A program made the position numbers and the translations under genes. From Terriglobales bacterium (GTDB lineage: Bacteria; Acidobacteriota; Terriglobia; Terriglobales; Acidobacteriaceae), in NCBI GenBank assembly GCA_035764005.1, contig DASTZZ010000065.1:62001-126000 (forward strand): a DNA stretch of 64,000 nt, in the 5' to 3' direction. Below are positions 1-64,000 of the stretch, piece after piece (within the stretch, counting starts at the first letter, position 1; every line of letters begins with the position of its first letter). The notes beneath the pieces were generated by a model. That model searched no databases. It worked only from the letters and a program-made list of their open reading frames with translations, and was not told where the DNA came from.

Positions 1-1505
1 AGATCGGGATTCTGCTTGATCCAATCGATCAGCGTACCAATGTCTTTGTACGTGTCTTCACGTTGAAAGCCGTTGTCGAGCTTGAGGAAGCTCTTGCCGT
101 ATCCAGTTGAACCGCGCACGTTGGGAAAGATCACGGCGACGCCGAGTTCGTTCACGTAGTAGTTGGTTCCCGCGCTGAAGCCCGGACGAGATTGTCCTTC
201 GGGACCGCCGTGAATGTTGATGATCACCGGCCGCTTGCCGGTAAATTTTCCATTTGCTGGTTTGTAGAGATAGCCGGAAAGCGTGCGCCCATCGAAGGTC
301 TTCCAGTGGATCAAATCTGGCGTGACGAAGTTCGCCGGATTCAATCCGCCGGTTTCGCTCGTGGTCCAGCGGTCGAGCTTGCCGGTTTGCGCGTCGAAGG
401 AGTAGCTGTCGAGCGGAGACTTCGCCGAGCTGAGGCTGAAGGCCACATCGCGTCCGTTCTTGTGCCACTTGATTCCGAATACGACCCCAAGCGGAAGCTT
501 CGGCCCGGGCCTGGACCGGCCAGAAGCCGTATCGAGCAGCCGAATGACTCCTGCCCCATCTTCATTTGCTACAAAAGCGACGGTGCGGCCATCGGGACTG
601 ACGTCGAATTCATCGACATCCCACTTGATGTCGCTGCTCAAATATTTCGGCTGCAGCGACGCCAGGTCAAAGTAGGCGAGCCGCTGAAATTCGGACTCGC
701 GGTCGGTTGTGGTGTAGAAGCCTTTTCCATCTTTGCTGAATTTCGCTTCTCCGTATGCAATCTGCTCTGGTCCTTTTGGAGTAAGCAGCTTCTTTTGCCC
801 AGCGGCAACGTCGACCAGCCAGATGTAACTCTCGTTTGCCGATACTTCCTGATGGAGCAGGAGCTGCTTGTCGTCGGGAGACCAATCGGTGGGCTGCCAT
901 CCGCCACCCTGGAGCTCAAGCAACATGTGGTCCGTTTTGGGATTGCCGGCGTCCATCAGCCAGAGATCTGTGTCTTGACCATTGCGGCGCGTCGACACGT
1001 AAGCGAATTGTCCGCTGTGGTTGGCGAAGACGGCGCTCAGGTTACGCGACTTGCCGTCGGTGAGCAGCGTGATGTTGCCGCTATCGAGATCGTAGCGGTA
1101 GTACTGGTACCACTCGCCTCCGCCGATGTCCTTGGAAAAGATGAAATAGCTTCCCTTTACCGGGTCGTAGTGAGCCGAGGTGACGCGATCAGGAAAGAAA
1201 GTGAGCTGTGTGCGTGCGGCTCCCGGCGCGAGCACGCGATGCACCTGAGGAACATCGCCGAAGCGCGTGCTGATCAGCATCTCGCGTTGTTTCGGATGCC
1301 AGTCGAGAAAGGCCGCGGAGCGTACTTGCGTGTAGCGATCGGCCTGCTGCGCGATCGAAGCGGGGATCGGCGGAATGCCTTCCACAATCAGAGCCGGGTT
1401 CGGCTGCACGGTTTGGACCGCCGACGGCGGCCCGCTGGGCGCGTTCTGCGCGATAAGAATGGACGAAAAGCTAAGGAGAGAAACAAAGAGCAATGTGCGT
1501 TTCAT
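1..1505 (-). CDS. Exported S9-family (prolyl oligopeptidase-like) serine peptidase, 3' end cut by window edge
   Basis: Reading the minus strand from the ATG at 1505, one frame stays open to the window edge (about 501 codons). It opens with a Sec-type signal peptide (MKRTLLFVSLLSFSS...AQ). About 330 residues of beta-propeller-like sequence follow, with TolB/WD-type repeats such as a W-S-P-D-D-K motif. Then the alpha/beta-hydrolase domain starts, with PVIINIHGGPEGQ and FPNVRGSTGYGKSF, both typical of S9 peptidases (oxyanion region and GSTGYG strand). The Ser-Asp-His triad lies beyond the window, so activity cannot be judged. Family knowledge: these enzymes cleave short peptides after proline or other residues in the periplasm. 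The substrate is unknown. A long open frame on the opposite strand is its shadow. Confidence 0.9.
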   Translation of the reverse strand, partial: MKRTLLFVSLLSFSSILIAQNAPSGPPSAVQTVQPNPALIVEGIPPIPASIAQQADRYTQVRSAAFLDWHPKQREMLISTRFGDVPQVHRVLAPGAARTQLTFFPDRVTSAHYDPVKGSYFIFSKDIGGGEWYQYYRYDLDSGNITLLTDGKSRNLSAVFANHSGQFAYVSTRRNGQDTDLWLMDAGNPKTDHMLLELQGGGWQPTDWSPDDKQLLLHQEVSANESYIWLVDVAAGQKKLLTPKGPEQIAYGEAKFSKDGKGFYTTTDRESEFQRLAYFDLASLQPKYLSSDIKWDVDEFDVSPDGRTVAFVANEDGAGVIRLLDTASGRSRPGPKLPLGVVFGIKWHKNGRDVAFSLSSAKSPLDSYSFDAQTGKLDRWTTSETGGLNPANFVTPDLIHWKTFDGRTLSGYLYKPANGKFTGKRPVIINIHGGPEGQSRPGFSAGTNYYVNELGVAVIFPNVRGSTGYGKSFLKLDNGFQREDTYKDIGTLIDWIKQNPD

Positions 1506-1582
1506 AGCTGTACCTGAAGCGCACTATTTTTATCAGAAGAAAAGGCAGTGTGCGAAACGGTTTGATGGATCCCAGATCGGGA

Positions 1583-1798
1583 CTAACGCGAGAAGGGTTC
1601 TCCTGGCTCAGAACCATGGGTGACGGACTTCTTGAAGATGCGCTCGCGCAGATCCTCGTACATTTCGATGTCGGCAAGGCTCTTGATGGTACGGCCGAAG
1701 CCGCTGGCGAGATTGCGCAGCATTCCCCCGCAGTTCTCCCGATACGACACTGCGGTCCGTCGCATTTTCATCGCTCGCTCCATAGCTGCGCCATTCAC
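1583..1798 (-). CDS. Small hypothetical protein (71 aa)
   Basis: This short minus-strand frame lies 77 bases upstream of the S9 peptidase and in the same direction. It starts with GTG at 1798; an ATG five codons in (1783) is an alternative. The product is basic at the N-terminus (MERAMKMRRTAVSYRE) with a predicted helical segment (SLADIEMYEDLRERIF). No known motif is visible. The amino-acid composition is protein-like, but an overlapping minus frame of 80 residues is also open, so coding status is uncertain. I do not recognise a family. Confidence 0.35.
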   Translation of the reverse strand: MNGAAMERAMKMRRTAVSYRENCGGMLRNLASGFGRTIKSLADIEMYEDLRERIFKKSVTHGSEPGEPFSR

Positions 1799-2025
1799 GA
1801 TCGACTTCGTGCAAACACCCGGCCATCGCCAAGTCTCTTGTTTTCAACACGGGCGGAGAGGCAAGCTGCCGAATGCGGCAAATTCTTCACGAACACACCG
1901 CAATATGTTCACTCATTCGAGCGGCAACTCTGTCACTGATAGTGACATCTTAGAAAAGCGCCCACTCGTCAAAATAGCTGGAGGTGTGTCCCGGGGAAAT
2001 TTCGTCCCAGGAGCACATCCCTGAA

Positions 2026-2301
2026 ATGGCTCGGAAGATCGTTTCCATCTCGGACGGATTTCACAAGACGGGCTCGGTAGTTCCCGAAAGCGGAATCTAT
2101 GCGGTGCAGCATAAGGAGCATGTGCTTCCTGCGGAAGTGACTCTGATGCAGGGCGAAGTGTTTCCTCGCTGCGAGGCCTGCGAAGAGGAAGTTCAGTTCC
2201 GGCTCCTGCGCAAGCTGGTGGAACGTGATCCTGTTTTTCGCTTCCGGGTTCAGCTTTATCAGCTTCCGGTTCTAGATCGGCCTCGCCGCAAGGCTGGGTG
2301 A
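2026..2301 (+). CDS. Small hypothetical protein with a CxxC pair (91 aa)
   Basis: The frame is open from 1984, but the ATG at 2026 (MARKIVSISDGFHKTG) is the sensible start because the residues before it are unlike protein. The middle has a compact pattern SGIYAVQHKEHVLPAEVTLMQGEVFPRCEACEEEVQF. This resembles small proteins in which a G-x-Y..H..HRLP-EVTL..G..FP-C..C core forms a mini zinc-ribbon-like fold. Only one CxxC pair is present, so metal binding would need a second pair from a dimer or from His residues (two are nearby). The C-terminus is basic. The function is unknown. Confidence 0.6.
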   Translation: MARKIVSISDGFHKTGSVVPESGIYAVQHKEHVLPAEVTLMQGEVFPRCEACEEEVQFRLLRKLVERDPVFRFRVQLYQLPVLDRPRRKAG

Positions 2302-2362
2302 TCGATCCTCAGATCCGTGGGGCGCGCTCAACTTCACCCAAAGGGCATTCCTTGTTGACACC

Positions 2363-2525
2363 GTCATTCCTCGCGCCGCCGCGATCTGGTGCGAATCTTC
2401 TACGCTTTGGTTTGCGGCGCGGGGAATCCGCTGTCTTCTTCTTCATCCACGATGAACAGCAGATGCCCCGGAGCGCAACCCAAAAGGTGCAGGATCCACC
2501 GTCGTTCCGGCGCTCCGAGGTGACA
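2363..2525. repeat. Long palindromic intergenic repeat, family A, copy 1
   Basis: About 163 bases. The left arm (GTCATTCCTCGCGCCGCCGC) is answered by a diverged right arm ending GGCGCTCCGAGGTGAC. An inner pair (GCGGCGCGGGGAAT and ATGCCCCGGAGCGCA) forms a second stem. It matches the copies at 20860-21022 and 33382-33542 in order, spacing and total length. It lies between converging genes (the hypothetical ending at 2301 and the one ending at 2588). This is the most eroded of the three copies. Confidence 0.8.
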
Positions 2526-2587
2526 GTACCGAAAAGAGGCCTGGTATTTCAAAGAGCGGAGCCGCAGAAAGAGTCTGGTCAGATGGA

Positions 2588-2872
2588 TTAATCAGACGCT
2601 GAAGTCGCCAGAGTGCCCGTGAATCGGTTGCGCTCTTCGAGGAATTCCTTCGCTCCTATTTCAGCTTTTTCGAATGTATCTTCCTGCCCCCAGCCGACGA
2701 TATCGGCCGAGCCTAGCTGCTGAGCGATCCAGTAGTAGATAGGGATTTCGCGTTCGCGGTTAATGATGATATCGGCGAAGTGGCTTCCGATTAATATCCG
2801 CGTATTCGATCGTTCCGGGGGAGTGGAGCTCTCGGTCTGCATGAATCTCGACGCCGGAATTATACGCTCCAC
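2588..2872 (-). CDS. Small hypothetical protein downstream of mfd (94 aa)
   Basis: This minus-strand frame begins 15 bases after the mfd stop codon, in the same direction, so the two are probably co-transcribed. The product is soluble with no signal peptide. Its conserved-looking core is ILIGSHFADIIINREREIP followed by YYWIAQQLGSADIVGWGQ and a helical C-terminus (DTFEKAEIGAKEFLEERNR). An internal Met at residue 11 (MQTESSTPPER) could be the true start; neither start has a clear Shine-Dalgarno sequence. No family is recognised. Context only weakly suggests a link to DNA repair. Confidence 0.55.
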   Translation of the reverse strand: MERIIPASRFMQTESSTPPERSNTRILIGSHFADIIINREREIPIYYWIAQQLGSADIVGWGQEDTFEKAEIGAKEFLEERNRFTGTLATSASD

Positions 2873-2887
2873 AAACGGATCAGTTGC

Positions 2888-5800
2888 TTATGCAACTCGC
2901 GCAGGTTCTCCGGAAAGCTCGTGCAGAAGTGAAGTGATCTGAAAGAGCGCGAGTTCGGCGTCAGTCGATTTCAAATTGAATTTCAACAGGCCGCCGGGAG
3001 AGAACTGCGCGCCCCTGGTCTTGCCGACGAACTCGGCAAGCCGCGCCGGATCGACAGTGGCCTGTTCGGAAAAGCGAATCTGAACCGATTCGCGTTTGCG
3101 ATCGATGCCAATGACGCCCACACGCTCGCTCAACAACTTCAACGCTGCGGCATCGAGCAGGTTGCGGACCGTCTGCGGCAATGGACCGTAACGGTCCTCC
3201 AACTCGGAGCGCACATCGGAGAGGTGGTCTTTGTTTTCAACGCCGGCGATGCGTTTGTACATCCGCAGGCGCTGGTTTTCTTCCTGAATGTACTCATTGG
3301 GAATGCGCAGGTTCAGAGCGAGATTGAGCTGAGTGCTGACGCGATCTGGCAACTCTTCACCTTTCAACTCGCGCACGGTGCGCTCGAGCAATGTCGTGTA
3401 CATCTCGAAACCAACCGCTTCGATCTGCCCGCTTTGCTCTCCGCCCAGCAGATTGCCTGCGCCTCGCAGTTCCAGATCGAGCGCGGCAATTTTGAAGCCG
3501 GCTCCCAAATCGGAAAATTCTTTCAACGCTGCGAGGCGGCGGCGAGCAATGGGTGTCAATTCCTGCTCCGGAGGAATGAGCAGATACGCATACGCGCGGC
3601 GGTTAGAGCGGCCGACACGTCCGCGCAATTGATACAGCTCGGACAATCCGTGCCGATCGGCACGATTAATAAGGATCGTGTTGCACAGAGGGATATCGAG
3701 ACCATTTTCGATGATCGTAGTCGCCACCAGCACGTCGGCTTCGTGGCGCATGAAGCTGAGCATCACCTTCTCGAGTTCGCCTTCCGACATCTGTCCGTGA
3801 CCGACGATCACGCGTGCTCGCGGAACCAGATCCTGAATTTTGGAAGCAATTTCGTAAATGCTTTCGACGCGATTGTGGACAAAGTAGGCTTGGCCGCCAC
3901 GCTCGAGCTCGTGCTCGATGGCCGAGCGGATGAGCTTCTCGTCGAATGGCGCGACGACCGTCTGAATTGCCATACGATCTTTCGGCGGGGTCTCGATCAC
4001 GCTCATGTCGCGCAGGCCGACGAGTGACATGTGCAGCGTGCGAGGAATCGGAGTGGCCGACATGGTGAGCACATCCACTTCTTTCTTGAGCTGCTTGAGA
4101 CGTTCTTTGTGGCGTACACCGAAGCGCTGCTCCTCGTCCACGACCAGCAGTCCTAAATCGGGAAACTTGATGTCTTTTGACAGAATGCGATGCGTGCCGA
4201 TGAGGATGTCGATCTTTCCTTGCTCGGCTTTCTCGACAATCTCTTTCTGCTCTTTGCTTGTCCGAAAGCGGCTGATCATGTCGATCGTGATTGGGAACGC
4301 GGCGAAGCGACGCTTGAAGGTTTCGAAGTGCTGGAAAGCAAGCACGGTTGTGGGTGCGAGCACCGCGACTTGTCGATTGTCCTGCACGGCCTTGAAAGCC
4401 GCGCGCATGGCGACTTCGGTCTTTCCATATCCGACGTCGCCGCAGAGCAGACGGTCCATGGGCATGCTCGATTCCATGTCCTGCTTGATGTCGACGATCG
4501 CCGAAAGCTGGTCTTCAGTTTCGTTGTAGTCAAACGCGTCTTCGAACTCGCGCTGCCATTGCGTATCGACCGGATAAGCATGGCCCTGGGCCATCTTGCG
4601 CTGTGCGTAGAGCTTGAGCAGTTCGTCGGCCATGTCGCGCATCGCTTTCTTCACGCGCGCTTTTGTCTTGGCCCACTGCGTGCCACCGAGGCGGCTTAGC
4701 GGAGGACGCGCGCCTTCGGTCGAACGATACTTTTGGATCAGATCGAGGCGCGTGAGCGGAACGTAGAGCTTGGCGGATTCGGCGAATTCGAGAAGCATGA
4801 ACTCGCCTGTGGTCTCGCCCTGCGTGAGTTCCTTCAGACCTTGATACTGCGAAATTCCATGCTCAACGTGGACAACATAGTCTCCGACGACGAGGTCGCG
4901 GAAGTCAGAAAGAAACGCTGAGACCTTCGACTTTTGCCGGAACGGCTGCGCTACCGCGACTTCGGAGTCGTCGAAGAGATCGCGTGCTCCGAAGAGAATG
5001 AGGCTGGCATCGCTTACTTCCACGCCTTCCGGCAGCAGTGCTTTGACCACCGTCGCGGTGCTCATCTCGCCGGCAAGATAGGAAGCCTCGTCGAGATAGC
5101 TCTCGCTGCCTGGCGACGGAGCCCGGCTGCCCAGGCGGAATGGAATCGTATATTCGGTGAAAATGTCGGCCAGGCGCTCGACTTCTCCCATATTGGGAGC
5201 GGCGAATATAACGCGCTTGCCTTCCGCTGTGAGCTTCTTCACTTCATCGACCATCGCCGGTATCGAGCCATGGAACCGCGTGGTTGGACGCGAGTGGAAC
5301 GTGAATGCGTCATCGCCGTCGGCGCTCAAGCTCGTGTCGGCAATGCCCAGGCGTTCCATGTCGATGCCGGGCGTGCGCTTCAGTCTTTGATCCCAATCTT
5401 CGGGCGAGAAGTAAATTTCTTCCGGACTTACGAGTGTGCCGATGCCACTGCGCTCATGCCGCTCGTTGACCTTGTTCCACCATTCCTCTTGTTTCGCCAG
5501 CACTGCGGAAGGTTCATCGATGATGACCACACTCTGCGGCAACAGATCAAACAGGTGCTGCCCGCTTCCGGCGACAGGTGCATAGAATTCCCATCCTGGG
5601 AATACCGCAGCTCCGGTTGCAAGCATGGCGTGTTCGATCTCGATCTCGCTTCCGCTTAATCGGCGTCCGGAAAGGCGGGAATGAATTACGCCAAGCACGC
5701 GCTCGTTTACCGGAGTCTCGGTCAGGGGAAGCAGAACTACTTCATCGACCGGAGCGGCAGACCGCTGCGTCCCCGGATCGAATTTGCGGATCGTCTCGAC

Positions 5801-6433
5801 CTCATCGCCGAAGAACTCAATCCGCAGCGGCCGATCGGCTTCCGGCGGATACACATCGAGAATGCCGCCGCGCAATGCGAACTCACCTGGCATATCCACC
5901 GCATCGGCGGAACTGTAGCCGATCGTGCGTAGATGCTCGAGCAGCGGATCAATATCAATCGTCTCGCCGCGACGAACGATGCGAGCGAGGTCGGCGTAGT
6001 ACTCTGCAGAATTCAAGCGCATTGCCGCAGCTTCGAGCGGAACAATCACAATCGACGCGGCGCCGGTTGCCATCTTCCACAGCACGGTCGCGCGCTCTTC
6101 CTGAATCTCGGGGTGAGGGGAGAGGTTCTCGAAGGGAAGCACATCATGCGCCGGCAGCTTGAGAATCTGCTTGGGATTCACCGCGCCGGTAAGCTCTGCC
6201 ATCGAGTGCACGATGGGCAGCATGTCCTCAGCCGCGCGATTGCTCTCGACGACCACGATCAGCGGAGCGCCAGCGGCAGCGGCAAGCAAAGGAAGGTGCA
6301 ATGCTTTCGCTGAACTTGTGAGCCCAGAAACACATCGCCGCCCCGCACGACTCTTCAGGTGGGAGGCCGTACGCTGGAACGCGGGAGACTTCTCGACGTC
6401 CGCCAACAGCTCGCGGACAAAAGGCAGGACCAT
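2888..6433 (-). CDS. mfd: Transcription-repair coupling factor Mfd
   Basis: This 1181-residue protein has the usual full length for Mfd. It is the DNA translocase that removes RNA polymerase stalled at lesions and recruits UvrA. Domains in order: N-terminal UvrB-like modules (residues ~1-350); RNA-polymerase-interacting CarD-like domain around 500-570 (VVGDYVVHVEHGISQYQGL); superfamily-2 helicase core with Walker A GDVGYGKTEVAMRAA, motif II DEEQRFGVRHKERLK, motif III TMSATPIPRTL and the motif VI region QLRGRVGRSNRRAYAYL; and the TRCF C-terminal domain (~1000-1150). The start ATG at 6433 gives MVLPFVREL. The gene is first in its transcription unit and is followed by the small gene at 2588-2872. 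Nothing is truncated. Confidence 0.98.
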   Translation of the reverse strand: MVLPFVRELLADVEKSPAFQRTASHLKSRAGRRCVSGLTSSAKALHLPLLAAAAGAPLIVVVESNRAAEDMLPIVHSMAELTGAVNPKQILKLPAHDVLPFENLSPHPEIQEERATVLWKMATGAASIVIVPLEAAAMRLNSAEYYADLARIVRRGETIDIDPLLEHLRTIGYSSADAVDMPGEFALRGGILDVYPPEADRPLRIEFFGDEVETIRKFDPGTQRSAAPVDEVVLLPLTETPVNERVLGVIHSRLSGRRLSGSEIEIEHAMLATGAAVFPGWEFYAPVAGSGQHLFDLLPQSVVIIDEPSAVLAKQEEWWNKVNERHERSGIGTLVSPEEIYFSPEDWDQRLKRTPGIDMERLGIADTSLSADGDDAFTFHSRPTTRFHGSIPAMVDEVKKLTAEGKRVIFAAPNMGEVERLADIFTEYTIPFRLGSRAPSPGSESYLDEASYLAGEMSTATVVKALLPEGVEVSDASLILFGARDLFDDSEVAVAQPFRQKSKVSAFLSDFRDLVVGDYVVHVEHGISQYQGLKELTQGETTGEFMLLEFAESAKLYVPLTRLDLIQKYRSTEGARPPLSRLGGTQWAKTKARVKKAMRDMADELLKLYAQRKMAQGHAYPVDTQWQREFEDAFDYNETEDQLSAIVDIKQDMESSMPMDRLLCGDVGYGKTEVAMRAAFKAVQDNRQVAVLAPTTVLAFQHFETFKRRFAAFPITIDMISRFRTSKEQKEIVEKAEQGKIDILIGTHRILSKDIKFPDLGLLVVDEEQRFGVRHKERLKQLKKEVDVLTMSATPIPRTLHMSLVGLRDMSVIETPPKDRMAIQTVVAPFDEKLIRSAIEHELERGGQAYFVHNRVESIYEIASKIQDLVPRARVIVGHGQMSEGELEKVMLSFMRHEADVLVATTIIENGLDIPLCNTILINRADRHGLSELYQLRGRVGRSNRRAYAYLLIPPEQELTPIARRRLAALKEFSDLGAGFKIAALDLELRGAGNLLGGEQSGQIEAVGFEMYTTLLERTVRELKGEELPDRVSTQLNLALNLRIPNEYIQEENQRLRMYKRIAGVENKDHLSDVRSELEDRYGPLPQTVRNLLDAAALKLLSERVGVIGIDRKRESVQIRFSEQATVDPARLAEFVGKTRGAQFSPGGLLKFNLKSTDAELALFQITSLLHELSGEPARVA

Positions 6434-6479
6434 TAGCTACTAGGAAAATTGTAACAGCTGGAATGCGTAACTCTCTTGC

Positions 6480-6590
6480 GTAGCGAATGGGGCAGGCCGT
6501 ACGTCCGCAGCAGCAAAGGATCAGGCAGGCTGACCTGCACCACCCATTCCCTACCGGGAACGGTACTGAACGGGAGCGATACTGACTCGC
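6480..6590. repeat. Palindromic intergenic repeat, family D/E, degenerate copy
   Basis: GTAGCGAATGGG (about 6480-6491) is inverted as CCCATTCCCTAC (about 6543-6554), 11 of 12 matching. The right part (CTACCGGGAACGGTACTGA) matches the right arm of the 20280-20405 repeat. The left part (TAGCGAATGGGGCAG) matches the left arm of the 28179-28324 repeat. It sits in the gap between the GATase-like gene and mfd. Confidence 0.6.
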
Positions 6591-6594
6591 AGTC

Positions 6595-7338
6595 CTAGCC
6601 GACTGATTCGGATACTTCTCTCGGCTTCCAGGCCCCGGCGGCTTTCACAAATTCGTGGAAGATCTTCTTTGAGGGCTCATCCTTTTCATAGGTGCGCTCA
6701 GGATGCCACTGGACTGCCAGCACAAAGTGGTCCGGCGCGGCTCCTTCGAGCGCTTCGATTACATGGTCGTCCGGACACTTCGCGACAATGTTTAGGCCAT
6801 CTCCGGCGCGTTCGGCAGCCTGATGATGACTGGAATTCACACGCAACTGCGTTGCTCCGAGCGTGGAGGCAAGTCTCGATTTGGGAGCGATCTGGATATT
6901 ATGGGCGAACTCAACTGCTCTGCCGGCGGAGTGATTTACGGTCGTGCCCTCGATGTGTTGCACCAGCGTTCCCGTCCGCCACACATTGAGCGATTGCAAT
7001 CCATAGCAAATTCCCAGAATGGGTTTATGAAGATTATGCGCGTCCTGCAGAAGCAGCTCATCGAGATTATCTCTGCCAGGATCGGCTGCGGCGGTTTGCG
7101 GGTGCTTCGCAGCGCCGAACTTTTGTGGATCTACGTCGGCCGGACTTCCGGGAAGGAGCACCGCTTCGCAGCTTGTGACCAGCCGGGCGATTTCATGCGG
7201 AGTTGCGCTGGTGGGAATCACGACCGGTTCGCCGCCTTCGCCTTCGATCGCCTTCAGATATTGGGGCAAGGCCCGCTGATTGTATTCAGAATCGGTCGAA
7301 GTTGGCTCGGGAATGGCGATGCGGGGCTTCACGGGCAT
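6595..7338 (-). CDS. Class I glutamine amidotransferase-like hydrolase (peptidase C26, PuuD/gamma-Glu-GABA hydrolase family)
   Basis: This 247-residue cytoplasmic protein has the C26/GATase1-like fold. The nucleophile elbow ILGICYGLQSLN carries the catalytic Cys (about residue 106). The His-Glu part of the triad is seen in AVQWHPERTYE (about residues 211-215). VLLPGSPADVDP is the usual GG(S/T)D-like loop. The family includes PuuD, which hydrolyses gamma-glutamyl-GABA in putrescine breakdown, and other gamma-glutamyl hydrolases. No other Puu genes are nearby, so the substrate is open. The start ATG at 7338 gives MPVKPRIAIPEP. It is flanked by palindromic repeats on both sides and is probably transcribed alone. 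Confidence 0.9.
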   Translation of the reverse strand: MPVKPRIAIPEPTSTDSEYNQRALPQYLKAIEGEGGEPVVIPTSATPHEIARLVTSCEAVLLPGSPADVDPQKFGAAKHPQTAAADPGRDNLDELLLQDAHNLHKPILGICYGLQSLNVWRTGTLVQHIEGTTVNHSAGRAVEFAHNIQIAPKSRLASTLGATQLRVNSSHHQAAERAGDGLNIVAKCPDDHVIEALEGAAPDHFVLAVQWHPERTYEKDEPSKKIFHEFVKAAGAWKPREVSESVG

Positions 7339-7347
7339 AGTTTACAA

Positions 7348-7475
7348 GGCAGTTTCAGGTTTCAGGTTTCGGGTTTCGCGTTTCGGGTTTCGTGTTTCGG
7401 CAAAGCCAGTCCCCAACATCTTCCTTGCTAAGGACTGGCTTTGCCGAAACCTGAAACTCGAAACCTGAAACTGCC
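7348..7475. repeat. Palindromic intergenic repeat, family H, with nested perfect stem
   Basis: The outer arms are GGCAGTTTCAGGTTTC and its inverse GAAACCTGAAACTGCC, with extra GGTTTC/GAAACC units. The inner arms CGGCAAAGCCAGTCC and GGACTGGCTTTGCCG are a perfect 15-base inverted pair (within about 7398-7448). It lies between two minus-strand genes and would form a long double hairpin in RNA or a cruciform in DNA. Confidence 0.85.
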
Positions 7476-7501
7476 TCGTTCGCCTTTCCTTGGTGCGGGC
7501 T

Positions 7502-8797
7502 CTAGCCGCCTACCTGAAGCGGCACCAGATGGGCTTTCGGAGGCGATGCGTCCGAGTCCCTGCGCTTGCTGAACGCCATGCGATAGACAGCGTCGTACTG
7601 GGCTGCGACAACTTCGGAGCTGCGTGTGGCTGCGCAATGTTCGCGGCCGGCTACGCCGAGCGCGCGTCGGAATTGCGGATTGCTGGCCAGGAAGCGCGCA
7701 CGGAAGGCTATATCTCCGACTTCTGCCGGACGAAACCAGAGGCATCCACGACCGTCAGAAGTAGCCTCGCGATGAGCTTCCACGTCGGCCGCCAGCAGTG
7801 CGCGGCCGCGCGCCATCGCTTCCAATGCAAATCCGTCGCCGGCGTGCTCGCGGTCGCAGATCACTACGTCAGCGGAGGCCATTGCCTTTGCCCGAAGCTG
7901 AGGATCGAGGGCTCGCGTCCAGGGCGCCAGACTGCATGCCGCAGCCAATTCACGCACCGCTTCGGCAGAGCTGTCGTCGCACAGGAACACGAATACCGCT
8001 TCCTGATTGTCCTGGCGAACGACTGAGGCTACGCGCATCCACCGCGAAAGCGCATCGCGGAAGTCCCATGCCGAGTGATGCGGAAGGCCGGGAACGAGGA
8101 AGATCACCGATTGCGACGAAGTGTTCGCGGCGAACTCAAGCCATTTGCGATCGGCGGTTGACTCGAGCAGTTCAGAGTCAACCGGATCGGGAATGAGAAA
8201 GACATTTTCGGGACTCACGCCGCGCTCCAGGCACTCGAGCCGCAGCGCATGGGTCGCGCTAACCACGGCCGCCGCGCGCGTGAGCACGAAATGCTCGGCC
8301 ACGCGAAATGAGCGCGCCAGCCACGAATCCTCGGCGCAGCCGCCGGCCGCAGACGCAACGCGTTCGATGGTTTGACGCAGCTGGTAAACGACGCCGGTGG
8401 AATTTCTCACCGCAGCCATTCCGGCAGGAAATGAATGGGTATGAATCACATCGGCGGGAATCTCCGCGGTTCCTTCCTGCAGGACTTTGCGCCATTCCCG
8501 GACGCGATTCCACGATTGCAGCAGCGAGATGCGCGAGGCAGTTCCATTTCGGCACTCCTGCAATACCGGACCGAAGCCGCTGCCCGTAGGCGTGAGCAGA
8601 AATGGACGCATGCCGAGCGCGATCTGCCCTTCAATGAGCGGAAGCAGATCGCGGCTAGACTCAGCGGCATGGACCACTCTCCATGCGTGCTGCTTCCTGC
8701 TTCTTGGCTGATGGACAGAATCTCGTTCTCCGCCCTTCATCAGCCGGGCGCTCTTAGAGTTTCCGAGATGGGGAATTCCGGCCGGGAGCATCGTCAA
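7502..8797 (-). CDS. Glycosyltransferase family 4-like (GT-B fold)
   Basis: The longest frame gives 431 residues from a TTG at 8797, directly after the stop of the diguanylate cyclase gene. An ATG two codons in (8791) and another at 8740 (MKGGERDSV) are plausible starts. The N-terminal half has the donor/acceptor fold pattern ADVIHTHSFPAGMAAVR (the HTH motif of GT4 enzymes). The C-terminal half has a GT1/GT4-like nucleotide-sugar end, with ADVVICDREHAGDGFALEAMARGRALLAADV in the place of the usual E-x7-E donor-binding signature. It should transfer a sugar from an activated donor in the cytoplasm. Substrate and product are unknown. Abutting the GGDEF gene suggests c-di-GMP-associated surface polysaccharide synthesis (inference). 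Confidence 0.8.
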   Translation of the reverse strand: MTMLPAGIPHLGNSKSARLMKGGERDSVHQPRSRKQHAWRVVHAAESSRDLLPLIEGQIALGMRPFLLTPTGSGFGPVLQECRNGTASRISLLQSWNRVREWRKVLQEGTAEIPADVIHTHSFPAGMAAVRNSTGVVYQLRQTIERVASAAGGCAEDSWLARSFRVAEHFVLTRAAAVVSATHALRLECLERGVSPENVFLIPDPVDSELLESTADRKWLEFAANTSSQSVIFLVPGLPHHSAWDFRDALSRWMRVASVVRQDNQEAVFVFLCDDSSAEAVRELAAACSLAPWTRALDPQLRAKAMASADVVICDREHAGDGFALEAMARGRALLAADVEAHREATSDGRGCLWFRPAEVGDIAFRARFLASNPQFRRALGVAGREHCAATRSSEVVAAQYDAVYRMAFSKRRDSDASPPKAHLVPLQVGG

Positions 8798-9925
8798 CTA
8801 CGAAACTTCCTTTCGCTCCTGCACGAGCAGTTGCGAATAGGTAAGTACCTGATTACGGCCGCGGCCTTTGGCGGCGTATAGAGCGGCGTCAGCACATTCG
8901 ATGAGCTTCTGCCGACAGGTAGCGTCGCGACCGTACACAGCTATTCCGATGCTGATTGTGAGCTTCTCGTGGCCATCGAGAGCTTCAATTTCAAAGTTCG
9001 AATTCTGCACTGACTTACGAACGCGCTCTGCTACAGCGACGGCTTCCTGCTCTTCGGCTTCCGGCAGAATGATGACGAATTCCTCTCCGCCATAGCGAGC
9101 CACGGTATCGACTTCACGCATGTCTTTCATCAGCAAAGATGTGACCTGGCGCAATACCTGATCGCCTACGTGATGTCCATGCGTGTCATTCAACGTTTTG
9201 AAATGATCGATATCGACCATGAGCAGGGAGAACATCTCTCCTTTGCGATCGGAACGCTTCACTTCAAGGTCGAGTTGCTGTTCAAAGTAACCGCGCGTAC
9301 GCAGACCAGTCAGGTAGTCGGTAAATGCGAAGCGCAGCAGACCCTCGCTGGCTTGTTCCCGTGTCAACAAATTTTCTGCGACTAGCGAAAGCGTCCAGAG
9401 TAGGTGCGCGTCTTCTTCCGTGAAAGCTTCTGATGATTTGTTGAAAAGTTGAAGCGACCCAAGCACGCGTCCTTTCACGAACATGGGGACGACTAGAGCG
9501 GACTCCGCTCCGGCTGCCTCAAGCTCCGAATCAGCTTTCTCATGCTTTCCTTTCTCGATGACCATGGGCGTTGCATGCTGGCTCACCCAGAAATGAAGCA
9601 GGTTGCCTCCCCAAGGCGCCTGTGGGCTGCATTGAATCGGCCCACGCTGCAGACGCAGCTCCATCTTTTCCTGCGGCTCGTTCCAGAAGTAGACGCAAGC
9701 ACCGTCAAAGCTGACGATGGTTGCCGCCAGATCGCAGATGAGATTAAGTGCAGGCCCGAGTTGCATCTGTGAGCCGGTGATTGTCGCTAAGCGGAGAATC
9801 GCTTGCACGCTACGCCAGCGCCGCCCCAGAATCTCTGCATTCAATTCGCTCTTAATGGGGACAACGAAGCTGGCGACATCGAAATTGGGATCACGCGGCA
9901 TGGATGCGGGCGCTGTTTGAGACAA
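8798..9925 (-). CDS. Diguanylate cyclase with N-terminal GAF domain
   Basis: 375 residues. Residues ~40-190 form a GAF sensory domain (a VVPMFVKGRVLGSLQLFNKS-like strand pattern). Residues ~205-370 are a GGDEF domain with DIDHFKTLNDTHGHHVGDQVL and an intact active site ARYGGEEFVIILP. A REVD tetrapeptide five residues before GGEEF is a canonical RxxD inhibitory site, so product inhibition by c-di-GMP is expected. It makes c-di-GMP from two GTP in the cytoplasm; no membrane segment is seen. The frame opens with TTG at 9925; an ATG at 9901 (MPRDPNFDV) is a possible alternative, and no strong Shine-Dalgarno sequence decides between them. The downstream glycosyltransferase abuts it. Confidence 0.95.
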   Translation of the reverse strand: MSQTAPASMPRDPNFDVASFVVPIKSELNAEILGRRWRSVQAILRLATITGSQMQLGPALNLICDLAATIVSFDGACVYFWNEPQEKMELRLQRGPIQCSPQAPWGGNLLHFWVSQHATPMVIEKGKHEKADSELEAAGAESALVVPMFVKGRVLGSLQLFNKSSEAFTEEDAHLLWTLSLVAENLLTREQASEGLLRFAFTDYLTGLRTRGYFEQQLDLEVKRSDRKGEMFSLLMVDIDHFKTLNDTHGHHVGDQVLRQVTSLLMKDMREVDTVARYGGEEFVIILPEAEEQEAVAVAERVRKSVQNSNFEIEALDGHEKLTISIGIAVYGRDATCRQKLIECADAALYAAKGRGRNQVLTYSQLLVQERKEVS

Positions 9926-10327
9926 GCTGAGCAGAGAAGCCGAGGCAGTTCTGCGGTTTGTAAGATGCCGAATCGGCAGGGGTTCGTGGTATCGACCTGA
10001 TCACCCTTAGTACAGTGACCGCTGCAGTGCCTGTTGCCAGGCCGAGACTGAGGGGTAAAACTCGGAAAAACTGGGAAATTTCCGGTAAAAACCGGCGAAG
10101 CGCAGGGGTGCGAATTGCCGTAAACTAAGGCAGTCTTCGTAGGTCCAGCTAAATGAAGCACTTGCAAACTTCTGTGTTGCAGGTCTAGGATTGTTTCTGC
10201 TGTGAACGCGTTCTACCCCGAGAACGCGTCGCTCGCGTCGCCCGTTCCAAAACTTTGTAAGTTGCGGTTCCTAGTTCTTTTCCCGTGTTGAGACCGTTGC
10301 GTCCCGGCACGCCCACGGAGAAGCATC
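9926..10327. other. Divergent intergenic region (402 bases)
   Basis: This gap separates the minus-strand diguanylate cyclase from the plus-strand GvpL/F-like gene and must contain both promoters. I see a small hairpin CCGGTAAAAACCGG near 10081-10095. I also see a GAACGCGTTC palindrome followed by a repeated GAACGCGT (about 10205-10228), which could be a regulator site but matches no family I can name. No gene is supported here. Confidence 0.5.
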
Positions 10328-11068
10328 ATGGCTTGGTACGCGTACTGCATTACGGAACAGAAAGCGTTCCTCGGATCTATTCGTTCCCGTCGTCCTTTCC
10401 CGGTCGAAAATCTTTCCGGAGTTGGCAATAACCAGGTATTTGCGTATCCCAGCGGCGAATTAGCGGTGATTGTAAGCGAATACACGCCGGGAGAATTGAA
10501 TCAGCAGGCAGTGATCGAGCACGCGCGCGTCGTCAGCGAGTGCTTCCGCAACACCACCGTGCTTCCGTTCCGTTTTGGGACTATCTTCGAAAGTGACGAA
10601 GCCCTGCGTCGCGCGCTTCGCTCCAACCGCAAAGCCTTTACCGATTCGGTATCGCGGCTGAAGGGCAAGGCCGAAATGCACCTGAAGCTGGTGGTCAAGG
10701 ACGGCTCGCTGCGGGAAGCCATGAACGATATCGAGCTGCCCGATTCGGTGGGCGGCGAATATCTGGCGCGGCTCCGCGAAAAAGCAACCCGACAGCGTGA
10801 GCGACAAACCAAAGCCCGCGCCTTGTCGGTTCAGGTAAATCGACTGTTCCATCCCCTGGAGGAAGAAGTCAGTTGCCGCAAGGACGAAACCGGCGGCATG
10901 CTCATCGATATCGCCCACCTGATTGACGAGAAGGCGATCGAGCGCTACCAGAACAGCTTCAGCAGTGCCGCCCGCCAGCTGAAAAACTGTGAAATTCTCA
11001 TCAGCGGTCCCTGGCCGCCGTACCATTTCACACCCGGGCGACTGCGCAGCCCTAAGGCAGAAGCTTAA
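10328..11068 (+). CDS. GvpL/GvpF-family gas vesicle protein (orphan)
   Basis: 246 residues. The family pattern is clear: N-terminal WYAYCITEQ strand, a first ferredoxin-like half ending in PFRFGTIF, a second half beginning ISRL-like (VSRLKGKAEMHLKLVVKDG, the E-x-xLK pattern) and the hallmark C-terminal GPWPPYHF. GvpF and GvpL are structural or accessory proteins of gas vesicles that contact GvpA. No gvpA, gvpN or other gvp gene occurs in the window, so either the protein works with genes elsewhere or it has been recruited to another role. ATG at 10328 is preceded by GGAG at 10317-10320. An intrinsic terminator follows. The next gene is a sigma54 activator, 318 bases downstream. Confidence 0.88.
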   Translation: MAWYAYCITEQKAFLGSIRSRRPFPVENLSGVGNNQVFAYPSGELAVIVSEYTPGELNQQAVIEHARVVSECFRNTTVLPFRFGTIFESDEALRRALRSNRKAFTDSVSRLKGKAEMHLKLVVKDGSLREAMNDIELPDSVGGEYLARLREKATRQRERQTKARALSVQVNRLFHPLEEEVSCRKDETGGMLIDIAHLIDEKAIERYQNSFSSAARQLKNCEILISGPWPPYHFTPGRLRSPKAEA

Positions 11069-11095
11069 GTTGATCTGATTAATAGCATCCTCATC

Positions 11096-11129
11096 ATCCC
11101 AGTCGGCCATGGCTGGGATTTTTCTTTTT
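11096..11129 (+). terminator. Intrinsic terminator after the gvpL/F-like gene
   Basis: ATCCCAG and CTGGGAT form a 7-bp stem with a 10-base loop, followed at once by a T-rich run (TTTTTCTTTTT). Confidence 0.85.
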
Positions 11130-11385
11130 GGTTTCATTTTTGCCCTCGACCGCTAAACCAACGTTAGATCCCGTACCTGAAAATTACCTTCCGCATTCGC
11201 CGAAAGATGGATAACATGGGCATCCAGGTACCACTCTTTGGAATCTGAGTACATTGTTTTTCGAGCAAAAGCTTGGAGTGCGCCCGCCTGCCGGGCTTGG
11301 AAAGTCAGGATTGCTCACGTGTAAGTACCTTGTTTTCTGCTGCTGAGCGCGCGATCCGCAGTTTTCCACAGAGAAAGGCATACGA
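11130..11385 (+). promoter_or_regulatory. Leader region of the sigma54-activator gene
   Basis: 256 bases between the upstream terminator and the TTG start at 11386; it must contain a promoter. A purine-rich Shine-Dalgarno-like GAGAAAGG lies at about 11371-11378. I see no -24/-12 (GG-N10-GC) element that I would trust and no palindromic repeat. Confidence 0.4.
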
Positions 11386-12882
11386 TTGCAGTCGAAAACC
11401 AGGATTCTGATCGCCGACGATGACCAGACGACCGCAAAATCGTTAGCCGACTATCTCTCTCGTCGCAACTGCGAAATTGCCTTCGCAGGCAGCCACGAGG
11501 AAAGCCTGCGAACGATTCGCAGCTTCGATCCCTCCCTGGTCCTGCTCGACTACACGCTCCCTCCCATTGACGGCGGCGAAACACTTGAGCGCCTGAAGCA
11601 ACTGCGTCCCGAACTGCCGGTAATCGTTTATTCCGGACACGCCGCTCCCGAAGTGATCTTTCGCGTTTCCAAACTGGGAGCGGATGATTACATCGCCACC
11701 CCTTTTCAACTCAGCGACTTGTATTCGCGAATATCACGGGCGATTGACAAGCGCTCGTCAGCCGACGGCGCCGGGCAGTTGCGCGACCGCGTACGCCAAC
11801 AGAGCGATTTCGCCACGCTCTTCGGCACCAGCGCTCGCATGGAGGAGATCAAGAACACCATCGAGCAAGTGGCGGACACGAACGCCACGGTGCTGATTCG
11901 CGGCGAAAGCGGCACAGGAAAAGAAGTAGTAGCGCGCATGATCTATCACCAGTCGCTGCGACGCGATAAGCCGTTTGTGAAAGTGAACTGCGCGGCCATT
12001 CCTCACGAATTGCTCGAGAGTGAACTCTTCGGCTACGAGCCCGGCGCATTTACCGGCGCCAATCGCCAGAAGCTGGGCAAATTCGATCAGGCGAATTACG
12101 GGACGCTGTTTCTTGATGAGATCAGCGAAATGCATCCCGCGCTGCAGGCCAAGCTGCTTCATGTGTTGCAGGACGGGCAATTTTCGCGGCTCGGCGGCAA
12201 GCGCGATATCGCCGTTGACGTCCGCGTGCTGGCCGCAACCAATAAATTCCTTGAACAGGCGGTCGCGCAAGGCGCATTTCGGGAAGACCTTTTCTATCGC
12301 CTCAACGTCGTAACTGTGCACATCCCGCCACTGCGCGAACGACGCGAAGAGATCCCGCTATTTCTTGACCTATTTCTGCGCAAGTACAGCGAGTTTTACG
12401 GCAAGCAGCCTCCGCCATTCAGTGATTACGCGCTTTCGCGGATGATCGAGTACGAGTGGCCGGGCAACATCCGCGAGCTTGAAAATTTGGTCAAGCGCTA
12501 CGTGATCGTCGGGAACGAATCGCAGATCATCCGCGAGCTCTCGACGCACAAGCCCATCATGCACTCGCAGGCAACGAATGGTTCCGGTACATCGCCTGCC
12601 TCCCTGACCGAGCAAACTCCAGCAGCCGATCACATTCCGATGGCTCCTGTTCGGTCAGCCCGGTCCAAGCACGTTGACCACGACGACCGCCCCTCGCTTC
12701 TCGAAATTGGACGCCGCGCAGCTATGCAGGCGGAACGCGAGGCCATCCAGCGGGTCATGCAAGAGACGCGCTGGAACCGCCGCCAGGCAGCCCGAATCCT
12801 GAAGATCAGCTATAAAGCTCTGCTCAACAAGCTCAAGCTGATGGAAGAGCAAAGTACCGAGATTGGGCAGCCGCAAGCCTAA
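11386..12882 (+). CDS. NtrC-family sigma54-dependent response regulator
   Basis: 498 residues with the three standard domains. Receiver domain at 1-125 with acidic pocket ADDD and phospho-acceptor Asp in SLVLLDYTLPP. AAA+ domain at ~140-380 with Walker A GESGTGKE, the sigma54-contact loop GAFTGA, Walker B-like GTLFLDEI and the sensor region EWPGNIRELENLVKR. C-terminal Fis-type helix-turn-helix RRQAARILKISYKALLNKLK (~465-485). It should activate sigma54 promoters once phosphorylated. No partner histidine kinase lies in the window. The start is TTG at 11386, preceded by GAGAAAGG. A ~60-residue low-complexity linker separates the AAA+ domain from the helix-turn-helix. Targets are unknown. Confidence 0.96.
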   Translation: MQSKTRILIADDDQTTAKSLADYLSRRNCEIAFAGSHEESLRTIRSFDPSLVLLDYTLPPIDGGETLERLKQLRPELPVIVYSGHAAPEVIFRVSKLGADDYIATPFQLSDLYSRISRAIDKRSSADGAGQLRDRVRQQSDFATLFGTSARMEEIKNTIEQVADTNATVLIRGESGTGKEVVARMIYHQSLRRDKPFVKVNCAAIPHELLESELFGYEPGAFTGANRQKLGKFDQANYGTLFLDEISEMHPALQAKLLHVLQDGQFSRLGGKRDIAVDVRVLAATNKFLEQAVAQGAFREDLFYRLNVVTVHIPPLRERREEIPLFLDLFLRKYSEFYGKQPPPFSDYALSRMIEYEWPGNIRELENLVKRYVIVGNESQIIRELSTHKPIMHSQATNGSGTSPASLTEQTPAADHIPMAPVRSARSKHVDHDDRPSLLEIGRRAAMQAEREAIQRVMQETRWNRRQAARILKISYKALLNKLKLMEEQSTEIGQPQA

Positions 12883-13020
12883 AAGTGGTACTTGGATTCC
12901 ATATGCCAGCGCTGCTGGCGCGCCCCCTTTATTCTCTCTGAAGACCACTTAGGGTATTGCAACGGTCGGGGAACCCGCATGAATGCTGCTCATTTCTAAG
13001 TTGCGCGTTTTCAACACCTA

Positions 13021-13156
13021 GCAGGCGCCACTTTGGTTTTTTAAGTGCTTAAGGGATTGGCAACGAAAGAGGCAGCATACTTGAGACCTTTGGTCTGTCA
13101 CCTTGGAAAGCTTCTTCACTTTTGCCCGGTCGCAGTGATGCGCGCCGGCGCCTTGC
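13021..13156 (+). ncRNA. Candidate structured small RNA (6S-like rod architecture, unproven)
   Basis: GCAGGCGCC at 13021-13029 can pair with GGCGCCTTGC at 13147-13156 (one bulge). Inside, AAGAGGC (13067-13073) pairs fully with GCTTCTT (13110-13116), counting one G-U pair, and AGACC/GGTCT (13084-13096) closes an apical hairpin. This leaves a large internal bulge between an outer and an inner stem, as in 6S RNA. It ends 44 bases before a strong intrinsic terminator. I do not see a sequence match to known 6S RNAs, so this is a structural suggestion only. Confidence 0.3.
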
Positions 13157-13199
13157 GTCTCCTGCCCTGAACGGTTCCCTCCACCTTGCCTCTTGAAAC

Positions 13200-13223
13200 A
13201 AGCCCTCGTTTGAGGGCTTTTTT
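13200..13223 (+). terminator. Strong intrinsic terminator
   Basis: AGCCCTC and GAGGGCT form a perfect 7-bp stem with a GTTT loop, followed by six T. It is 318 bases beyond the response regulator stop, so it more likely ends a separate short transcript. Confidence 0.9.
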
Positions 13224-13256
13224 CTTGCATGGCTCTCGGCCGAAAACCAAAGTCAA

Positions 13257-13444
13257 AACCCGACGCGGATTGCGCGGATGCTTCGCCCGCGGATTACGCG
13301 GAAGATTCGAGCGGTAAGAAGTCTGAATTGGATGCCCACCCTCCCTAACCAATTGCGGATTGCCGGTGTTGCTAATTCTTTTGTTTTTCGTTCGCCTTCC
13401 GCGTTGATCCGCGGGCGAAGCATCCGCGCAATCCGCGTCAGGTT
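13257..13444. repeat. Palindromic intergenic repeat, family F
   Basis: The left arm (13257-13304) and right arm (13396-13444) are inverted copies over about 48 bases with roughly three differences. The core is CGGATGCTTCGCCCGCGGAT against ATCCGCGGGCGAAGCATCCG. The unpaired middle is about 90 bases. An eroded half copy occurs at 61350-61396. Confidence 0.9.
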
Positions 13445-13615
13445 TTTGCTGTTGCCTTTCGTCTGCCTCGGCCGATGGCCGAATGCTGATTGCCCAGTGC
13501 CTGTTTCCGAGAGCCGATAGCTGGCGGCAGAGAGCCGGTGTTATGATTTCTGTTTCCCCACATCACCAGGACGGCATCTATATATGTTTCGTCATTACGT
13601 GGGGGATAGCTGAGA

Positions 13616-13996
13616 ATGCAGGTAACTATGGAAAAGAAGCGGCTGGAACAGTTCAAAAAGCAGCTCGAACAGAGGCAACAGGAGCTGCGCCGCGTGGTGT
13701 CGCGCACGCAGGAAGACGGACGGATCGCCGATGCCGAAGCCGCACAGGACATCGCCGACCGCGCTGCCAATTCCTATACCAAAGAATTTCTGTTTGCCCA
13801 GAGCAACAACGATCGCCAGCTCCTGAGCATGGTTGAGAAAGCATTAGGTCGCATTCGCGAAGGCAGCTTCGGCGAATGCATCAACTGCGGAAACGAAATC
13901 AATCCCAAGCGGCTTGAAGCCGTTCCCTGGACTCGCTACTGCATCGCGTGCCAGGAAAAGATGGAAAAGGGCATGCTCGAGGAGTCAAAAACGTAG
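13616..13996 (+). CDS. DksA/TraR-type C4 zinc finger protein
   Basis: 126 residues: an N-terminal coiled-coil (MEKKRLEQFKKQLEQRQQEL...) and a C-terminal zinc finger CINCGNEINPKRLEAVPWTR followed by YCIACQ, with all four Cys present. The coiled-coil tip contains DIADRA in the place of the DksA D-x-x-D-x-A tip (D-I-A-D-R-A). This suggests that it enters the RNA polymerase secondary channel and modulates initiation, possibly with ppGpp. It is shorter than E. coli DksA (151 aa), as is common outside Proteobacteria. ATG at 13616 has GGGGGA about nine bases upstream; an ATG at 13628 is also possible. A terminator follows. Confidence 0.92.
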   Translation: MQVTMEKKRLEQFKKQLEQRQQELRRVVSRTQEDGRIADAEAAQDIADRAANSYTKEFLFAQSNNDRQLLSMVEKALGRIREGSFGECINCGNEINPKRLEAVPWTRYCIACQEKMEKGMLEESKT

Positions 13997-14021
13997 TCTC
14001 GCACCAGTCTTTGGATTGAGG

Positions 14022-14052
14022 AAAGCGGCCGCGCACCGGCCGCTTTGCTTTT
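14022..14052 (+). terminator. Intrinsic terminator after the dksA-like gene
   Basis: AAAGCGGCC pairs with GGCCGCTTT (9 bp, 7-base loop), followed by GCTTTT. The T tract is short, but the stem is very stable. Confidence 0.8.
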
Positions 14053-14060
14053 GAGCTTCG

Positions 14061-14942
14061 ATGAGCGCTTGCCTAAGTGCCAGAGTGTGGTATGTTCAAC
14101 CACACCCCCGCCACATGTCTGTTTCCATGCGATTTTTTGAGCGCGAAGTTCCCAATTCGAACCTGCGCCTGCCGCGTCCTGCGGTGCTGCCGGATCGCGA
14201 CGACCTGAGCGTGTCCGCTCTGTATCGCGGATCACGGTTAGGAGGGGATTACTTCGACTTTGTTCCGATCAGCGACACCCGCATGTTGTTTTTGCTCTCC
14301 GATGTTGCCGGGCAGCGCGATGAGGCTATGCATGTAGCCGCAGCGTTGCAGGATGTTCTGGCGGAACGCGCTCGCGCTTTGCTTGAAGACGAGGACGCAA
14401 ATGTTTCCGACGCAATTACCGAGCTCGCACTGGAATTGAATCGCACGGTCATTCAGGCAGCCGGAGGTGTGCGTCCCGCGCCGACTTTCCTCGGATGCTT
14501 GGATGAGCAGTTTGGGCTTTTGCACTACATCAACGCAGGACATACTCCGGCGCTGGTCCGCAGCACCAGTGAGACCGTCCAGCTTGATTCAACCGGCCTG
14601 CCCTTTGGCTTGTTTTCCCACGCGACGCACGACGCGGCGGTATCGGTGGGTGCGCCGGGATCTTCGATCGTGCTGGTCTCGAAGGGTGTGATTGAAGCCA
14701 CTTCAGGTAAGCAGGAGTTCGGGGCGGCGCGCGTGCGAGAAGTGCTCGAGAGCCGGCAATTCTTCTCGGCGCAGCAACTATGCCACGACGTCCTGGAGAG
14801 CGCGGTCAAGTTCTCCGATCAGCCTTCCCGATTTGGTCCACAGTTCTCCATCGCCGGCTTCCGCGGCAACCACGAGCCGAACGATATGACAATCGTCTGC
14901 CTGATGCGGGTAATTCGACACGCGGCTGCAGCCTCCGCTTAG
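14061..14942 (+). CDS. SpoIIE/RsbU-type PP2C serine phosphatase
   Basis: The longest frame gives 293 residues. The likely start is the ATG at 14115 (MSVSMRFFEREVPN) because the first 18 residues are atypical. The PP2C-SpoIIE motifs are in order: RLGGDYFDF, FLLSDVAGQ, HYINAGHTPALV and NDMTIVCLMRV, so the metal-binding acidic residues are present. There is no sensor domain before the catalytic domain, only about 35 extra residues. Family members dephosphorylate anti-sigma-factor antagonists in partner-switching systems. No anti-sigma factor or STAS gene is adjacent, so the partner is unknown. It is cytoplasmic. Confidence 0.87.
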   Translation: MSACLSARVWYVQPHPRHMSVSMRFFEREVPNSNLRLPRPAVLPDRDDLSVSALYRGSRLGGDYFDFVPISDTRMLFLLSDVAGQRDEAMHVAAALQDVLAERARALLEDEDANVSDAITELALELNRTVIQAAGGVRPAPTFLGCLDEQFGLLHYINAGHTPALVRSTSETVQLDSTGLPFGLFSHATHDAAVSVGAPGSSIVLVSKGVIEATSGKQEFGAARVREVLESRQFFSAQQLCHDVLESAVKFSDQPSRFGPQFSIAGFRGNHEPNDMTIVCLMRVIRHAAAASA

Positions 14943-15010
14943 CCGTTTACCTGAAGCGGCTGACACTTTCGAAGTATGATGTTGTGCCTTGCGGTTTCTA
15001 CTCCGATCGT

Positions 15011-15018
15011 GGAGGTGA
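15011..15018 (+). promoter_or_regulatory. Shine-Dalgarno deciding the cytochrome c start
   Basis: GGAGGTGA lies two to three bases before ATG 15021 (core GGAGG spaced 5), which favours this start over the upstream in-frame ATG at 14976. Confidence 0.8.
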
Positions 15019-15020
15019 CA

Positions 15021-15554
15021 ATGCAGCGCACGCTCGCAGTCGTGGTTTGTGTCGTCCTCGCAGGCATTGGATGTAAGGTAAGCCGTCCCGGATCAGTTGA
15101 AAACAAAGTCATGACCGAGGTGAAGCAGAAGGTCACCATCGGTGGCAAAGACGACCAGAATCCGGTTCCCGATACTCAAGCCAGCGTCAACGAGGGAAAA
15201 GAACACTTCGGCCATCACTGCCAAATCTGCCACGGACTTGATGGTCAGAACACGGGTGTTCCCTTCGCGCAGCAGATGTCACCGCCTGTGGCGGATTTGA
15301 AATCCCAAGATGTCCAGGGCTACACCGACGGTCAACTGCACTGGATCATCGTGAATGGCATCAATCCGTCCGGCATGCCCGCCTGGAAAGGCATTCTCGA
15401 AGACGATGAGATGTGGAAGATCGTACGGTACCTTCGCCACCTTCCCGAAAAGGGAAGCCTGGGAATTCCTGAAGTGTTCAAGGAAGAGCAGGAAGAGCAT
15501 CAGGAAATGAAGTCCGGAGGGCATCAGCATTCGCACGGAGCAGGACATCACTGA
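15021..15554 (+). CDS. Exported mono-heme cytochrome c, possible lipoprotein, His-rich tail
   Basis: 177 residues from ATG 15021. The N-terminus is a signal sequence ending LAGIGC, an imperfect lipobox (the -3 residue is Gly), so lipid anchoring is possible but not certain. A class I cytochrome c domain follows: heme site CQICH (HFGHHCQICHGLDGQ) and a later NPSGMPAWKG that supplies the axial Met. The C-terminus is unusual: a Glu-rich helix (EEQEEHQEMKS) and then a His-rich stretch (GGHQHSHGAGHH) that could bind metal. It acts in the periplasm as an electron carrier; no oxidase or dehydrogenase partner is adjacent. It is transcribed in the same direction as the phosphatase, 78 bases downstream. 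Confidence 0.9.
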   Translation: MQRTLAVVVCVVLAGIGCKVSRPGSVENKVMTEVKQKVTIGGKDDQNPVPDTQASVNEGKEHFGHHCQICHGLDGQNTGVPFAQQMSPPVADLKSQDVQGYTDGQLHWIIVNGINPSGMPAWKGILEDDEMWKIVRYLRHLPEKGSLGIPEVFKEEQEEHQEMKSGGHQHSHGAGHH

Positions 15555-15561
15555 GAAAAGA

Positions 15562-15716
15562 GGCTATCGGCTGTCGGGCACTCGGCTTCGGCCAAAAGAC
15601 ATTGCTAGCGAAGATCGAGAACCGCATGCGCTCCTCGGAAACAATTATGCAGAGTCCTGATTGTGCGGTTTTGAAGCGACAATGGCGGTGTGGCCGAACG
15701 CCGACAGCCGATAGCC
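15562..15716. repeat. Palindromic intergenic repeat, family G
   Basis: GGCTATCGGCTGTCGG at the left is inverted as CCGACAGCCGATAGCC at the right; further out-of-register pairing (CTTCGGCC / GGCCGAA) extends the arms. It fills the gap between the cytochrome c gene and ugd. A related fragment lies near 13510-13525. Confidence 0.85.
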
Positions 15717-15747
15717 GCGCTTTTCGACTGCGATATATTGAAAAAGT

Positions 15748-15758
15748 CCCCTGAGGGG
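15748..15758 (+). promoter_or_regulatory. Small palindrome at the ugd ribosome-binding region
   Basis: CCCCTGAGGGG sits 10 bases before the ugd ATG. Its right half (GAGGGG) is the only Shine-Dalgarno-like sequence, so the hairpin could limit translation (inference). A TATATT at about 15734-15739 may be a -10 element. Confidence 0.4.
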
Positions 15759-15768
15759 TTCCCTTCGC

Positions 15769-17181
15769 ATGAAAATTGCTGTTGTAGGTTCGGGTTATGT
15801 CGGTCTAGTTGCTGCCGCATGCTTTGCAGAGATCGGACACGACGTGGTCTGCGTCGATAACGATGAGGAGAAAATCGCCGCTCTTAAGCAAGGCGAAACC
15901 CTCATCCATGAGCAGTACCTTCCTGAACTGCTCGCGCGGCATCGTGGTCAACGGCTAACATTCTCCTCCGACCTGGAGGAGGCCGTGCGCTCCAGTTCTG
16001 CCATTTTTATCGCTGTTGGAACGCCTCCACTCGACAGCGGCGATGCAGACCTTTCTTATGTCGAGGCAGTCGCGCGTGAAACCGCACGATCGCTGAACGG
16101 CTACAAAGTCGTGGTGGAAAAAAGCACCGTACCCGTTTACACAAATCAGTGGGTACGCCGAGTGATGCAATTGGCGGGCGCTCACGCGGGGGATTTCGAT
16201 GTTGTCTCCAACCCCGAATTCCTGCGCGAGGGTACGGCAGTCTCCGATTTTCTGTATCCGGATCGCATCGTAATCGGGGCCGATTCCGAGCGGGCTGTCG
16301 AAGTGGTGCGCAAAATCTATGCGCCTCTGGCAGACGGTTCCTACTACCAGCGACCGGCAGTAGTGCCAGCGCCGGCCGGCGCGCCAACTCAAGCGCGCGT
16401 GCTCGTGACCAGCGCAAAGAGTGCGGAACTCATCAAACACGCTTCCAACGCGTTTCTGGCTTTAAAGATTTCGTTCATCAATGCCGTCGCCAATGTCTGC
16501 GAGGCGGTGGATGCAGACATCGAGGAGGTCGCTGGCGGTATCGGAGCAGATTCCCGCATTGGGAACCGGTTCCTGCGCGCGGGAATCGGGTATGGCGGTT
16601 CGTGCTTTCCCAAGGATGTCGCCGCATTTCGATCCGTCGCGCGCGAGTGCGGATATGAATTCCCCATGCTGGACGAAATTGTGCGCGTGAATGAGGACCA
16701 GCGAAAGCGCTTTTTGAAGAAAGTTCGCACGGCGCTCTGGACATTGCGGGGCAAGCGTCTCGCTGTTCTTGGTCTCGCATACAAAGGCGGGACCGATGAC
16801 ATTCGGGAATCTCCGGCAATTGAGATTGTCCTTTCGCTGCTTCGCGAGCAGTGCGCGGTCGTGGCTTACGATCCGGCGGCGACGGCGCGTGCACGTACGG
16901 TGCTGACGGGTGACATAAGTTATGCAGACAGTCCTTACGAGGCCGCCACTGGCGCCGACGCCCTCATCATCTTGACGGACTGGGAAGAGTTCGGCGCGCT
17001 CGATCTGGCCCGCATCAAAGAACTGTTGAGATACCCCATCGTTGTGGACGGACGCAACCTTTATAGCCGGGAAAGCATGCAGAAGAGTGGATTTTTGTAT
17101 GTCAGCATGGGTCGGCCCGCCGCCGAACTGGAAAAACACTCCAGTTCTGGTTTGAAACTAAACGCTCGCTCGGAATCCTAA
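15769..17181 (+). CDS. ugd: UDP-glucose 6-dehydrogenase
   Basis: 470 residues, full length for the family. It oxidises UDP-glucose to UDP-glucuronate with two NAD+. Visible: N-terminal Rossmann motif GSGYVGLVAAACFAEIGHDV; KSTVPVYTN; SNPEFLREGTAVSDF; DRIVIG; and the catalytic-Cys loop GYGGSCFPKDVAAF (Cys near residue 276). The C-terminal domain has LGLAYKGGTDDIRESPA. Its product is the substrate of the next gene (UDP-xylose synthase), whose ATG follows the ugd stop with no gap, so they form an operon. The two make UDP-glucuronate and UDP-xylose for polysaccharide or glycan synthesis in the cytoplasm. Confidence 0.97.
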   Translation: MKIAVVGSGYVGLVAAACFAEIGHDVVCVDNDEEKIAALKQGETLIHEQYLPELLARHRGQRLTFSSDLEEAVRSSSAIFIAVGTPPLDSGDADLSYVEAVARETARSLNGYKVVVEKSTVPVYTNQWVRRVMQLAGAHAGDFDVVSNPEFLREGTAVSDFLYPDRIVIGADSERAVEVVRKIYAPLADGSYYQRPAVVPAPAGAPTQARVLVTSAKSAELIKHASNAFLALKISFINAVANVCEAVDADIEEVAGGIGADSRIGNRFLRAGIGYGGSCFPKDVAAFRSVARECGYEFPMLDEIVRVNEDQRKRFLKKVRTALWTLRGKRLAVLGLAYKGGTDDIRESPAIEIVLSLLREQCAVVAYDPAATARARTVLTGDISYADSPYEAATGADALIILTDWEEFGALDLARIKELLRYPIVVDGRNLYSRESMQKSGFLYVSMGRPAAELEKHSSSGLKLNARSES

Positions 17182-18171
17182 ATGTCAGACTTGCATAAGC
17201 GTCATCCTCTTCGCATCATGGTCACGGGCGCCGCAGGTTTCCTCGGCTCCCATCTTTGCGATGCCTTGCTGGCCGAAGGCCATACCGTTCTCGGAGTTGA
17301 CAACCTGCTCACGGGAAATCTTCGCAACCTCGACCATCTGAAGAAAGAACCGAAGTTCAATTTTCTGCAGCAGGATATCTGCAAAGCGTTCGATGCGGGA
17401 GCGGTCGATTACATCTTCGATTTCGCATCTCCGGCAAGCCCCGTGGACTACATGGAGCACGGAGTAGAAACCTTGCAGGTCGGATCGCAGGGCGTTTTCA
17501 ACCTGCTGGAACTGGCGCGAAAGCACCGCGCTACGTTCTTTCTGGCGTCCACGTCGGAATGCTATGGCGATCCTCTCGAACATCCGCAGAAGGAAACTTA
17601 CTGGGGACACGTGAATCCGGTGGGTCCGCGCTCGGTTTACGACGAAGCCAAACGTTTTGCCGAGGCGACGACGACGGCCTACCGTCGCTATCACAAAGTG
17701 AACGTGCGCATTGTGCGCATTTTTAATACGTATGGCCCACGCCTGCAGATGAACGATGGCCGCGTGATCTCGAACTTCATGAAGCAGGCTCTGCGCGGCG
17801 AGGATCTAACCGTCTACGGTGATGGCAGCCAGACACGCAGCTTCTGCTACGTGAGCGATGAAATTGACGGCATATTGAAGCTTGCATGGTCGAGCGAGCA
17901 GGAGCCCACGAACGTGGGAAATCCGGGGGAATTCACAATTCTCGAATGTGCGCGCGAGGTGTTGCGGGTCACGAATTCCAAAAGCGGAATCAAGCATCTG
18001 CCGCTGCCCCAGGATGATCCCAAGCAGCGCCGTCCGGACATCACGAAAGCTCATAAGCTGCTCGGATGGGAGCCTAAGATCGATTTGCCGAGCGGCTTGC
18101 GGTTGTCGCTCGATTACTTCCGCGCCGAAGTAGAAGCCGAGCGCACGGCTACCAGCCAGAGTGCACGATAA
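17182..18171 (+). CDS. UDP-glucuronate decarboxylase (UDP-xylose synthase)
   Basis: 329-residue extended SDR. NAD-binding motif [15 protein letters not shown]; catalytic Thr/Ser region [19 protein letters not shown]; active-site YDEAKRFAE (YxxxK); and [15 protein letters not shown] followed by a [14 protein letters not shown] segment typical of UXS enzymes. It converts UDP-glucuronate from the upstream Ugd to UDP-xylose. The ATG directly follows the ugd stop codon, and the next gene directly follows its stop, so translational coupling is likely. An alternative role as another dTDP/UDP-sugar epimerase is unlikely given the UXS-type motifs and the ugd neighbour. Confidence 0.94.
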
Positions 18172-18453
18172 ATGATGCAGTCTGCGCGAAACGACTTAAA
18201 CTCACTGGCTGCACGCGTGCTGAAGGACGCACCTGCCGAAGAAGCGGTTATGCTGGCCTGGCCGCTTGCATGTGGATCGGCCGTAGCAGGCCGAACGCAG
18301 GCCTTGTCGTACGAAAACGGAATTTTGCAGATTCGCGTTTCAGACCGGAGCTGGCAATCGCAGCTCGAAGACTTCTCTCCTCATTACAAGGCCAAGATTC
18401 TGCAGTTGACCGGCGTAAACGTTGAACGAATTCGATACGATTTAGGGCGATGA
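18172..18453 (+). CDS. DciA-like (DUF721) protein
   Basis: 93 residues matching the DUF721/DciA core: an N-terminal helix, VMLAWPLACGSAVAGRTQ (the usual W-x-x-v-vG-x-x-a-x-x-t pattern), GILQIRVSDRSWQSQL and a C-terminal IRYDLGR. DciA loads or assists the replicative helicase DnaB in bacteria lacking DnaC. The protein is short and lacks the extended C-terminal tail of some homologues. It starts right at the end of the UXS gene, and its stop overlaps the gatC start (ATGA), so it is translated within the operon. Confidence 0.8.
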   Translation: MMQSARNDLNSLAARVLKDAPAEEAVMLAWPLACGSAVAGRTQALSYENGILQIRVSDRSWQSQLEDFSPHYKAKILQLTGVNVERIRYDLGR

Positions 18454-18758
18454 AAATAACGCCAAAAGACGTTGAATATGTTGCTGCGTTGGCGAATCTG
18501 CAGCTGTCATCGGTCGAGCGCGAACGCATGGAAAAAGATCTGAACTCGATCCTCGGCTACATCGACATGCTTTCCGAGGTCGATACCCGCAACGTGGAGC
18601 CGATGGCTCAGGTGCAGAGTGTTTCCGGAAACGGGACTGCCTCCGATCCTCTGCGCGCCGACGAGCTGCGGCCGTGCCTGCCGCGCGAACTCGCCCTGCA
18701 GAATGCGCCCCATAGCGATGGGTCCTTCTTCCGCGTGCCGAAAGTGATCGAGCGATAG
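18450..18758 (+). CDS. gatC: Asp-tRNA(Asn)/Glu-tRNA(Gln) amidotransferase subunit C
   Basis: 102 residues, typical length. Motifs: ITPKDVEYVAALANLQLSS, the MEKDLNSILGYIDMLSEVDT helix, NVEPMAQV, and the C-terminal FFRVPKVIE. GatC is the small scaffold that wraps GatA and GatB. It overlaps the DciA-like gene by four bases and is followed three bases later by gatA. gatB is not in the window. Confidence 0.95.
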   Translation: MKITPKDVEYVAALANLQLSSVERERMEKDLNSILGYIDMLSEVDTRNVEPMAQVQSVSGNGTASDPLRADELRPCLPRELALQNAPHSDGSFFRVPKVIER

Positions 18759-18761
18759 CAT

Positions 18762-20231
18762 ATGGCTGGAGCCCTCGATCTCAATCTGCTCACCGTTAGC
18801 TCTGCGCGCATTGCAGTGCAGGAGCGTCAGACCACCGCTGTCGCTCTGGTCGAGAAGTTCTACAGCAAAATCGAGAACGAAGATCGCAAACCGGGCCAGA
18901 CAAACGCTTACCTTAACCTCACTCGCGAACGTGCCCTGAGCCAAGCGCAGAAGCTCGACAAGATCGCCGATGCGGGCGAGCCGCTGCCGCCGCTGGGTGG
19001 CGTTCCCATGGCGGTAAAAGATGTAATCGTCACTTCGGGAGCACGCACTACCGCAGGCTCCAAGATTCTCGGCGACTACGTCCCGCCATACGATGCGACT
19101 GCTGTATCTCGTCTTGAGCAGGCGGGCGCGATCGTTTTGGGAAAGCTCAACTGTGACGAGTTCGCCATGGGCTCATCGAACGAGAACTCGGCGTGGGGTC
19201 CGGTCCGCAATCCGCGCGATCCGAGCCGCGTGCCGGGAGGCTCGAGCGGAGGCTCGGCAGCGTCGGTTGCTGCAGGCACCGCAGTGGCGAGCCTAGGATC
19301 GGATACGGGTGGCTCAATCCGGCAGCCCGCCGCATTCTGTGGAGTGGTTGGCCTGATGCCGACGTACGGACGGATTTCCCGCTACGGGCTGATCGCATTC
19401 GGCTCGTCGCTGGACCACATCGGGCCCCTGACGAAGTCGGTGAAGGATTCTGCGATTCTGCTGCGCCATATGGCAGGACATGATTCCATGGACACTACTT
19501 CCTCCGCCGCGCAGGTTCCCGATTACGAGCAGGAGATCGGGAAGCCCGTTCGCGGCTTGCGCATTGGTGTCCCCAAAGAGTACTTTCCGGCAGAGATGGA
19601 CTCGGCGGTTGGCGCCGCCGTGCAGAGCGGGATCGATCTGCTCGCGAAAGCTGGATGCGAGGTCAAGTCGATCTCGCTTCCGCATACGAAGTACGCAATT
19701 CCTGCGTATTACATCATCGCTACCGCGGAAGCTTCGTCGAATCTCGCCCGCTACGATGGCGTGCGCTACGGATATCGTTCCCGGAATGGGAAGACGCTCT
19801 CGGAGATGTATCGGCTTAGCCGTGATGAGGCCTTTGGTCCGGAGGTCAAGCGCCGCATCATGCTTGGGACTTACGCGCTCAGCGCCGGCTACTACGACGC
19901 CTATTATTTGAAAGCGCAGAAGGTGCGCGCTCTCATTGCGCGAGATTTTCTCGAGGCATTCAAGGAAGTCGATGCGATCGTCACGCCCACGACTCCCACT
20001 CCGGCATTCAAGATCGGGGAAAAGTCCGACGATCCGCTGGCCATGTATCTGGCCGATATCTTCACAGTCACGGCTTCGCTTGCGGGAATTCCAGGAATTT
20101 CAGTGCCGTGTGGCTCGTCTGCCGATGGCCTGCCTATCGGAATGCAGATTCTTGGGCGTCATTTCGAAGAAGGCACAATTCTGCGCCTCGGCCATGCCTT
20201 CGAGCACGCCCGCGCTACCCCGCAGGCCTGA
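18762..20231 (+). CDS. gatA: Asp-tRNA(Asn)/Glu-tRNA(Gln) amidotransferase subunit A
   Basis: 489 residues, standard length. Amidase-signature Ser-Ser-Lys triad is present: Lys in GGVPMAVKDVIVT, cis-Ser in the GGSSGGSAASVAAG loop and nucleophile Ser in SDTGGSIRQPAAFCG. GatA hydrolyses glutamine to supply ammonia, which GatB uses to convert Glu-tRNA(Gln) or Asp-tRNA(Asn) in the cytoplasm. It is the last gene of the ugd-uxs-dciA-gatC-gatA cluster. The gatB subunit must be encoded elsewhere. A palindromic repeat follows directly downstream. Confidence 0.98.
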   Translation: MAGALDLNLLTVSSARIAVQERQTTAVALVEKFYSKIENEDRKPGQTNAYLNLTRERALSQAQKLDKIADAGEPLPPLGGVPMAVKDVIVTSGARTTAGSKILGDYVPPYDATAVSRLEQAGAIVLGKLNCDEFAMGSSNENSAWGPVRNPRDPSRVPGGSSGGSAASVAAGTAVASLGSDTGGSIRQPAAFCGVVGLMPTYGRISRYGLIAFGSSLDHIGPLTKSVKDSAILLRHMAGHDSMDTTSSAAQVPDYEQEIGKPVRGLRIGVPKEYFPAEMDSAVGAAVQSGIDLLAKAGCEVKSISLPHTKYAIPAYYIIATAEASSNLARYDGVRYGYRSRNGKTLSEMYRLSRDEAFGPEVKRRIMLGTYALSAGYYDAYYLKAQKVRALIARDFLEAFKEVDAIVTPTTPTPAFKIGEKSDDPLAMYLADIFTVTASLAGIPGISVPCGSSADGLPIGMQILGRHFEEGTILRLGHAFEHARATPQA

Positions 20232-20279
20232 TTGCGTATGAATCGAAGAGTGGCGTCGCGCATCTTATCTGGTTGAGGT

Positions 20280-20405
20280 CAGTACCGTCCGCGGTAGCAG
20301 ACGGGTGAGTGCCCTCTGGCGATGAGTCTCTGACTCGGTGAGGCGTACAAAGAGCCTACACACCCATCCGCTACCGCGGACGGTACTGACGGACGGTACT
20401 GATTC
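20280..20405. repeat. Palindromic intergenic repeat, family E
   Basis: CAGTACCGTCCGCGGTAGC (20280-20298) is perfectly inverted as GCTACCGCGGACGGTACTG (20370-20388), followed by a second GACGGTACTGA. It fills the gatA-msrB gap. The right arm is shared with 6543-6570. Confidence 0.9.
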
Positions 20406-20407
20406 AC

Positions 20408-20806
20408 ATGTCTGAAAAGATTCGCAAGAGCGATGCCGAGTGGCGCTCGCAATTGACCGAGGAACAATTCCGCGTGGCGCGCCAGCGCGGAACCGAGCCG
20501 CCATTTACGGGAAAGTACAACGCGGAGAAGCGGGCTGGAACTTACACTTGCGTCTGCTGCGGCCAGGAGTTGTTCAGTTCCGACGCGAAGTACGAATCCG
20601 GAAGCGGCTGGCCCAGTTTCTACCAGCCAATTCAGCAAGACAGCGTCGCGACCAAAGAAGACAACGAATACGGCATGCGCCGCGTTGAAGTGCTTTGCAG
20701 CCGCTGCGACGCTCATCTTGGGCACGTGTTTCCTGATGGTCCGCGTCCGACAGGACTGCGGTATTGCATGAACTCCGCGTCGCTCGAGTTAAAGCCGAAA
20801 AGCTAA
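20408..20806 (+). CDS. msrB: Peptide-methionine (R)-S-oxide reductase
   Basis: 132-residue stand-alone MsrB. Zinc-binding CVCCG (CxxC) and [12 protein letters not shown] (CxxC) pairs are present, with the hallmark [13 protein letters not shown] and the catalytic Cys in [10 protein letters not shown]. It reduces methionine-R-sulfoxide in proteins; no signal peptide, so cytoplasmic. ATG 20408 lies only two bases after the end of a palindromic repeat, so its 5' leader probably contains repeat sequence. Monocistronic. Confidence 0.97.
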
Positions 20807-21151
20807 TCGCTATCGCTCTGCTTTCGCGGTCCTGCGAACAGCGTACTTGTTAAATGCACTGTCATCCCTCGCGCCGCCGCGAAGAACCGACGGACCATCT
20901 AAAGTCTTTTGCGGCGCGGGGCCTGCTGCTTTGACACGCGCGACCCATACAGCAGATCCCCGCGCCGCAAAAGACAGAGTCTCGAACCACTTGAACAAAT
21001 CGCGGCGGCGCGAGGGATGACAGTACGTAAATCTTTATTCCTGAGCGGGATTTGCGCTTTCCACATTGCAAGTCGCATAACGATACTCCTTCTCTCCCGT
21101 TCTATTCGCGTCCATTCATACACTCAGCGCATCTCATAACTTTCGTCGAAA
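20807..21151 (+). other. 345-base gap before the DHA2 transporter
   Basis: It contains the family A palindrome (20860-21022) and about 130 further bases that must hold the transporter promoter. No regulator palindrome or clear -35/-10 pair stands out. No gene is supported. Confidence 0.5.
20860..21022. repeat. Long palindromic intergenic repeat, family A, copy 2 (best preserved)
   Basis: The outer arms are a perfect 23-base inverted pair at 20860-20882 and 21000-21022, starting TGTCATCCCTCGCGCC and ending GGCGCGAGGGATGACA. A second perfect 17-base inverted pair, TCTTTTGCGGCGCGGGG and CCCCGCGCCGCAAAAGA, lies inside. Total 163 bases, the same as copy 1. Confidence 0.95.
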
Positions 21152-22741
21152 ATGGCGACTGCCACTCAAACTTTTGGCCGCAGCTCGGCTAGCGCGTGGA
21201 ACGAAGTAAATCCGTGGCTGGTGGCGATCGCGGTGATGACCAGCACCTTCATGGAGGTGCTGGACACGACAGTCGTCAATGTCTCGTTGCCGCATATCGC
21301 GGGAAGTCTTTCGGCAACGCCGGACGAGGCCACCTGGGCGCTGACTTCCTACCTGGTGGCCAACGCGATCATTCTTCCCATGACGGGATGGCTTGCGAAC
21401 TTCTTCGGGCGCAAGCGTCTGCTGCTGTTTTCCGTTGTGGGATTCACAGCTTCATCTTTCCTTTGCGGACTCGCGCCTACACTGCCGCTGCTCATCATTT
21501 TTCGCTGCATACAGGGCGCATGCGGCGGCGGATTGCAGCCGCTCTCGCAAGCGATCCTGATGGAGGTCTTTCCCCCGCAGGACCGCGGCAAAGCGATGGG
21601 TTTCTGGGGACTCGGTATCGTGGTGGCGCCAATGCTCGGGCCGGTGCTCGGTGGATGGCTGACCGACAGCTATAGCTGGCGGTGGGTCTTCTACATCAAT
21701 GTTCCCATCGGCATCATTGCTGTCTTTCTCACCACGATCTTCGTTTTCGATCCTCCGTACATCAAGCGGACCACAAGCAAGATCGATTTCTGGGGCATGG
21801 GATACCTCGCGCTCGGCATCGCCTGCCTGCAAATCGTGCTGGACAAAGGCCAGGAGGAAGACTGGTTCGGCTCCCACTTCATCCTTACTCTATGCCTGCT
21901 GGCCAGCATCGGACTTGTGGCATTCATCATCCGTGAGCTTACGACCGAACATCCGATTGTCGATCTGTCGGTGTTCAAGATTCGCACGTACGCAACCGGC
22001 GTATTTCTGATGACCGTTTTGGGATTCGTTCTTTACGGCAGCACTGTGCTGATTCCTCTTCTGCTGCAGACGCTGCTGGGATATCCCGCGCTGCAGGCGG
22101 GAATCGCGATGCTGCCGCGCGGTCTCGGATCATTCATCGCCATGCCTGTGATTGGAGCGCTGATGGCGAAGGTGAAGCCGCGTTATCTGCTCGTGTGCGG
22201 AATTCTGCTGGGAAGCTTTGCCATGTTCCGACTCTCACACCTGAATATGAATGTGGGCTACTGGAACTTTTTCTGGGCGCTCATCTGGCAGGGTATCGGA
22301 ATGGGATGCATCTTCATTCCGCTCACGACGATCACCAACGATCCAATCCCGGTCGAGCGCATGGGTAATGCGACGAGCTTGTTCAATCTCATGCGCAACA
22401 TCGGCGCCAGCATTGGAATCTCGATGGTCACAACCATTCAGACTCGGCATTCGCAGATGCACGTGAACAATCTAACCTCGCACGTGACGCCCAGCAATCT
22501 TCAGGCGCAAGGGCTGGTAAGTGGGATGACAGGAGCGTTCACATCTCAGGCGGGAGTCGATCCGGCAACGGCACACCGCATGGCCAGCGGAATGCTCGAA
22601 AACATCATTCGTCAGCAGGCGGCGATCATGAGCTTCAACGATGTCTTCTGGCTGCTCGGGCTTATCTTCTTGCTGATGCTGCCGCTGATACTTCTACTCC
22701 GTCCGCCGAAGAAGAAGGGTGGCAGAGTGATGATGCATTAG
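21152..22741 (+). CDS. DHA2-family (EmrB/QacA-type) 14-TM MFS exporter
   Basis: 529 residues, about 14 hydrophobic segments. Motif D1/A-type signatures: LDTTVVNVSLPHIAGSL, WALTSYLVANAIILPMTGWL, FFGRKRLLLFSVVGF and motif C-like GLGIVVAPMLGPVLGGWLTD. Family members export drugs, dyes or bile salts with protons; in Gram-negatives EmrB works with the membrane-fusion protein EmrA and TolC. No emrA or outer-membrane factor is adjacent, so the partner and substrate are unknown. It is flanked by family A and family B palindromes and is probably transcribed alone. Confidence 0.94.
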   Translation: MATATQTFGRSSASAWNEVNPWLVAIAVMTSTFMEVLDTTVVNVSLPHIAGSLSATPDEATWALTSYLVANAIILPMTGWLANFFGRKRLLLFSVVGFTASSFLCGLAPTLPLLIIFRCIQGACGGGLQPLSQAILMEVFPPQDRGKAMGFWGLGIVVAPMLGPVLGGWLTDSYSWRWVFYINVPIGIIAVFLTTIFVFDPPYIKRTTSKIDFWGMGYLALGIACLQIVLDKGQEEDWFGSHFILTLCLLASIGLVAFIIRELTTEHPIVDLSVFKIRTYATGVFLMTVLGFVLYGSTVLIPLLLQTLLGYPALQAGIAMLPRGLGSFIAMPVIGALMAKVKPRYLLVCGILLGSFAMFRLSHLNMNVGYWNFFWALIWQGIGMGCIFIPLTTITNDPIPVERMGNATSLFNLMRNIGASIGISMVTTIQTRHSQMHVNNLTSHVTPSNLQAQGLVSGMTGAFTSQAGVDPATAHRMASGMLENIIRQQAAIMSFNDVFWLLGLIFLLMLPLILLLRPPKKKGGRVMMH

Positions 22742-22755
22742 GTTTGCTCTTGTCT

Positions 22756-22893
22756 TGTCATTCCGAACGCCTGCTTTTGGCGTGAGGAATCCCTACGGAC
22801 TTTCAAAGTGCCCCTCTGGTTCGTATAAGTTCGTAGAGATTCCTCACGCAGGCTCACGCGAACGACACGCGTGAGCCTGCGTTCGGAATGACA
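22756..22893. repeat. Long palindromic intergenic repeat, family B, copy 1
   Basis: TGTCATTCCGAACGC at the left is inverted as GCGTTCGGAATGACA at the right. GTGAGGAATCCCTACG pairs with CGTAGAGATTCCTCAC. The right arm also contains its own hairpin (AGGCTCACGCG / CGCGTGAGCCT). It sits between converging genes. Confidence 0.9.
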
Positions 22894-22906
22894 GAAAAAA
22901 CAAGAC

Positions 22907-23281
22907 CTACCAGCGCGGTCCGCGGCCGCCGCGGTCACGATCGCGATCGCCGCCGCGATTGCCTCCGCGTCCGCCACCGCCGCCAGGACGCCCACCGCCG
23001 AATGAACGACCACCGCCGCCGCGTGAATCTCCACGCTCCGTGCGGGGACGCGCTTCATTCACGGTTAGAGAGCGACCTCCGAGATCGGTTCCGTTGAGCG
23101 CGGCGATTGCTGCATTGGCTTGCGTACCGTCGGCCATTTCAACGAAACCAAATCCCCGCAAACGTCCGCTGAACTGATCGCGGATTAAGTTCACTTCGCC
23201 TACAGTTCCATATTTTCCAAACGCCTGTCTTAGATCGTCTTCGGTAGCGCTGAAGGGCAGATTACCAACGTAGATGTTCAA
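22907..23281 (-). CDS. RRM RNA-binding protein with Gly/Arg-rich tail
   Basis: 124 residues. One RNA recognition motif at residues 1-80 with RNP2 IYVGNL and RNP1 LRGFGFVEM, both with the aromatic RNA-contacting positions intact. The tail (~85-124) is almost entirely Gly, Arg and Asp (RGG/GGRGG boxes), like cyanobacterial Rbp and glycine-rich cold-shock RNA-binding proteins. It starts at TTG 23281, with AAAGGA about 10 bases upstream. It likely binds single-stranded RNA and acts as an RNA chaperone. The 360-base gap upstream could hold a long leader. Confidence 0.95.
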   Translation of the reverse strand: MNIYVGNLPFSATEDDLRQAFGKYGTVGEVNLIRDQFSGRLRGFGFVEMADGTQANAAIAALNGTDLGGRSLTVNEARPRTERGDSRGGGGRSFGGGRPGGGGGRGGNRGGDRDRDRGGRGPRW

Positions 23282-23642
23282 GGTCAGAGGTCCTTTCGAA
23301 GATCTCGGCTTGCAAATTCATCAGGAGCCGGTAAAACACCAAACCCAGGCGGGAGCGCTCTCGAAGCAGGTTTTCTGTCGGCAGGCAACTGCATAGAGCT
23401 TGGACGCTCTAACTCTACTCCTATGTCAGTTTTCGTGCTACTCGCAAGCAGCTACGGAACCAGGTCGGAAGCCCATATCGGCGATGGCCGGTTCCAGCTC
23501 CGCTATGACCATGGGGTGCTCAATTTGTCAGCGCGCAAGCCGCGAAGAAGGCGGCTGTCTGCTCCAGATGGCCGTCGGTTTCGTTTATCGCTCCCGTCGG
23601 TAATCTTGCCCAATCCAGGGTCCCCGGGCTACGCTCCGCCGA
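23282..23642. other. Divergent 361-base gap between the RRM gene and the BI-1-like gene
   Basis: Must contain the promoter and leader of the TTG-started RRM gene and the promoter of the plus-strand membrane gene. No long palindrome of the types seen elsewhere and no convincing gene; short open frames are spurious. Confidence 0.4.
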
Positions 23643-24446
23643 GTGAGCGATCCGACTCTAACTCGCGAGACCATCTATGACGGTCCTGAAGTCACGCGCC
23701 CAGTAAGCGTCGTGATTGACCCTGCTTCCGATGATCTCGTGCACGTCGAACGCGACATCGACGGTTTTGTGGTTCATGTCTTCGCACGCATTGCAGCGGC
23801 ATTTCTGATTTCCGCATTCTTCGCCAGCTATTCGGATCGGCTGACGGATAGTGTCGCACTGTCGGTAAGCGGCCAGGCTTTGATCGCCCTGATTGGAGGC
23901 ATGCTGGCGGTCGCTCTCGTAGCTTCGCGCAAAGTGGGCAACCTGCCCATCAGCGTGGCTACGGCGACGCTCATCGGCTACGCAGCCTTGCAGGGCATTC
24001 TGTTTGGCTTGGCATTTCGAACTGCCTACGGATGCTCGTTTGCCCCGGGATACCTCAGCATTGCGGCGATCTTTGGGCTGCTGTGCCTTTTTGGAACCTG
24101 GTCTGGCCGCGATCTAACCGGCTTGGCGCCATTGTTCGCCGGATCAGTCGCGGCGCTGGTGGTCGCGCTCGGTTCGATTTATGTGTGGGACCAAAAAGCA
24201 GTCGCCGCTTTAGCTGCGTGCGTACAGTGCTGGCTCACCCTCGCCCTCGTTGGCTATCACCGCGATTTTATCCGCGATCTACCGTCGAGCTTTGAGAATG
24301 ATCCGAAGTGGCAGAAGGCAGCAGTGATCGGTGCGCTGCAGATTTATCTGGATGTCGTGCTCATTCTCATCATCATCATGCAGGCGCGCTGGCTCTCGGA
24401 GTTCGCCGAAGAACAGAAAGACGAGCGCAGACGGTCGTTGTTGTAG
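23643..24446 (+). CDS. Bax inhibitor-1-like (UPF0005) membrane protein
   Basis: 267 residues with about seven hydrophobic segments after an acidic 45-residue N-terminus. The BI-1/YccA pattern is visible: FARIAAAFLISAFFA near the first segment, ATLIGYAALQGILFGLAF in the middle and the last segment ALQIYLDVVLILIIIMQ. Prokaryotic BI-1 relatives are pH-sensitive calcium leak channels or interact with FtsH (YccA). The start is GTG 23643 with no obvious Shine-Dalgarno sequence; the next Met is inside a membrane segment, so GTG is accepted. Divergent copy of the family (identity only by pattern). Confidence 0.75.
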   Translation: MSDPTLTRETIYDGPEVTRPVSVVIDPASDDLVHVERDIDGFVVHVFARIAAAFLISAFFASYSDRLTDSVALSVSGQALIALIGGMLAVALVASRKVGNLPISVATATLIGYAALQGILFGLAFRTAYGCSFAPGYLSIAAIFGLLCLFGTWSGRDLTGLAPLFAGSVAALVVALGSIYVWDQKAVAALAACVQCWLTLALVGYHRDFIRDLPSSFENDPKWQKAAVIGALQIYLDVVLILIIIMQARWLSEFAEEQKDERRRSLL

Positions 24447-24560
24447 CTCTTTCTTCTCAGGAACTTTTCTTCCGATTCAATCCCAAACTGCGGTATAACT
24501 GTCCCGCTACAGCCGAAAAATCAGGCTTTTCATCTCTGGCCTTTCATGCCGGAGCTGTCC

Positions 24561-24567
24561 AAGGAGG
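24561..24567 (+). promoter_or_regulatory. Canonical Shine-Dalgarno for the Yip1-like gene
   Basis: AAGGAGG with three bases to the ATG at 24571 (core GGAGG spaced 3-4). Confidence 0.8.
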
Positions 24568-24570
24568 ACC

Positions 24571-25341
24571 ATGAGTTCCGCGTCGCTTTCCCCTGTCTCC
24601 CCAGTACCGGCTCAGCAAGGAGCCCTCTCCGAACCAAAGCGGTTGATCAACGTGTTTTTTTCTCCAATACAAACGTTTGCGGATATTCGTCGCACGTCGC
24701 GTTGGTGGTCTCCTTTCTTGATCGGCTGCGCCCTCTCTTACCTGCTTGTATTCGCCGTTTCGACGAAGGTTGGATGGAGCCAAGCGACCGATAACACACT
24801 CAGGATGCGGCCCAAGCAGTACGAAAGAATCCAGTCGCTGCCTCCCGACCAGCAAGCAGTCGCGATGGGTCGCGCTGAGACGTTCACAAAGGTCGCTGCT
24901 TACGGAACGCCGCTCTTTTTTCTGATTTTCGACCTGATCATTGCGGGAGTGCTGCTGGCGACATTCAATTTTGGACTCGGCACAGAGCTGAAATATTCGG
25001 AGGCATTGGCCATCTTGTGTTACTCAGGGCTGGTAATCGTATTCAAGAAGAGCATACTCGGCACGATAACGGTGTTCGCGGGCATGAACGCCGAAAGTTT
25101 CAATTTCGACAACTTTGTGGGCTCCAATCCCGCTTACTACATGTCGTTCTCTGATACTCCCGCATGGCTCTATAACCTGTTGAGCTATGTCGATCTGTTC
25201 ACCATTTGGGCATATGTCCTCGTTGGTGTTGGGTTCGCCGTCGCCGGCAAGAAGAAGATCTCCACCGGAATCGCAATCATGATGGGGTGGTATGCAATCG
25301 TTGTTCTGGTGAGCACCGGGTTCACTGCATTGATGTCTTAA
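24571..25341 (+). CDS. Yip1-family-like integral membrane protein
   Basis: 256 residues. After a 25-residue Pro/Ser-rich N-terminus comes LINVFFSPIQTFADIRRT, the F-xx-P-xx-tF-xxi pattern that opens bacterial Yip1-domain proteins, then W-W-SPFLIG leading into the first membrane segment. Four to five more hydrophobic segments follow (for example PLFFLIFDLIIAGVLLATF and WAYVLVGVGFAVAGKKK). Bacterial members have no settled function. A strong Shine-Dalgarno precedes ATG 24571. It lies 124 bases after the BI-1-like gene in the same direction. Confidence 0.78.
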   Translation: MSSASLSPVSPVPAQQGALSEPKRLINVFFSPIQTFADIRRTSRWWSPFLIGCALSYLLVFAVSTKVGWSQATDNTLRMRPKQYERIQSLPPDQQAVAMGRAETFTKVAAYGTPLFFLIFDLIIAGVLLATFNFGLGTELKYSEALAILCYSGLVIVFKKSILGTITVFAGMNAESFNFDNFVGSNPAYYMSFSDTPAWLYNLLSYVDLFTIWAYVLVGVGFAVAGKKKISTGIAIMMGWYAIVVLVSTGFTALMS

Positions 25342-25444
25342 TCGCGTGAACCGAACGCGCCGTTCAGATTGTGTCCACAAGCTGAATGGCGCAGCCGGCA
25401 ATCTATTGCGTTTGCGCTCCATAATGAGATCGGCAGCATCGTGG

Positions 25445-25502
25445 GAACCGGAGCTGGGTATCCGGCCTCTCCGGCCCACCGCGTGCCCCGGCGGTTCTGT
25501 CG
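25445..25502. repeat. Eroded half copy of a family D palindrome
   Basis: GAACCGGAGCTGG, CTCCGGCCCA and CGGCGGTTCTGTCG occur in the same order as in the right half of the 28179-28324 repeat, with several differences. The left half is missing. Confidence 0.55.
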
Positions 25503-25613
25503 AGGCACCACTAGTACATGCCCACTTGCAACTGCGGTTATACTGATTTTGTACTCAGCCGATCATCTCTGATGGGCTGTATTCACGAGGCCGGAAGCAT
25601 CCGCCTCTGACGG

Positions 25614-26576
25614 ATGTCACCGGAGACCTGGAGGGTCGTCTTCAGCAGTACGGGTGACCTGGTGCGGACCGCGACTGAGGTCCGACTCGACAATCCGCGA
25701 CGCCCACTTCCAGTGAGAGCGACCCGCGCCTTGCTGCGCGCAATACGTTCCGCGCTCGATAGCCTCGCTGTTGTCCTTCTTCCTTCGAATTGCCGCGTCT
25801 GCGAGCAGCCTCTCGTTCGACTTGCGCGAATCCCAGTTTGTGATTCCTGTATCGATTCTCTTAAGCGCGCACACGTTAACGGCTGTTTTATTTGCGGAGA
25901 GGCTCTCGATGTGGCGTCACCTGAAGCGGAGCCCATATGTCCGCTGTGTCGGCGCGCGCATCCGGAGTTTGATTTTGCCTTGTCGTTCGGCGGATATGAC
26001 GGCGCGCTGCGCAAGCTCATTCATCTGCTCAAGTATGAGCAACTCAGGCCGGCAGCAAACATTCTCGGCGCGAAGCTGGCGCAGGCAATCGCAGAACGGT
26101 CGTTTGCGGGCGCTGATCCGGTGCTCCTGATTCCAGTGCCGCTGCATCGAATCAAGCAGCGGTTACGCGGGTTTAACCAGTCGGAATTGATCGCGCACAG
26201 CGCAGCGGATTATCTGCATCGGGATCGCTTCACAGTTCGCGGCGGAATTTTGCAGCGGGTCCGCCCGACGGTTTCCCAGACTGGGCTAACCCGCCATCAG
26301 CGCCGCGAGAACGTGCGCGGCGCTTTCATGGTCGCCAAGCCTGATCAGCTTCGCGATCGTACGGTGGTGCTGATCGACGATGTCTATACCACAGGCACGA
26401 CGCTCAACGAATGCGCTCGCGTGCTGCGCAAAGCAGGAGCGCGCAAGGTAGTGGTCGCAACGGTCGCCAGGGTTTATCGGTCGCAGGTCGAGATGAAGAT
26501 GGGCAGCGGGGCAGCATACGCTGCATCTTGGCAAGCACAGGAGGAGCAGGCCGCCGCACAGGCGCTTGCTGGATAA
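25614..26576 (+). CDS. ComF-family phosphoribosyltransferase-like protein
   Basis: 320 residues from ATG 25614; a later start cannot be excluded because the first ~60 residues are poorly conserved in type. Two zinc-finger-like Cys clusters come first (NCRVCEQP...VCDSCIDS and GCFICGEA...ICPLCRR). Then [24 protein letters not shown] and the PRPP-binding loop [21 protein letters not shown] typical of ComFC. Competence ComFC is required for uptake of transforming DNA in several bacteria. No ComFA helicase or pilin genes are adjacent. The downstream HNH gene begins eight bases later, so the two are likely co-transcribed. Confidence 0.92.
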
Positions 26577-26584
26577 CGAGGGTC

Positions 26585-27214
26585 ATGTCGAGACACAATC
26601 CACTGTCGCATCGTCACGCCGGCCATCATGCGCAGCCAGTGCATCCCGGCTCCCCTGCTGCGCTGGCGACTCACGTTGTGCCCAGCGACAATGGACGCCT
26701 GCCGATGCAGTCGCCGGTTCTCGTCCTGAATGCCTCGTATGAGCCGATCAACATTTGCGCCGCGCGCCGTGCTCTGGTCCTCGTTCTGAAGGGTGTAGCG
26801 ATTACCGAAGAAGAGAACGGACACTTTCTGCATTCAGCGCGGCTGGCGATGCGGCTGCCATCGGTGATTCGTCTACTCGAGTACCGCCGCATTCCGCATC
26901 AGACGCGAGCGCTCTCGCGGAAGAACATTCTTCTGCGTGACCGCAATACCTGCCAGTACTGCGGCGTCGTGCTCTCGTCCGCCGAGCTCACCCTCGATCA
27001 CGTGATTCCACGCTCGCGCGGCGGTGTGTCAACCTGGGAAAACCTCGTGGCGTGCTGCCATCCATGCAATCATCGCAAAGGCAACCACCTGCTAGGCGAG
27101 ATCAACATGCGATTGATGCGCGAGCCCCGCGCCTTCAGCCTGCACACCAGCCGTCACATCATGCGCATGATCGGCCGCTCTGACCAGAAGTGGCGCAAAT
27201 ATCTTTTCTACTAA
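26585..27214 (+). CDS. HNH endonuclease-family protein
   Basis: 209 residues from ATG 26585, which has GAGGG just upstream; the frame is open further 5' but that part overlaps comF and is spurious. The core is CQYCG...[13 protein letters not shown]...[15 protein letters not shown]: an HNH motif (DH...N...H) with two CxxC zinc ligands. Before it lies [24 protein letters not shown], the common N-terminus of a widespread stand-alone bacterial HNH family of unknown cellular role. It is probably a housekeeping nuclease rather than part of a mobile element; no restriction or phage genes are near. Confidence 0.92.
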
Positions 27215-27269
27215 GGCCATCCGACACATTAACGGATGAAGCTGCGCGGGCTGCTTGGCGCTTTCAGTG

Positions 27270-27989
27270 TTATACCCCGAATAGGGGAAAGTGGCTGGCT
27301 GCACCCATGAAGAAGATAATGAAGAAGGTGAGGTAGAAACTGAAGCGGGAGGTCAGCGCAGATTGACGCGCGACTGCCATGAGATTGGCCGGCATCGATG
27401 TGGTGCTTGCGCCTTCTGATTCCATCCAGCGCAGGATTTTCTTATTCGCGCGCCACACGATCCCCCATACATTCAGCAGCAGAAAAAGTCCCATGCCGCC
27501 ACCGATACCAATCGAGAGTGAACGATTGCTCTCCCAGCCATGTGCGTTCAGGCGGAGGAACAACCACGAGGCGACGATCATCACGATTGCGGTTGCGATG
27601 AACAGCAGTGGCTTGTTTCCGGATCGCAGCAGCGCATAGAAGATGATCCAGACCACGACCCAGATCACCAGCCAGCTCAGGAAGAATGCTCCGGCGTTTC
27701 CATTTCCGTTTTTGGCTTCCGCTCCGGCGATTTGCCCGAAGTAGGCGAAGCCGGAGAGGACTGCGACCAGCGAACTCCAGCGAAACCAGTTGAGCGCGCG
27801 CCACATCAGTCGCGGCAAAATGCGCGGGCGTATCTGCGGATCAAGCGCTGCCGCAAATTGCGTGCTGACCAGATTGAAGAAATAAAGGAAGCCGATCCAC
27901 AGGATCGCGCTCACGATGTGCAGCCAGCGCCAGAAAATCTCTACGTTGACAGTCGTGCCTTGCGGCCAGTGGACGAGCGGAGCGGCCAT
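27270..27989 (-). CDS. Urate oxidase N-terminal/PuuD-like membrane protein
   Basis: 239 residues with about six to seven hydrophobic segments. The first contains FWRWLHIVSAILWIGFLYFFN, the conserved His-x-x-x-a-x-x-WiG-xl-yffN pattern of the Urate_ox_N (PF06181) membrane domain. In other bacteria that domain carries heme c-dependent urate oxidase activity when fused to cytochrome c. Here the C-terminal cytochrome domain is absent (no CxxCH), so it is a membrane-only version. A 44-residue membrane protein gene precedes it in the same direction. Role unknown; redox function is inference. Confidence 0.82.
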   Translation of the reverse strand: MAAPLVHWPQGTTVNVEIFWRWLHIVSAILWIGFLYFFNLVSTQFAAALDPQIRPRILPRLMWRALNWFRWSSLVAVLSGFAYFGQIAGAEAKNGNGNAGAFFLSWLVIWVVVWIIFYALLRSGNKPLLFIATAIVMIVASWLFLRLNAHGWESNRSLSIGIGGGMGLFLLLNVWGIVWRANKKILRWMESEGASTTSMPANLMAVARQSALTSRFSFYLTFFIIFFMGAASHFPLFGV

Positions 27990-27998
27990 TCTGGGAAT

Positions 27999-28133
27999 CT
28001 ATTTCCAGTACAGGAAAGCGACGCCGCAAATGAGGAGAGCAATGGTGGCGGAGATGGCCACGCAGATGAGCAGCGTGATGCCAAACTCGAAGGGATTGCC
28101 GGGAGTTTCGTTGTGCGGTCGAACGTCGGTCAT
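27999..28133 (-). CDS. 44-residue single-pass membrane protein
   Basis: Starts at ATG 28133 inside a longer open frame: MTDVRPHNETPGNP, then one membrane helix (FEFGITLLICVAISATIALL) and a short tail. It ends nine bases before the PuuD-like gene and is probably co-transcribed with it. It is too short to place in a family; it may be a small subunit of the same membrane complex. Confidence 0.6.
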   Translation of the reverse strand: MTDVRPHNETPGNPFEFGITLLICVAISATIALLICGVAFLYWK

Positions 28134-28178
28134 GCGAACTAATGTAGGGCTTCGTTTCGATACATGCAAGTGAAGGGC

Positions 28179-28324
28179 GCAACAGAACCGTCGGCGGTTA
28201 GCCGAATGGGGCAGCCGCGTGTTTTGTGGCTGCGCTTGGCTGCGCAGTTTACAGGTGTCGCTACGCCCGGAGCTGGCCATTCGGCCAGCTCCGGCCCATC
28301 GCCTAGCGGAGACGGTTCTGTTGC
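28179..28324. repeat. Palindromic intergenic repeat, family D
   Basis: Outer arms GCAACAGAACCGTC (28179-28192) and GACGGTTCTGTTGC (28311-28324) are perfectly inverted. An inner perfect hairpin CGGAGCTGGCC / GGCCAGCTCCG lies near 28268-28293. It occupies the divergent gap before the GH2 gene. Related to family E by its right arm (CTAGCGGAGACGGTTCTG versus CTACCGCGGACGGTACTG). Confidence 0.9.
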
Positions 28325-28381
28325 AATCCGCTCTTCGTTTTGAAACACTGGCCCGCTCACAATCTCACTGGGAAAGGCATC

Positions 28382-30697
28382 ATGAACCGAAGAGATTTCG
28401 TTAAGGCGGGCTCCGTCGCGCTTGCCGGGTTTTCACTTTTGCCTGAAAGTTTCGGCACTCCCGCGAGCGCGACAGGCCGGACGGTCTTCTCGATCAACCG
28501 CAACTGGCGCTTCAGTCCGCAGCGCGCACAGAACGACACCGCCCCCGACTTCGACGATTCGAAGTTCGAGCAGGTCACCGTCCCGCACACGAACAAAATG
28601 CTGCCGTGGCATGACTTCGACGAGAAGTCATACGAGTTCGTTTCCATCTATCGCCGCAAATTCCGTCTGCCGCCGGAAGCGCGCGGGCGGCATGTGTTCG
28701 TCGACTTCGATGGCGCGATGACCGCCTCAACCGTGTGGATCAACGGCCAGCGTCTGGGCGAATACAAGGGCGGTTACACGCCGTTCTCGTTTGATCTCAC
28801 GCCGCATATCAACTGGGAGGGCGATAATCTCCTCGCCGTGGAACTCGACTCCACTGAGCGTCCCGACATCCCTCCCTTCGGCGGTCTGATCGATTACCTG
28901 ACCTTTGGCGGAATCTATCGCGATGTGCGTCTGCGCCTCGTGCAGCCTACCTATCTTGAGAACATCTTCGCCAAACCACGCGATGTGCTGACCGACCATC
29001 CTTCCGTGGACGTTTCCTGCTTTGTCGCGCGCCTCGCGCCGGATAAGGGCTCGCTTACGCTGGAAGCTGAGCTGCGCGACGGCGATCGCGTGGTTGCGCA
29101 TGCGACCAAGAACATCCCGGGCGGAGCCGCTACGCAGGAGCCGGTTGCATACGACGTCACGCTCAGCAATCTGGGTTCAGTTCGGAAATGGGATTTGAAC
29201 AATCCCAATCTCTACACGGTCGTTGTTCGCCTGAAGCAGCGCGACTCGGTACTCGATGAAGACAGCCGCCGCATCGGCTTCCGCCAGGCGCAGTTCACCG
29301 ATCATGGGTTCGAGCTGAATGGGGAAATCATCAAGCTGCGTGGACTCGATCGGCATCAGACCTTCCCATTTGTTGGACAAGCGATGGGAGCGCGTCCGCA
29401 GCGCCGCGATGCTTACATCCTGAAACGGGAATTGAAGTGCAATATCGTGCGCACTTCGCATTATCCGCAATCGCCGTATTTTCTCGATGCCTGCGACGAG
29501 CTTGGACTCTTGGTGTTCGAGGAAATACCCGGATGGCAGCATATCGGTGACCTGCAGTGGCAGGAGATTTCGATCGACAACGTTGGCCGAATGATTCGCC
29601 GCGATTGGAACCATCCTTCGATCATTCTGTGGGGCGTGCGCATCAACGAGTCGCAGGACTCACACGACTTCTACACCAAGACCAACGCGCTCGCGCATTC
29701 GCTCGATTCCACGCGGCAGACCGGAGGCGTGCGCTACCTGTACGACTCGGAATTTCTCGAAGATGTCTTCACTATGAACGACTTCGGATTCCCGCTGCGT
29801 CCGCCGAATCATCCGCGCTATCTCAATACGGAATTCGTCGGCCACACTTATCCGACCAAGATGTATGACACCGGCGAGCGCCTGGCCGAGCACATCCGCC
29901 GGCACGCGCGCGTGCACAACCAGCTTGCGACCAATCCGCAGTACGCCGGCGGACTCGGCTGGTGCGCCTTTGACTATGACACTCACGAGGAGTTCGGTTC
30001 GGGCGATCGCATCTGCTATCACGGCGTGAGCGACATTTTCCGTCTGCCCAAGCCTGCGGCGTACTTCTACGCTTCGCAGTGCGATCCGTCGGAAGAAATC
30101 ATTCTCGAACCCGCCTTTCAATGGTCGGCGGTGGATGATTACAGTCAAGCGACGGAGGCGGCTATCGTGTGCTCCAACTGCGATCACCTCAAGTTCTACA
30201 GCGGCGATCGTCTTACCGCGGAAGCCGATCCAGATCGCACGACCTTCGGCAATCTCCCGCATCCGCCCTTCACGGTGAAGCTGAATCATGCATATCGCCA
30301 CACCGATAAAGGTCCGTTGCGCATTGAGGGCTACATTGGCGGCCGGAAAGTTGTGGAGAAGCAGTTCTCGCACAGCGGAGTCGATCAGGAGTTCGTGGTC
30401 AAGCCCGATGACACGACGCTTATTGCCGACGGCGCCGACTGCACGCGCGTGATCATGCGCGTGGCCGATGAGTTCGGAAATCTGCGCCGCTATTCGACCG
30501 CTTCGATCGAGCTAAGCCTTGATGGCCCGGCCGAGATCATCGGCGAGAATCCGTTCAGCTTGGTCGGAGGAGGCGGTGCCGTCTGGATTCGCGCCAAGCA
30601 GGAGCCGGGAAGCGTGACGCTTAGAGCGAAGCATCCCATTCTGGGAATCAAAGAAGTAAGAATCCAGATTTCACCGACCGAGCCCGAGCGCGTATGA
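28382..30697 (+). CDS. Tat-exported glycoside hydrolase family 2 enzyme (beta-galactosidase-like)
   Basis: 771 residues from ATG 28382, preceded by GGGAAAGGC. The N-terminus MNRRDFVKAGSVALAGFSLL is a twin-arginine signal. Domains: GH2 sugar-binding jelly roll (~40-185), Ig-like (~190-300) and TIM barrel (~305-600). NIVRTSHYPQSPYFLDACDE and WGVRINES supply the acid/base Glu near residue 423; RYLNTEFVGHTYP likely carries the nucleophile Glu near 483. C-terminal Ig-like modules follow. Family members remove beta-linked galactose, glucuronate or mannose from glycans. Export by Tat implies a folded periplasmic enzyme. It stands alone; the next gene is an APC permease. Substrate unresolved. Confidence 0.93.
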   Translation: MNRRDFVKAGSVALAGFSLLPESFGTPASATGRTVFSINRNWRFSPQRAQNDTAPDFDDSKFEQVTVPHTNKMLPWHDFDEKSYEFVSIYRRKFRLPPEARGRHVFVDFDGAMTASTVWINGQRLGEYKGGYTPFSFDLTPHINWEGDNLLAVELDSTERPDIPPFGGLIDYLTFGGIYRDVRLRLVQPTYLENIFAKPRDVLTDHPSVDVSCFVARLAPDKGSLTLEAELRDGDRVVAHATKNIPGGAATQEPVAYDVTLSNLGSVRKWDLNNPNLYTVVVRLKQRDSVLDEDSRRIGFRQAQFTDHGFELNGEIIKLRGLDRHQTFPFVGQAMGARPQRRDAYILKRELKCNIVRTSHYPQSPYFLDACDELGLLVFEEIPGWQHIGDLQWQEISIDNVGRMIRRDWNHPSIILWGVRINESQDSHDFYTKTNALAHSLDSTRQTGGVRYLYDSEFLEDVFTMNDFGFPLRPPNHPRYLNTEFVGHTYPTKMYDTGERLAEHIRRHARVHNQLATNPQYAGGLGWCAFDYDTHEEFGSGDRICYHGVSDIFRLPKPAAYFYASQCDPSEEIILEPAFQWSAVDDYSQATEAAIVCSNCDHLKFYSGDRLTAEADPDRTTFGNLPHPPFTVKLNHAYRHTDKGPLRIEGYIGGRKVVEKQFSHSGVDQEFVVKPDDTTLIADGADCTRVIMRVADEFGNLRRYSTASIELSLDGPAEIIGENPFSLVGGGGAVWIRAKQEPGSVTLRAKHPILGIKEVRIQISPTEPERV

Positions 30698-30724
30698 CCA
30701 TGCTTTTCACCACGGAGGGTTTTT

Positions 30725-30921
30725 GTTGTCATTCCGAACCGGCTGTCTTTGCCGGTGAGGAATCCCTATAGATTTCCATCCGCTTACCGGAACCAGATGT
30801 ACGAGTCAGCTTGCTTGCAATCTGGCCGTGGTGTGACTCGGGAGTTCATTGGAGGACCTTCAGGGCAATGGTAGGGATAGGGATTCCTCACCGGCAACTG
30901 CAGCCGGTTCGGAATGACAAC
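30725..30921. repeat. Long palindromic intergenic repeat, family B, copy 2, overlapping the permease start
   Basis: GTTGTCATTCCGAACCGGCT at the left is perfectly inverted at the right end (AGCCGGTTCGGAATGACAAC). The arms extend to about 44 bases with about three differences (CGGTGAGGAATCCCTAT). The ~100-base centre differs from copy 1. The right arm contains the ATG (30868) and the first ~18 codons of the APC permease gene. Confidence 0.92.
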
Positions 30922-32229
30922 ACTTCGCTCGCGCGGCGACTTGGACTGTTCGACGCGACCATGCTGGTAATGGGCGGCATCGTCGGCTCGGGCATCTTTA
31001 TCAATCCGTACGTTGTTGCCCAGCAGGTTCACACGCCAACGTTGATTCTCGGTGCGTGGGTCGTAGGCGGCGTGATTGCGCTTGCCGGCGCCTTCATCTA
31101 TGCCGAATTGGGACAGCGTCTCCCGCAGGTCGGCGGCCAGTACGCCTATCTGCGCGAAGCTTACCATCCGCTGTTCGGATTCCTCTACGGATGGACGCTG
31201 CTGCTGGTTATCCAGACCGGTGGCATGGCGGCGGTGACGGTCACGTTCGCGCGCTACTTTCTGGAACTAACCGGATGGCGCCTGTCCGAGGCCGGAATCG
31301 GAGTTGTTGCGCTTGGAATCCTCACAGTTCTGAATTGCCTTGGCGTGAAGACCGGCAGCACAGTGCAGAGCGCGCTGATGGTGATGAAAATCGCTGCCAT
31401 CGCCTTTCTCGTCGGCTGCGGATTCATGTTTGTGCGGTCAGCGCAGCTCCACTGGGTTCCCATTTCAGACAAGCCGGCATCGCTAAGCCTGTTCTCCGAA
31501 TTCGGAGCCGCAATGGTTCCCGTGCTCTTCGCTTATGGCGGATGGCAGACGACACCCTTCGTCGCCGGCGAACTGCGCGACCCGCGCCGCGACCTTCCTC
31601 GCGGACTTCTGCTCGGCGTGATCGGAGTTATCGCGCTGTACACGAGCGTGAGTCTGGTTTGTCTGCGTGCGCTCGGTCCTGCGCAGTTGGCGCTCACGCG
31701 CACTCCTGCTTCTGCAGTGATGGGAGCTGCGCTGGGCAACGTCGGCAGCACCATCATCGCGTGCGGCATCGCCATCTCCACTTTGGGATTCCTAAGTCAG
31801 GGAATCCTTACCGCTCCGCGGGTCTATTTCGCGATGGCTGAAGACGGAGCCTTCTTCCGCAGCGTGGCTCGCGTTCATCCAACGACGCGGGTGCCAGTCC
31901 TCGCCATCGTGCTGCAGACCGTCTGGACGATGGTCATTATGCTGACCGGCCGCTACGAGCAGATTCTGAACTACGTCGTTTCGATGGACTGGGTGTTCTT
32001 CGGGCTTTCTGCCGGATGTTTGTTCGTCTTTCGCCGTCGCCGAGTCGGCGAAGCTGATTTTCTTATGCCCGGTCATCCCTGGAGTACGGCAATCTTCTGC
32101 ATCGTCTGCGCGCTGGTCGTCGTCAATACAGTTGCGCGTTATCCCTCGAATACACTCATAGGAGTGGCAATTCTGGTCTCCGGAATTCCGCTGTTCTTTT
32201 TATGGCGACACATCAATCTCTCGAAGTGA
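30868..32229 (+). CDS. APC-superfamily amino acid permease
   Basis: About 453 residues with 12 hydrophobic segments. The conserved start RRLGLFDATMLVMGGIVGSGIFINP is the APC TM1 motif (G-x-x-G-SGIF). TM3 region QVGGQYAYLREAYHPLFGFLYGW and TM6 PVLFAYGGWQTTPFVAGE are also typical of L-type amino acid exchangers. The first credible start is ATG 30868, with GGAGG 12 bases upstream; the first 18 residues lie within the right arm of a palindromic repeat. A TTG at 30811 is open but weaker. It overlaps the downstream aminotransferase by 28 bases, suggesting joint uptake and transamination of an amino acid. Confidence 0.9.
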   Translation: MVGIGIPHRQLQPVRNDNTSLARRLGLFDATMLVMGGIVGSGIFINPYVVAQQVHTPTLILGAWVVGGVIALAGAFIYAELGQRLPQVGGQYAYLREAYHPLFGFLYGWTLLLVIQTGGMAAVTVTFARYFLELTGWRLSEAGIGVVALGILTVLNCLGVKTGSTVQSALMVMKIAAIAFLVGCGFMFVRSAQLHWVPISDKPASLSLFSEFGAAMVPVLFAYGGWQTTPFVAGELRDPRRDLPRGLLLGVIGVIALYTSVSLVCLRALGPAQLALTRTPASAVMGAALGNVGSTIIACGIAISTLGFLSQGILTAPRVYFAMAEDGAFFRSVARVHPTTRVPVLAIVLQTVWTMVIMLTGRYEQILNYVVSMDWVFFGLSAGCLFVFRRRRVGEADFLMPGHPWSTAIFCIVCALVVVNTVARYPSNTLIGVAILVSGIPLFFLWRHINLSK

Positions 32230-33323
32230 TTCCCGTTCGCACGCAAGCGCGTTCGAGCTACATGGAGTTCGCGAAGCTGCGTTCGGCAGCGAAGTACAAC
32301 CTCGCTACCAGCGGCATGGCCAGCTTCACCATGGCCGAGCTTGGGATAACCATCGATCAACTCGAAATCAATCCTCCGGCCGGATATGGCTACGCGCCTC
32401 TGGATCACGCGATCGCTGAGCGCTATCGCGTGCCGAAGGAGAGCGTGATTACCGCTTTGGGAACGTCGATGGCGAATTACTTCGCGCTCGCTGCCTGCAC
32501 GGACCCTGGCGATGAGATTCTGGTAGAGCAGCCTACCTATGCTTTGCTGCTCGACACCTCGCGCTATCTCGGCTTGGACATCAAGCGCTTTCAGCGTCCG
32601 GCCTCGTTGGACTATCGGATCGATGTCGATGATTTGCGCCGGCAGATCTCATCACGCACTAAATTGATTGTGCTCTGCAATCTGCATAATCCCACTGGCG
32701 CGCTCACGTCAGAATCGACATTGCGCGAGATCGGCGAGATCGCGAAGAGAGTTGGCGCGCGGGTGATCGTCGACGAAGTTTATCTGGAGATGCTGTGGGA
32801 AAAGCATCCGCGCAGCGCGTTCCATATTGATCCTGAAGTTTTTCTCAGCACCAACAGCCTGACGAAAGCCTACGGGCTGAGCGGCATCCGCTGCGGTTGG
32901 GTGCTCGCTTCGCCAGAGATCGTGCAGCGCATCCGTCACTTTGAGGACCTGCACATGGGAACGAACGTTCATCCTGCAGAGTTAATGGGAGTGATTGCGT
33001 TCCACAAGCTCCATCAAATCGCGGCCAAACAGAAGAAGCGATTGGATGACAATCGCAAGCTCCTGCGCGAAGTTCTCGAATCCCAATCTGTGCTCGAATA
33101 CTTCTGGCCGGAACATGGCACGATTGTCTTTCCGCGAGTCAGAGGAAATGCTGGCAAATTCGTGGAGCGCTTGCGTTCAGAGTACGAGTTGAGCGTTGTG
33201 CCCGGCGAGTTTTTCGAGGATCCGCAGCGCGTTCGCATCGGCGTTGGTGGTACGACGGAGAGCGTGCGTGCCAGTTTGGGACAGTTGCGGAAGGCGCTTC
33301 AGTCCAGCACCTCTACTCGATAA
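32202..33323 (+). CDS. PLP-dependent class I/II aminotransferase
   Basis: 373 residues, fold-type I. Visible: GTSMANYFALAACTDPGDEILVEQP (PLP phosphate/ring region), NLHNPTGAL (substrate-binding Asn), VIVDEVYLE (Asp to pyridine N), SLTKAYGLSGIRCGW with the PLP Schiff-base Lys, and a C-terminal RIGVGG with the carboxylate Arg. Subfamily resembles aspartate/aromatic or alanine-type enzymes but cannot be fixed. Its ATG lies inside the end of the permease gene (28-base overlap), so it is translationally linked to transport. Cytoplasmic. Confidence 0.93.
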   Translation: MATHQSLEVIPVRTQARSSYMEFAKLRSAAKYNLATSGMASFTMAELGITIDQLEINPPAGYGYAPLDHAIAERYRVPKESVITALGTSMANYFALAACTDPGDEILVEQPTYALLLDTSRYLGLDIKRFQRPASLDYRIDVDDLRRQISSRTKLIVLCNLHNPTGALTSESTLREIGEIAKRVGARVIVDEVYLEMLWEKHPRSAFHIDPEVFLSTNSLTKAYGLSGIRCGWVLASPEIVQRIRHFEDLHMGTNVHPAELMGVIAFHKLHQIAAKQKKRLDDNRKLLREVLESQSVLEYFWPEHGTIVFPRVRGNAGKFVERLRSEYELSVVPGEFFEDPQRVRIGVGGTTESVRASLGQLRKALQSSTSTR

Positions 33324-33381
33324 ACATCGCTTCGTCTTATAAATATCGCGCCTCATAGACACTGCCTCCATTCCCAAACAC

Positions 33382-33542
33382 TGTCATCCCTCGCGCAGCC
33401 GCGACGAAGCTTACGCTGAGAGAATTTGCTTTGCTGCGCGGGGGATCTGCTGTCTTTCACTTCGTCAGGAAAAGCAGATCCCCCGGGCCGCACACCAACT
33501 CTTCGAAATGATGCGCGCATGTCGGCGGCCCGAGGGATGACA
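33382..33542. repeat. Long palindromic intergenic repeat, family A, copy 3
   Basis: Starts TGTCATCCCTCGCGC and ends GGCCCGAGGGATGACA; about 161 bases. Inner arms GGGGGATCTGCT and AGCAGATCCCCC are perfectly inverted. It lies between converging genes. Confidence 0.92.
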
Positions 33543-33574
33543 ATATCCAAATAGTGATCTTCACTTAACCCAAC

Positions 33575-35878
33575 TTACTTCCCCTGCTCCATGCCCTCCA
33601 ACTGCTTCGCCGCGTCCTCGATCATTTGCGCCTCGTGCTCCAGCACGCGGCCGATGGTCTGCGAGCCTTGATCGGCCTCCTGCCATTTCTTCTGCTCGAT
33701 GGATTCGCGGACTGCGGGCAGCGTCTTTACGCCGTAGCCGGTGTAGGCGCCGGGCGCGTAGATCTGGTTCTTGAACCACGGGCGCTCGGGCAAGCCGTTT
33801 TCGTCGAGGAAACCGCGCTCAGCTTCGATCAGCTTCTGGTTGAGTTGCTGAATGCTGCTGTTCGCGTACGCCGCGCCGCCTTTTTCCTGGGCTTTGGTCA
33901 ACGCTGTCTCGAAATGGTCGGAGCTGCGCTTCATTGCCGCGCTGCCGTTTTCTAGCGGTGCGAAATTAATGAAGGGCGGAACGTCTTCCCGTTTCGGAGC
34001 TACGGTCGGATGCTCCGGATCCGACACCGCGTCGTAGGCGCCTTCGTCAAGCTCGCGATTGACTTCCGCCTGCTTGTCCTGCTCGGTCTTGAGCAGCGTC
34101 TCAACCTCTTTCACATATCGAGCCACGGTATCGGCGGCATCGCCGAAGCTGAGAGGAATCAGTTCGGCATCGGCCATGCGCATCACGGCTGAGCCGCCGA
34201 GCTGTGCTAGCGCTCGGCCATACACGAACTTGGTATCAGAGAAGTGCGTGTACCAGTAGAAATCGTCGTAGATAGAGTGATAGACGCCGCCTCCGCCTTC
34301 GCCGCCAAATCCGATGTTGAGCGCCGCTATGCCGGCGTGATCGAGGAACGGCGCGTAGTCTGAGCCATCGCCAAGCGCGCTGATGCGCAGCTCACTCGAG
34401 CTACGCAGATCTCCGCGGTCGCTCTCGGCGGTTGCGCGAGAAATACGCTGCAAACGCGCCCGCTGCCAGACAGAAAGGTTCGGCTTCTCCGGATCTTGTA
34501 TGTCGTGGCCCACATCGTTGATGAAGCGCTCCAGGCGATGATCGCCCGAGGCGCGCCAGAAGCCGCGGCCACTGCCGTCAGAATTCACGTACATCACCGC
34601 GTGCTGCTGCAGTTCCTTGATGTGAGTCTCCACCCACTCGGTTGAGCCGAGCAGGCCGGGCTCTTCGCCGTCCCACAGGCAATAGATGATGGTGCGCTTC
34701 GGCTTCCAACCTTGCTTCAGCAGTTCGCCAAGAGCGCGGCCTTCTTCGAGCACCGCAGATGCTCCTGAAATGGGATCGTCGGCGCCGTTCACCCAAGCGT
34801 CATGATGGTTGCCGCGGATTACCCACTCGTCGGGATACGTCGAGCCGGGAATGCGCGCGATCACGTCGTAGACCGGCTTGATGTCCCAATTCGACTTCAT
34901 CACCAGATGTACCTGCGCAGGGCCGGGGCCCATGTGATAGGTGATCGGAAGTCCTCCGGCCCACTTATCGGGAACCACTTCCCCGCCCATCGCTTCGAGC
35001 AACGGTTGCGCATCTGCATAGGAGATCGGAATCACCGGAATCTTTTCGATGACCTTGCTCTCGCTGATAGACAGCCGCTTGGCGTCTTTGGTTGCGCCAA
35101 CACCAGGGGTGAGCGGATCGCCGGGGTAGTCGGTATCTTCCACACTGCCGCGCTGCACGCCGTCTTTGGGACGATAGGCCCCTTTTGGGAATACGTCGCC
35201 GGGCACATAGCCGTCGTCGGAGGGATCGGAGTAGATGATGCAGCCCTTGGCGCCATGCTCATATGCGACTTTGGGCTTGATGCCGCGCCATCCGGCCCCG
35301 TAACGGGCGATCACGATTGCGCCTTTTACGGAGATGCCCATGCGATCGAGCTGGTCGTAGTCATCGCGCATTCCGTAGTTCACATAGACGAGCGGCCCAG
35401 TCACGTCGCCATCGGCGGAGTAGGCATTGTAAGTCGGCAGTTGTTGCTGGGTTTGTCCCGAAGTGGGATCGCCGGGGACCGGCGGCTCCTGCAGCTTGGC
35501 GCGAAACTTCGTCGGCGCGACCAGCTCGACGACTCGCTCCTTAGGCGTAGGGAAGAGCACGTAAAAGGTTTCAATCTGGGCATCAAAGCCCCAGGATTTA
35601 AACTGCGATAGCATCCAGTCGGCATTCTCTTTGTCGTACGCCGAGCCGACGTTATGCGGATACGCGCTCAGTCGGCGCATGTTTTCGCGCAGGATGTTGG
35701 GATCGGGAATGGCGCGAAACTTCTGCTCCCATTGTTGCTCGGTGCGGGAAGAGTCGGTGGTGTAGCCGATGTATGCCTTCGGCGCATTGGTCGTGGATGT
35801 TGCGGTTTGTTGAGCTGTACCGTATTCAAGAAACGAGAAGATGAGGATGCAGGTTATTAAGGATTTACAGGAATACAA
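33575..35878 (-). CDS. Exported M28 metallopeptidase (glutamate carboxypeptidase II-like, with PA and dimerisation domains)
   Basis: 767 residues with a signal peptide (LITCILIFSFLEYGTAQQ). PA domain (~130-310), M28 catalytic domain (~340-580), and TFR-type dimerisation domain at the C-terminus. Zinc site elements: RGNHHDAWVNGADDPISGA (His and bridging Asp), WDGEEPGLLGSTEW (catalytic Glu and zinc Glu) and a later zinc His near GGVYHSIYDDFYW. The layout matches human PSMA/NAALADase. It releases C-terminal glutamate or other residues from peptides in the periplasm. It starts with TTG 35878 behind a perfect AGGAGG. It ends the minus-strand catabolic block but has its own palindrome upstream. Confidence 0.94.
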   Translation of the reverse strand: MYSCKSLITCILIFSFLEYGTAQQTATSTTNAPKAYIGYTTDSSRTEQQWEQKFRAIPDPNILRENMRRLSAYPHNVGSAYDKENADWMLSQFKSWGFDAQIETFYVLFPTPKERVVELVAPTKFRAKLQEPPVPGDPTSGQTQQQLPTYNAYSADGDVTGPLVYVNYGMRDDYDQLDRMGISVKGAIVIARYGAGWRGIKPKVAYEHGAKGCIIYSDPSDDGYVPGDVFPKGAYRPKDGVQRGSVEDTDYPGDPLTPGVGATKDAKRLSISESKVIEKIPVIPISYADAQPLLEAMGGEVVPDKWAGGLPITYHMGPGPAQVHLVMKSNWDIKPVYDVIARIPGSTYPDEWVIRGNHHDAWVNGADDPISGASAVLEEGRALGELLKQGWKPKRTIIYCLWDGEEPGLLGSTEWVETHIKELQQHAVMYVNSDGSGRGFWRASGDHRLERFINDVGHDIQDPEKPNLSVWQRARLQRISRATAESDRGDLRSSSELRISALGDGSDYAPFLDHAGIAALNIGFGGEGGGGVYHSIYDDFYWYTHFSDTKFVYGRALAQLGGSAVMRMADAELIPLSFGDAADTVARYVKEVETLLKTEQDKQAEVNRELDEGAYDAVSDPEHPTVAPKREDVPPFINFAPLENGSAAMKRSSDHFETALTKAQEKGGAAYANSSIQQLNQKLIEAERGFLDENGLPERPWFKNQIYAPGAYTGYGVKTLPAVRESIEQKKWQEADQGSQTIGRVLEHEAQMIEDAAKQLEGMEQGK

Positions 35879-35884
35879 GTTTTT

Positions 35885-35890
35885 CCTCCT
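35885..35890 (-). promoter_or_regulatory. Perfect Shine-Dalgarno fixing a TTG start
   Basis: AGGAGG on the minus strand, six bases before TTG 35878. No ATG is close, so TTG is used. Confidence 0.85.
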
Positions 35891-35904
35891 GATTAAGTGG
35901 CCGG

Positions 35905-35994
35905 GGGGTTGACACGAAGGTCACGAAGGCAACAACAAGGTCACGGAATAAGATTTCGTCTTCGTGAACTTGGTTTTGACTTCGTGTTAACCCC
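35905..35994. repeat. Palindromic intergenic repeat, family I
   Basis: GGGGTTGACACGAAG at the left is inverted as CTTCGTGTTAACCCC at the right (one mismatch pair). Internal ACGAAG/CTTCGT units repeat within the loop. It lies between the YdjC-like gene and the M28 gene. Confidence 0.8.
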
Positions 35995-36003
35995 GGTGTT
36001 TTT

Positions 36004-36912
36004 TTACTTCAGTGTGCGAACCAGATCCTTCCAGCCCACGAGAACGAAACGCTGATCTTTGAGGAAATGGCGGAACTCTGGGCTCCTTACCATGTCGAAA
36101 TCGTGCTGCCGCCATGCCGCTCCCCAGTTCGGATGATTCCATGTGGCGCCGCGCATCTCGTCGTCGTCGAAGCCGAGGTGAACAATCAACTCATAGACGC
36201 CAGGCCCTAACGGCTGCAGCATGTTCTCGTAGGTTTTCAACCATTGATGTGGAGCGACGCTGGGAGAGATCTGCAGAACTTCATCGACCAGGCTTTCGGA
36301 TGGACGCAGCGTGCTCTCATCGACATTCCGCGTGCGCTTCAGCGGGATCGGCAGCTTGTAGTCCTCCGCGATCTTGCGGTAGACGCGAATCAAGTCGGCA
36401 GTGGTGAGCAACGCGCCCATGTGCGTGTCGAGATGGCTAAGCGGAATGCCCAGGCTGCGCGCTCGATCGATTTGCGCGTGCAGCTCGATCTCAACTTCCG
36501 AGGGCTTGTCCTGTTGTGCTACCTGCGTTTCGAGCAGCGGCAGATAGCCTTGCTGATCGAGCAGGCTGGGAACTTTGTCGCGCGGGCTCACCGGCCCCCA
36601 GCGGAAATCGGTCCATTCACTGTTTAGGGCCATGTGAATTCCCAAATCGGCCTGCGGATGCGCCTGCGCCCAGCGTGCCACCTCGGGAAGCCACGGGCAC
36701 GGAACCAGGATGCTCGAGGAAGTCACCCATCCGTTTTCAAGTGCCTGCGTGATCGCGCGATTGACCGAGTGCGCCATGCCGAAATCATCGGCATGAATAA
36801 TGAGCAGACGAGCCGAGGCAGGATAGCCCAGTTTTTCCTGAACAGTTTGCTTAGCAGATTGTTGGGCGAATGCAGATGCGAGCAGGAGTACAGAGCAAAG
36901 AATTGGCCGCAT
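36004..36912 (-). CDS. Exported ChbG/YdjC-family polysaccharide deacetylase
   Basis: 302 residues from ATG 36912 (MRPILCSVLLLASAFAQQ, signal peptide); upstream in-frame codons run into IS-like sequence and are not believed. YdjC/ChbG motif LLIIHADDFGMAHSVNRAI carries the metal-binding DD; LGIHMALNSEW and LSHLDTHMG supply the metal-binding His residues. ChbG removes acetyl groups from chitooligosaccharides in the cytoplasm; this one is predicted to be periplasmic. It fits with the upstream esterase and GH3 enzyme as a glycan-degradation function. Substrate is inference. Confidence 0.88.
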   Translation of the reverse strand: MRPILCSVLLLASAFAQQSAKQTVQEKLGYPASARLLIIHADDFGMAHSVNRAITQALENGWVTSSSILVPCPWLPEVARWAQAHPQADLGIHMALNSEWTDFRWGPVSPRDKVPSLLDQQGYLPLLETQVAQQDKPSEVEIELHAQIDRARSLGIPLSHLDTHMGALLTTADLIRVYRKIAEDYKLPIPLKRTRNVDESTLRPSESLVDEVLQISPSVAPHQWLKTYENMLQPLGPGVYELIVHLGFDDDEMRGATWNHPNWGAAWRQHDFDMVRSPEFRHFLKDQRFVLVGWKDLVRTLK

Positions 36913-36982
36913 AAGTGAACGGGGAAGTGTAAGACATTGGCGGCGATTTGGACAGAGGCGCGCCAGCAGATTGTCATACCAA

Positions 36983-37023
36983 TTTAGAAATGTCCCCTTG
37001 TTTACCAAAATAGAAATGTCCCC
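36983..37023. mobile_element. Possible relic of an IS21-type insertion sequence end
   Basis: TTTAGAAATGTCCCC (36983-36997) and AAATAGAAATGTCCCC (about 37008-37023) are direct repeats 24-26 bases apart. Serial TAGAAATGTCC-type repeats at a terminus are characteristic of IS21-family ends. No istA/istB gene or second end is present, so if real this is a deletion remnant. Confidence 0.35.
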
Positions 37024-37117
37024 GCTTGTTCGAGAACGTTCACCCTGGAGGCGCGCATCCTGCAATGCCAGAATGTCTGGATTGAAGGAGGCCCACTGAT
37101 CAGTATTGGCGCAGCAG

Positions 37118-38380
37118 TTACTTATTCGTTGAACGGTCCGCCTTTATCGGGCCCTCACCTCCAGGCCGGCTATTCTTTTTCAATTGGCTGAAAACAGACT
37201 CATCGGCTGCTTTTGTCAGCGTCTTGGTTTTCTCGAACTCCGCAGTCGCCTCCTGTTTTCTTCCTATGCTCTGATAAAGACGCGCGAGACGGTAATGAGC
37301 TCTTACATCGTTCGGACTCAGCTTTACTGCCAGCTTGAGTTCGCGCACCGCGGCCGCATTGTGTCCCATGTCGGCTTCGACAATTCCGAGATCGAGGTGT
37401 GCCAGCTGCATCTGTGGACTGAGATGGATCGCGTTTTGCAGCAATGGTCGTGCAATCTCCGGATGGTTCAGCTTTATTTGTGAGTCGGCGAGGAACGCCA
37501 TGGCCTGTGCATTCCTGGGCACATTGTCGAGTTCCGCCTGGAACTCGCGTGCTGCTCCGTCATACTGGCCTTGAGTCCACAAGAGATAGCCAAGTCCAAA
37601 GTGAACGTTGGGCTCTTTCGGATTCGCTTTGACTGCATTACGAAATTGCTCGATGGCGCCGGAGTGGTCCTGCATCTCGTCCAGCGCTTCGCCCGCAAGC
37701 ATGTCAGCCTCGGCGGATTCGGCGTTCAGGTTCAGGATCTCTCGATACACATCGAGCACGCATTGATACTGCTTCGACCACAGACAACTATGCGCAAGCA
37801 GCAGACGAAAGGGCAAATTCTGTGGCTCGGTTTCCGTCGCTTGTTTCAAATAGGGAACGGCGGCTGCGTATTGCTTCAGCCCATAGTGGGACATGCCGAT
37901 CAGGGTCTTCAATCGCTGCACTTCCGGCGACGAAGGAGGTTGCTCCTTCAGCAAGCTTTCAAAGGTAGCGAGGGCATCTTTAAGCTCGCCGGCCTTGAAT
38001 AGCGCGAGTCCGTAGTTCATGCGCAGTGCAGGCATATGCGGAGCCAGAGCCAGGGCTTTCCGATAGAGTGGGATCGCCTGCGCATAGCGCTGCTGCTGCG
38101 ATTCGAGAAAGCCGAGATGAGCGTAGGCCTCGGCGCTAGTTGGCTGCAATTTCAGCAGGGCGCGCCAAGCGTTTTCGGCTTCAGCATTTCTGCCGGCCTG
38201 TTCGAGAGCGATGGCAGTTTGCCTTTGCTCGGCCGCTGTATGATCTTGCGCATGTGCAGGCAACCCGATGACCGTGACTACGGCCATTGCGCTGCAGAGC
38301 GTCAATCGCACAATGAAAGCTATGAAGCAGAGCATATGCAATTGTCGGCTGTTCGACAGAGCAGGTGCAATGCCAAGCAC
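37118..38380 (-). CDS. Exported tetratricopeptide-repeat protein
   Basis: Up to 420 residues. The frame opens with GTG 38380; ATG 38335 (MLCFIAFIVRLTLCSAMAVV) is an alternative and starts directly at the signal peptide. After cleavage near AHAQ, about nine to ten TPR units fill residues 50-400, with typical G-Y-A-P positions (AYAHLGFLESQQQRYAQAIPL, ALRMNYGLALFKAGELKDA). The C-terminus is basic. TPR arrays mediate protein-protein contacts; this one is periplasmic. It lies 13 bases downstream of the esterase gene, so it shares that transcript. A role in the same glycan pathway is inferred from position only. Confidence 0.88.
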   Translation of the reverse strand: MLGIAPALSNSRQLHMLCFIAFIVRLTLCSAMAVVTVIGLPAHAQDHTAAEQRQTAIALEQAGRNAEAENAWRALLKLQPTSAEAYAHLGFLESQQQRYAQAIPLYRKALALAPHMPALRMNYGLALFKAGELKDALATFESLLKEQPPSSPEVQRLKTLIGMSHYGLKQYAAAVPYLKQATETEPQNLPFRLLLAHSCLWSKQYQCVLDVYREILNLNAESAEADMLAGEALDEMQDHSGAIEQFRNAVKANPKEPNVHFGLGYLLWTQGQYDGAAREFQAELDNVPRNAQAMAFLADSQIKLNHPEIARPLLQNAIHLSPQMQLAHLDLGIVEADMGHNAAAVRELKLAVKLSPNDVRAHYRLARLYQSIGRKQEATAEFEKTKTLTKAADESVFSQLKKNSRPGGEGPIKADRSTNK

Positions 38381-38393
38381 GATTCTTTGTATA

Positions 38394-39647
<1,254 letters not shown>

Positions 39648-39664
39648 TTAATCTCTCTTCAGCT

Positions 39665-42331
39665 CTATTCCGGCAACGCGTATTGTCCATCGATCTGGAA
39701 CTGGCCGCTTACGCCTGGGGCTCCGGTATCGGGCTGGCCGCCGCCGATGCTGATGGTGTAGTCGCCTTGAGGGATAATCGGATCTCCCTCTTCGGTGACC
39801 ATGCCCAGATCGCGTGGCCTGAGATCGAAATGAACCTGTCGGCTTGCCCCAGGATCGAGATGAATGCGCTCGAATCCACGCAGGGCCACGCGGGGCGCGC
39901 CCTTCACCGCTGGAAACTTGAGATAGAGTTGCACAACCTCATCGCCTGCGACTTTGCCCGCGTTAGTCACTGTTACGTCGGCGCCTACAGGCTGACCCGC
40001 GGGAGTACTCTGCGTCGGCACTTTGAGATTGCTGTAGCTGAACTTCGTATAACTAAGGCCGTAACCAAATGGATAGAGTGGCTTACCAGTGAAGTAACGG
40101 TAGGTCCGGTTCGCCATCCCATAGTCTTCAAAATTTGGCAACTGATCGACTCCCTTGTAGAAGGTAACGGGCAGCCGGCCGGCTGGATTGTTCTTCCCGC
40201 TTAGAGTTTCAGCGACTGCCGTGCCACCTTCTTCGCCCGGATACCATGCGTCAAGAACAGCATTGGCATGTTCGCTGATCCAGTTGACGGCGAGAGCGCT
40301 GCCGTTCATGAGAACGACGGCAACCGGCTTGCCGGTTCCTGCGACCGCTTCCACCAGGTCTTCTTCCGGTTGGGGCATGTCAATGCTGGTGCGGTCTCCG
40401 CCGAGGAATCCGGGCTCGCTGACCGGCATCTCTTCGCCCTCAAGCTGGCTGGTAATTCCCACGACAGCGATCACGACATCTGCGTTCTTCGCGGCAGCGA
40501 TCGCTTCCGCCGAAGGCGCATTGTTCGCCTTCGTCCAGATCAGTTCCGCACGCGGTGCGCTGTTCCTGGTTCCGTACGAAATCTCCAGCGCGACCTTGCG
40601 GCCCTTCTCAAGGTGGACGCGGCCTACGCCCGCCGAGAGTCCGCGAGTACCACCGCCGAACGCGCTTGCTACTGGTTTGCCATCGACGGTAAGCCTTCCG
40701 AATCCCTGGCAGCGGATGCCAAGGAGGAAGTCTCCCGATTCCGTGGGTGTGAGGAATCCCGTCCATTGCACTCCGAAGGTCTTCTTGCTTGCGACTTCCG
40801 GCGGCAGGTTGGTCTCGGTTAGCTTCACGTTGGGTTCGGTGCGGGTGACGAGCGGCGTGGGCTTCGCTCCTTCAGCCGGTCCGCGGCGGATGCCTTCGGT
40901 GTACTCGGCCTCAAGCCCTCGCTTGCCATCCGGAGTGCTGAGCAGAGCATCTGGAACTGGACTTCCATCGGTCCTCAGGAACTGCGTTCCGGGAACGAAA
41001 GTTATAGACGCATTTGGGAACTCAGCCTTTAGGCCATCCATGATGGAGACGATATGCGTTGGCTGTCCCGCATAGTTTCCGAGAAGCGGTCTGGTCTGGT
41101 CAGCAAGCGGCCCAACAACGGCAATCTTCTTGATTCCCGGTTTCAGCGGCAGAAGGCCGTCGTTCTTCAGCAGGACCATGGATTCATTCGCGAGCTTGAG
41201 TGCTTGTGCGCGATGTTCGGCGCTGTCGAGCTCCTTCTCATCGATCTTCGTGTAGGGCACCATCTCCGGCGGATCGAACATGCCGAGCTTGATGCGCGCG
41301 GTGAAGAGGCGAATGAGTGCGGTGTCTAAGTCGCTCTCGGGTAGATACCCTTGCTGGACGGCATCGATATAGGCCTTGTCCACGGGCTCTCCAAAACGGG
41401 AAGTAAAGGTCACGCACTCGTTATCCATGCCGCGGATGACGGAGATGGCCGCGCCCTGCGCCTGCGTCGGGCGATAGCGATGATTGGCTGCGACATCTCT
41501 CACGGCATCGCAGTCCGAGACCACGTATCCCTGGAAGCCCCACTTCCCACGTAGCTGGTTCTGAAGCAGGTACTGGTTGGCACAGGCCGGCTGGCCGTTG
41601 ATTGCGTTGTAAGCGCACATCACCGACCCTGCCTTTCCTTCGACGACCGCAGCGCGGAAGGCGGGCTCGTAAGTGTCGACCTCATCGTGCTTGCTTACGT
41701 CGACGTCGGCAAAGTGACGCGTAGGCTCAGGCCCGCTGTGCACTGCGAAATGCTTTGGTGTCGCGATCGCGAGATAGTACTTCGGGTTGTCGCCCTGCAA
41801 TCCGGTGACGTAAGCAACACCCATGCGGCCGGTCAGAAACGGATCTTCTCCGTAGGTCTCCTGCCCACGACCCCAGCGTGGGTCACGGAAGATGTTGAGG
41901 TTGGGCGACCAGAAATCCAGGCCTCCCATAATGCCGGTATGCCCTTCACGCTGATTCTGGACATGCTTAATGCGCCCCTCAATGCCAATCTGGGCCGCCA
42001 TGGTGTGAATGCCCGGCGCGTCGAACGTGGCCGCAAGCCCGATCGGTTCGGGATATTCAGTCACTCCCTCGTTGATCACGCCGTGCAGAGCTTCGCTCCA
42101 CCATTGGTAGGCAGGAATCTTGAGCCGTGGCACTGCTGCGGAGTTGTTCTGCATCTCAGAAGCTTTCTCCGCCAGAGTCATGCGGTGGACCAGATCCGTC
42201 GCCCGCTCTTCGGGGGAAAGCTTCGGATTCATGTACGGCAGGTTGGAAGTGTCTTGCGCGATTGAGGTGGAAACGAGGATCCCGATGCACGTCGTTGCGA
42301 CCGCTAATATGAATTTCCCAAAATGGCTCAT
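39665..42331 (-). CDS. Exported glycoside hydrolase family 3 with PA14 insert (beta-glucosidase/xylosidase)
   Basis: 888 residues from ATG 42331, which has GGGAG six bases upstream; the frame is open 20 codons further but those look non-coding. A signal peptide (FILAVATTCIGILVSTSIAQ) precedes the GH3 N-terminal barrel with TPKHFAVHSGPEPTRH and VVSDCDAVRD (nucleophile Asp near residue 273). A PA14 domain is inserted at ~480-600 in the C-terminal alpha/beta domain. A fibronectin-III-like domain closes the protein (DVTVTNAGKVAGDEVVQLY). The YQWWSEALHG motif is shared with plant-type beta-xylosidases/arabinosidases. It follows the TonB receptor by 80 bases. Confidence 0.96.
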   Translation of the reverse strand: MSHFGKFILAVATTCIGILVSTSIAQDTSNLPYMNPKLSPEERATDLVHRMTLAEKASEMQNNSAAVPRLKIPAYQWWSEALHGVINEGVTEYPEPIGLAATFDAPGIHTMAAQIGIEGRIKHVQNQREGHTGIMGGLDFWSPNLNIFRDPRWGRGQETYGEDPFLTGRMGVAYVTGLQGDNPKYYLAIATPKHFAVHSGPEPTRHFADVDVSKHDEVDTYEPAFRAAVVEGKAGSVMCAYNAINGQPACANQYLLQNQLRGKWGFQGYVVSDCDAVRDVAANHRYRPTQAQGAAISVIRGMDNECVTFTSRFGEPVDKAYIDAVQQGYLPESDLDTALIRLFTARIKLGMFDPPEMVPYTKIDEKELDSAEHRAQALKLANESMVLLKNDGLLPLKPGIKKIAVVGPLADQTRPLLGNYAGQPTHIVSIMDGLKAEFPNASITFVPGTQFLRTDGSPVPDALLSTPDGKRGLEAEYTEGIRRGPAEGAKPTPLVTRTEPNVKLTETNLPPEVASKKTFGVQWTGFLTPTESGDFLLGIRCQGFGRLTVDGKPVASAFGGGTRGLSAGVGRVHLEKGRKVALEISYGTRNSAPRAELIWTKANNAPSAEAIAAAKNADVVIAVVGITSQLEGEEMPVSEPGFLGGDRTSIDMPQPEEDLVEAVAGTGKPVAVVLMNGSALAVNWISEHANAVLDAWYPGEEGGTAVAETLSGKNNPAGRLPVTFYKGVDQLPNFEDYGMANRTYRYFTGKPLYPFGYGLSYTKFSYSNLKVPTQSTPAGQPVGADVTVTNAGKVAGDEVVQLYLKFPAVKGAPRVALRGFERIHLDPGASRQVHFDLRPRDLGMVTEEGDPIIPQGDYTISIGGGQPDTGAPGVSGQFQIDGQYALPE

Positions 42332-42411
42332 GTATTCTCCCGGGGGTATTTGGTTGCAAAAAAGGCGCGACGGAACTTCCGTCGCGCCCAAGTGTGCGTG
42401 CGTGTCGAAAA

Positions 42412-45400
42412 TCAGAAGCTGAACTTCGCGCCAAGCTGCAGAACGCGAGGATCGTAGGTAGAAGTCACCTTTCCGAAGTTCCCGTCGGCAGAGCCGGTAT
42501 CAATACCGTTGAACTCCGTATGGTTAAAGGTATTGAACGACTCGAAGCGCAGTTGCAATCTCGGACCTTCCTCACGCGAGGTGAGGATGATGTTCTTGAA
42601 CAGCGCGAGGTTAAAGTTGAACAGCCCGGGTCCAACAACCGCGTCTTTGCGAGCGTTGCCGAAAGTGAGAGGGGCTGGGTCCCCAAATGAGCTCTTCGTA
42701 AACCAGGCGTTTACTGTGTGCGGCAGCCCGATTGGGCCGATCACGTTTTCACGATTGGTTACGCCGCCCCCTAAGCCGAGAACATCGGCCCCGGTGTAGC
42801 GGATGTTGATCGGGGTGCCCGACTGTGCCACTGTAACTCCGGAGAATTCCCATCCTCCAAGCGTCTTCTGCAGGAATTTGTTGTCGCTCTTGTTGAAGAA
42901 GGGAATCGCGTAGACGTAGTTAGCGTTGAAGATATGACGCCGATCGAGAGCTCCCGAGCCGCGATCATAGGACAAGTCAAATGGGTTCGAAACCGCGTTG
43001 AGATCGTTGCTGACTTCATCGATTTCATGCGACCAGGTATACGCCAGTTGTACCGTCAGTCCATGACGGTTCTCCATGCGCACGCCGGCTTGGAACGAGT
43101 TGTACGCAAAGTTACTCTCGTTCTCCTCGACCGTGATGCTGGAGTAGCCAGGGAAGATTCGAGCCAGATTTGCGTTTTTCTGTCCGGCGACCACAAGAGC
43201 ACGGTCGGCAAAGTCATTCCACGGGAGCGTATTGATTGCACGATCGTCGCTCTGGTCCCAACCTCGCGAACCCACGTATTGCACTTGTGCTACTACAGAC
43301 GTTGCCACTTGCCGTTGGACGCCTAAGCTAAACATTGCCGTCCCCGGCGGTCGATAGTTGTATCCCAAGACTGTCATTGTCGACGGGAAGGTTTGGGATG
43401 TGGTAAGTCCGGTTAACGCACTCGTGTTCGGGTTCGAGAAGTAAACGTTCGTCGCTGATGGCTGGTACGCGAACGGTGGGTTCAACGCAGCGTTATATAC
43501 GTCGTTGCCCTGAACGCGCTCGTAGAAGATCCCAACGCCGCTGCGAATGACTGTTTTGCCGTCTCCACCCACGTTGTAAGCGAATCCTAATCTGGGTTCG
43601 AAGGTGTAGAAGCTGTCCTGCACGTTGCCGCGTGGGAAGCCATTCACGCCGGCTTCACGAATCCCGTTTAGATAGAAGTTCTGTCCGTTGAAGCTGGTCA
43701 GTGTTGCGGGATTCAGGGTACCGTCGGGATTCATCGGATTCGGCTGGCTGCGGTCGTACAGCGACGGCACGAAGTTCGAGAACTGGTTATAGCGCTCGAA
43801 CGCATGCGGCAAACCGTCGTAGCGCAAACCTAGATTTAGGGTTAGTCGTTGGGTTACGCGCCAGTTGTCGTTGCCATAGAAGCCGTAATTATTGTTGACC
43901 CAATGCTTGCCGGCGAGATATTGCAGTTGGGTGAAGCTATCGGCATCTCCCAGCAGGAAATTGATGTACGAATCTTTAGAAAACGACCCGTTGCCGAAAT
44001 TAGCTGTTCCCTGCGTATTGGCTTGTAGCTCCTGATTCTTCACCGCATGGAGCCAGCTGAAGCCAAACTTGAAGGAGTGTTTGCCGCGAGTCCACGAGAC
44101 GTCGTCCCGCGGCTCATAGCCAAAATAGGAATTTTTCCATGGGTAGTAACTGGAGCTCCAGCGAATGTTGTACGGAGCTCCCAGCCCAACCTCTGGCATG
44201 CGGCTGCCGAAATTATTGGCTGCCGGGAAAAACGTAGTTTGGGACCAACCGCTCGGCTGTACAAACGAGCCACCCGGACCGGCTATGGGATCCAGATTGA
44301 TGGTATTGCCACTCCAGAGGAAGCTGGTTTCGTTGAGCAGGCTCGGTGAGTACGTTTGCGTCAACTTCAGAGTGGATGACCACGAAGGATTGAGCATCGC
44401 CGAGCCTACCGTTGGGTAGGTGCTGTTTCCCCACAGCGGCGGATAAATGGTCTGATTGACTGCATCGTGCAAGTAATGGCCCATCGCCTGGAACTTACTG
44501 CCGATGTTGTGGTCGAGCCGGACCACGTCTTCGCGCACGTTGGTCACCTGCGGAATCGACGATATGTATTGATTCGTGCCGAAGTTCGCTTTGGGGAAGG
44601 TACCGGCATTCATCTCGCGTACCGCGTTCTGATCGATCAGATTTGCCGGAATCGTATTGTTCGGAAAAGGCTGTCCTGGCGTCAGGCCGTCAGCTGCGTA
44701 GAGCGCCAGCTTGGCAGGATCGCTGGTTTGAGGAACTATTGGGGTGGTCTTACCTGCTGGAACGGTATAAGTGAACGGCTGGCCTAATGTCGGGAAATTT
44801 ACTGCAGGAATCGCGGTTGCGACACTCGGCGTGCTCCCCTGAATCTGCCGACGCCACTCCTCATTCACAAAGAAAAATGTGTTGTTTCCAATGTGTCCGC
44901 CGAAGTTGCCGCCGGGGATGTTCAGGCGGAATTTCGGACGCGCTTTGCCTGCCTGATTCAGGAAGTAGTTATTCGCCTGATAGGCTTCGTTTCGGTTGAA
45001 TTCCCAAATGGAACCATGGTAGTTCTTCGTTCCAGACTTAATCACCATCGTGATCTGTCCGCCAGAGCCGATGCCATAGTCAGGACTGTAGTTGCTGTCG
45101 AGTGTCTGGAATTCGGAGAGCGCATCGATCGAGGGTAGGGAACTGAAGCAGCCACCGCAGCCGCGATCGTTCAGCTCGCCACCATCAAGCAGATAGACAT
45201 TGTGGGTGTTGCGCGTTCCGTTGAAGCTGATTCCATTCGCGCTCGTGAGCGCATTGGGACCTGCATAAGTGGGAAGGTTGTTCGATTTGCCCATTCCGAG
45301 AGCTGCAAGGGCCGTAACGTTGCGTCCGTTCGTCGCTAACTGCGTCACCTGCTGGCCAGTGATGAGACTGCTTACTTCATTCGTCTCCGATTGCACCTGC

Positions 45401-45837
45401 AGAGCGTCGGCTTCTACGTTGACCGTCTCCTGCGTGTTGCCGACCTTAAAGCCAACGTTCTCTTCCAGCGTCTGGGCCACGTGAATCACGATTCCGGCCC
45501 GAGAGAACTTCTGGAATCCCGGCGCGGTTGCTGCCATCGTGTACTGACCTGCGCCGACGTTGGCGAAGAGAAAATCGCCGCTGGAGTTCGAAACTGTATT
45601 TCGTACCTGGCCGGTGGCGACATTGGTGATGGTGATGCTTGCATTCACCACCGCTGCTCCCGACGGATCGGTTACGGTTCCGGTGATTGAAGCGTTGTCC
45701 TGCGCTCGCGCAGTGCCGGCGAGTATGGCCACCATCGTCATACACGCACACCACGTTGCGAAATGCTTCCAGCTTGGCAGTTTAGTTGTGAAACGGGATA
45801 CCGCGTTGTGAGTCTTATCGGTGAAACGACCCATCAT
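42412..45837 (-). CDS. TonB-dependent outer-membrane receptor with N-terminal carboxypeptidase-regulatory-like domain
   Basis: 1141 residues, the Acidobacteria-typical giant receptor. Signal peptide (CMTMVAILAGTARAQ); a CarboxypepD_reg-like domain at ~47-130 (SITGTVTDPSGAAVVNASIT); plug domain at ~140-260 (NVYLLDGGELNDRG); and a long beta-barrel ending in the aromatic terminus LQLGAKFSF. Such receptors import oligosaccharides or other large substrates using TonB energy. A strong GGAGGG precedes the ATG. It is the first gene of the minus-strand block and is followed by GH3 and esterase genes, so it probably takes up the glycan fragments that they process. Confidence 0.96.
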   Translation of the reverse strand: MMGRFTDKTHNAVSRFTTKLPSWKHFATWCACMTMVAILAGTARAQDNASITGTVTDPSGAAVVNASITITNVATGQVRNTVSNSSGDFLFANVGAGQYTMAATAPGFQKFSRAGIVIHVAQTLEENVGFKVGNTQETVNVEADALQVQSETNEVSSLITGQQVTQLATNGRNVTALAALGMGKSNNLPTYAGPNALTSANGISFNGTRNTHNVYLLDGGELNDRGCGGCFSSLPSIDALSEFQTLDSNYSPDYGIGSGGQITMVIKSGTKNYHGSIWEFNRNEAYQANNYFLNQAGKARPKFRLNIPGGNFGGHIGNNTFFFVNEEWRRQIQGSTPSVATAIPAVNFPTLGQPFTYTVPAGKTTPIVPQTSDPAKLALYAADGLTPGQPFPNNTIPANLIDQNAVREMNAGTFPKANFGTNQYISSIPQVTNVREDVVRLDHNIGSKFQAMGHYLHDAVNQTIYPPLWGNSTYPTVGSAMLNPSWSSTLKLTQTYSPSLLNETSFLWSGNTINLDPIAGPGGSFVQPSGWSQTTFFPAANNFGSRMPEVGLGAPYNIRWSSSYYPWKNSYFGYEPRDDVSWTRGKHSFKFGFSWLHAVKNQELQANTQGTANFGNGSFSKDSYINFLLGDADSFTQLQYLAGKHWVNNNYGFYGNDNWRVTQRLTLNLGLRYDGLPHAFERYNQFSNFVPSLYDRSQPNPMNPDGTLNPATLTSFNGQNFYLNGIREAGVNGFPRGNVQDSFYTFEPRLGFAYNVGGDGKTVIRSGVGIFYERVQGNDVYNAALNPPFAYQPSATNVYFSNPNTSALTGLTTSQTFPSTMTVLGYNYRPPGTAMFSLGVQRQVATSVVAQVQYVGSRGWDQSDDRAINTLPWNDFADRALVVAGQKNANLARIFPGYSSITVEENESNFAYNSFQAGVRMENRHGLTVQLAYTWSHEIDEVSNDLNAVSNPFDLSYDRGSGALDRRHIFNANYVYAIPFFNKSDNKFLQKTLGGWEFSGVTVAQSGTPINIRYTGADVLGLGGGVTNRENVIGPIGLPHTVNAWFTKSSFGDPAPLTFGNARKDAVVGPGLFNFNLALFKNIILTSREEGPRLQLRFESFNTFNHTEFNGIDTGSADGNFGKVTSTYDPRVLQLGAKFSF

Positions 45838-45912
45838 CTTCCCTCCTTGCTCCTAAGGATTGCGGTCGGATAACTGCTTTACTGCTTGGGCCCGAGGAAT
45901 CGAATTTCTTTC

Positions 45913-45932
45913 TTAAGTAATCGTTTACTTAA
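45913..45932. promoter_or_regulatory. LacI-type operator candidate O2
   Basis: TTAAGTAATCGTTTACTTAA: perfect 8-base inverted arms around a central CG, the layout of LacI/GalR-family operators. It lies just downstream of the predicted transcription start of the TonB receptor gene. Confidence 0.7.
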
Positions 45933-45937
45933 AAAAG

Positions 45938-45951
45938 CTGAAACGTTTTAG
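45938..45951. promoter_or_regulatory. LacI-type operator candidate O1 overlapping the -10
   Basis: CTGAAACGTTTTAG: a palindrome with central AAACGTTT and one mismatch pair, very like GalR/PurR/CcpA-class sites. It covers the predicted -10 of the receptor promoter. No lacI gene is in the window. Confidence 0.7.
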
Positions 45952-45974
45952 ACCGTCTGTCCCTGCGTTGTCAA
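45945..45974 (-). promoter_or_regulatory. Sigma70-type promoter of the TonB-receptor block
   Basis: On the minus strand, TTGACA (45969-45974) is separated by 18 bases from TAAAAC (45945-45950), a perfect -35 and a 4/6 -10. Two operator-like palindromes overlap or follow the -10, so repression is expected. Confidence 0.65.
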
Positions 45975-46131
45975 GACTTTCTCGATGGCGGTGGATCTCG
46001 CCTGGTTTGGCTAGTGAAAGCTTTCGTCAGTGAAAGTCAACGCGCGAACCGAGATATTTGGAGCCAGAGAGGTCAGTAAGAGAAAAGGCCGTTTACCGCA
46101 TTGCAGAAATTCTGCATTGCGAAACGAGTTG

Positions 46132-46443
46132 CTATTTGAGGCCGAGATCGCGAAGGCAGTAGCGGATCTCGCTCGCCGCTTCGACGACTTCCATTCCGGG
46201 CTGCACCATCAACTTGCAGGAGAGCGCCTGGCGGGGTGCGCTATCAGGGGATGCTTTGTAGGAGACGCGGCAATACTGGCATTCCTCATTCCAGCAGAAC
46301 CTTCCCATGGCGACGTTGTCGGGAGAGAGGTATTGCAGGGCGCGCAGCAGCATATTGTCTTTCGGAACCTGGAACTCTCTTCCCAAAATCTTGATGGTTA
46401 CAAGTTCATCGAAGGGCCGATAAAGCGCGCCAGGGTTGGACAT
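46132..46443 (-). CDS. Plant-type [2Fe-2S] ferredoxin-like protein
   Basis: 103 residues. The Cys pattern C-WNEE-C-QY-C ... LSC (C-x4-C-x2-C-x17-C) matches a plant-type [2Fe-2S] site. The residues before it (VTIKILGREFQVPKDNMLLRALQYLS) resemble the N-terminal ferredoxin fold of NuoG/HoxU-type subunits. It is small enough to be a free electron carrier. It lies downstream of the kinase gene in the same direction, 63 bases away. No dehydrogenase partner is adjacent. Confidence 0.8.
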   Translation of the reverse strand: MSNPGALYRPFDELVTIKILGREFQVPKDNMLLRALQYLSPDNVAMGRFCWNEECQYCRVSYKASPDSAPRQALSCKLMVQPGMEVVEAASEIRYCLRDLGLK

Positions 46444-46506
46444 GAGCGTGGCTTCATTGTAAACGCGGCGTTAGAGGACCCGAGGGCGAAGCGCAGAGCA
46501 TCACAG

Positions 46507-47760
46507 TTACCTCGGAGGCGAAGCGGACGAAGGACCAGGTCTGTCAGACTCACGCACACTCTCAACGTCACGTTTTTCGCTAAGTTCGCGGCGCACATGC
46601 TTCGCCGGATTGGAAGGAACGTTGACGATGATCGTAGCCCCTCCTGGTAGGTGCTTGCGGTGAGCTCGGTGATGCCGCACGCCATAGAGAGTCACCATGA
46701 CTCCCAGGACAAACGCAGCCGAGGACGCCAATATGGCTCCTCTTTTGGTTCTGAGCCAGAGCGCTGGGCGTGCTGGTCCGCTGACCGAGCGCTCGGCTGC
46801 TCTGGTGTTTGCGGCAGTAGCCTGCGAGGCCTTAATCGCGGGTAGTTGTTTGGTCGCAATCGGAGCTGCCTGGGCCAGGGCGACTGCCTGCGTCCGCTGA
46901 AGAGCACCATTCGATGCGGCCATAGCTGCCGCCTGCTTGCCTGCCTGCAAGGATGAGGACGAGAAATTCTCCAGGTCAGCAGCCAGTTCGGCTGCTGTCT
47001 GGTATCTATCCCCAGTTTTCTTTTCCAGACAGCGGGTGATCACGGCGCTCATCCCTGGATCGATCTGTGCGTGAAGATCACAAGGTGGGGGCGGTGTTTC
47101 GTTGATGATTTTGTAGATGACGGTCGCTACGGTGTCGCCTCCGAACGGACGCGCTCCAGTGACCATCTCATAGAGGATGACGCCAAAGCTGAACAGATCA
47201 GATCGGCCGTCGACCGCATGGCCCATTACCTGCTCCGGGGACATGTAATAAGGAGTACCGAAAACCTGCCCGGTTCGCGTGAGCGTGCCGACCGATTTCG
47301 AGATGCCAAAATCCATGATCTTTGCCAGCTTCTGACGCGTGATCATGATGTTCGCCGGCTTGATGTCGCGGTGCACGACGTCCATTGAGTGGGCATACTC
47401 GAGACCGGTTGCGACCTGCCTCGCGATCTCGATGATTTGCTCAGTCGGAATACGATGCGTTTCTGCCATCAAGGATTGGAGTGTCTCGCCTTCGAGATAT
47501 TCCATCGCTATGTAGAAGAGACCATCGCACTCGCCGGCGTCATGAATGGTGACAATGTTGGGATGGTTCATCTGACCGGCTGCGTGAGCTTCATTGCGGA
47601 AGCGACGCAGCAGTTCATCGCGCTCGATGGCATCGACATCGAGGCGCGTTGTCTTGAGGGCGACCGTGCGTCCAATCGTAGGATCGATTGCGCGATAGAC
47701 GACGCCCATCGCTCCGCGTCCTAATTCGCCGATGATTTCGTAACGTCCAACCTTATCCAT
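46507..47760 (-). CDS. Membrane-anchored Ser/Thr protein kinase (PknB type)
   Basis: 417 residues. Kinase domain at ~5-270 with Gly loop GELGRGAMGVVYRA, VALK Lys, catalytic HRDIKPANIM, DFGISK and PYYMSPEQVMGHAVDGRSDLFSFGV. A Gln/Ala-rich juxtamembrane linker follows, then one membrane helix (AILASSAAFVLGVMVTLYGV, ~350-370) and a short basic periplasmic tail without PASTA repeats. It is a Hanks-type kinase that phosphorylates cytoplasmic targets. All catalytic residues are intact. ATG 47760. Targets are unknown; the next gene on the strand is the [2Fe-2S] protein. Confidence 0.96.
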   Translation of the reverse strand: MDKVGRYEIIGELGRGAMGVVYRAIDPTIGRTVALKTTRLDVDAIERDELLRRFRNEAHAAGQMNHPNIVTIHDAGECDGLFYIAMEYLEGETLQSLMAETHRIPTEQIIEIARQVATGLEYAHSMDVVHRDIKPANIMITRQKLAKIMDFGISKSVGTLTRTGQVFGTPYYMSPEQVMGHAVDGRSDLFSFGVILYEMVTGARPFGGDTVATVIYKIINETPPPPCDLHAQIDPGMSAVITRCLEKKTGDRYQTAAELAADLENFSSSSLQAGKQAAAMAASNGALQRTQAVALAQAAPIATKQLPAIKASQATAANTRAAERSVSGPARPALWLRTKRGAILASSAAFVLGVMVTLYGVRHHRAHRKHLPGGATIIVNVPSNPAKHVRRELSEKRDVESVRESDRPGPSSASPPR

Positions 47761-47860
47761 TGCGCTCTAACGCGGAAAATAGCGCAACATAGCCCTAAAT
47801 GCGATCAAAATGCATGGCGCGTGGGTTACTAAGGAAGTAATACGACCTTGCCCGCACCGT

Positions 47861-48793
47861 CTACGCCTGCTGTTTTAAGAGCTTCTCGACTTCAGAACGT
47901 TGGGGCATCGACGGGGCTGTTCCCGGACGAGTCACGGAAATTCCCGCGACGGCGCAGCCGAAACGCGCGGCGGCAACGATATCCATGCCTTCGGCGAGCG
48001 CGACCGCGAAGCCGCCGCTGAAGGCATCTCCTGCTCCCGTCGTTTCCACCACAGGTCCAGCATTGAAAGCTGGAATGTGCTGCATGAGGCGAGCATTTTT
48101 CACCAGTGCGCCCTGGGCGCCCAACGTGATCACCGCGTTTCGTGCGCCACGCCGCAGCAAGGCTTCTGCTGCAAGGTTCGCATCGGCAAGGCTGCTGACC
48201 TCTATTCCCGTGAGTGCGCCGGCCTCGGTCTCGTTAGGGATCAAGTAATCGCAAAGCGGATAAATGCTGGAAGGCAGCTCGTGCGCGGGTGCGGGATTGA
48301 GGATCGTCGGCACGCTCCGCTTACGTGCCAGACGGAGCCCGTGCTCGACAACTCCAATCGGCAACTCGAGTTGGGTGAGGAAAATTGCGGAAGAGGCAAT
48401 CGCCTTCTCCGCCCGGCTGACCTCGTCTTTACTCAGGTGGAAGCACGCTCCCGGAACCACCACGATCGCATTCTCACCTTTGAGTTCATCGATGATGATC
48501 GCTGCACTGCCGGTGGCAAGCTCGGCAGACTGGAAGACGAATTCGGTATCGATGCCTTCTGCTTTGTATGTCTGCAGCGCGAGTTCGCCGAAAGTATCCT
48601 GTCCTAACTTGGTAATGAAAACGACGTCTGAGCCAAGCCGCGCGGCTGCGACCGCCTGATTGGAGCCTTTGCCGCCAGGCCCAAGCGCGAACGATGCTCC
48701 CATCACCGTTTCTCCCCAGCGCGGGAAGCGCGGCGTGCGAAACGCCAGATCGGCGACGTAGCTTCCCATGACTGCGACGCGGCTTCGAGCCAT
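47861..48793 (-). CDS. rbsK: Ribokinase (PfkB family)
   Basis: 310 residues. PfkB signature 1 GGKGSNQAVAAARLGSDVVF near residue 42 and signature 2 with catalytic Asp ETTGAGDAFSGGFAVAL near residue 250. VMGSYVADLAFRTPRFP replaces the usual V-GS-x-N-D opening (Ala for Asn), so specificity for ribose is likely but not certain; adenosine or other sugars are possible. It phosphorylates ribose to ribose-5-phosphate using ATP in the cytoplasm. No ribose transporter is nearby. The start is ATG 48793. Confidence 0.88.
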   Translation of the reverse strand: MARSRVAVMGSYVADLAFRTPRFPRWGETVMGASFALGPGGKGSNQAVAAARLGSDVVFITKLGQDTFGELALQTYKAEGIDTEFVFQSAELATGSAAIIIDELKGENAIVVVPGACFHLSKDEVSRAEKAIASSAIFLTQLELPIGVVEHGLRLARKRSVPTILNPAPAHELPSSIYPLCDYLIPNETEAGALTGIEVSSLADANLAAEALLRRGARNAVITLGAQGALVKNARLMQHIPAFNAGPVVETTGAGDAFSGGFAVALAEGMDIVAAARFGCAVAGISVTRPGTAPSMPQRSEVEKLLKQQA

Positions 48794-48873
48794 CTCAGCA
48801 GTATCGTACGAACCGGGAACTGGTGCCGGGCGGAATCACCGGTAATGCAGCAGTGCGGCCGACACTCTGGAAA

Positions 48874-49242
48874 CTATTCTTTCGCTGTTGCTGCAAGCTC
48901 CGGCTGGCTTTTCGCCGCATAGGCATCCAGCACGCGGGCGCTGTAGACCAGCGCGGCTCCGGCGTTAAGGGCGACGGCGACACCTAACGCTTCAGCGATT
49001 TCTTCCTTGCTGGCTCCGGCTTTCATCGCCGCTGAGGTGTGGACCGTGATGCATCCATCGCAGCGAGTAGTAACGGCGACTGCCAGCGCGATGAGTTGTC
49101 GTGTTTTTTCATCGAGGTGATTGGTCTTCTGCCCGGCATCGCTGAGAGTTCGGTAGCCGCGCACTGTGTCGGGACTAAGTTGTCCCAATTTTCCGATCGT
49201 ATTCAGCAGTTCGGCGAGATACGCGTTCCAATCCATCATCAT
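48874..49242 (-). CDS. AhpD/carboxymuconolactone decarboxylase-family protein
   Basis: 122 residues. The AhpD-like motif TTRCDGCITVHTSAAMKAG (C-x-x-C-x3-H) is intact, followed by ASKEEIAEALGVAVALNAGAALVYSARVLDAY. Family members are thioredoxin-like alkylhydroperoxidases or lactone decarboxylases; this short stand-alone version with both Cys is more likely a peroxidase-type antioxidant. It starts from three consecutive ATG codons (49242). Transcribed with the ribokinase direction, 80 bases upstream of it. The neighbourhood gives no substrate clue. Confidence 0.9.
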   Translation of the reverse strand: MMMDWNAYLAELLNTIGKLGQLSPDTVRGYRTLSDAGQKTNHLDEKTRQLIALAVAVTTRCDGCITVHTSAAMKAGASKEEIAEALGVAVALNAGAALVYSARVLDAYAAKSQPELAATAKE

Positions 49243-49329
49243 GGGAATTTCGCTCCAGTCAGAGGAGTCTATCTGTTAAGACTGGAGCGCGTCTGCATCT
49301 TTCTCGACTAGTCCCGCGATTTTGTTGAT

Positions 49330-50076
49330 CTACGAGCCCGTGCCGTTCTGCACGCTGGTGGCGTGATTGTGTTCGAAGGTGACTTTCACCGGATGGCCGT
49401 TGTTGTCATAGTCGAGTGTGCGATTGCCGTACTCCCCACCACTCCCTTGCGGAATGCCGACGCCGAGAGCCATCGAAACCTGCAGCTCATTCATCCCTTG
49501 CTTTGCCTGATGCTGGCTGATGGCGCTCCACACGTCGGCAGGCCAATGCTTGTATAACTCATGCGGATCGTCGAAGTAGAAGATGTCATTGATGTAAAGC
49601 GTGTAATCACCGCCGCGATTGCCGCCGATCGGCGCGGAGTACATCTTCTTGTCATCTGGTCGATGGAAGACTGCTAAGACCTGCTCCTCGCGAACGCGAA
49701 CTCCGGGAGCTATCTCCTCAGCCTTGGCGTTCGGCGACGTCGCCTGAATCACATTCGTGATCTGCAGCTTGTCGAGCGGAGGCAGCAGGCCGGCGGGATG
49801 TTTGAAGTCTACTCGCCCAGAGCTATACGGATAGAAGTAAACCTGATTGCCCGCTTTCAGCCAGACCGTTTTGCCATCCAACGCTTCCTTCGAGGACTTC
49901 AGATCATAGGCGTGAACCTGCGTGGGAACCACGTAATTGTCTGCGCTGAAGTTTGGATTCGGCGTCGCTTGCTTCGGAGCCGGCGCCGGCGCGTTCCGCT
50001 CGCGATAGATGAGAAAAATGCGGATGCCAACCAATGCGACAAAGACGAGCAGGATGATCTGAATCCGTCTAGACAT
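49330..50076 (-). CDS. Membrane-anchored protein of unknown function
   Basis: 248 residues. An N-terminal uncleaved-looking helix (IQIILLVFVALVGIRIFLIY) follows MSRR, then a Pro/Ala-rich stretch (APAPAPKQATPNP) and a soluble domain of ~190 residues facing the periplasm. The domain has several aromatic/Gly motifs (VWLKAGNQVYFYPYSSGRVDF, GGDYTLYINDIFYFDDPHELY, WSAISQHQAKQGMNELQVSMALGVG). The last of these resembles a small 'tri-helical' outer-membrane-assembly-like pattern (BamE/SmpA type), but weakly. I do not recognise a family. It lies 40 bases downstream of the dienelactone hydrolase gene. Confidence 0.75.
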   Translation of the reverse strand: MSRRIQIILLVFVALVGIRIFLIYRERNAPAPAPKQATPNPNFSADNYVVPTQVHAYDLKSSKEALDGKTVWLKAGNQVYFYPYSSGRVDFKHPAGLLPPLDKLQITNVIQATSPNAKAEEIAPGVRVREEQVLAVFHRPDDKKMYSAPIGGNRGGDYTLYINDIFYFDDPHELYKHWPADVWSAISQHQAKQGMNELQVSMALGVGIPQGSGGEYGNRTLDYDNNGHPVKVTFEHNHATSVQNGTGS

Positions 50077-50115
50077 AGCGAGCCTTGAATTGTACAGAAC
50101 CGAGCGCGTGGGCTG

Positions 50116-50877
50116 TCACGCCGGCGAGCTTTCTCCGAAGTTGCTGCGGAACAGTTGAATCATGTCGGAGAAGGCTGAATCGGCAGATGGCGGATCGTAC
50201 CGCGGACCTTCGTCGCGCATGAACGCGTGCTCCGCCGGATACAGCTTCACACGATACTTCACTCCGCCTTCCTGCAGAGCGGCACGAATCTTCTCATGTC
50301 CTTCTTTGGGAACGTGCGGATCGGCTTCGCCAAAGATCATCAGCAGCTCGCCTTTGATCTCCTTGGTCCGTTGCAGCGAGCCGGCATCCTCCTCTTTACC
50401 CAGTCTCCCATCGTGAATTCCTGTTCCATAAAAGCAGACTGTAGCTCGAACATCGGGCTGCAAGGCAGCGCGGAACGCAAGGTGTCCGCCGATGCAGAAG
50501 CCGGCCGCAGCCAACTTTGCGGGACTCACTATCGGATGCTGCGCGAGAAAGTCCAGGACGGCGCGGCAGTCGCTATCGAAGTCCTGAACGGAAGTCCTTG
50601 AGGTGTCGGCGAGGCCGCGAGTTCTGCCGGAATCGTCGAAGGGCAGGGCAGTGCCCGGTGCTTCAATGCGGTGATAGATTTCCGGCGCCGCGACTACGAA
50701 TCCATATCCCGCCAGACGCACGCAGGCGCGCAGCATCGGCGGCGTAAGCTGAAAGATGTCGGAATAAAAAATGACGCCGGGAAACCTGCTTTTGCTCTCC
50801 GTGCGCGGCGTTGCCACAAACATTCGCAGAGGAGAGTTATCGACAGTGATATCAGTGAAAGTAGCGCTGACTTGCAT
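50116..50877 (-). CDS. Dienelactone hydrolase-family protein
   Basis: 253 residues, alpha/beta-hydrolase. Nucleophile Cys in AAGFCIGGHLAFRAAL (about residue 124), Asp in IFGEADPHVPKEG and His in YPAEHAFMRDEG complete the Cys-Asp-His triad typical of DLH. No signal peptide. DLH proteins open dienelactone rings in aromatic breakdown, but many relatives have other esterase roles. It is divergent from the zinc alcohol dehydrogenase gene, with 50 bases between. Same direction and close to the membrane protein downstream. Confidence 0.92.
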   Translation of the reverse strand: MQVSATFTDITVDNSPLRMFVATPRTESKSRFPGVIFYSDIFQLTPPMLRACVRLAGYGFVVAAPEIYHRIEAPGTALPFDDSGRTRGLADTSRTSVQDFDSDCRAVLDFLAQHPIVSPAKLAAAGFCIGGHLAFRAALQPDVRATVCFYGTGIHDGRLGKEEDAGSLQRTKEIKGELLMIFGEADPHVPKEGHEKIRAALQEGGVKYRVKLYPAEHAFMRDEGPRYDPPSADSAFSDMIQLFRSNFGESSPA

Positions 50878-50927
50878 TTACATTTGATTAGAACTCACGT
50901 GTGGCTGATTGAGCAAAGGTCCGCGCA

Positions 50928-51938
50928 ATGAGAGCGATGGTTCTCCCACATCCGGGCTCCATCGCAACACATCCGCTTGCCCAGCGTGATCTTCCGGAGC
51001 CGCTGCCGGAACGGGATGAAGTGCTCATTCAGGTGAGTGCCTGCGGTGTTTGCCGCACCGATCTTCACGTAGTGGAAGGCGATCTCCCGCCAAAGCTGAC
51101 GAATGTTGTGCCCGGGCATCAGGTAGTCGGGCGAGTAGTTCGGTCAGGCGCCGAGGCAAACAGGTACGCGACAGGCGCTCGCGTTGGTGTGCCATGGCTG
51201 CATCGCACTTGTGGAGTTTGCGAGTTCTGCACGCGCGGACGCGAGAATCTTTGTCCGAATGCTCTCTTCACCGGTTGGACGGTGAATGGCGGCTACGCCG
51301 AATTCATCGTCGCTCCGGAAAAGTTCGTTTATCCCATTCCGGAACAGTTCAGCGATCTGGCTGCAGCTCCGCTGCTCTGTGCCGGGATCATCGGCTTTCG
51401 CTCCCTGCGTCTGGCCGAACTTCAGCCAGCAGATACTCTGGGCATTTATGGATTTGGAGCGGCGGGGCACGTCTGCATTCAGGTTGCGCGGCATCTGGGT
51501 TATCGCGTGTTGGTCTGCACCCGCGAGGAGAAGCATCGCAAATTGGCAGCGGAACTTGGAGCTGAATGGGTTGGGGGAGCATATGACGATCCTCCGACAC
51601 CGCTGAATGCCGCGATCATCTTCGCGCCGGCAGGTGAACTCGTGCCTGCAGCGCTAAAGAATCTGAAGCGCGGTGGCACCTTGGTTTTGGGTGGAATTCA
51701 CATGAGCGACATTCCTTCGTTCTCCTACGATCTTCTTTATTGGGAGCGGCGCATCCGCAGTGTGGCGAACAACACGCGTCAGGACGGAATCGACTTCCTG
51801 CGCATCGCCGCCGAGATTCCGATTCACACGCAAGTGCAGACATTCAGACTCGAACAGGCGAACGAAGCTCTCGAAGCCCTGAAGAACGATGGAATCCGCG
51901 GCGCTGGAGTGCTGACAATTCAGAAGGGGAAGAACTGA
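50928..51938 (+). CDS. Zinc-dependent medium-chain alcohol dehydrogenase
   Basis: 336 residues. Catalytic-zinc Cys and His in [17 protein letters not shown] and [11 protein letters not shown]; structural-zinc loop [20 protein letters not shown] (four Cys); NAD(P)-binding [20 protein letters not shown]. Length and motifs match the MDR family. It should oxidise or reduce an alcohol/aldehyde pair. A TTG-started 47-residue membrane protein follows with no gap. Physiological substrate unknown. Confidence 0.94.
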
Positions 51939-52082
51939 TTGGAACGAAAAATCTTTTGGGCGATTTTCATTATCCTGAGCCTGATTGCAGACTTCGCGCT
52001 TCCACTCGTCTGGGGAATCATCGCGACTATCCCGCTTCTCTTTGTGAGTTGGTGGATCGCCTACCGCAGCGGCTGGTTCTGA
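51939..52082 (+). CDS. 47-residue small membrane protein
   Basis: TTG at 51939 directly follows the dehydrogenase TGA, with AGGGGAAG upstream inside that gene. The product is MERKIFWAIFIILSLIADF followed by ALPLVWGIIATIPLLFVSWW and a short IAYRSGWF tail: two membrane helices with a Trp-rich end. Composition is clearly protein-like and the frame ends cleanly in TGA. Its 3' end overlaps the convergent gluconokinase gene by 22 bases. Function unknown; possibly regulates or anchors the neighbouring enzyme. Confidence 0.7.
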   Translation: MERKIFWAIFIILSLIADFALPLVWGIIATIPLLFVSWWIAYRSGWF

Positions 52083-52585
52083 TCCGAACCCGCTTCGACT
52101 TCGCGCGTCGCTAATCTGCGGCGAATCTCAGTAACGATTTGATCAGGCGCTTGCGCGATGTCGATGAAAATTGCATCTCCTGGCTCTTCGAGATCGGCAA
52201 ACTGGCTTGATAACATCTGTGGCTTCATGAAGTGACCATGTCGCTGGACAAGGCGAGTGTAGATCAGCTCAGGACTCCCTTTTAGATAGGCGATTATTGC
52301 CGGCACGCCGGCTGTAAGGAGATCGCGATAGCTCTGCTTTAGTGCGGAACAGGCGAGTACTGCGTTCTGTCCCGAATTGGTCCAGCCCTCGATGGCATGT
52401 CGCATGGCAAACAGCCAGGGCTCGCGGTCAGCATCGGTGAGAGGCACGCCATGAGTCATCTTCTCGATGTTGGCGGCGGGATGGAATTGGTCTGCATCGG
52501 CGAAGATGCAATGGAGCGATTCGGCGAGCATGCTGCCAATCAGCGTTTTGCCGGAACCAGCCACTCCCATGACCAGGATGAGCAT
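52061..52585 (-). CDS. gntK: Gluconokinase
   Basis: 174 residues from ATG 52585 (MLILVMGVAGSGKTLIGSML). Walker A GVAGSGKT; DADQFHPAANIEKM and GVPLTDADREPWL, the hallmark gluconate-binding and lid motifs; ACSALKQSYRDLL. It phosphorylates gluconate to 6-phosphogluconate. A frame extension of 12 codons upstream reaches the repeat-rich gap and is not believed. It runs toward the alcohol dehydrogenase and away from the phosphoketolase operon, placing gluconate entry and pentose-phosphate cleavage side by side. Confidence 0.95.
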   Translation of the reverse strand: MLILVMGVAGSGKTLIGSMLAESLHCIFADADQFHPAANIEKMTHGVPLTDADREPWLFAMRHAIEGWTNSGQNAVLACSALKQSYRDLLTAGVPAIIAYLKGSPELIYTRLVQRHGHFMKPQMLSSQFADLEEPGDAIFIDIAQAPDQIVTEIRRRLATREVEAGSDQNQPLR

Positions 52586-52604
52586 GCTGCAAATGTAAGC
52601 TGCG

Positions 52605-52648
52605 GTCCACCTAGTCCACAAAGTCCATGTAGGTCCACAGACTCCACA
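52605..52648. repeat. Short GTCCAC direct-repeat tract
   Basis: GTCCAC (or GTCCAT/CTCCAC) recurs about five times in 44 bases in the divergent gntK-xfp gap. It is a simple tract and no protein gene is present. Confidence 0.6.
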
Positions 52649-52710
52649 TAGCGTGACCGTGAAATGCGTTGACCCGAAACGAGTATCCTGAACACAGCGG
52701 AGGATTGCAC

Positions 52711-55128
52711 ATGCCGAAGCTGCAAACGCTCGAAGACACTCCGGTTGGATCTGCTCAATGTTCTTCTACTTCGTCTCGTCCACTGTCAGACGTGCAGCTC
52801 CGGAAGATGCATGCTTACTGGCGAGCCGCCAATTATCTGACCGTCGGGCAGATTTATTTGAAAGACAATTCTCTGCTGGAGCGGCCACTCACACGCGACG
52901 ATATAAAACCGCGCTTGCTCGGTCACTGGGGCACGACTGCGGGTCTGAACTTTATCTACACGCATCTGAATCGGCTCATCGTTGAGAACGACCTCAACAT
53001 GATCTACATCATCGGACCTGGTCACGGAGGTCCAGGATTAGTCGCGCATACGTATCTCGAAGGTTCGTACACGGAAATCTATCCGCATATCGAGCAGAAC
53101 AAAGATGGACTGCGGCGACTCTTCCGACAGTTCTCCTGGCCCTACGGCATTCCCAGCCACGTCGCTCCTGAGACTCCCGGCTCGATTCACGAAGGCGGCG
53201 AGCTCGGCTACTCGCTGCTACATGCGTATGGCGCGGCCTTCGACAATCCTGACCTAATCGTTGCCTGCATCGTGGGCGACGGCGAAGCTGAGACTGGCGC
53301 ATGTGCGACGAGCTGGCACTCGAACAAGTTTCTTAATCCGGCGAAGGATGGCGCCGTGCTCCCGATCTTGCACCTGAATGGGTACAAGATCGCAAATCCT
53401 ACGGTGCTCGATCGCATCAGCCATGACGAACTCATCGATTTATTCCGCGGATATGGGTACGAGCCCATCTTTATTGAAGGCACCGATCCCGCAGAGATGC
53501 ATCAGCTCATGGCAGCGACGCTCGACAAAATTCTCGCGGATATCCGCGCGATTCAGCAGCGCGCTCGCAAGCAGGTGACCATCGAGCGCCCGCGCTGGCC
53601 ATTGCTGATTTTACGTACTCTCAAAGGATGGACTGGCCCAAAAGAAGTGGATGGTAAGCCGGTCGAAGGAACTTGGCGAGCGCATCAGGTGCCGGTGGAC
53701 GATGTGCGGAACAATCCCGCGCATTTACGCATCCTTGAAGATTGGATGCACAGCTATAAAGCGGAAGAACTGTTTGACCAAAATGGAACTTTCAAAGACG
53801 AGCTGGCGGCGCTGGCCCCCGAAGGACGTCGGCGGATGGGGATGAATCCTCACGCCAACGGCGGCATTCTTCTGGAATCGCTGACTATGCCGCATTTTCG
53901 TGAGTACGCGGTGAAGGTCGATAAGCCGGGTACGGTGGAAGTTGAAGCCACGCGGGTGCTCGGACGGTTTCTCCGTGACGTAATCAAACTCAATCAGGAC
54001 AAGAGGAACTTTCGCTTAGTAGGTCCGGACGAAACGGCATCGAATCGCCTCGACGCTGTCTACCAAGCCACCGGCAAAGAATGGATGGCCAGAGTCGACA
54101 AAGTTGACGAGAACCTCACGACTGATGGTCGAGTGATGGAAGTGTTGAGCGAGCACATGTGCCAGGGATGGCTCGAAGGATATCTGCTCACGGGCCGGCA
54201 TGGATTCTTTAACTGCTACGAAGCGTTCATTCACATCATCGATTCGATGTTCAACCAACATGCGAAGTGGCTGAAGACCACTCGCACTTTGCCGTGGCGT
54301 AAGCCGATCGCGTCGTTAAATTATCTGTTGAGCTCTCACGTTTGGCGGCAGGACCACAACGGCTTCTCGCATCAGGATCCTGGATTCATCGATCACGTCG
54401 CAAATAAGAAGGCGGACATCATTCGCATTTACCTGCCGCCGGATGCGAACACGCTACTGTCGGTCGCCGATCATTGTTTGCGCAGCCGCAACTACGTCAA
54501 CCTCATTATCGCGGGCAAGCAGCCCGCACTGCAGTGGCTCGACATGGATTCTGCTGTCCGCCATTGCACTGCCGGCCTTGGCATTTGGGATTGGGCCAGC
54601 AACGATAACGGCGATCCCGATGTGGTGATGGCTTGTGCCGGCGACGTGCCCACACTGGAAGCTCTCGCCGCCGTCTCGCTGCTGCGCGAGCACGTTCCCG
54701 ATATAAGAATTCGCGTGGTGAACGTTGTAGATCTGATGACGCTGCAGCCATCGAGCGAACATCCGCACGGACTGGCAGATGAAGATTTTGACGAGCTGTT
54801 TACTGTTGATCGTCCGGTGATCTTTGCCTTCCACGGATATCCCACACTCATCCATCGCCTTACTTATCGCCGCCGCAACCACAACAACTTTCACGTGCGC
54901 GGCTATAAAGAAGAAGGGACGACCACGACTCCATTCGACATGGTGGTGCTCAACAATCTTGATCGGTTCCAGCTTGCACTGGATGCGATCCGCAGAATTC
55001 CGCGACTGAAGAACATCAGCGACAAGGCCACCGAGCGTTTCTACGCGATGATGCAGAAGCACAAGCTGTACGTGTCGGAGCACGGGGAAGATCTGCCCGA
55101 GATTCGCAACTGGAAATGGGCCGCGTAA
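52711..55128 (+). CDS. xfp: Xylulose-5-phosphate/fructose-6-phosphate phosphoketolase
   Basis: 805 residues from ATG 52711, which has AGCGGAGGA nine bases upstream; the frame is open 14 codons earlier without support. Full length for the family. TPP-dependent core: [56 protein letters not shown] (GDGE...N cofactor motif) and a C-terminal VVDLMTLQP. It splits Xu5P or F6P with phosphate to acetyl-phosphate plus GAP or E4P. The acetate kinase gene follows six bases later, so the pair turns sugar phosphate into acetate and ATP. Confidence 0.98.
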
Positions 55129-55134
55129 GCAAAA

Positions 55135-56307
55135 ATGGTCGCAGGCGACGCCGTCTTCACCGTGCTGTCACTGAACAGCGGCTCGTCGTCACTGAAGCTC
55201 GGACTGTACTCGTTTCATCATGGGAAAGCTGAACGACTTGTCTGGGGAGAAGCCGAACAGCTGGGCAGCTGCAATGGTCAGCTATGGCTCCATGGGGCTG
55301 TGGAGCTGCAATCCAATGAAGCGTCATCTGTGGGCTCCGCGGGTGCTGCGGCACAATATTCGATTCAAAAGCTGCTGGACAGTTCGGCGCCGAGAGCTGA
55401 CGCAGTAGGACATCGCATCGTCCATGGTGGGCCAAGGCTGCGCACGCATCAGCGAATCACCCCTCAAGTAATCGCTCAGCTTAAAGAAGCGATCCCCTTT
55501 GCTCCCCTCCACCTGCCGCCGGCACTCGACGTGTTGAAGTGCGCCATGGAAGGCTTCCCCAACGTGCCGCATATCGCCTGTTTCGACACCGCCTTTCATC
55601 GCACGATGCCTGAAGTGGCTGCACGCCTGCCGTTTGGCCGCGAATTCTTCGAGCGAGGTCTTCAGCGCTATGGATTTCACGGTTTGTCATGCGAGTCGAT
55701 CGTGCGCGCTCTTGGATCCGAACTTATGCCGCGCACGGTTATCGCCCATCTAGGGAATGGATGCAGCATCACTGCGGTCAAGAATGGATCATCGGTCGAA
55801 ACCACTATGGGACTGACTCCGACAGGCGGGGTAATCATGGGAACGCGAACAGGTGATCTTGATCCCGGTGTGCTTCTGAACCTTCTGCGCAGCGGATACG
55901 ACGAACAAAAATTAGACTCGCTTCTCAATCATCACGCCGGACTGCTGGGTGTGTCTGGAATCAGCAGCGACATGCGCCAACTCCTCAGTGAGCGGGACGG
56001 GAATCCAGGGGCGCGCCTGGCAATCGCAATGTTCTGCTACTCCGTCCGAAAAAGCATCGGGGCGATGGCGGCAGTGCTAGGCGGAATCGATTTGCTCGTA
56101 TTCACCGGCGGCATCGGCGAGCACTCCGCGACCGTGCGAAGTGAAATCTGCTCGGAGCTGCAACATCTCGGAATCGCGCTCGACAACGCCGCTAATCAGA
56201 AGAACGCAAGCAGGATTAGCTCAGGTAGCTGCGGTGTGCGGGTGATTCCTGCCGACGAGGATCTTGAGATCGCGCTGCACGCGAGAGCTCTGTCGCAGAG
56301 CAACTGA
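55135..56307 (+). CDS. ackA: Acetate kinase
   Basis: 390 residues, standard length. [14 protein letters not shown] (first phosphate motif), [43 protein letters not shown] and the ATP-binding [16 protein letters not shown]. It makes ATP from acetyl-phosphate supplied by the upstream phosphoketolase. Linked by a six-base gap. No phosphotransacetylase gene is adjacent. Confidence 0.97.
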
Positions 56308-56360
56308 CTCCAAGACAGCCAGCAAGCTGTGAAAACCTCTCTCAGCTACAATCGCCACTC

Positions 56361-57209
56361 ATGACCTCAAACAGCATGAAGCTGTATCGCGCGGAAGAGG
56401 GAATCCTCGTCGAGCGTGGCGGTTCTCTTCTGCACATCGAAAATGTCTCATGCGATGAGATCGTCACCCGCGATGATTTGTTCGAGCATCTGTCGCAACT
56501 AACCAGAAGCGCCCGCCCGCTCTTAAATCGGAACATTACTGAGTTTCATCTGAAGGCACCCGTCGGGAGTCAGGAAGTTTGGGCCGCAGGGGTAACCTAT
56601 TTCCGCAGCCGCAACGCGCGGATGGAAGAATCAAAGAGTGCCGGAGGCGGTGATTTCTACGATCGCGTCTACAACGCCGAGCGCCCCGAACTGTTCTTCA
56701 AAAGTACGGCGCACCGCGTTGTCGGACCCGGCGGCAAGGTCGCCATCCGCAGCGATGCCAAATGGTCGGTTCCCGAACCGGAACTCGCGGCCCTGGTAAG
56801 TCCTGCAGGCAAGGTGATCGGCTACACCATCGGCAACGACATGAGTTCCCGCGACATCGAAGGCGAGAACCCTCTGTATTTACCGCAAGCAAAAGTCTAT
56901 GACCGCAGTTGCTCGCTTGGACCCGGCATTCTTGTAACTTCCACGCCGCTTCCATCTTCGACCGAGATCAGCCTTCAGATTCATCGTGGCGGGAAGCAGG
57001 TCTTTGCCGGTTCGACTTCGCTGAGCAGTATGAAGCGCGATATAAAGACGCTCGTCGACTATCTCTACCGGGACAACTCTTTTCCCAACGGCTGCTTTCT
57101 CCTTACCGGAACGGGAATCGTGCCGCCGGATTCGTTCACGCTGTTGTGTGGCGATGAGATTCGCATCACCATCGAACCGATCGGAACGTTGGCGAATGTA
57201 GTCGGCTGA
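56361..57209 (+). CDS. Fumarylacetoacetate hydrolase-family protein (possible 2-keto-3-deoxy-sugar-acid dehydratase)
   Basis: 282 residues. The FAH fold motifs are [21 protein letters not shown] (metal-binding Glu pair) and [16 protein letters not shown] (metal-binding Asp). [18 protein letters not shown] and [19 protein letters not shown] are more like the 2-dehydro-3-deoxy-D-arabinonate/xylonate dehydratase branch than true fumarylacetoacetase (inference from remembered pattern). It lies 53 bases after ackA and beside an SDR, which agrees with a sugar-acid pathway. No signal peptide. Confidence 0.88.
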
Positions 57210-57296
57210 ATTCTCAAGCGTAGCGCAACGTTTCGCTTGACATCCGTTCGTCAGGGGAACATCGTTTTAACGCCCTTAGCGTGGAAAGGAGTCTCC

Positions 57297-58190
57297 ATGA
57301 ACGCCAACAAGACAGTCCTGATCACCGGATGCAGCAGCGGATTCGGAAAAGTAATCGCCGAGAGCCTGGCTCGCAAAAGCTATCAAGTGTTTGCTTCCAT
57401 GCGCAATTCGAACACACGCAATTCCGGTGCCCGTGATGAACTCCTGGAGTTAGCGGCACGCGAACAGTTGCAGCTCACAGTCATAGATCTTGACGTGACC
57501 GACGATGACTCAGTCGATCGCGCGATAGCGGGAATCATCGCGGAAGCTGGAAGGATTGACGTTCTCATCAACAACGCAGGTTACGCACTCTGGGGCTTGG
57601 CCGAGACGTTCAACGTTGAACAAGCCAAACGAATTTTTGATACCAACTTTTTCGGCATCGTGCGCACGAATCGCGCCGTGCTGCCGCATATGCGGCGCGA
57701 GCGCGATGGCTTGATCGTTCACATCACCAGCGCTGCCGGCAGAGGCGTGCTGCCGGGCATGAGCGTGTACACGGCCACGAAGTTCGCCGTGGAAGCTTTG
57801 GCGGAGTGCTATCGCTACGAACTCTCGCAGGCCGGAGTCGACTCCATCACGGTAGAACCGGGACCATTCCGAACTGAAGTGTTCGCCAAAGCGGAGGCAG
57901 CAGCCGACCTCACACGAGCTCATGAATACGGAGCAGTGGCAGACGTTCCGAACCAGATCGCAGCAGGTCTGGAATCCTCTGCGGCCCCCATGCAGGAAGT
58001 CGCCGATGAAGTCATACGGCTGATCGAAACTCCAGCCGGCAGCCGACCCATGCGCACTCTGCTTGGGCCAATCGTCGGAGCTCTGCAGCCGATCAACGAT
58101 GTCTCCGCGCAAATCCAACGCGAGCTCCTAACCGGATTGGGACTCGGCCACTTGCTCTCCGTCGCCGCAGCAAAAGGTCAAGCAGCGTAG
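57297..58190 (+). CDS. Short-chain dehydrogenase/reductase
   Basis: 297 residues from ATG 57297, preceded by GGAAAGGAG. Rossmann TGCSSGFGKVIAESL, NNAGYALWG, catalytic Ser region VHITSAAGRGVL and YTATKFAVEAL (YxxxK). The C-terminal ~60 residues are longer than minimal SDRs. A frame 20 codons longer at the 5' end lacks support. Substrate unknown. Lies 87 bases after the FAH-family gene, in the same direction. Confidence 0.93.
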   Translation: MNANKTVLITGCSSGFGKVIAESLARKSYQVFASMRNSNTRNSGARDELLELAAREQLQLTVIDLDVTDDDSVDRAIAGIIAEAGRIDVLINNAGYALWGLAETFNVEQAKRIFDTNFFGIVRTNRAVLPHMRRERDGLIVHITSAAGRGVLPGMSVYTATKFAVEALAECYRYELSQAGVDSITVEPGPFRTEVFAKAEAAADLTRAHEYGAVADVPNQIAAGLESSAAPMQEVADEVIRLIETPAGSRPMRTLLGPIVGALQPINDVSAQIQRELLTGLGLGHLLSVAAAKGQAA

Positions 58191-58440
58191 CTGGAGTAAG
58201 CGAAGGGATATTTACAAAAGGCAGCGCAGCACCATCGGCTTGGAGAGCAAGGCTCTGAGAAGATCCTTGGACCGTGTTTTTCGTCTGTTTTAACCTTGGC
58301 GCGCGCAACAATCGTGCAGCGCAAAGTTTCAAGCTGGCGGATAAGCGAGCATCGCATCCTTGCAATTGCAAATACCCTCGCGAATCTGGGGATGTCCACC
58401 AGCACGCCTCCACTGCCGGTCTGGTATCCTGCCCAGTCGC

Positions 58441-59142
58441 ATGAACAAGGTTTTCGCTAACGCTGACGAAGCAATACTTGATATCCAGGAAGGGGCCACT
58501 GTGATGTTTGGCGGCTTCGGCCTGTGCGGGATTCCGGAGAATCTCATTGCCGCTATGGTGCGCAAGGGACCGAAGAATCTCACAACGATCAGTAACAACG
58601 TCGGCGTAGATCATTGGGGCCTCGGGCTCCTTCTTGAAGCGGGACAAATCACCAGGCACATCGGCACCTATGTCGGCGAAAACAAGTTTCTTGAAGATCT
58701 AGTACTCACGAAAAAGATCGATCTTGAGTTGGTTCCACAGGGAACATTTGCGGAGCGCATTCGCGCCGGAGGAGCGGGCATTCCCGCTTTCTTTACTCCC
58801 ACCGGGGTCGGCACCGTGGTAGCCGAAGGAAAGGAGACCCGCGAGTTCGACGGACGCCCTTACTTGATGGAGCGGTGGCTCAAAGCGGATTTCGCGCTCA
58901 TCAAAGCATGGAAAGGCGACAAATGGGGCAATCTCGTCTTCCGCAAGACGGCAACGAATTTTTCGCCCATGATGGCTACTGCAGCGAAAGTGACGATCGT
59001 TGAAGTGGAGCACTTGGTCGAGGTCGGAGAGATCGAACCGGACCAGGTGATGACGCCCAGCATTTATGTGAAACGCATTTTTCAGGGCACTGGTTACGAG
59101 AAGCGCATCGAGCGAAGGACGGTGAGAAAGAAAGCTTCGTAG
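58441..59142 (+). CDS. scoA: 3-oxoacid CoA-transferase subunit A
   Basis: 233 residues from ATG 58441 (MNKVFANADEAILDIQEGA); upstream open codons are unlikely. GGFGLCGIPENLIAAM and ISNNVGVDHWGLGLLL are the subunit A signatures; QGTFAERIRAGGAGIPAFFTPTGVGT is the CoA-binding region. The A subunit, with B, moves CoA between succinyl-CoA and a 3-oxoacid such as acetoacetate. Its partner at 59541 is separated by 398 bases containing an opposing gene, unlike the usual adjacent or overlapping A-B pair. Confidence 0.96.
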   Translation: MNKVFANADEAILDIQEGATVMFGGFGLCGIPENLIAAMVRKGPKNLTTISNNVGVDHWGLGLLLEAGQITRHIGTYVGENKFLEDLVLTKKIDLELVPQGTFAERIRAGGAGIPAFFTPTGVGTVVAEGKETREFDGRPYLMERWLKADFALIKAWKGDKWGNLVFRKTATNFSPMMATAAKVTIVEVEHLVEVGEIEPDQVMTPSIYVKRIFQGTGYEKRIERRTVRKKAS

Positions 59143-59235
59143 CCGCGAAGCCACGAAGCTCCGAAGCTCGCCAAGCGAATGTCGGAGTCGCCAATAGAGC
59201 AATGATCGCGTTTCGCTACCTCGATCTGCAGGGAT

Positions 59236-59511
59236 TCAGCATTTGCCTGCGACTTTGATGAGCAGGACTGCATTGAAGACAACGCCAAGTGCCGCAAAAA
59301 CGAAGGTCGCCACGGTCAGCGCGCCGCTTGCACTCCGCGTGCGCCAGCGTGACCACAAAAGCATCAGCACCAGTTCGAGGATCAGCAACACGGCAGCGGG
59401 TTTTCTGAATCTGCAATAAAGCTCGACAGCTGGCAATAATGAAAGCGAGAAAAAGAAGAGGACAAGTGCAACGGCAAGAAACAGCAGTGTGGTTCCTTGT
59501 GAATTGCGCAT
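59236..59511 (-). CDS. Small membrane protein between scoA and scoB, opposite strand
   Basis: 91 residues with three hydrophobic segments (LLFLAVALVLFFFSLSLLP, AAVLLILELVLMLLWSRW, VATFVFAALGVVFNAVLLI). The composition is convincing for a membrane protein and there is no better frame opposite. Starts at ATG 59511, 30 bases before the scoB ATG on the other strand. Unknown function. Confidence 0.65.
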   Translation of the reverse strand: MRNSQGTTLLFLAVALVLFFFSLSLLPAVELYCRFRKPAAVLLILELVLMLLWSRWRTRSASGALTVATFVFAALGVVFNAVLLIKVAGKC

Positions 59512-59540
59512 TAGCTCGATTGTACTAAGTAGCTGAGTTT

Positions 59541-60230
59541 ATGAGCACCCCTCTCAAATCGGACAAGAGCAAAGACGTCGAAAAACGGGAGCGCATTGTG
59601 CGCCGCATCGCACGCGAGTTGCGCGACGGCTTCTACGTGAACCTGGGCATCGGCATGCCCACGCTGGTTGCGAATCACGTTCCTCGAGGCATGGAGGTCG
59701 TGCTGCAAAGCGAAAATGGCATGCTCGGCATCGGACCGTATCCATTCGAAGGCGACGAAGATCCCGACTTGATCAATGCCGGAAAAGAAACCGTTACCGA
59801 AATTCCCGGGACGGCATACTTCTCCAGCGCCGATTCGTTCGCGATGATTCGCGGCGGCCACATCGATTTCAGCGTGCTGGGCGCGATGGAAGTTGATGAA
59901 GAGGGAAACATCGCCAACTGGATGATTCCTGGAAAAATGGTGAAAGGCATGGGAGGGGCGATGGATCTGGTGGCCGGCGCTCGCCGCGTCGTAGTCGCGA
60001 TGGAGCACACTACGCGCGAAGGCGCTCCCAAAATTCTGAAGCACTGCACTCTTCCCCTAACCGGGCTGAAAGTTATCGACACAATCGTTACCGAGATGGC
60101 TTATATCCGGGTGACGGCAGCAGGACTGGTCCTCGAGGAGATCGCGCCGAGTCTCACGGCCGAACAGGTGCAGCAAGCTACAGAAGCGAAGCTGATCGTG
60201 TCGCCGGATCTCAAAGAAATGCGCTGTTGA
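59541..60230 (+). CDS. scoB: 3-oxoacid CoA-transferase subunit B
   Basis: 229 residues. [13 protein letters not shown], the catalytic-Glu motif [13 protein letters not shown] and [19 protein letters not shown] are subunit B signatures. Full length. It needs the ScoA subunit encoded upstream. ATG 59541 has only a weak Shine-Dalgarno sequence (AGCTGAG). Because a divergent gene lies between scoA and scoB, it probably has its own promoter. Confidence 0.96.
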
Positions 60231-60438
60231 GTCTATTTACTTCTCGATAAAGGCGGGCTTGACCGGTCCACCGTCGTCCTGCTCTTAAGCTGTCACCGAT
60301 CAACCATTTACCCCGGCGCGTATCAACTCAAAAGATACGTGCGGTGACCAACGTCACTTGTCCTTCCTTTAAGACAAGCTCATAAATAGCCCAATAAACC
60401 AGCGTCTTTCGAGGGCGGTTCACCCTGAACTGCACTAT

Positions 60439-61272
60439 ATGGGTTTTGGTCGCGTCAAGACGGTATTAATCCTCGCAGCAGGACTGTGTGCCTCGACGGC
60501 CGGATCTGCCTCAATCCCGAGCCAGCCCCTGATTCTGGAAGCCCCGCCCTCACCCTTCGACATGGAAGACGGAGAGCTTGATCCGGGAGTGATTCCCAAT
60601 TCGGCAGTGGCGAGCAGTGACCATTGCGACCAGCTTGCGCGCATGCAGGAAGAGTTCGAGCACGGCATGGCAGTCTCGGATCTGAGTCGAGTTCAAGGAC
60701 CGGAACAGCATGATCCGCTCGGCGTCTTCGGCAAATTTCGACTGGCTGTCGCTAACGTTTCCGATCCTTTTTCGGTGATGGTTACAGCGATGGATTCCGA
60801 ATTCGGAAATGCCACCGGTCCGGCATCATCTTTGCCGCGCGGAGCCGATGGCTTCGGCGAGCGCTTCGGTGTATCACTCGCTGGACAGGCATCCAGCGAA
60901 TTTTTCTCCACGTTCCTCGTTTCCAGTTTGTTCCGTCAGGATCCGCACTATCATCGCGATCCCGATGCTTCGACCAGGAGCCGCATCGGCCATGCGTTAT
61001 CCTATGTAGTGGTGACGCGTTCCGATTCGGGAAACCGGATATTCAACTTTGCAGAATTTCTGGGGACAGCGTCATCGTCGGTGGTCGAAAGCAGCTTCCA
61101 TCCTGAATGGAAGCGCGGCCCCGGAGCCAGCGCGCAGCGAATCTTCGTGAGCATCGGCTCCGATGCGGCCTGGAATCTCATGACCGAGTTTCTACCCGAT
61201 GTAGCGCGCCACGTGAACCCGCGATTCATCGTCCTGCGACGATTGGCGGAAAAAGCCGCTGCCCAGAACTAG
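60439..61272 (+). CDS. Exported protein of unknown function (277 aa)
   Basis: Signal peptide (MGFGRVKTVLILAAGLCAS...GSA) then a mostly soluble domain. Distinct stretches: FGERFGVSLAGQASSEFFST, LFRQDPHYHRDPDA, IGHALSYVVVTRSDSGNRI and SIGSDAAWNLMTEFLPDV. The order of an 'R-Q-D-P-x-Y' loop followed by a helix-rich region recalls a family of exported proteins seen repeatedly in Acidobacteria (recalled pattern, not searched), with no known function. The gap upstream (208 bases) has no feature beyond a weak CTTGTC/GACAAG hairpin. Confidence 0.8.
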   Translation: MGFGRVKTVLILAAGLCASTAGSASIPSQPLILEAPPSPFDMEDGELDPGVIPNSAVASSDHCDQLARMQEEFEHGMAVSDLSRVQGPEQHDPLGVFGKFRLAVANVSDPFSVMVTAMDSEFGNATGPASSLPRGADGFGERFGVSLAGQASSEFFSTFLVSSLFRQDPHYHRDPDASTRSRIGHALSYVVVTRSDSGNRIFNFAEFLGTASSSVVESSFHPEWKRGPGASAQRIFVSIGSDAAWNLMTEFLPDVARHVNPRFIVLRRLAEKAAAQN

Positions 61273-61280
61273 CGGGTTCC

Positions 61281-61322
61281 TGTCATTCCGAACGCCTGTT
61301 TTGGCATGAGCAATCCCTATCG
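61281..61322. repeat. Solo half copy of family B palindrome
   Basis: TGTCATTCCGAACGCCTG and AGCAATCCCTAT match the left arm of 22756-22893; no inverted partner follows. Confidence 0.75.
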
Positions 61323-61349
61323 ATTTAAACAGCTGTCTCCTTATCTATC

Positions 61350-61396
61350 TTCCGCGTTAAACCACGTCCGCTCCCCGCAATCCGCGTCAGGTTTTC
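61350..61396. repeat. Eroded half copy of family F palindrome
   Basis: CGCAATCCGCGTCAGGTTTT matches the right end of the 13257-13444 repeat; the preceding part is deleted or scrambled. Confidence 0.6.
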
Positions 61397-61436
61397 CCAT
61401 TCGACACTGGTCATGCCCGGGGCATATCCTGAGCGC

Positions 61437-62039
61437 ATGAGTTGGTCTCGTCCGGCAGGCGATCGCGAATTGGTGCAGATCATCGATGCGGCGCTTGCCG
61501 ATGCTGCGCAAAAAGCTGGGAAATGGCTCGCCTGCCGTCCCGGCTGCACGCAGTGTTGTGTGGGAGCTTTCGCGATCAGCGTTCTGGATACAGCACGGCT
61601 GCGAGATGGGTTTGAGCTGCTGCAGCAAAGAGATCGCGCACGAGCAGAACGCGTAAGCCATCGTGCTCGCGCGTATGTGGCGCGCACAGCCTCCGAATTT
61701 CCCGGTGATCCTCAAACGGGAATCCTGAGTGAGGATGAGGATGCGCAAGAGGCGTTCTCTCATTTCGCCAACGACGAACCGTGTCCCGCGCTCGATCCAG
61801 ATACAGGCACGTGCGATTTGTACGAGTATCGTCCGATGACTTGTCGCGTCTTTGGGCCTCCAGTGCGCAACGAGGGCGGCGGATTGGGAATTTGCGAGCT
61901 ATGCTTCCGCGGAGCTACTCATCAGCAGATCGCAAACTGCGAAATGACGCCGGATCCTGAAAACCTCGAACAATCCATTCTCGACGAGATGCCCTCTAAC
62001 TCCGAGAACACCATTGTCGCCTTCGTCCTGGCGAAATAA
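61437..62039 (+). CDS. YkgJ-family cysteine cluster protein
   Basis: 200 residues from ATG 61437 (MSWSRPAGDRELV). Cys cluster ACRPGCTQCCVGAFAIS and CPALDPDTGTCDLYEYRPMTCRVFGPP, the CxxC...C/CxxxC arrangement of YkgJ (UPF0153), thought to bind zinc or an iron-sulfur cluster. Function unsettled. It ends six bases before def, so it is co-transcribed with peptide deformylase. Confidence 0.92.
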   Translation: MSWSRPAGDRELVQIIDAALADAAQKAGKWLACRPGCTQCCVGAFAISVLDTARLRDGFELLQQRDRARAERVSHRARAYVARTASEFPGDPQTGILSEDEDAQEAFSHFANDEPCPALDPDTGTCDLYEYRPMTCRVFGPPVRNEGGGLGICELCFRGATHQQIANCEMTPDPENLEQSILDEMPSNSENTIVAFVLAK

Positions 62040-62045
62040 CGCTGA

Positions 62046-62618
62046 ATGCCACTTGAATTGCTGCAGGTCGGCGAACCCGTGCTGCGCGAGAGAGCGCGTG
62101 AGCTATCGCGCGAGGAAATTCTCTCTGATCGGACTCGAGAACTGATTGCGCTTATGCACGAGACTCTGCGCGATGCGCCCGGCGTAGGTCTCGCTGCTCC
62201 GCAAATTGGAGAAGGCATTCAGCTCGCGATTATCGAAGACCTCGCAGAATACTCTCGCGATCTGCCGCCGGACGAGGTCACTGCGCGGGAACGAACGCCG
62301 GTGCCCTTCCACGTCATTATCAATCCGCGAATCGTCTCGTACGGCGAGCACAAACTCGAGTTCTTTGAGGGCTGCCTTAGTCTCGCCGGATTCATGGGCA
62401 AGGTGGCGCGCTCGCGTGAGGTCGTCGTCGAATGTCTGGACGAGCAGGCGAAGTCGCGCGCCATCCGCGCCTCTGGCTGGTATGCGCGTATCCTGCAGCA
62501 CGAGATCGATCACCTGAACGGCATCATCTACATCGACCGTATGGATACGCGCACCTTCGCTTCGGTCGAGAATTACAAGCGATACGTCGGGGCGTCCACT
62601 CGCGCGTCGTCCAACTGA
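62046..62618 (+). CDS. def: Peptide deformylase
   Basis: 190 residues. All three motifs are present: GVGLAAPQIG (motif I), FEGCLSLAGF (motif II, metal Cys) and QHEIDHLNGIIY (motif III, metal His pair and Glu). It removes the N-formyl group from new proteins. Motif II reads EGCLSLAG rather than EGCLSxPG, a mild variation. Coupled to the YkgJ-like gene; no fmt gene is adjacent. Confidence 0.97.
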   Translation: MPLELLQVGEPVLRERARELSREEILSDRTRELIALMHETLRDAPGVGLAAPQIGEGIQLAIIEDLAEYSRDLPPDEVTARERTPVPFHVIINPRIVSYGEHKLEFFEGCLSLAGFMGKVARSREVVVECLDEQAKSRAIRASGWYARILQHEIDHLNGIIYIDRMDTRTFASVENYKRYVGASTRASSN

Positions 62619-62640
62619 GCTGGACAGATCCGCCGGCTCT

Positions 62641-63132
62641 TCAATTCGCCGGAGTGACAGTCAGTGGATCGCCTGTCTGATGATCCTGGATCTGAAATGT
62701 AAGAAAATCGTGAATGGCTGCAACCGCCTGCGGATTTCGGCTTGAAACCTTTACGCGAGCGCCATGCGGCGTGTCCTGCACGTCGTACCGAATGTCTTTG
62801 CGCAGCTTTTTCATCGTGGGCACGCCGGGTGGCGTCTGGGCGTGAATCAACATAGGTGCATTGAAGTTCCCGTTATGGAACATCTGTGCGATGTGCTCCA
62901 GGTGGGTACGTATCTCTTCGCGGCTGGTCGCATCCGACGGATTGGTTGCGAGCGCCTCGATTGTGCCGCCATCCGGAGTCAGCCGGAAATGATGAATCGT
63001 CTTCTCATGCGAGAAGCCCATCACCTGATCGCCCCGCTGGACTACTCCTTCGTGGTGCTGGTCAGGAGTTTGCTGAGCAAGAGCACATAAGCTCAGCGCG
63101 ACGGCAAAAGCTACGCAGGAAGCGCTTTTCAT
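62641..63132 (-). CDS. Exported protein of unknown function (163 aa)
   Basis: ATG 63132 gives a signal peptide MKSASCVAFAVALSLCALAQQ; the upstream extension is not credible. The mature part has HHEGVVQRGDQVMGFSHEKT, TIHHFRLTPDGGTIEA and TREEIRTHLEHIAQMFHNGNF-like patterns, several His, and a C-terminal VAAIHDFLTFQIQDHQTGD. The last pattern is seen in small exported proteins of unknown role. Converges on def, 22 bases away. No family assigned. Confidence 0.8.
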   Translation of the reverse strand: MKSASCVAFAVALSLCALAQQTPDQHHEGVVQRGDQVMGFSHEKTIHHFRLTPDGGTIEALATNPSDATSREEIRTHLEHIAQMFHNGNFNAPMLIHAQTPPGVPTMKKLRKDIRYDVQDTPHGARVKVSSRNPQAVAAIHDFLTFQIQDHQTGDPLTVTPAN

Positions 63133-63176
63133 GATGCTTTGGACGTGCTTATCCAGATTGGGTAAGCACACTGGGA

Positions 63177-64000
63177 TTAGTGGCCGAGAGTATCGAGGAT
63201 GTCATGCATGGAAACCAAACCCACCAGGTGCGTGGGATCGGCTCGATGCATGACGGCGAGAAAGGGCCAGTGATGCGCGTGGCGAAGCGCAACTTCCAGA
63301 CGGTTGTCGGGATAAACGGGCGGCATTCGCGTTTCCGGAAGACTGTGCGCCAAAGTTCGGGTGCCTTCCCCTTTGCGGACAAGATCCTGCAGAGCCGACG
63401 CGTCGATGCTCGACCAGCCAAACGGAGGATCATGGACGAGGACCTGTTTGGCGCCGCTTTTCTGTGCGGCTGCCAAAGCGTCTTCTATGATGTTCTGTAA
63501 TTCCAGAATGGGAACATTTACAGGATGCATGGCATCTTCGATGCGCAGCACACGCTCTTCCCGTTCCTCTTCCATCGAAGGCAAATCGAGACCGTCCTGG
63601 CGGCTGAGCAGATCAAAGATTCCCACCGGCTGCAGGCTGCGAGAAATCAGGTAGGCGATAGTGTTGGCGAGAATCACCGGCACGATGATTGAATAGTTCC
63701 CGCTTACTTCAAGCACCATGAACACTGAGGTCATGGGCACACGCAGGAATCCGGCGAAGAGCACGCCCATGCCGACGAGCGCGTACGTTCCGATGGATCC
63801 GGTAACCAGATGCGGAAAGAGCAGGCGCTCAACTCCGCCGACAGCGCCGCCGAGCATGGCTCCGATGAAAAGCGTCGGCGCAAACATTCCGCCGGGTGTG
63901 CCGCTGGTGAACGAGAGAACAGTCGTAAGAATCTTCAAGCCGGCGAGGATCCCGAGCACTTGCCATGTGAACTGGTTGTGCATGGCGCGGTCGATGAACT
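63177..64000 (-). CDS. ClC chloride channel/transporter with C-terminal CBS domains, 5' end cut by window edge
   Basis: The frame is open to the right edge. The visible part is the second half of the membrane domain: ILTTVLSFTSGTPGGMFAPTLFIGAMLGG (GxFxP selectivity loop) and MTSVFMVLEVSGNY, then LANTIAYLISRSLQP. It is followed by a cytoplasmic CBS pair (AMHPVNVPILELQNIIEDAL and the second ending HLVGLVSMHDILDTL). The gating Glu of the GREGP motif would be upstream of the window, so channel versus H+/Cl- exchanger cannot be decided. It stands 45 bases upstream of the exported unknown gene, same strand. Confidence 0.95.
   Translation of the reverse strand, partial: FIDRAMHNQFTWQVLGILAGLKILTTVLSFTSGTPGGMFAPTLFIGAMLGGAVGGVERLLFPHLVTGSIGTYALVGMGVLFAGFLRVPMTSVFMVLEVSGNYSIIVPVILANTIAYLISRSLQPVGIFDLLSRQDGLDLPSMEEEREERVLRIEDAMHPVNVPILELQNIIEDALAAAQKSGAKQVLVHDPPFGWSSIDASALQDLVRKGEGTRTLAHSLPETRMPPVYPDNRLEVALRHAHHWPFLAVMHRADPTHLVGLVSMHDILDTLGH

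Follow-up and report, generated by a model that had tools for sequence, protein, structure and literature searches.

The CGTC REPs comprise the families CGTC-1 to CGTC-4 and are described with stems of 8–9 bp, loops of 4–5 nt and tails that are mostly CCA (PMC3733652). According to the same account, they mostly form head-to-head dimers, often heterodimers, and they locate near gene 3′ ends in convergent or co-directional gaps, with no transposase association. Their preference for unlike dimers "has no obvious explanation", and they "apparently lack a dedicated transposase" (PMC3733652). The part of that paper available to us lists CGTC repeats for five phyla, Acidobacteria not among them, and mentions acidobacterial transposases and no acidobacterial CGTC repeats. 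GTAG REPs and REPINs with RAYT are likewise inverted hairpin pairs between genes, probably moved in trans (PMC3733652), a form and a putative mode of movement that the repeat described here would share. TnpA-Y1 class 3 is described as rare, occurs in Planctomycetes, Acidobacteria and Proteobacteria, and is flanked by atypical secondary structures (PMC6006769).

Here we describe family A, an intergenic repeat of approximately 163 nt found in a window of 64,000 nt (the whole stretch of DNA that was analyzed) from a Terriglobales bacterium that probably lives in soil. As far as the CGTC REPs are described in PMC3733652, family A shares with them the tag (TGTC; CGTC, TGTC or CCTC in the class), a stem that begins A-T, T-A, the head-to-head dimer form and the location, with 65 of 69 copies in convergent or co-directional gaps and no element at 12 Y1_Tnp loci. 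In contrast, its loops span 32–36 nt instead of 4–5 nt, its 8-bp arm stands on top of an ATCCCT/GGGGAT base where the class has a stem of 8–9 bp, and its tail is CTGCTGTT or close to it instead of mostly CCA. Moreover, the class criterion places the tag outside the hairpin, whereas the tag of family A is paired across the dimer in the cloverleaf fold. Because tag, AT start, dimer form and location fit, while loop, tail and stem length do not, we place family A next to the CGTC/TGTC REP class (Di Nocera 2013) as a new variant, outside CGTC-1 to CGTC-4. That it is a TGTC-type REP heterodimer variant we consider likely. Our literature searches found no prior description of family A in Acidobacteria.

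Results

Three copies of family A in the window

We built a covariance model, R1, from 21 copies. R1 matches three places in the window, each on both strands, and finds only these up to E = 10 (Table 1); the three window copies are among the 21, so their scores are not independent. Independent support comes from copy 2, which alone as a nucleotide query matched many further places in the genome. The positions agree with three copies reported in an earlier note on this DNA. That note had described perfect stems of 23 and 17 bases in copy 2. Both inverted arms are indeed 100% complementary, but they measure 25 nt (outer) and 18 nt (inner). These long perfect stems, for which copy 2 had been flagged, exist because its two arms are identical, and copy 2 is the sole one of 58 copies with two identical arms. 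The outer start TGTCATYCC, attributed to every copy, is found at the ends of copies 2 and 3, but copy 1 begins CGTCATTCC and is missing two bases close to the right end. The window contains TGTCATYCC 10 times where 1.2 occurrences are expected, and 0 of 100 shuffles reach 10. Four of the ten are the ends of copies 2 and 3, another four are the ends of two other repeats, and two are left unassigned.

Table 1. Positions of family A copies, the parts of copy 2, and other inverted repeats in the window
Feature	Position	Evidence or remark
Copy 1	2360..2527	R1 112.1 bits; alignment; both ends degenerate (left CGTC; right minus two bases)
Copy 2, whole element including the AC/GT pair outside TGTC...GACA	20858..21024	R1 124.1 bits (+), 114.9 bits (-)
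Copy 2, outer clamp P1, left side (ACTGTCATCCCT)	20858..20869	Paired with 21013-21024; helix 1 of predicted fold
Copy 2, left arm, outer strand (CGCGCCGC)	20870..20877	8/8 Watson-Crick with 20911-20918; loop 33 nt
Copy 2, left arm, inner strand (GCGGCGCG)	20911..20918	Paired with 20870..20877
Copy 2, central stem P3 and loop (GGG..CTGCTG / CAGCAGATCCC)	20919..20960	Helix 3 of predicted fold; imperfect in copy 2
Copy 2, right arm, inner strand (CGCGCCGC)	20961..20968	8/8 Watson-Crick with 21005-21012; loop 36 nt
Copy 2, right arm, outer strand (GCGGCGCG)	21005..21012	Paired with 20961..20968
Copy 2, outer clamp P1, right side (AGGGATGACAGT)	21013..21024	Helix 1 of predicted fold
Copy 3, unlike arms CGCGCAGC and CGGGCCGC	33380..33544	R1 139.4 bits; parsed arms
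Family B repeat (TGTCATTCCGAAC ... GTTCGGAATGACA)	22756..22893	Inverted repeats; side-by-side layout by eye; unmatched by R1
Second family B repeat (TGTTGTCATTCCGAACCGGC ... GCCGGTTCGGAATGACAACA)	30724..30922	Inverted repeat
Short repeats of GGTTTC/GAAACC type	7344..7479	Inverted array
40-nt inverted repeat	13255..13446	98% complementary; arms 112 nt apart; unrelated to the TGTC families
40-nt inverted repeat	20278..20390	85% complementary; between an amidase-type gene (just behind) and the SelR gene; 0.5 kb from copy 2

Anatomy of the element

We parsed 69 copies, 47 from the window's genome (G000) and 22 from a second species (G001). Of the six weak places, five were retrieved and two of these (C95 and C112:31371) parsed into the set; C93, the sixth, and the copy C70:17254 are outside it. 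The distance from TGTC to GACA is 156–170 nt in 66 of the 69 across the two species, which bears out the earlier proposal of a defined unit of near-constant length. No coding capacity was seen in the elements. Over 134 ends, the terminal tag is nearly invariant (T 0.98, G 0.98, T 1.00, C 0.99), and TGTCAT is 97–100% conserved. Outside both ends, bases −6 to −12, read towards the element, are mostly C or T with 3–9% G (134 ends), a bias that may reflect a target preference or may belong to the element itself.

Each half has TGTCATCCCT followed by an 8-nt arm, whose complement stands directly before GGGGAYCTGCTG. Pairing is perfect in 102 of 138 arms, a count in which degenerate arms, such as the right arm of copy 1, score low because the parser keeps the best local solution. 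Among the 1064 arm positions of 133 arms, 1024 are Watson-Crick, 14 are G-T and 26 are other. Loops measure 32–36 nt in 122 of 126 well-paired arms. The identity between loops of equal length is only 36–42% (approximately 25% when shuffled), and the loop ends are partly conserved as CGCGA and TTTT. In 21 copies, the first position of the half-hairpin is A-T in 12 and A-C in 9 for the left half, and A-T in 15 and G-T in 6 for the right half; the second position is T-A in 20 and T-G in one. A half-hairpin has at most 14 pairs, including one weak position, the variable arm alone being 8 bp.

Side-by-side arms in a cloverleaf

We contrasted two folds on one structure-free MAFFT alignment of 21 copies with 500 shuffles; kinship of the copies inflates the covariation scores and the shuffle counts are not probabilities, so that the argument lies in the contrast between the folds on the same alignment. 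Side-by-side pairing (outer-left with inner-left, inner-right with outer-right) scores 0.198, as high as in none of the 500 shuffles, and 14 pairs have changed on both sides. In contrast, nested pairing scores 0.045 against a shuffled mean of 0.068, and 500 of 500 shuffles reach or exceed it. For the full cloverleaf, 94.0% of cells are paired and the score is 0.198. The G001 copies played no part in finding the fold. There, the cloverleaf has 96.2% of cells paired and a score of 0.152 (0/500 shuffles), while the nested fold has 89.4% and 0.043, with 490/500 shuffles at or above it. The nested two-stem architecture described in the earlier note covaries no better than shuffles in either species and is abandoned here. 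The stem-preserving substitutions that the note had set as a test do exist, but they support the side-by-side fold and not the nested one.

RNAalifold, unprompted, proposes the same four-armed cloverleaf for both alignments, in which an outer clamp and a central stem accompany two arms of 8 bp, each with a loop of approximately 34 nt. The outer clamp is near-invariant in the 21-copy alignment. We notice that alignment positions 12 and 165 form a T-A pair in all 21 copies, whereas in two separate half-hairpins position 12 would be in a T-G or C-A pair. The joined cloverleaf is therefore favoured over two free hairpins. Family A is almost certainly one defined family with side-by-side arms.

Although the nested fold was rejected on covariation in two species, constrained RNA energies favour nesting for 41 of the 58 copies and the cloverleaf for the other 17 (median 4.1 kcal/mol in favour of nesting). 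With DNA parameters, the cloverleaf is favoured for 29 of the 58. Modelled energy alone does not choose between the two folds. An in silico replacement of the right arm by a copy of the left makes nesting the better fold for all 58 copies, by a median of 21.9 kcal/mol (RNA parameters); unlike arms therefore remove most of the tendency to form a long hairpin.

Arms are usually unlike

For the arm test, 11 of the 69 copies were dropped for an arm with fewer than 7 Watson-Crick pairs. The remaining 58 copies hold 27 different arm sequences. Identical arms occur in one of the 58, whereas re-pairing all arms would give 6.8 (P = 0.0045). When each pair type is counted once, the figure is 1 of 31 against 2.1 expected; once the copies are clustered by loop similarity, the groups are too few for this test. 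These counts are suggestive of selection for unlike arms in family A. By analogy with the proposal, made for other REPs, that heterodimers may escape SbcCD (PMC3733652), unlike arms may keep the element from folding into a long hairpin, which would be a substrate for SbcCD-type nucleases.

The paired arms also bear on an explanation in which the copies are old neutral repeats, without function or present movement, whose arms are kept paired by replication templating (quasi-palindrome correction). Half-changed arm pairs are nearly absent, as this explanation would predict, and the low loop identity means that the copies are old or fast-changing. However, simple correction does not require the loop length to be held despite this divergence, nor does it require a near-invariant clamp, and we consider neutral persistence quite improbable.

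Copy number and distribution

In the 5.1-Mb genome, R1 at E ≤ 1 gives 103 strand matches at 52 places, a lower bound, as 150 of 1929 first-look candidates were scored. As in the CGTC REPs, the head-to-head dimer prevails: 46 of the 52 places are full-length pairs of at least 79 bits on the better strand, and six are weak or partial (five of these solo or partial), although solo units may be under-counted by a model built from pairs. The neighbourhoods of the 46 strong places are unlike one another. The genome-wide search proposed in the earlier note thus yields further copies, with at least 46 strong places.

At E ≤ 0.01, R1 finds the element in all six genomes of the window's genus. Strand matches number at least 92, at least 92, 9, 61, 22 and 46 in G000 to G005, where the first two figures are lower bounds since 92 candidates were scored per genome. 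In the other genera of the family, 5 of 13 genomes are positive with 3–17 strand matches each, and in the sister family R1 matched 0 of 12 genomes. A pattern scan of a named genome collection, which may omit records of the source genome of the window or of one very close to it, returned 30 stretches. R1 scores exceed 80 bits in four of them, the next best being 31 bits. All four are Acidobacteria/Acidobacteriota records (gp1 AA112 twice, CP_BM_RX_2 twice), which suggests that the window itself is acidobacterial.

A pattern scan of 247 genomes of the phylum gives five with more than 9 matches (63, 21, 17, 17 and 12; reversed control at most 4). In the four high genomes besides G000, many of the listed matches appear by eye to be other TGTCATCCTGAGC-type repeats or chance. 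Four acidobacterial genomes (G206, G222, G064 and G106) carry TGTCATCCTGAGC-type hairpins in which, by eye, the arm seems to hold a further palindrome or repeat, as if growing by nested insertion. We also noticed TGTCATCCCTG...CAGGGATGACA pairs of 155–158 nt, at least five of them, in Candidatus Uabimicrobium amorphum; R1 does not score these as family A. Across the whole window, no Rfam 15 family matched at gathering score.

Location behind genes and comparison of gaps

Genes were called by a custom codon-bias gene caller trained on the window. As the earlier note described, copies 1 and 3 lie between convergent genes, copy 2 lies between co-oriented genes, and none is inside a called gene. 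Copy 1 adjoins a TRCF-type (Mfd) gene; copy 2 lies between a SelR-domain gene (methionine sulfoxide reductase type) and an MFS transporter gene; and the neighbours of copy 3 are an aminotransferase-type gene and a peptidase M28-type gene. The gaps of the 69 copies are convergent in 28 cases, tandem in 37 and divergent in 4. Control gaps, taken from the same loci at 100 bp or more without a family A copy, are 4 convergent, 57 tandem and 23 divergent of 84 (Fisher P = 4e-8 for convergent and 5e-4 for divergent). Called genes overlap 3 of the 69 copies, by 1–63 nt. Family A copies favour gene 3′ ends.

Presence and absence of family A differ between related species, and relatives without the element in comparable gaps were found. 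Comparing occupied with empty sites, another check proposed earlier, gave no clean junction: the gaps of the relatives contain extra genes or other palindromes, and gain and loss could not be told apart. The gap of copy 2 is approximately 2.5 kb wider in G003 and G004, with no family A match. In G001, the gap of copy 3 is without family A, the family B repeat and two intervening genes, and has a 38-nt TGTCATCCTGAGGCC hairpin instead; in G004 and G003 it has still other repeats. In the gap of the first family B repeat in Table 1, both G003 and G004 carry a short palindrome of another kind. We take these comparisons to mean that palindromes of different families replace one another in the same 3′ gaps. 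The palindrome found in the G003 (L166, L160) and G004 (L167) gaps is of the AGAGACGCAGC...GCTGCGTCTCT type. Between G000 and 20 G001 loci, there were a few protein matches, and none was accepted as a shared site.

The location invites an explanation in terms of RNA, in which family A is a selected, strand-symmetric structure at mRNA 3′ ends that, for one neighbouring gene or both, terminates transcription or halts exonucleases, and the compensatory changes reflect selection on RNA. Such an element would account for the 3′-end bias and the arm covariation, and the different palindrome in the same convergent gap of G003 and G004 looks as if some hairpin were wanted there. However, the bias is also expected if insertions elsewhere are purged, and the repeat is patchy among related species. 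RNA helices usually change via G-U intermediates, whereas G-T pairs are rare in the arms. The bidirectional terminator suggested in the earlier note fits the 3′-end location, but a terminator consensus scan around copy 2 gave just one weak 5-pair match, inside the element, and no T-run-type terminator beyond it. On balance, we consider a selected RNA element unlikely.

Flanks and candidate mobilizers

No consistent target-site duplication was found in 67 copies under 72 settings. The largest number of copies sharing a flank duplication is 6 for 2-mers, 3 for 3-mers, 2 for 4-mers and 1 for 5-mers, and there is a small excess over re-paired flanks at a few settings. The earlier note had called the unit MITE-like. 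A conventional MITE would be a deletion derivative of an insertion sequence with a DDE transposase, moved through its terminal inverted repeats. The size of approximately 165 nt, the defined inverted ends, the hairpin-forming sequence, the position adjoining genes and the lack of visible coding capacity resemble a MITE, whereas the missing target duplication and the covarying internal arms are not expected of one, and we hold this origin to be very unlikely.

R1 detected no element in 12 loci of approximately 3.3 kb each around Y1_Tnp genes, and thus none within 1.5 kb of these genes; this and the TGTC tag set family A apart from the GTAG REPs and REPINs. The flanking structures of TnpA-Y1 class 3 offer a lead for family A, by their description and not by sequence (PMC6006769). 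We notice that four Y1_Tnp genes in G000 (L035, L036, L039 and L040) have open frames of equal length, 194 aa, and possibly form an active IS200-like/RAYT-like family. Two of these four have similar sequence around a CTGCTTT match. Family A is probably non-autonomous mobile DNA, and no mobilizer was found at the 12 Y1_Tnp loci.

Two further families with the same end

Family B has the layout TGTCATTCCGAAC-arm-GTGAGGAATCCCTA head to head, with short loops and a long central spacer, and 17 further pattern places were seen in G000. Family C has a longer conserved GTCATCCTGAGGCC-loop-GGCCGAAGGATCTCCCG with an inverted partner approximately 165 nt away, and was placed 65 times in G001, 35 in G003, 10 in G000 and 8 in G004. 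We also considered unlike arms as a general rule and rejected it: many family C copies in G001, G003 and G004 carry the same arm on both sides. The five listed family C copies in G000 are all unlike-armed by eye.

An open scan for pair lengths gave 93, 136, 136, 140 and 191 for family B and 36, 166 and 168 for family C, from few pairs; the pattern searches for both families admitted a limited length range only. Equal length across the families is clear for A and conjectural for B and C. Families A, B and C have a common TGTC-AT end and side-by-side hairpins with different interiors. If a total length near 165 nt were truly common, it could be the ruler of one single-strand-acting nuclease, and the arms would be free to change provided that neither paired with the other instead of with itself. 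We speculate that a dedicated enzyme recognizes the four-armed junction as such, which would be the missing mobilizer system of CGTC-type REPs, although we consider this idea improbable.

Discussion

Our preferred explanation is that family A is a non-autonomous, TGTC REP-like head-to-head pair; with its inferred steps weighed lightly, we give the whole explanation a probability of roughly 0.6. The first half consists of TGTC, ATCCCT with an 8-nt arm, a loop of approximately 34 nt, the complement of that arm, GGGGAT and, as its tail, CTGCTGTT; the second half is built likewise, in inverted orientation. The P1 clamp and the P3 central stem would join the halves into a four-armed cloverleaf, usually with unlike arms, which makes it a heterodimer. 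In single-stranded DNA, the hairpin may be recognized by an enzyme acting in trans, and spread by such a single-strand-acting enzyme seems to us an evenly balanced proposal. The element would thereby be scattered to many sites, and be tolerated or kept just behind stop codons.

We count several points against the REP-like explanation: the loop, tail and stem length, the failure to find a mobilizer or a clean occupied/empty pair, the minority of copies in which RNA energies favour the cloverleaf and the half in which DNA energies do, and the small number of solo or partial copies.

As a variant near the CGTC REPs, family A extends the class to Acidobacteriota. With approximately 50 copies in one genome, arms that have changed many times yet stayed paired and a loop length that has been held, it makes both open questions about the CGTC REPs, the preference for unlike dimers and the means by which they move, testable.
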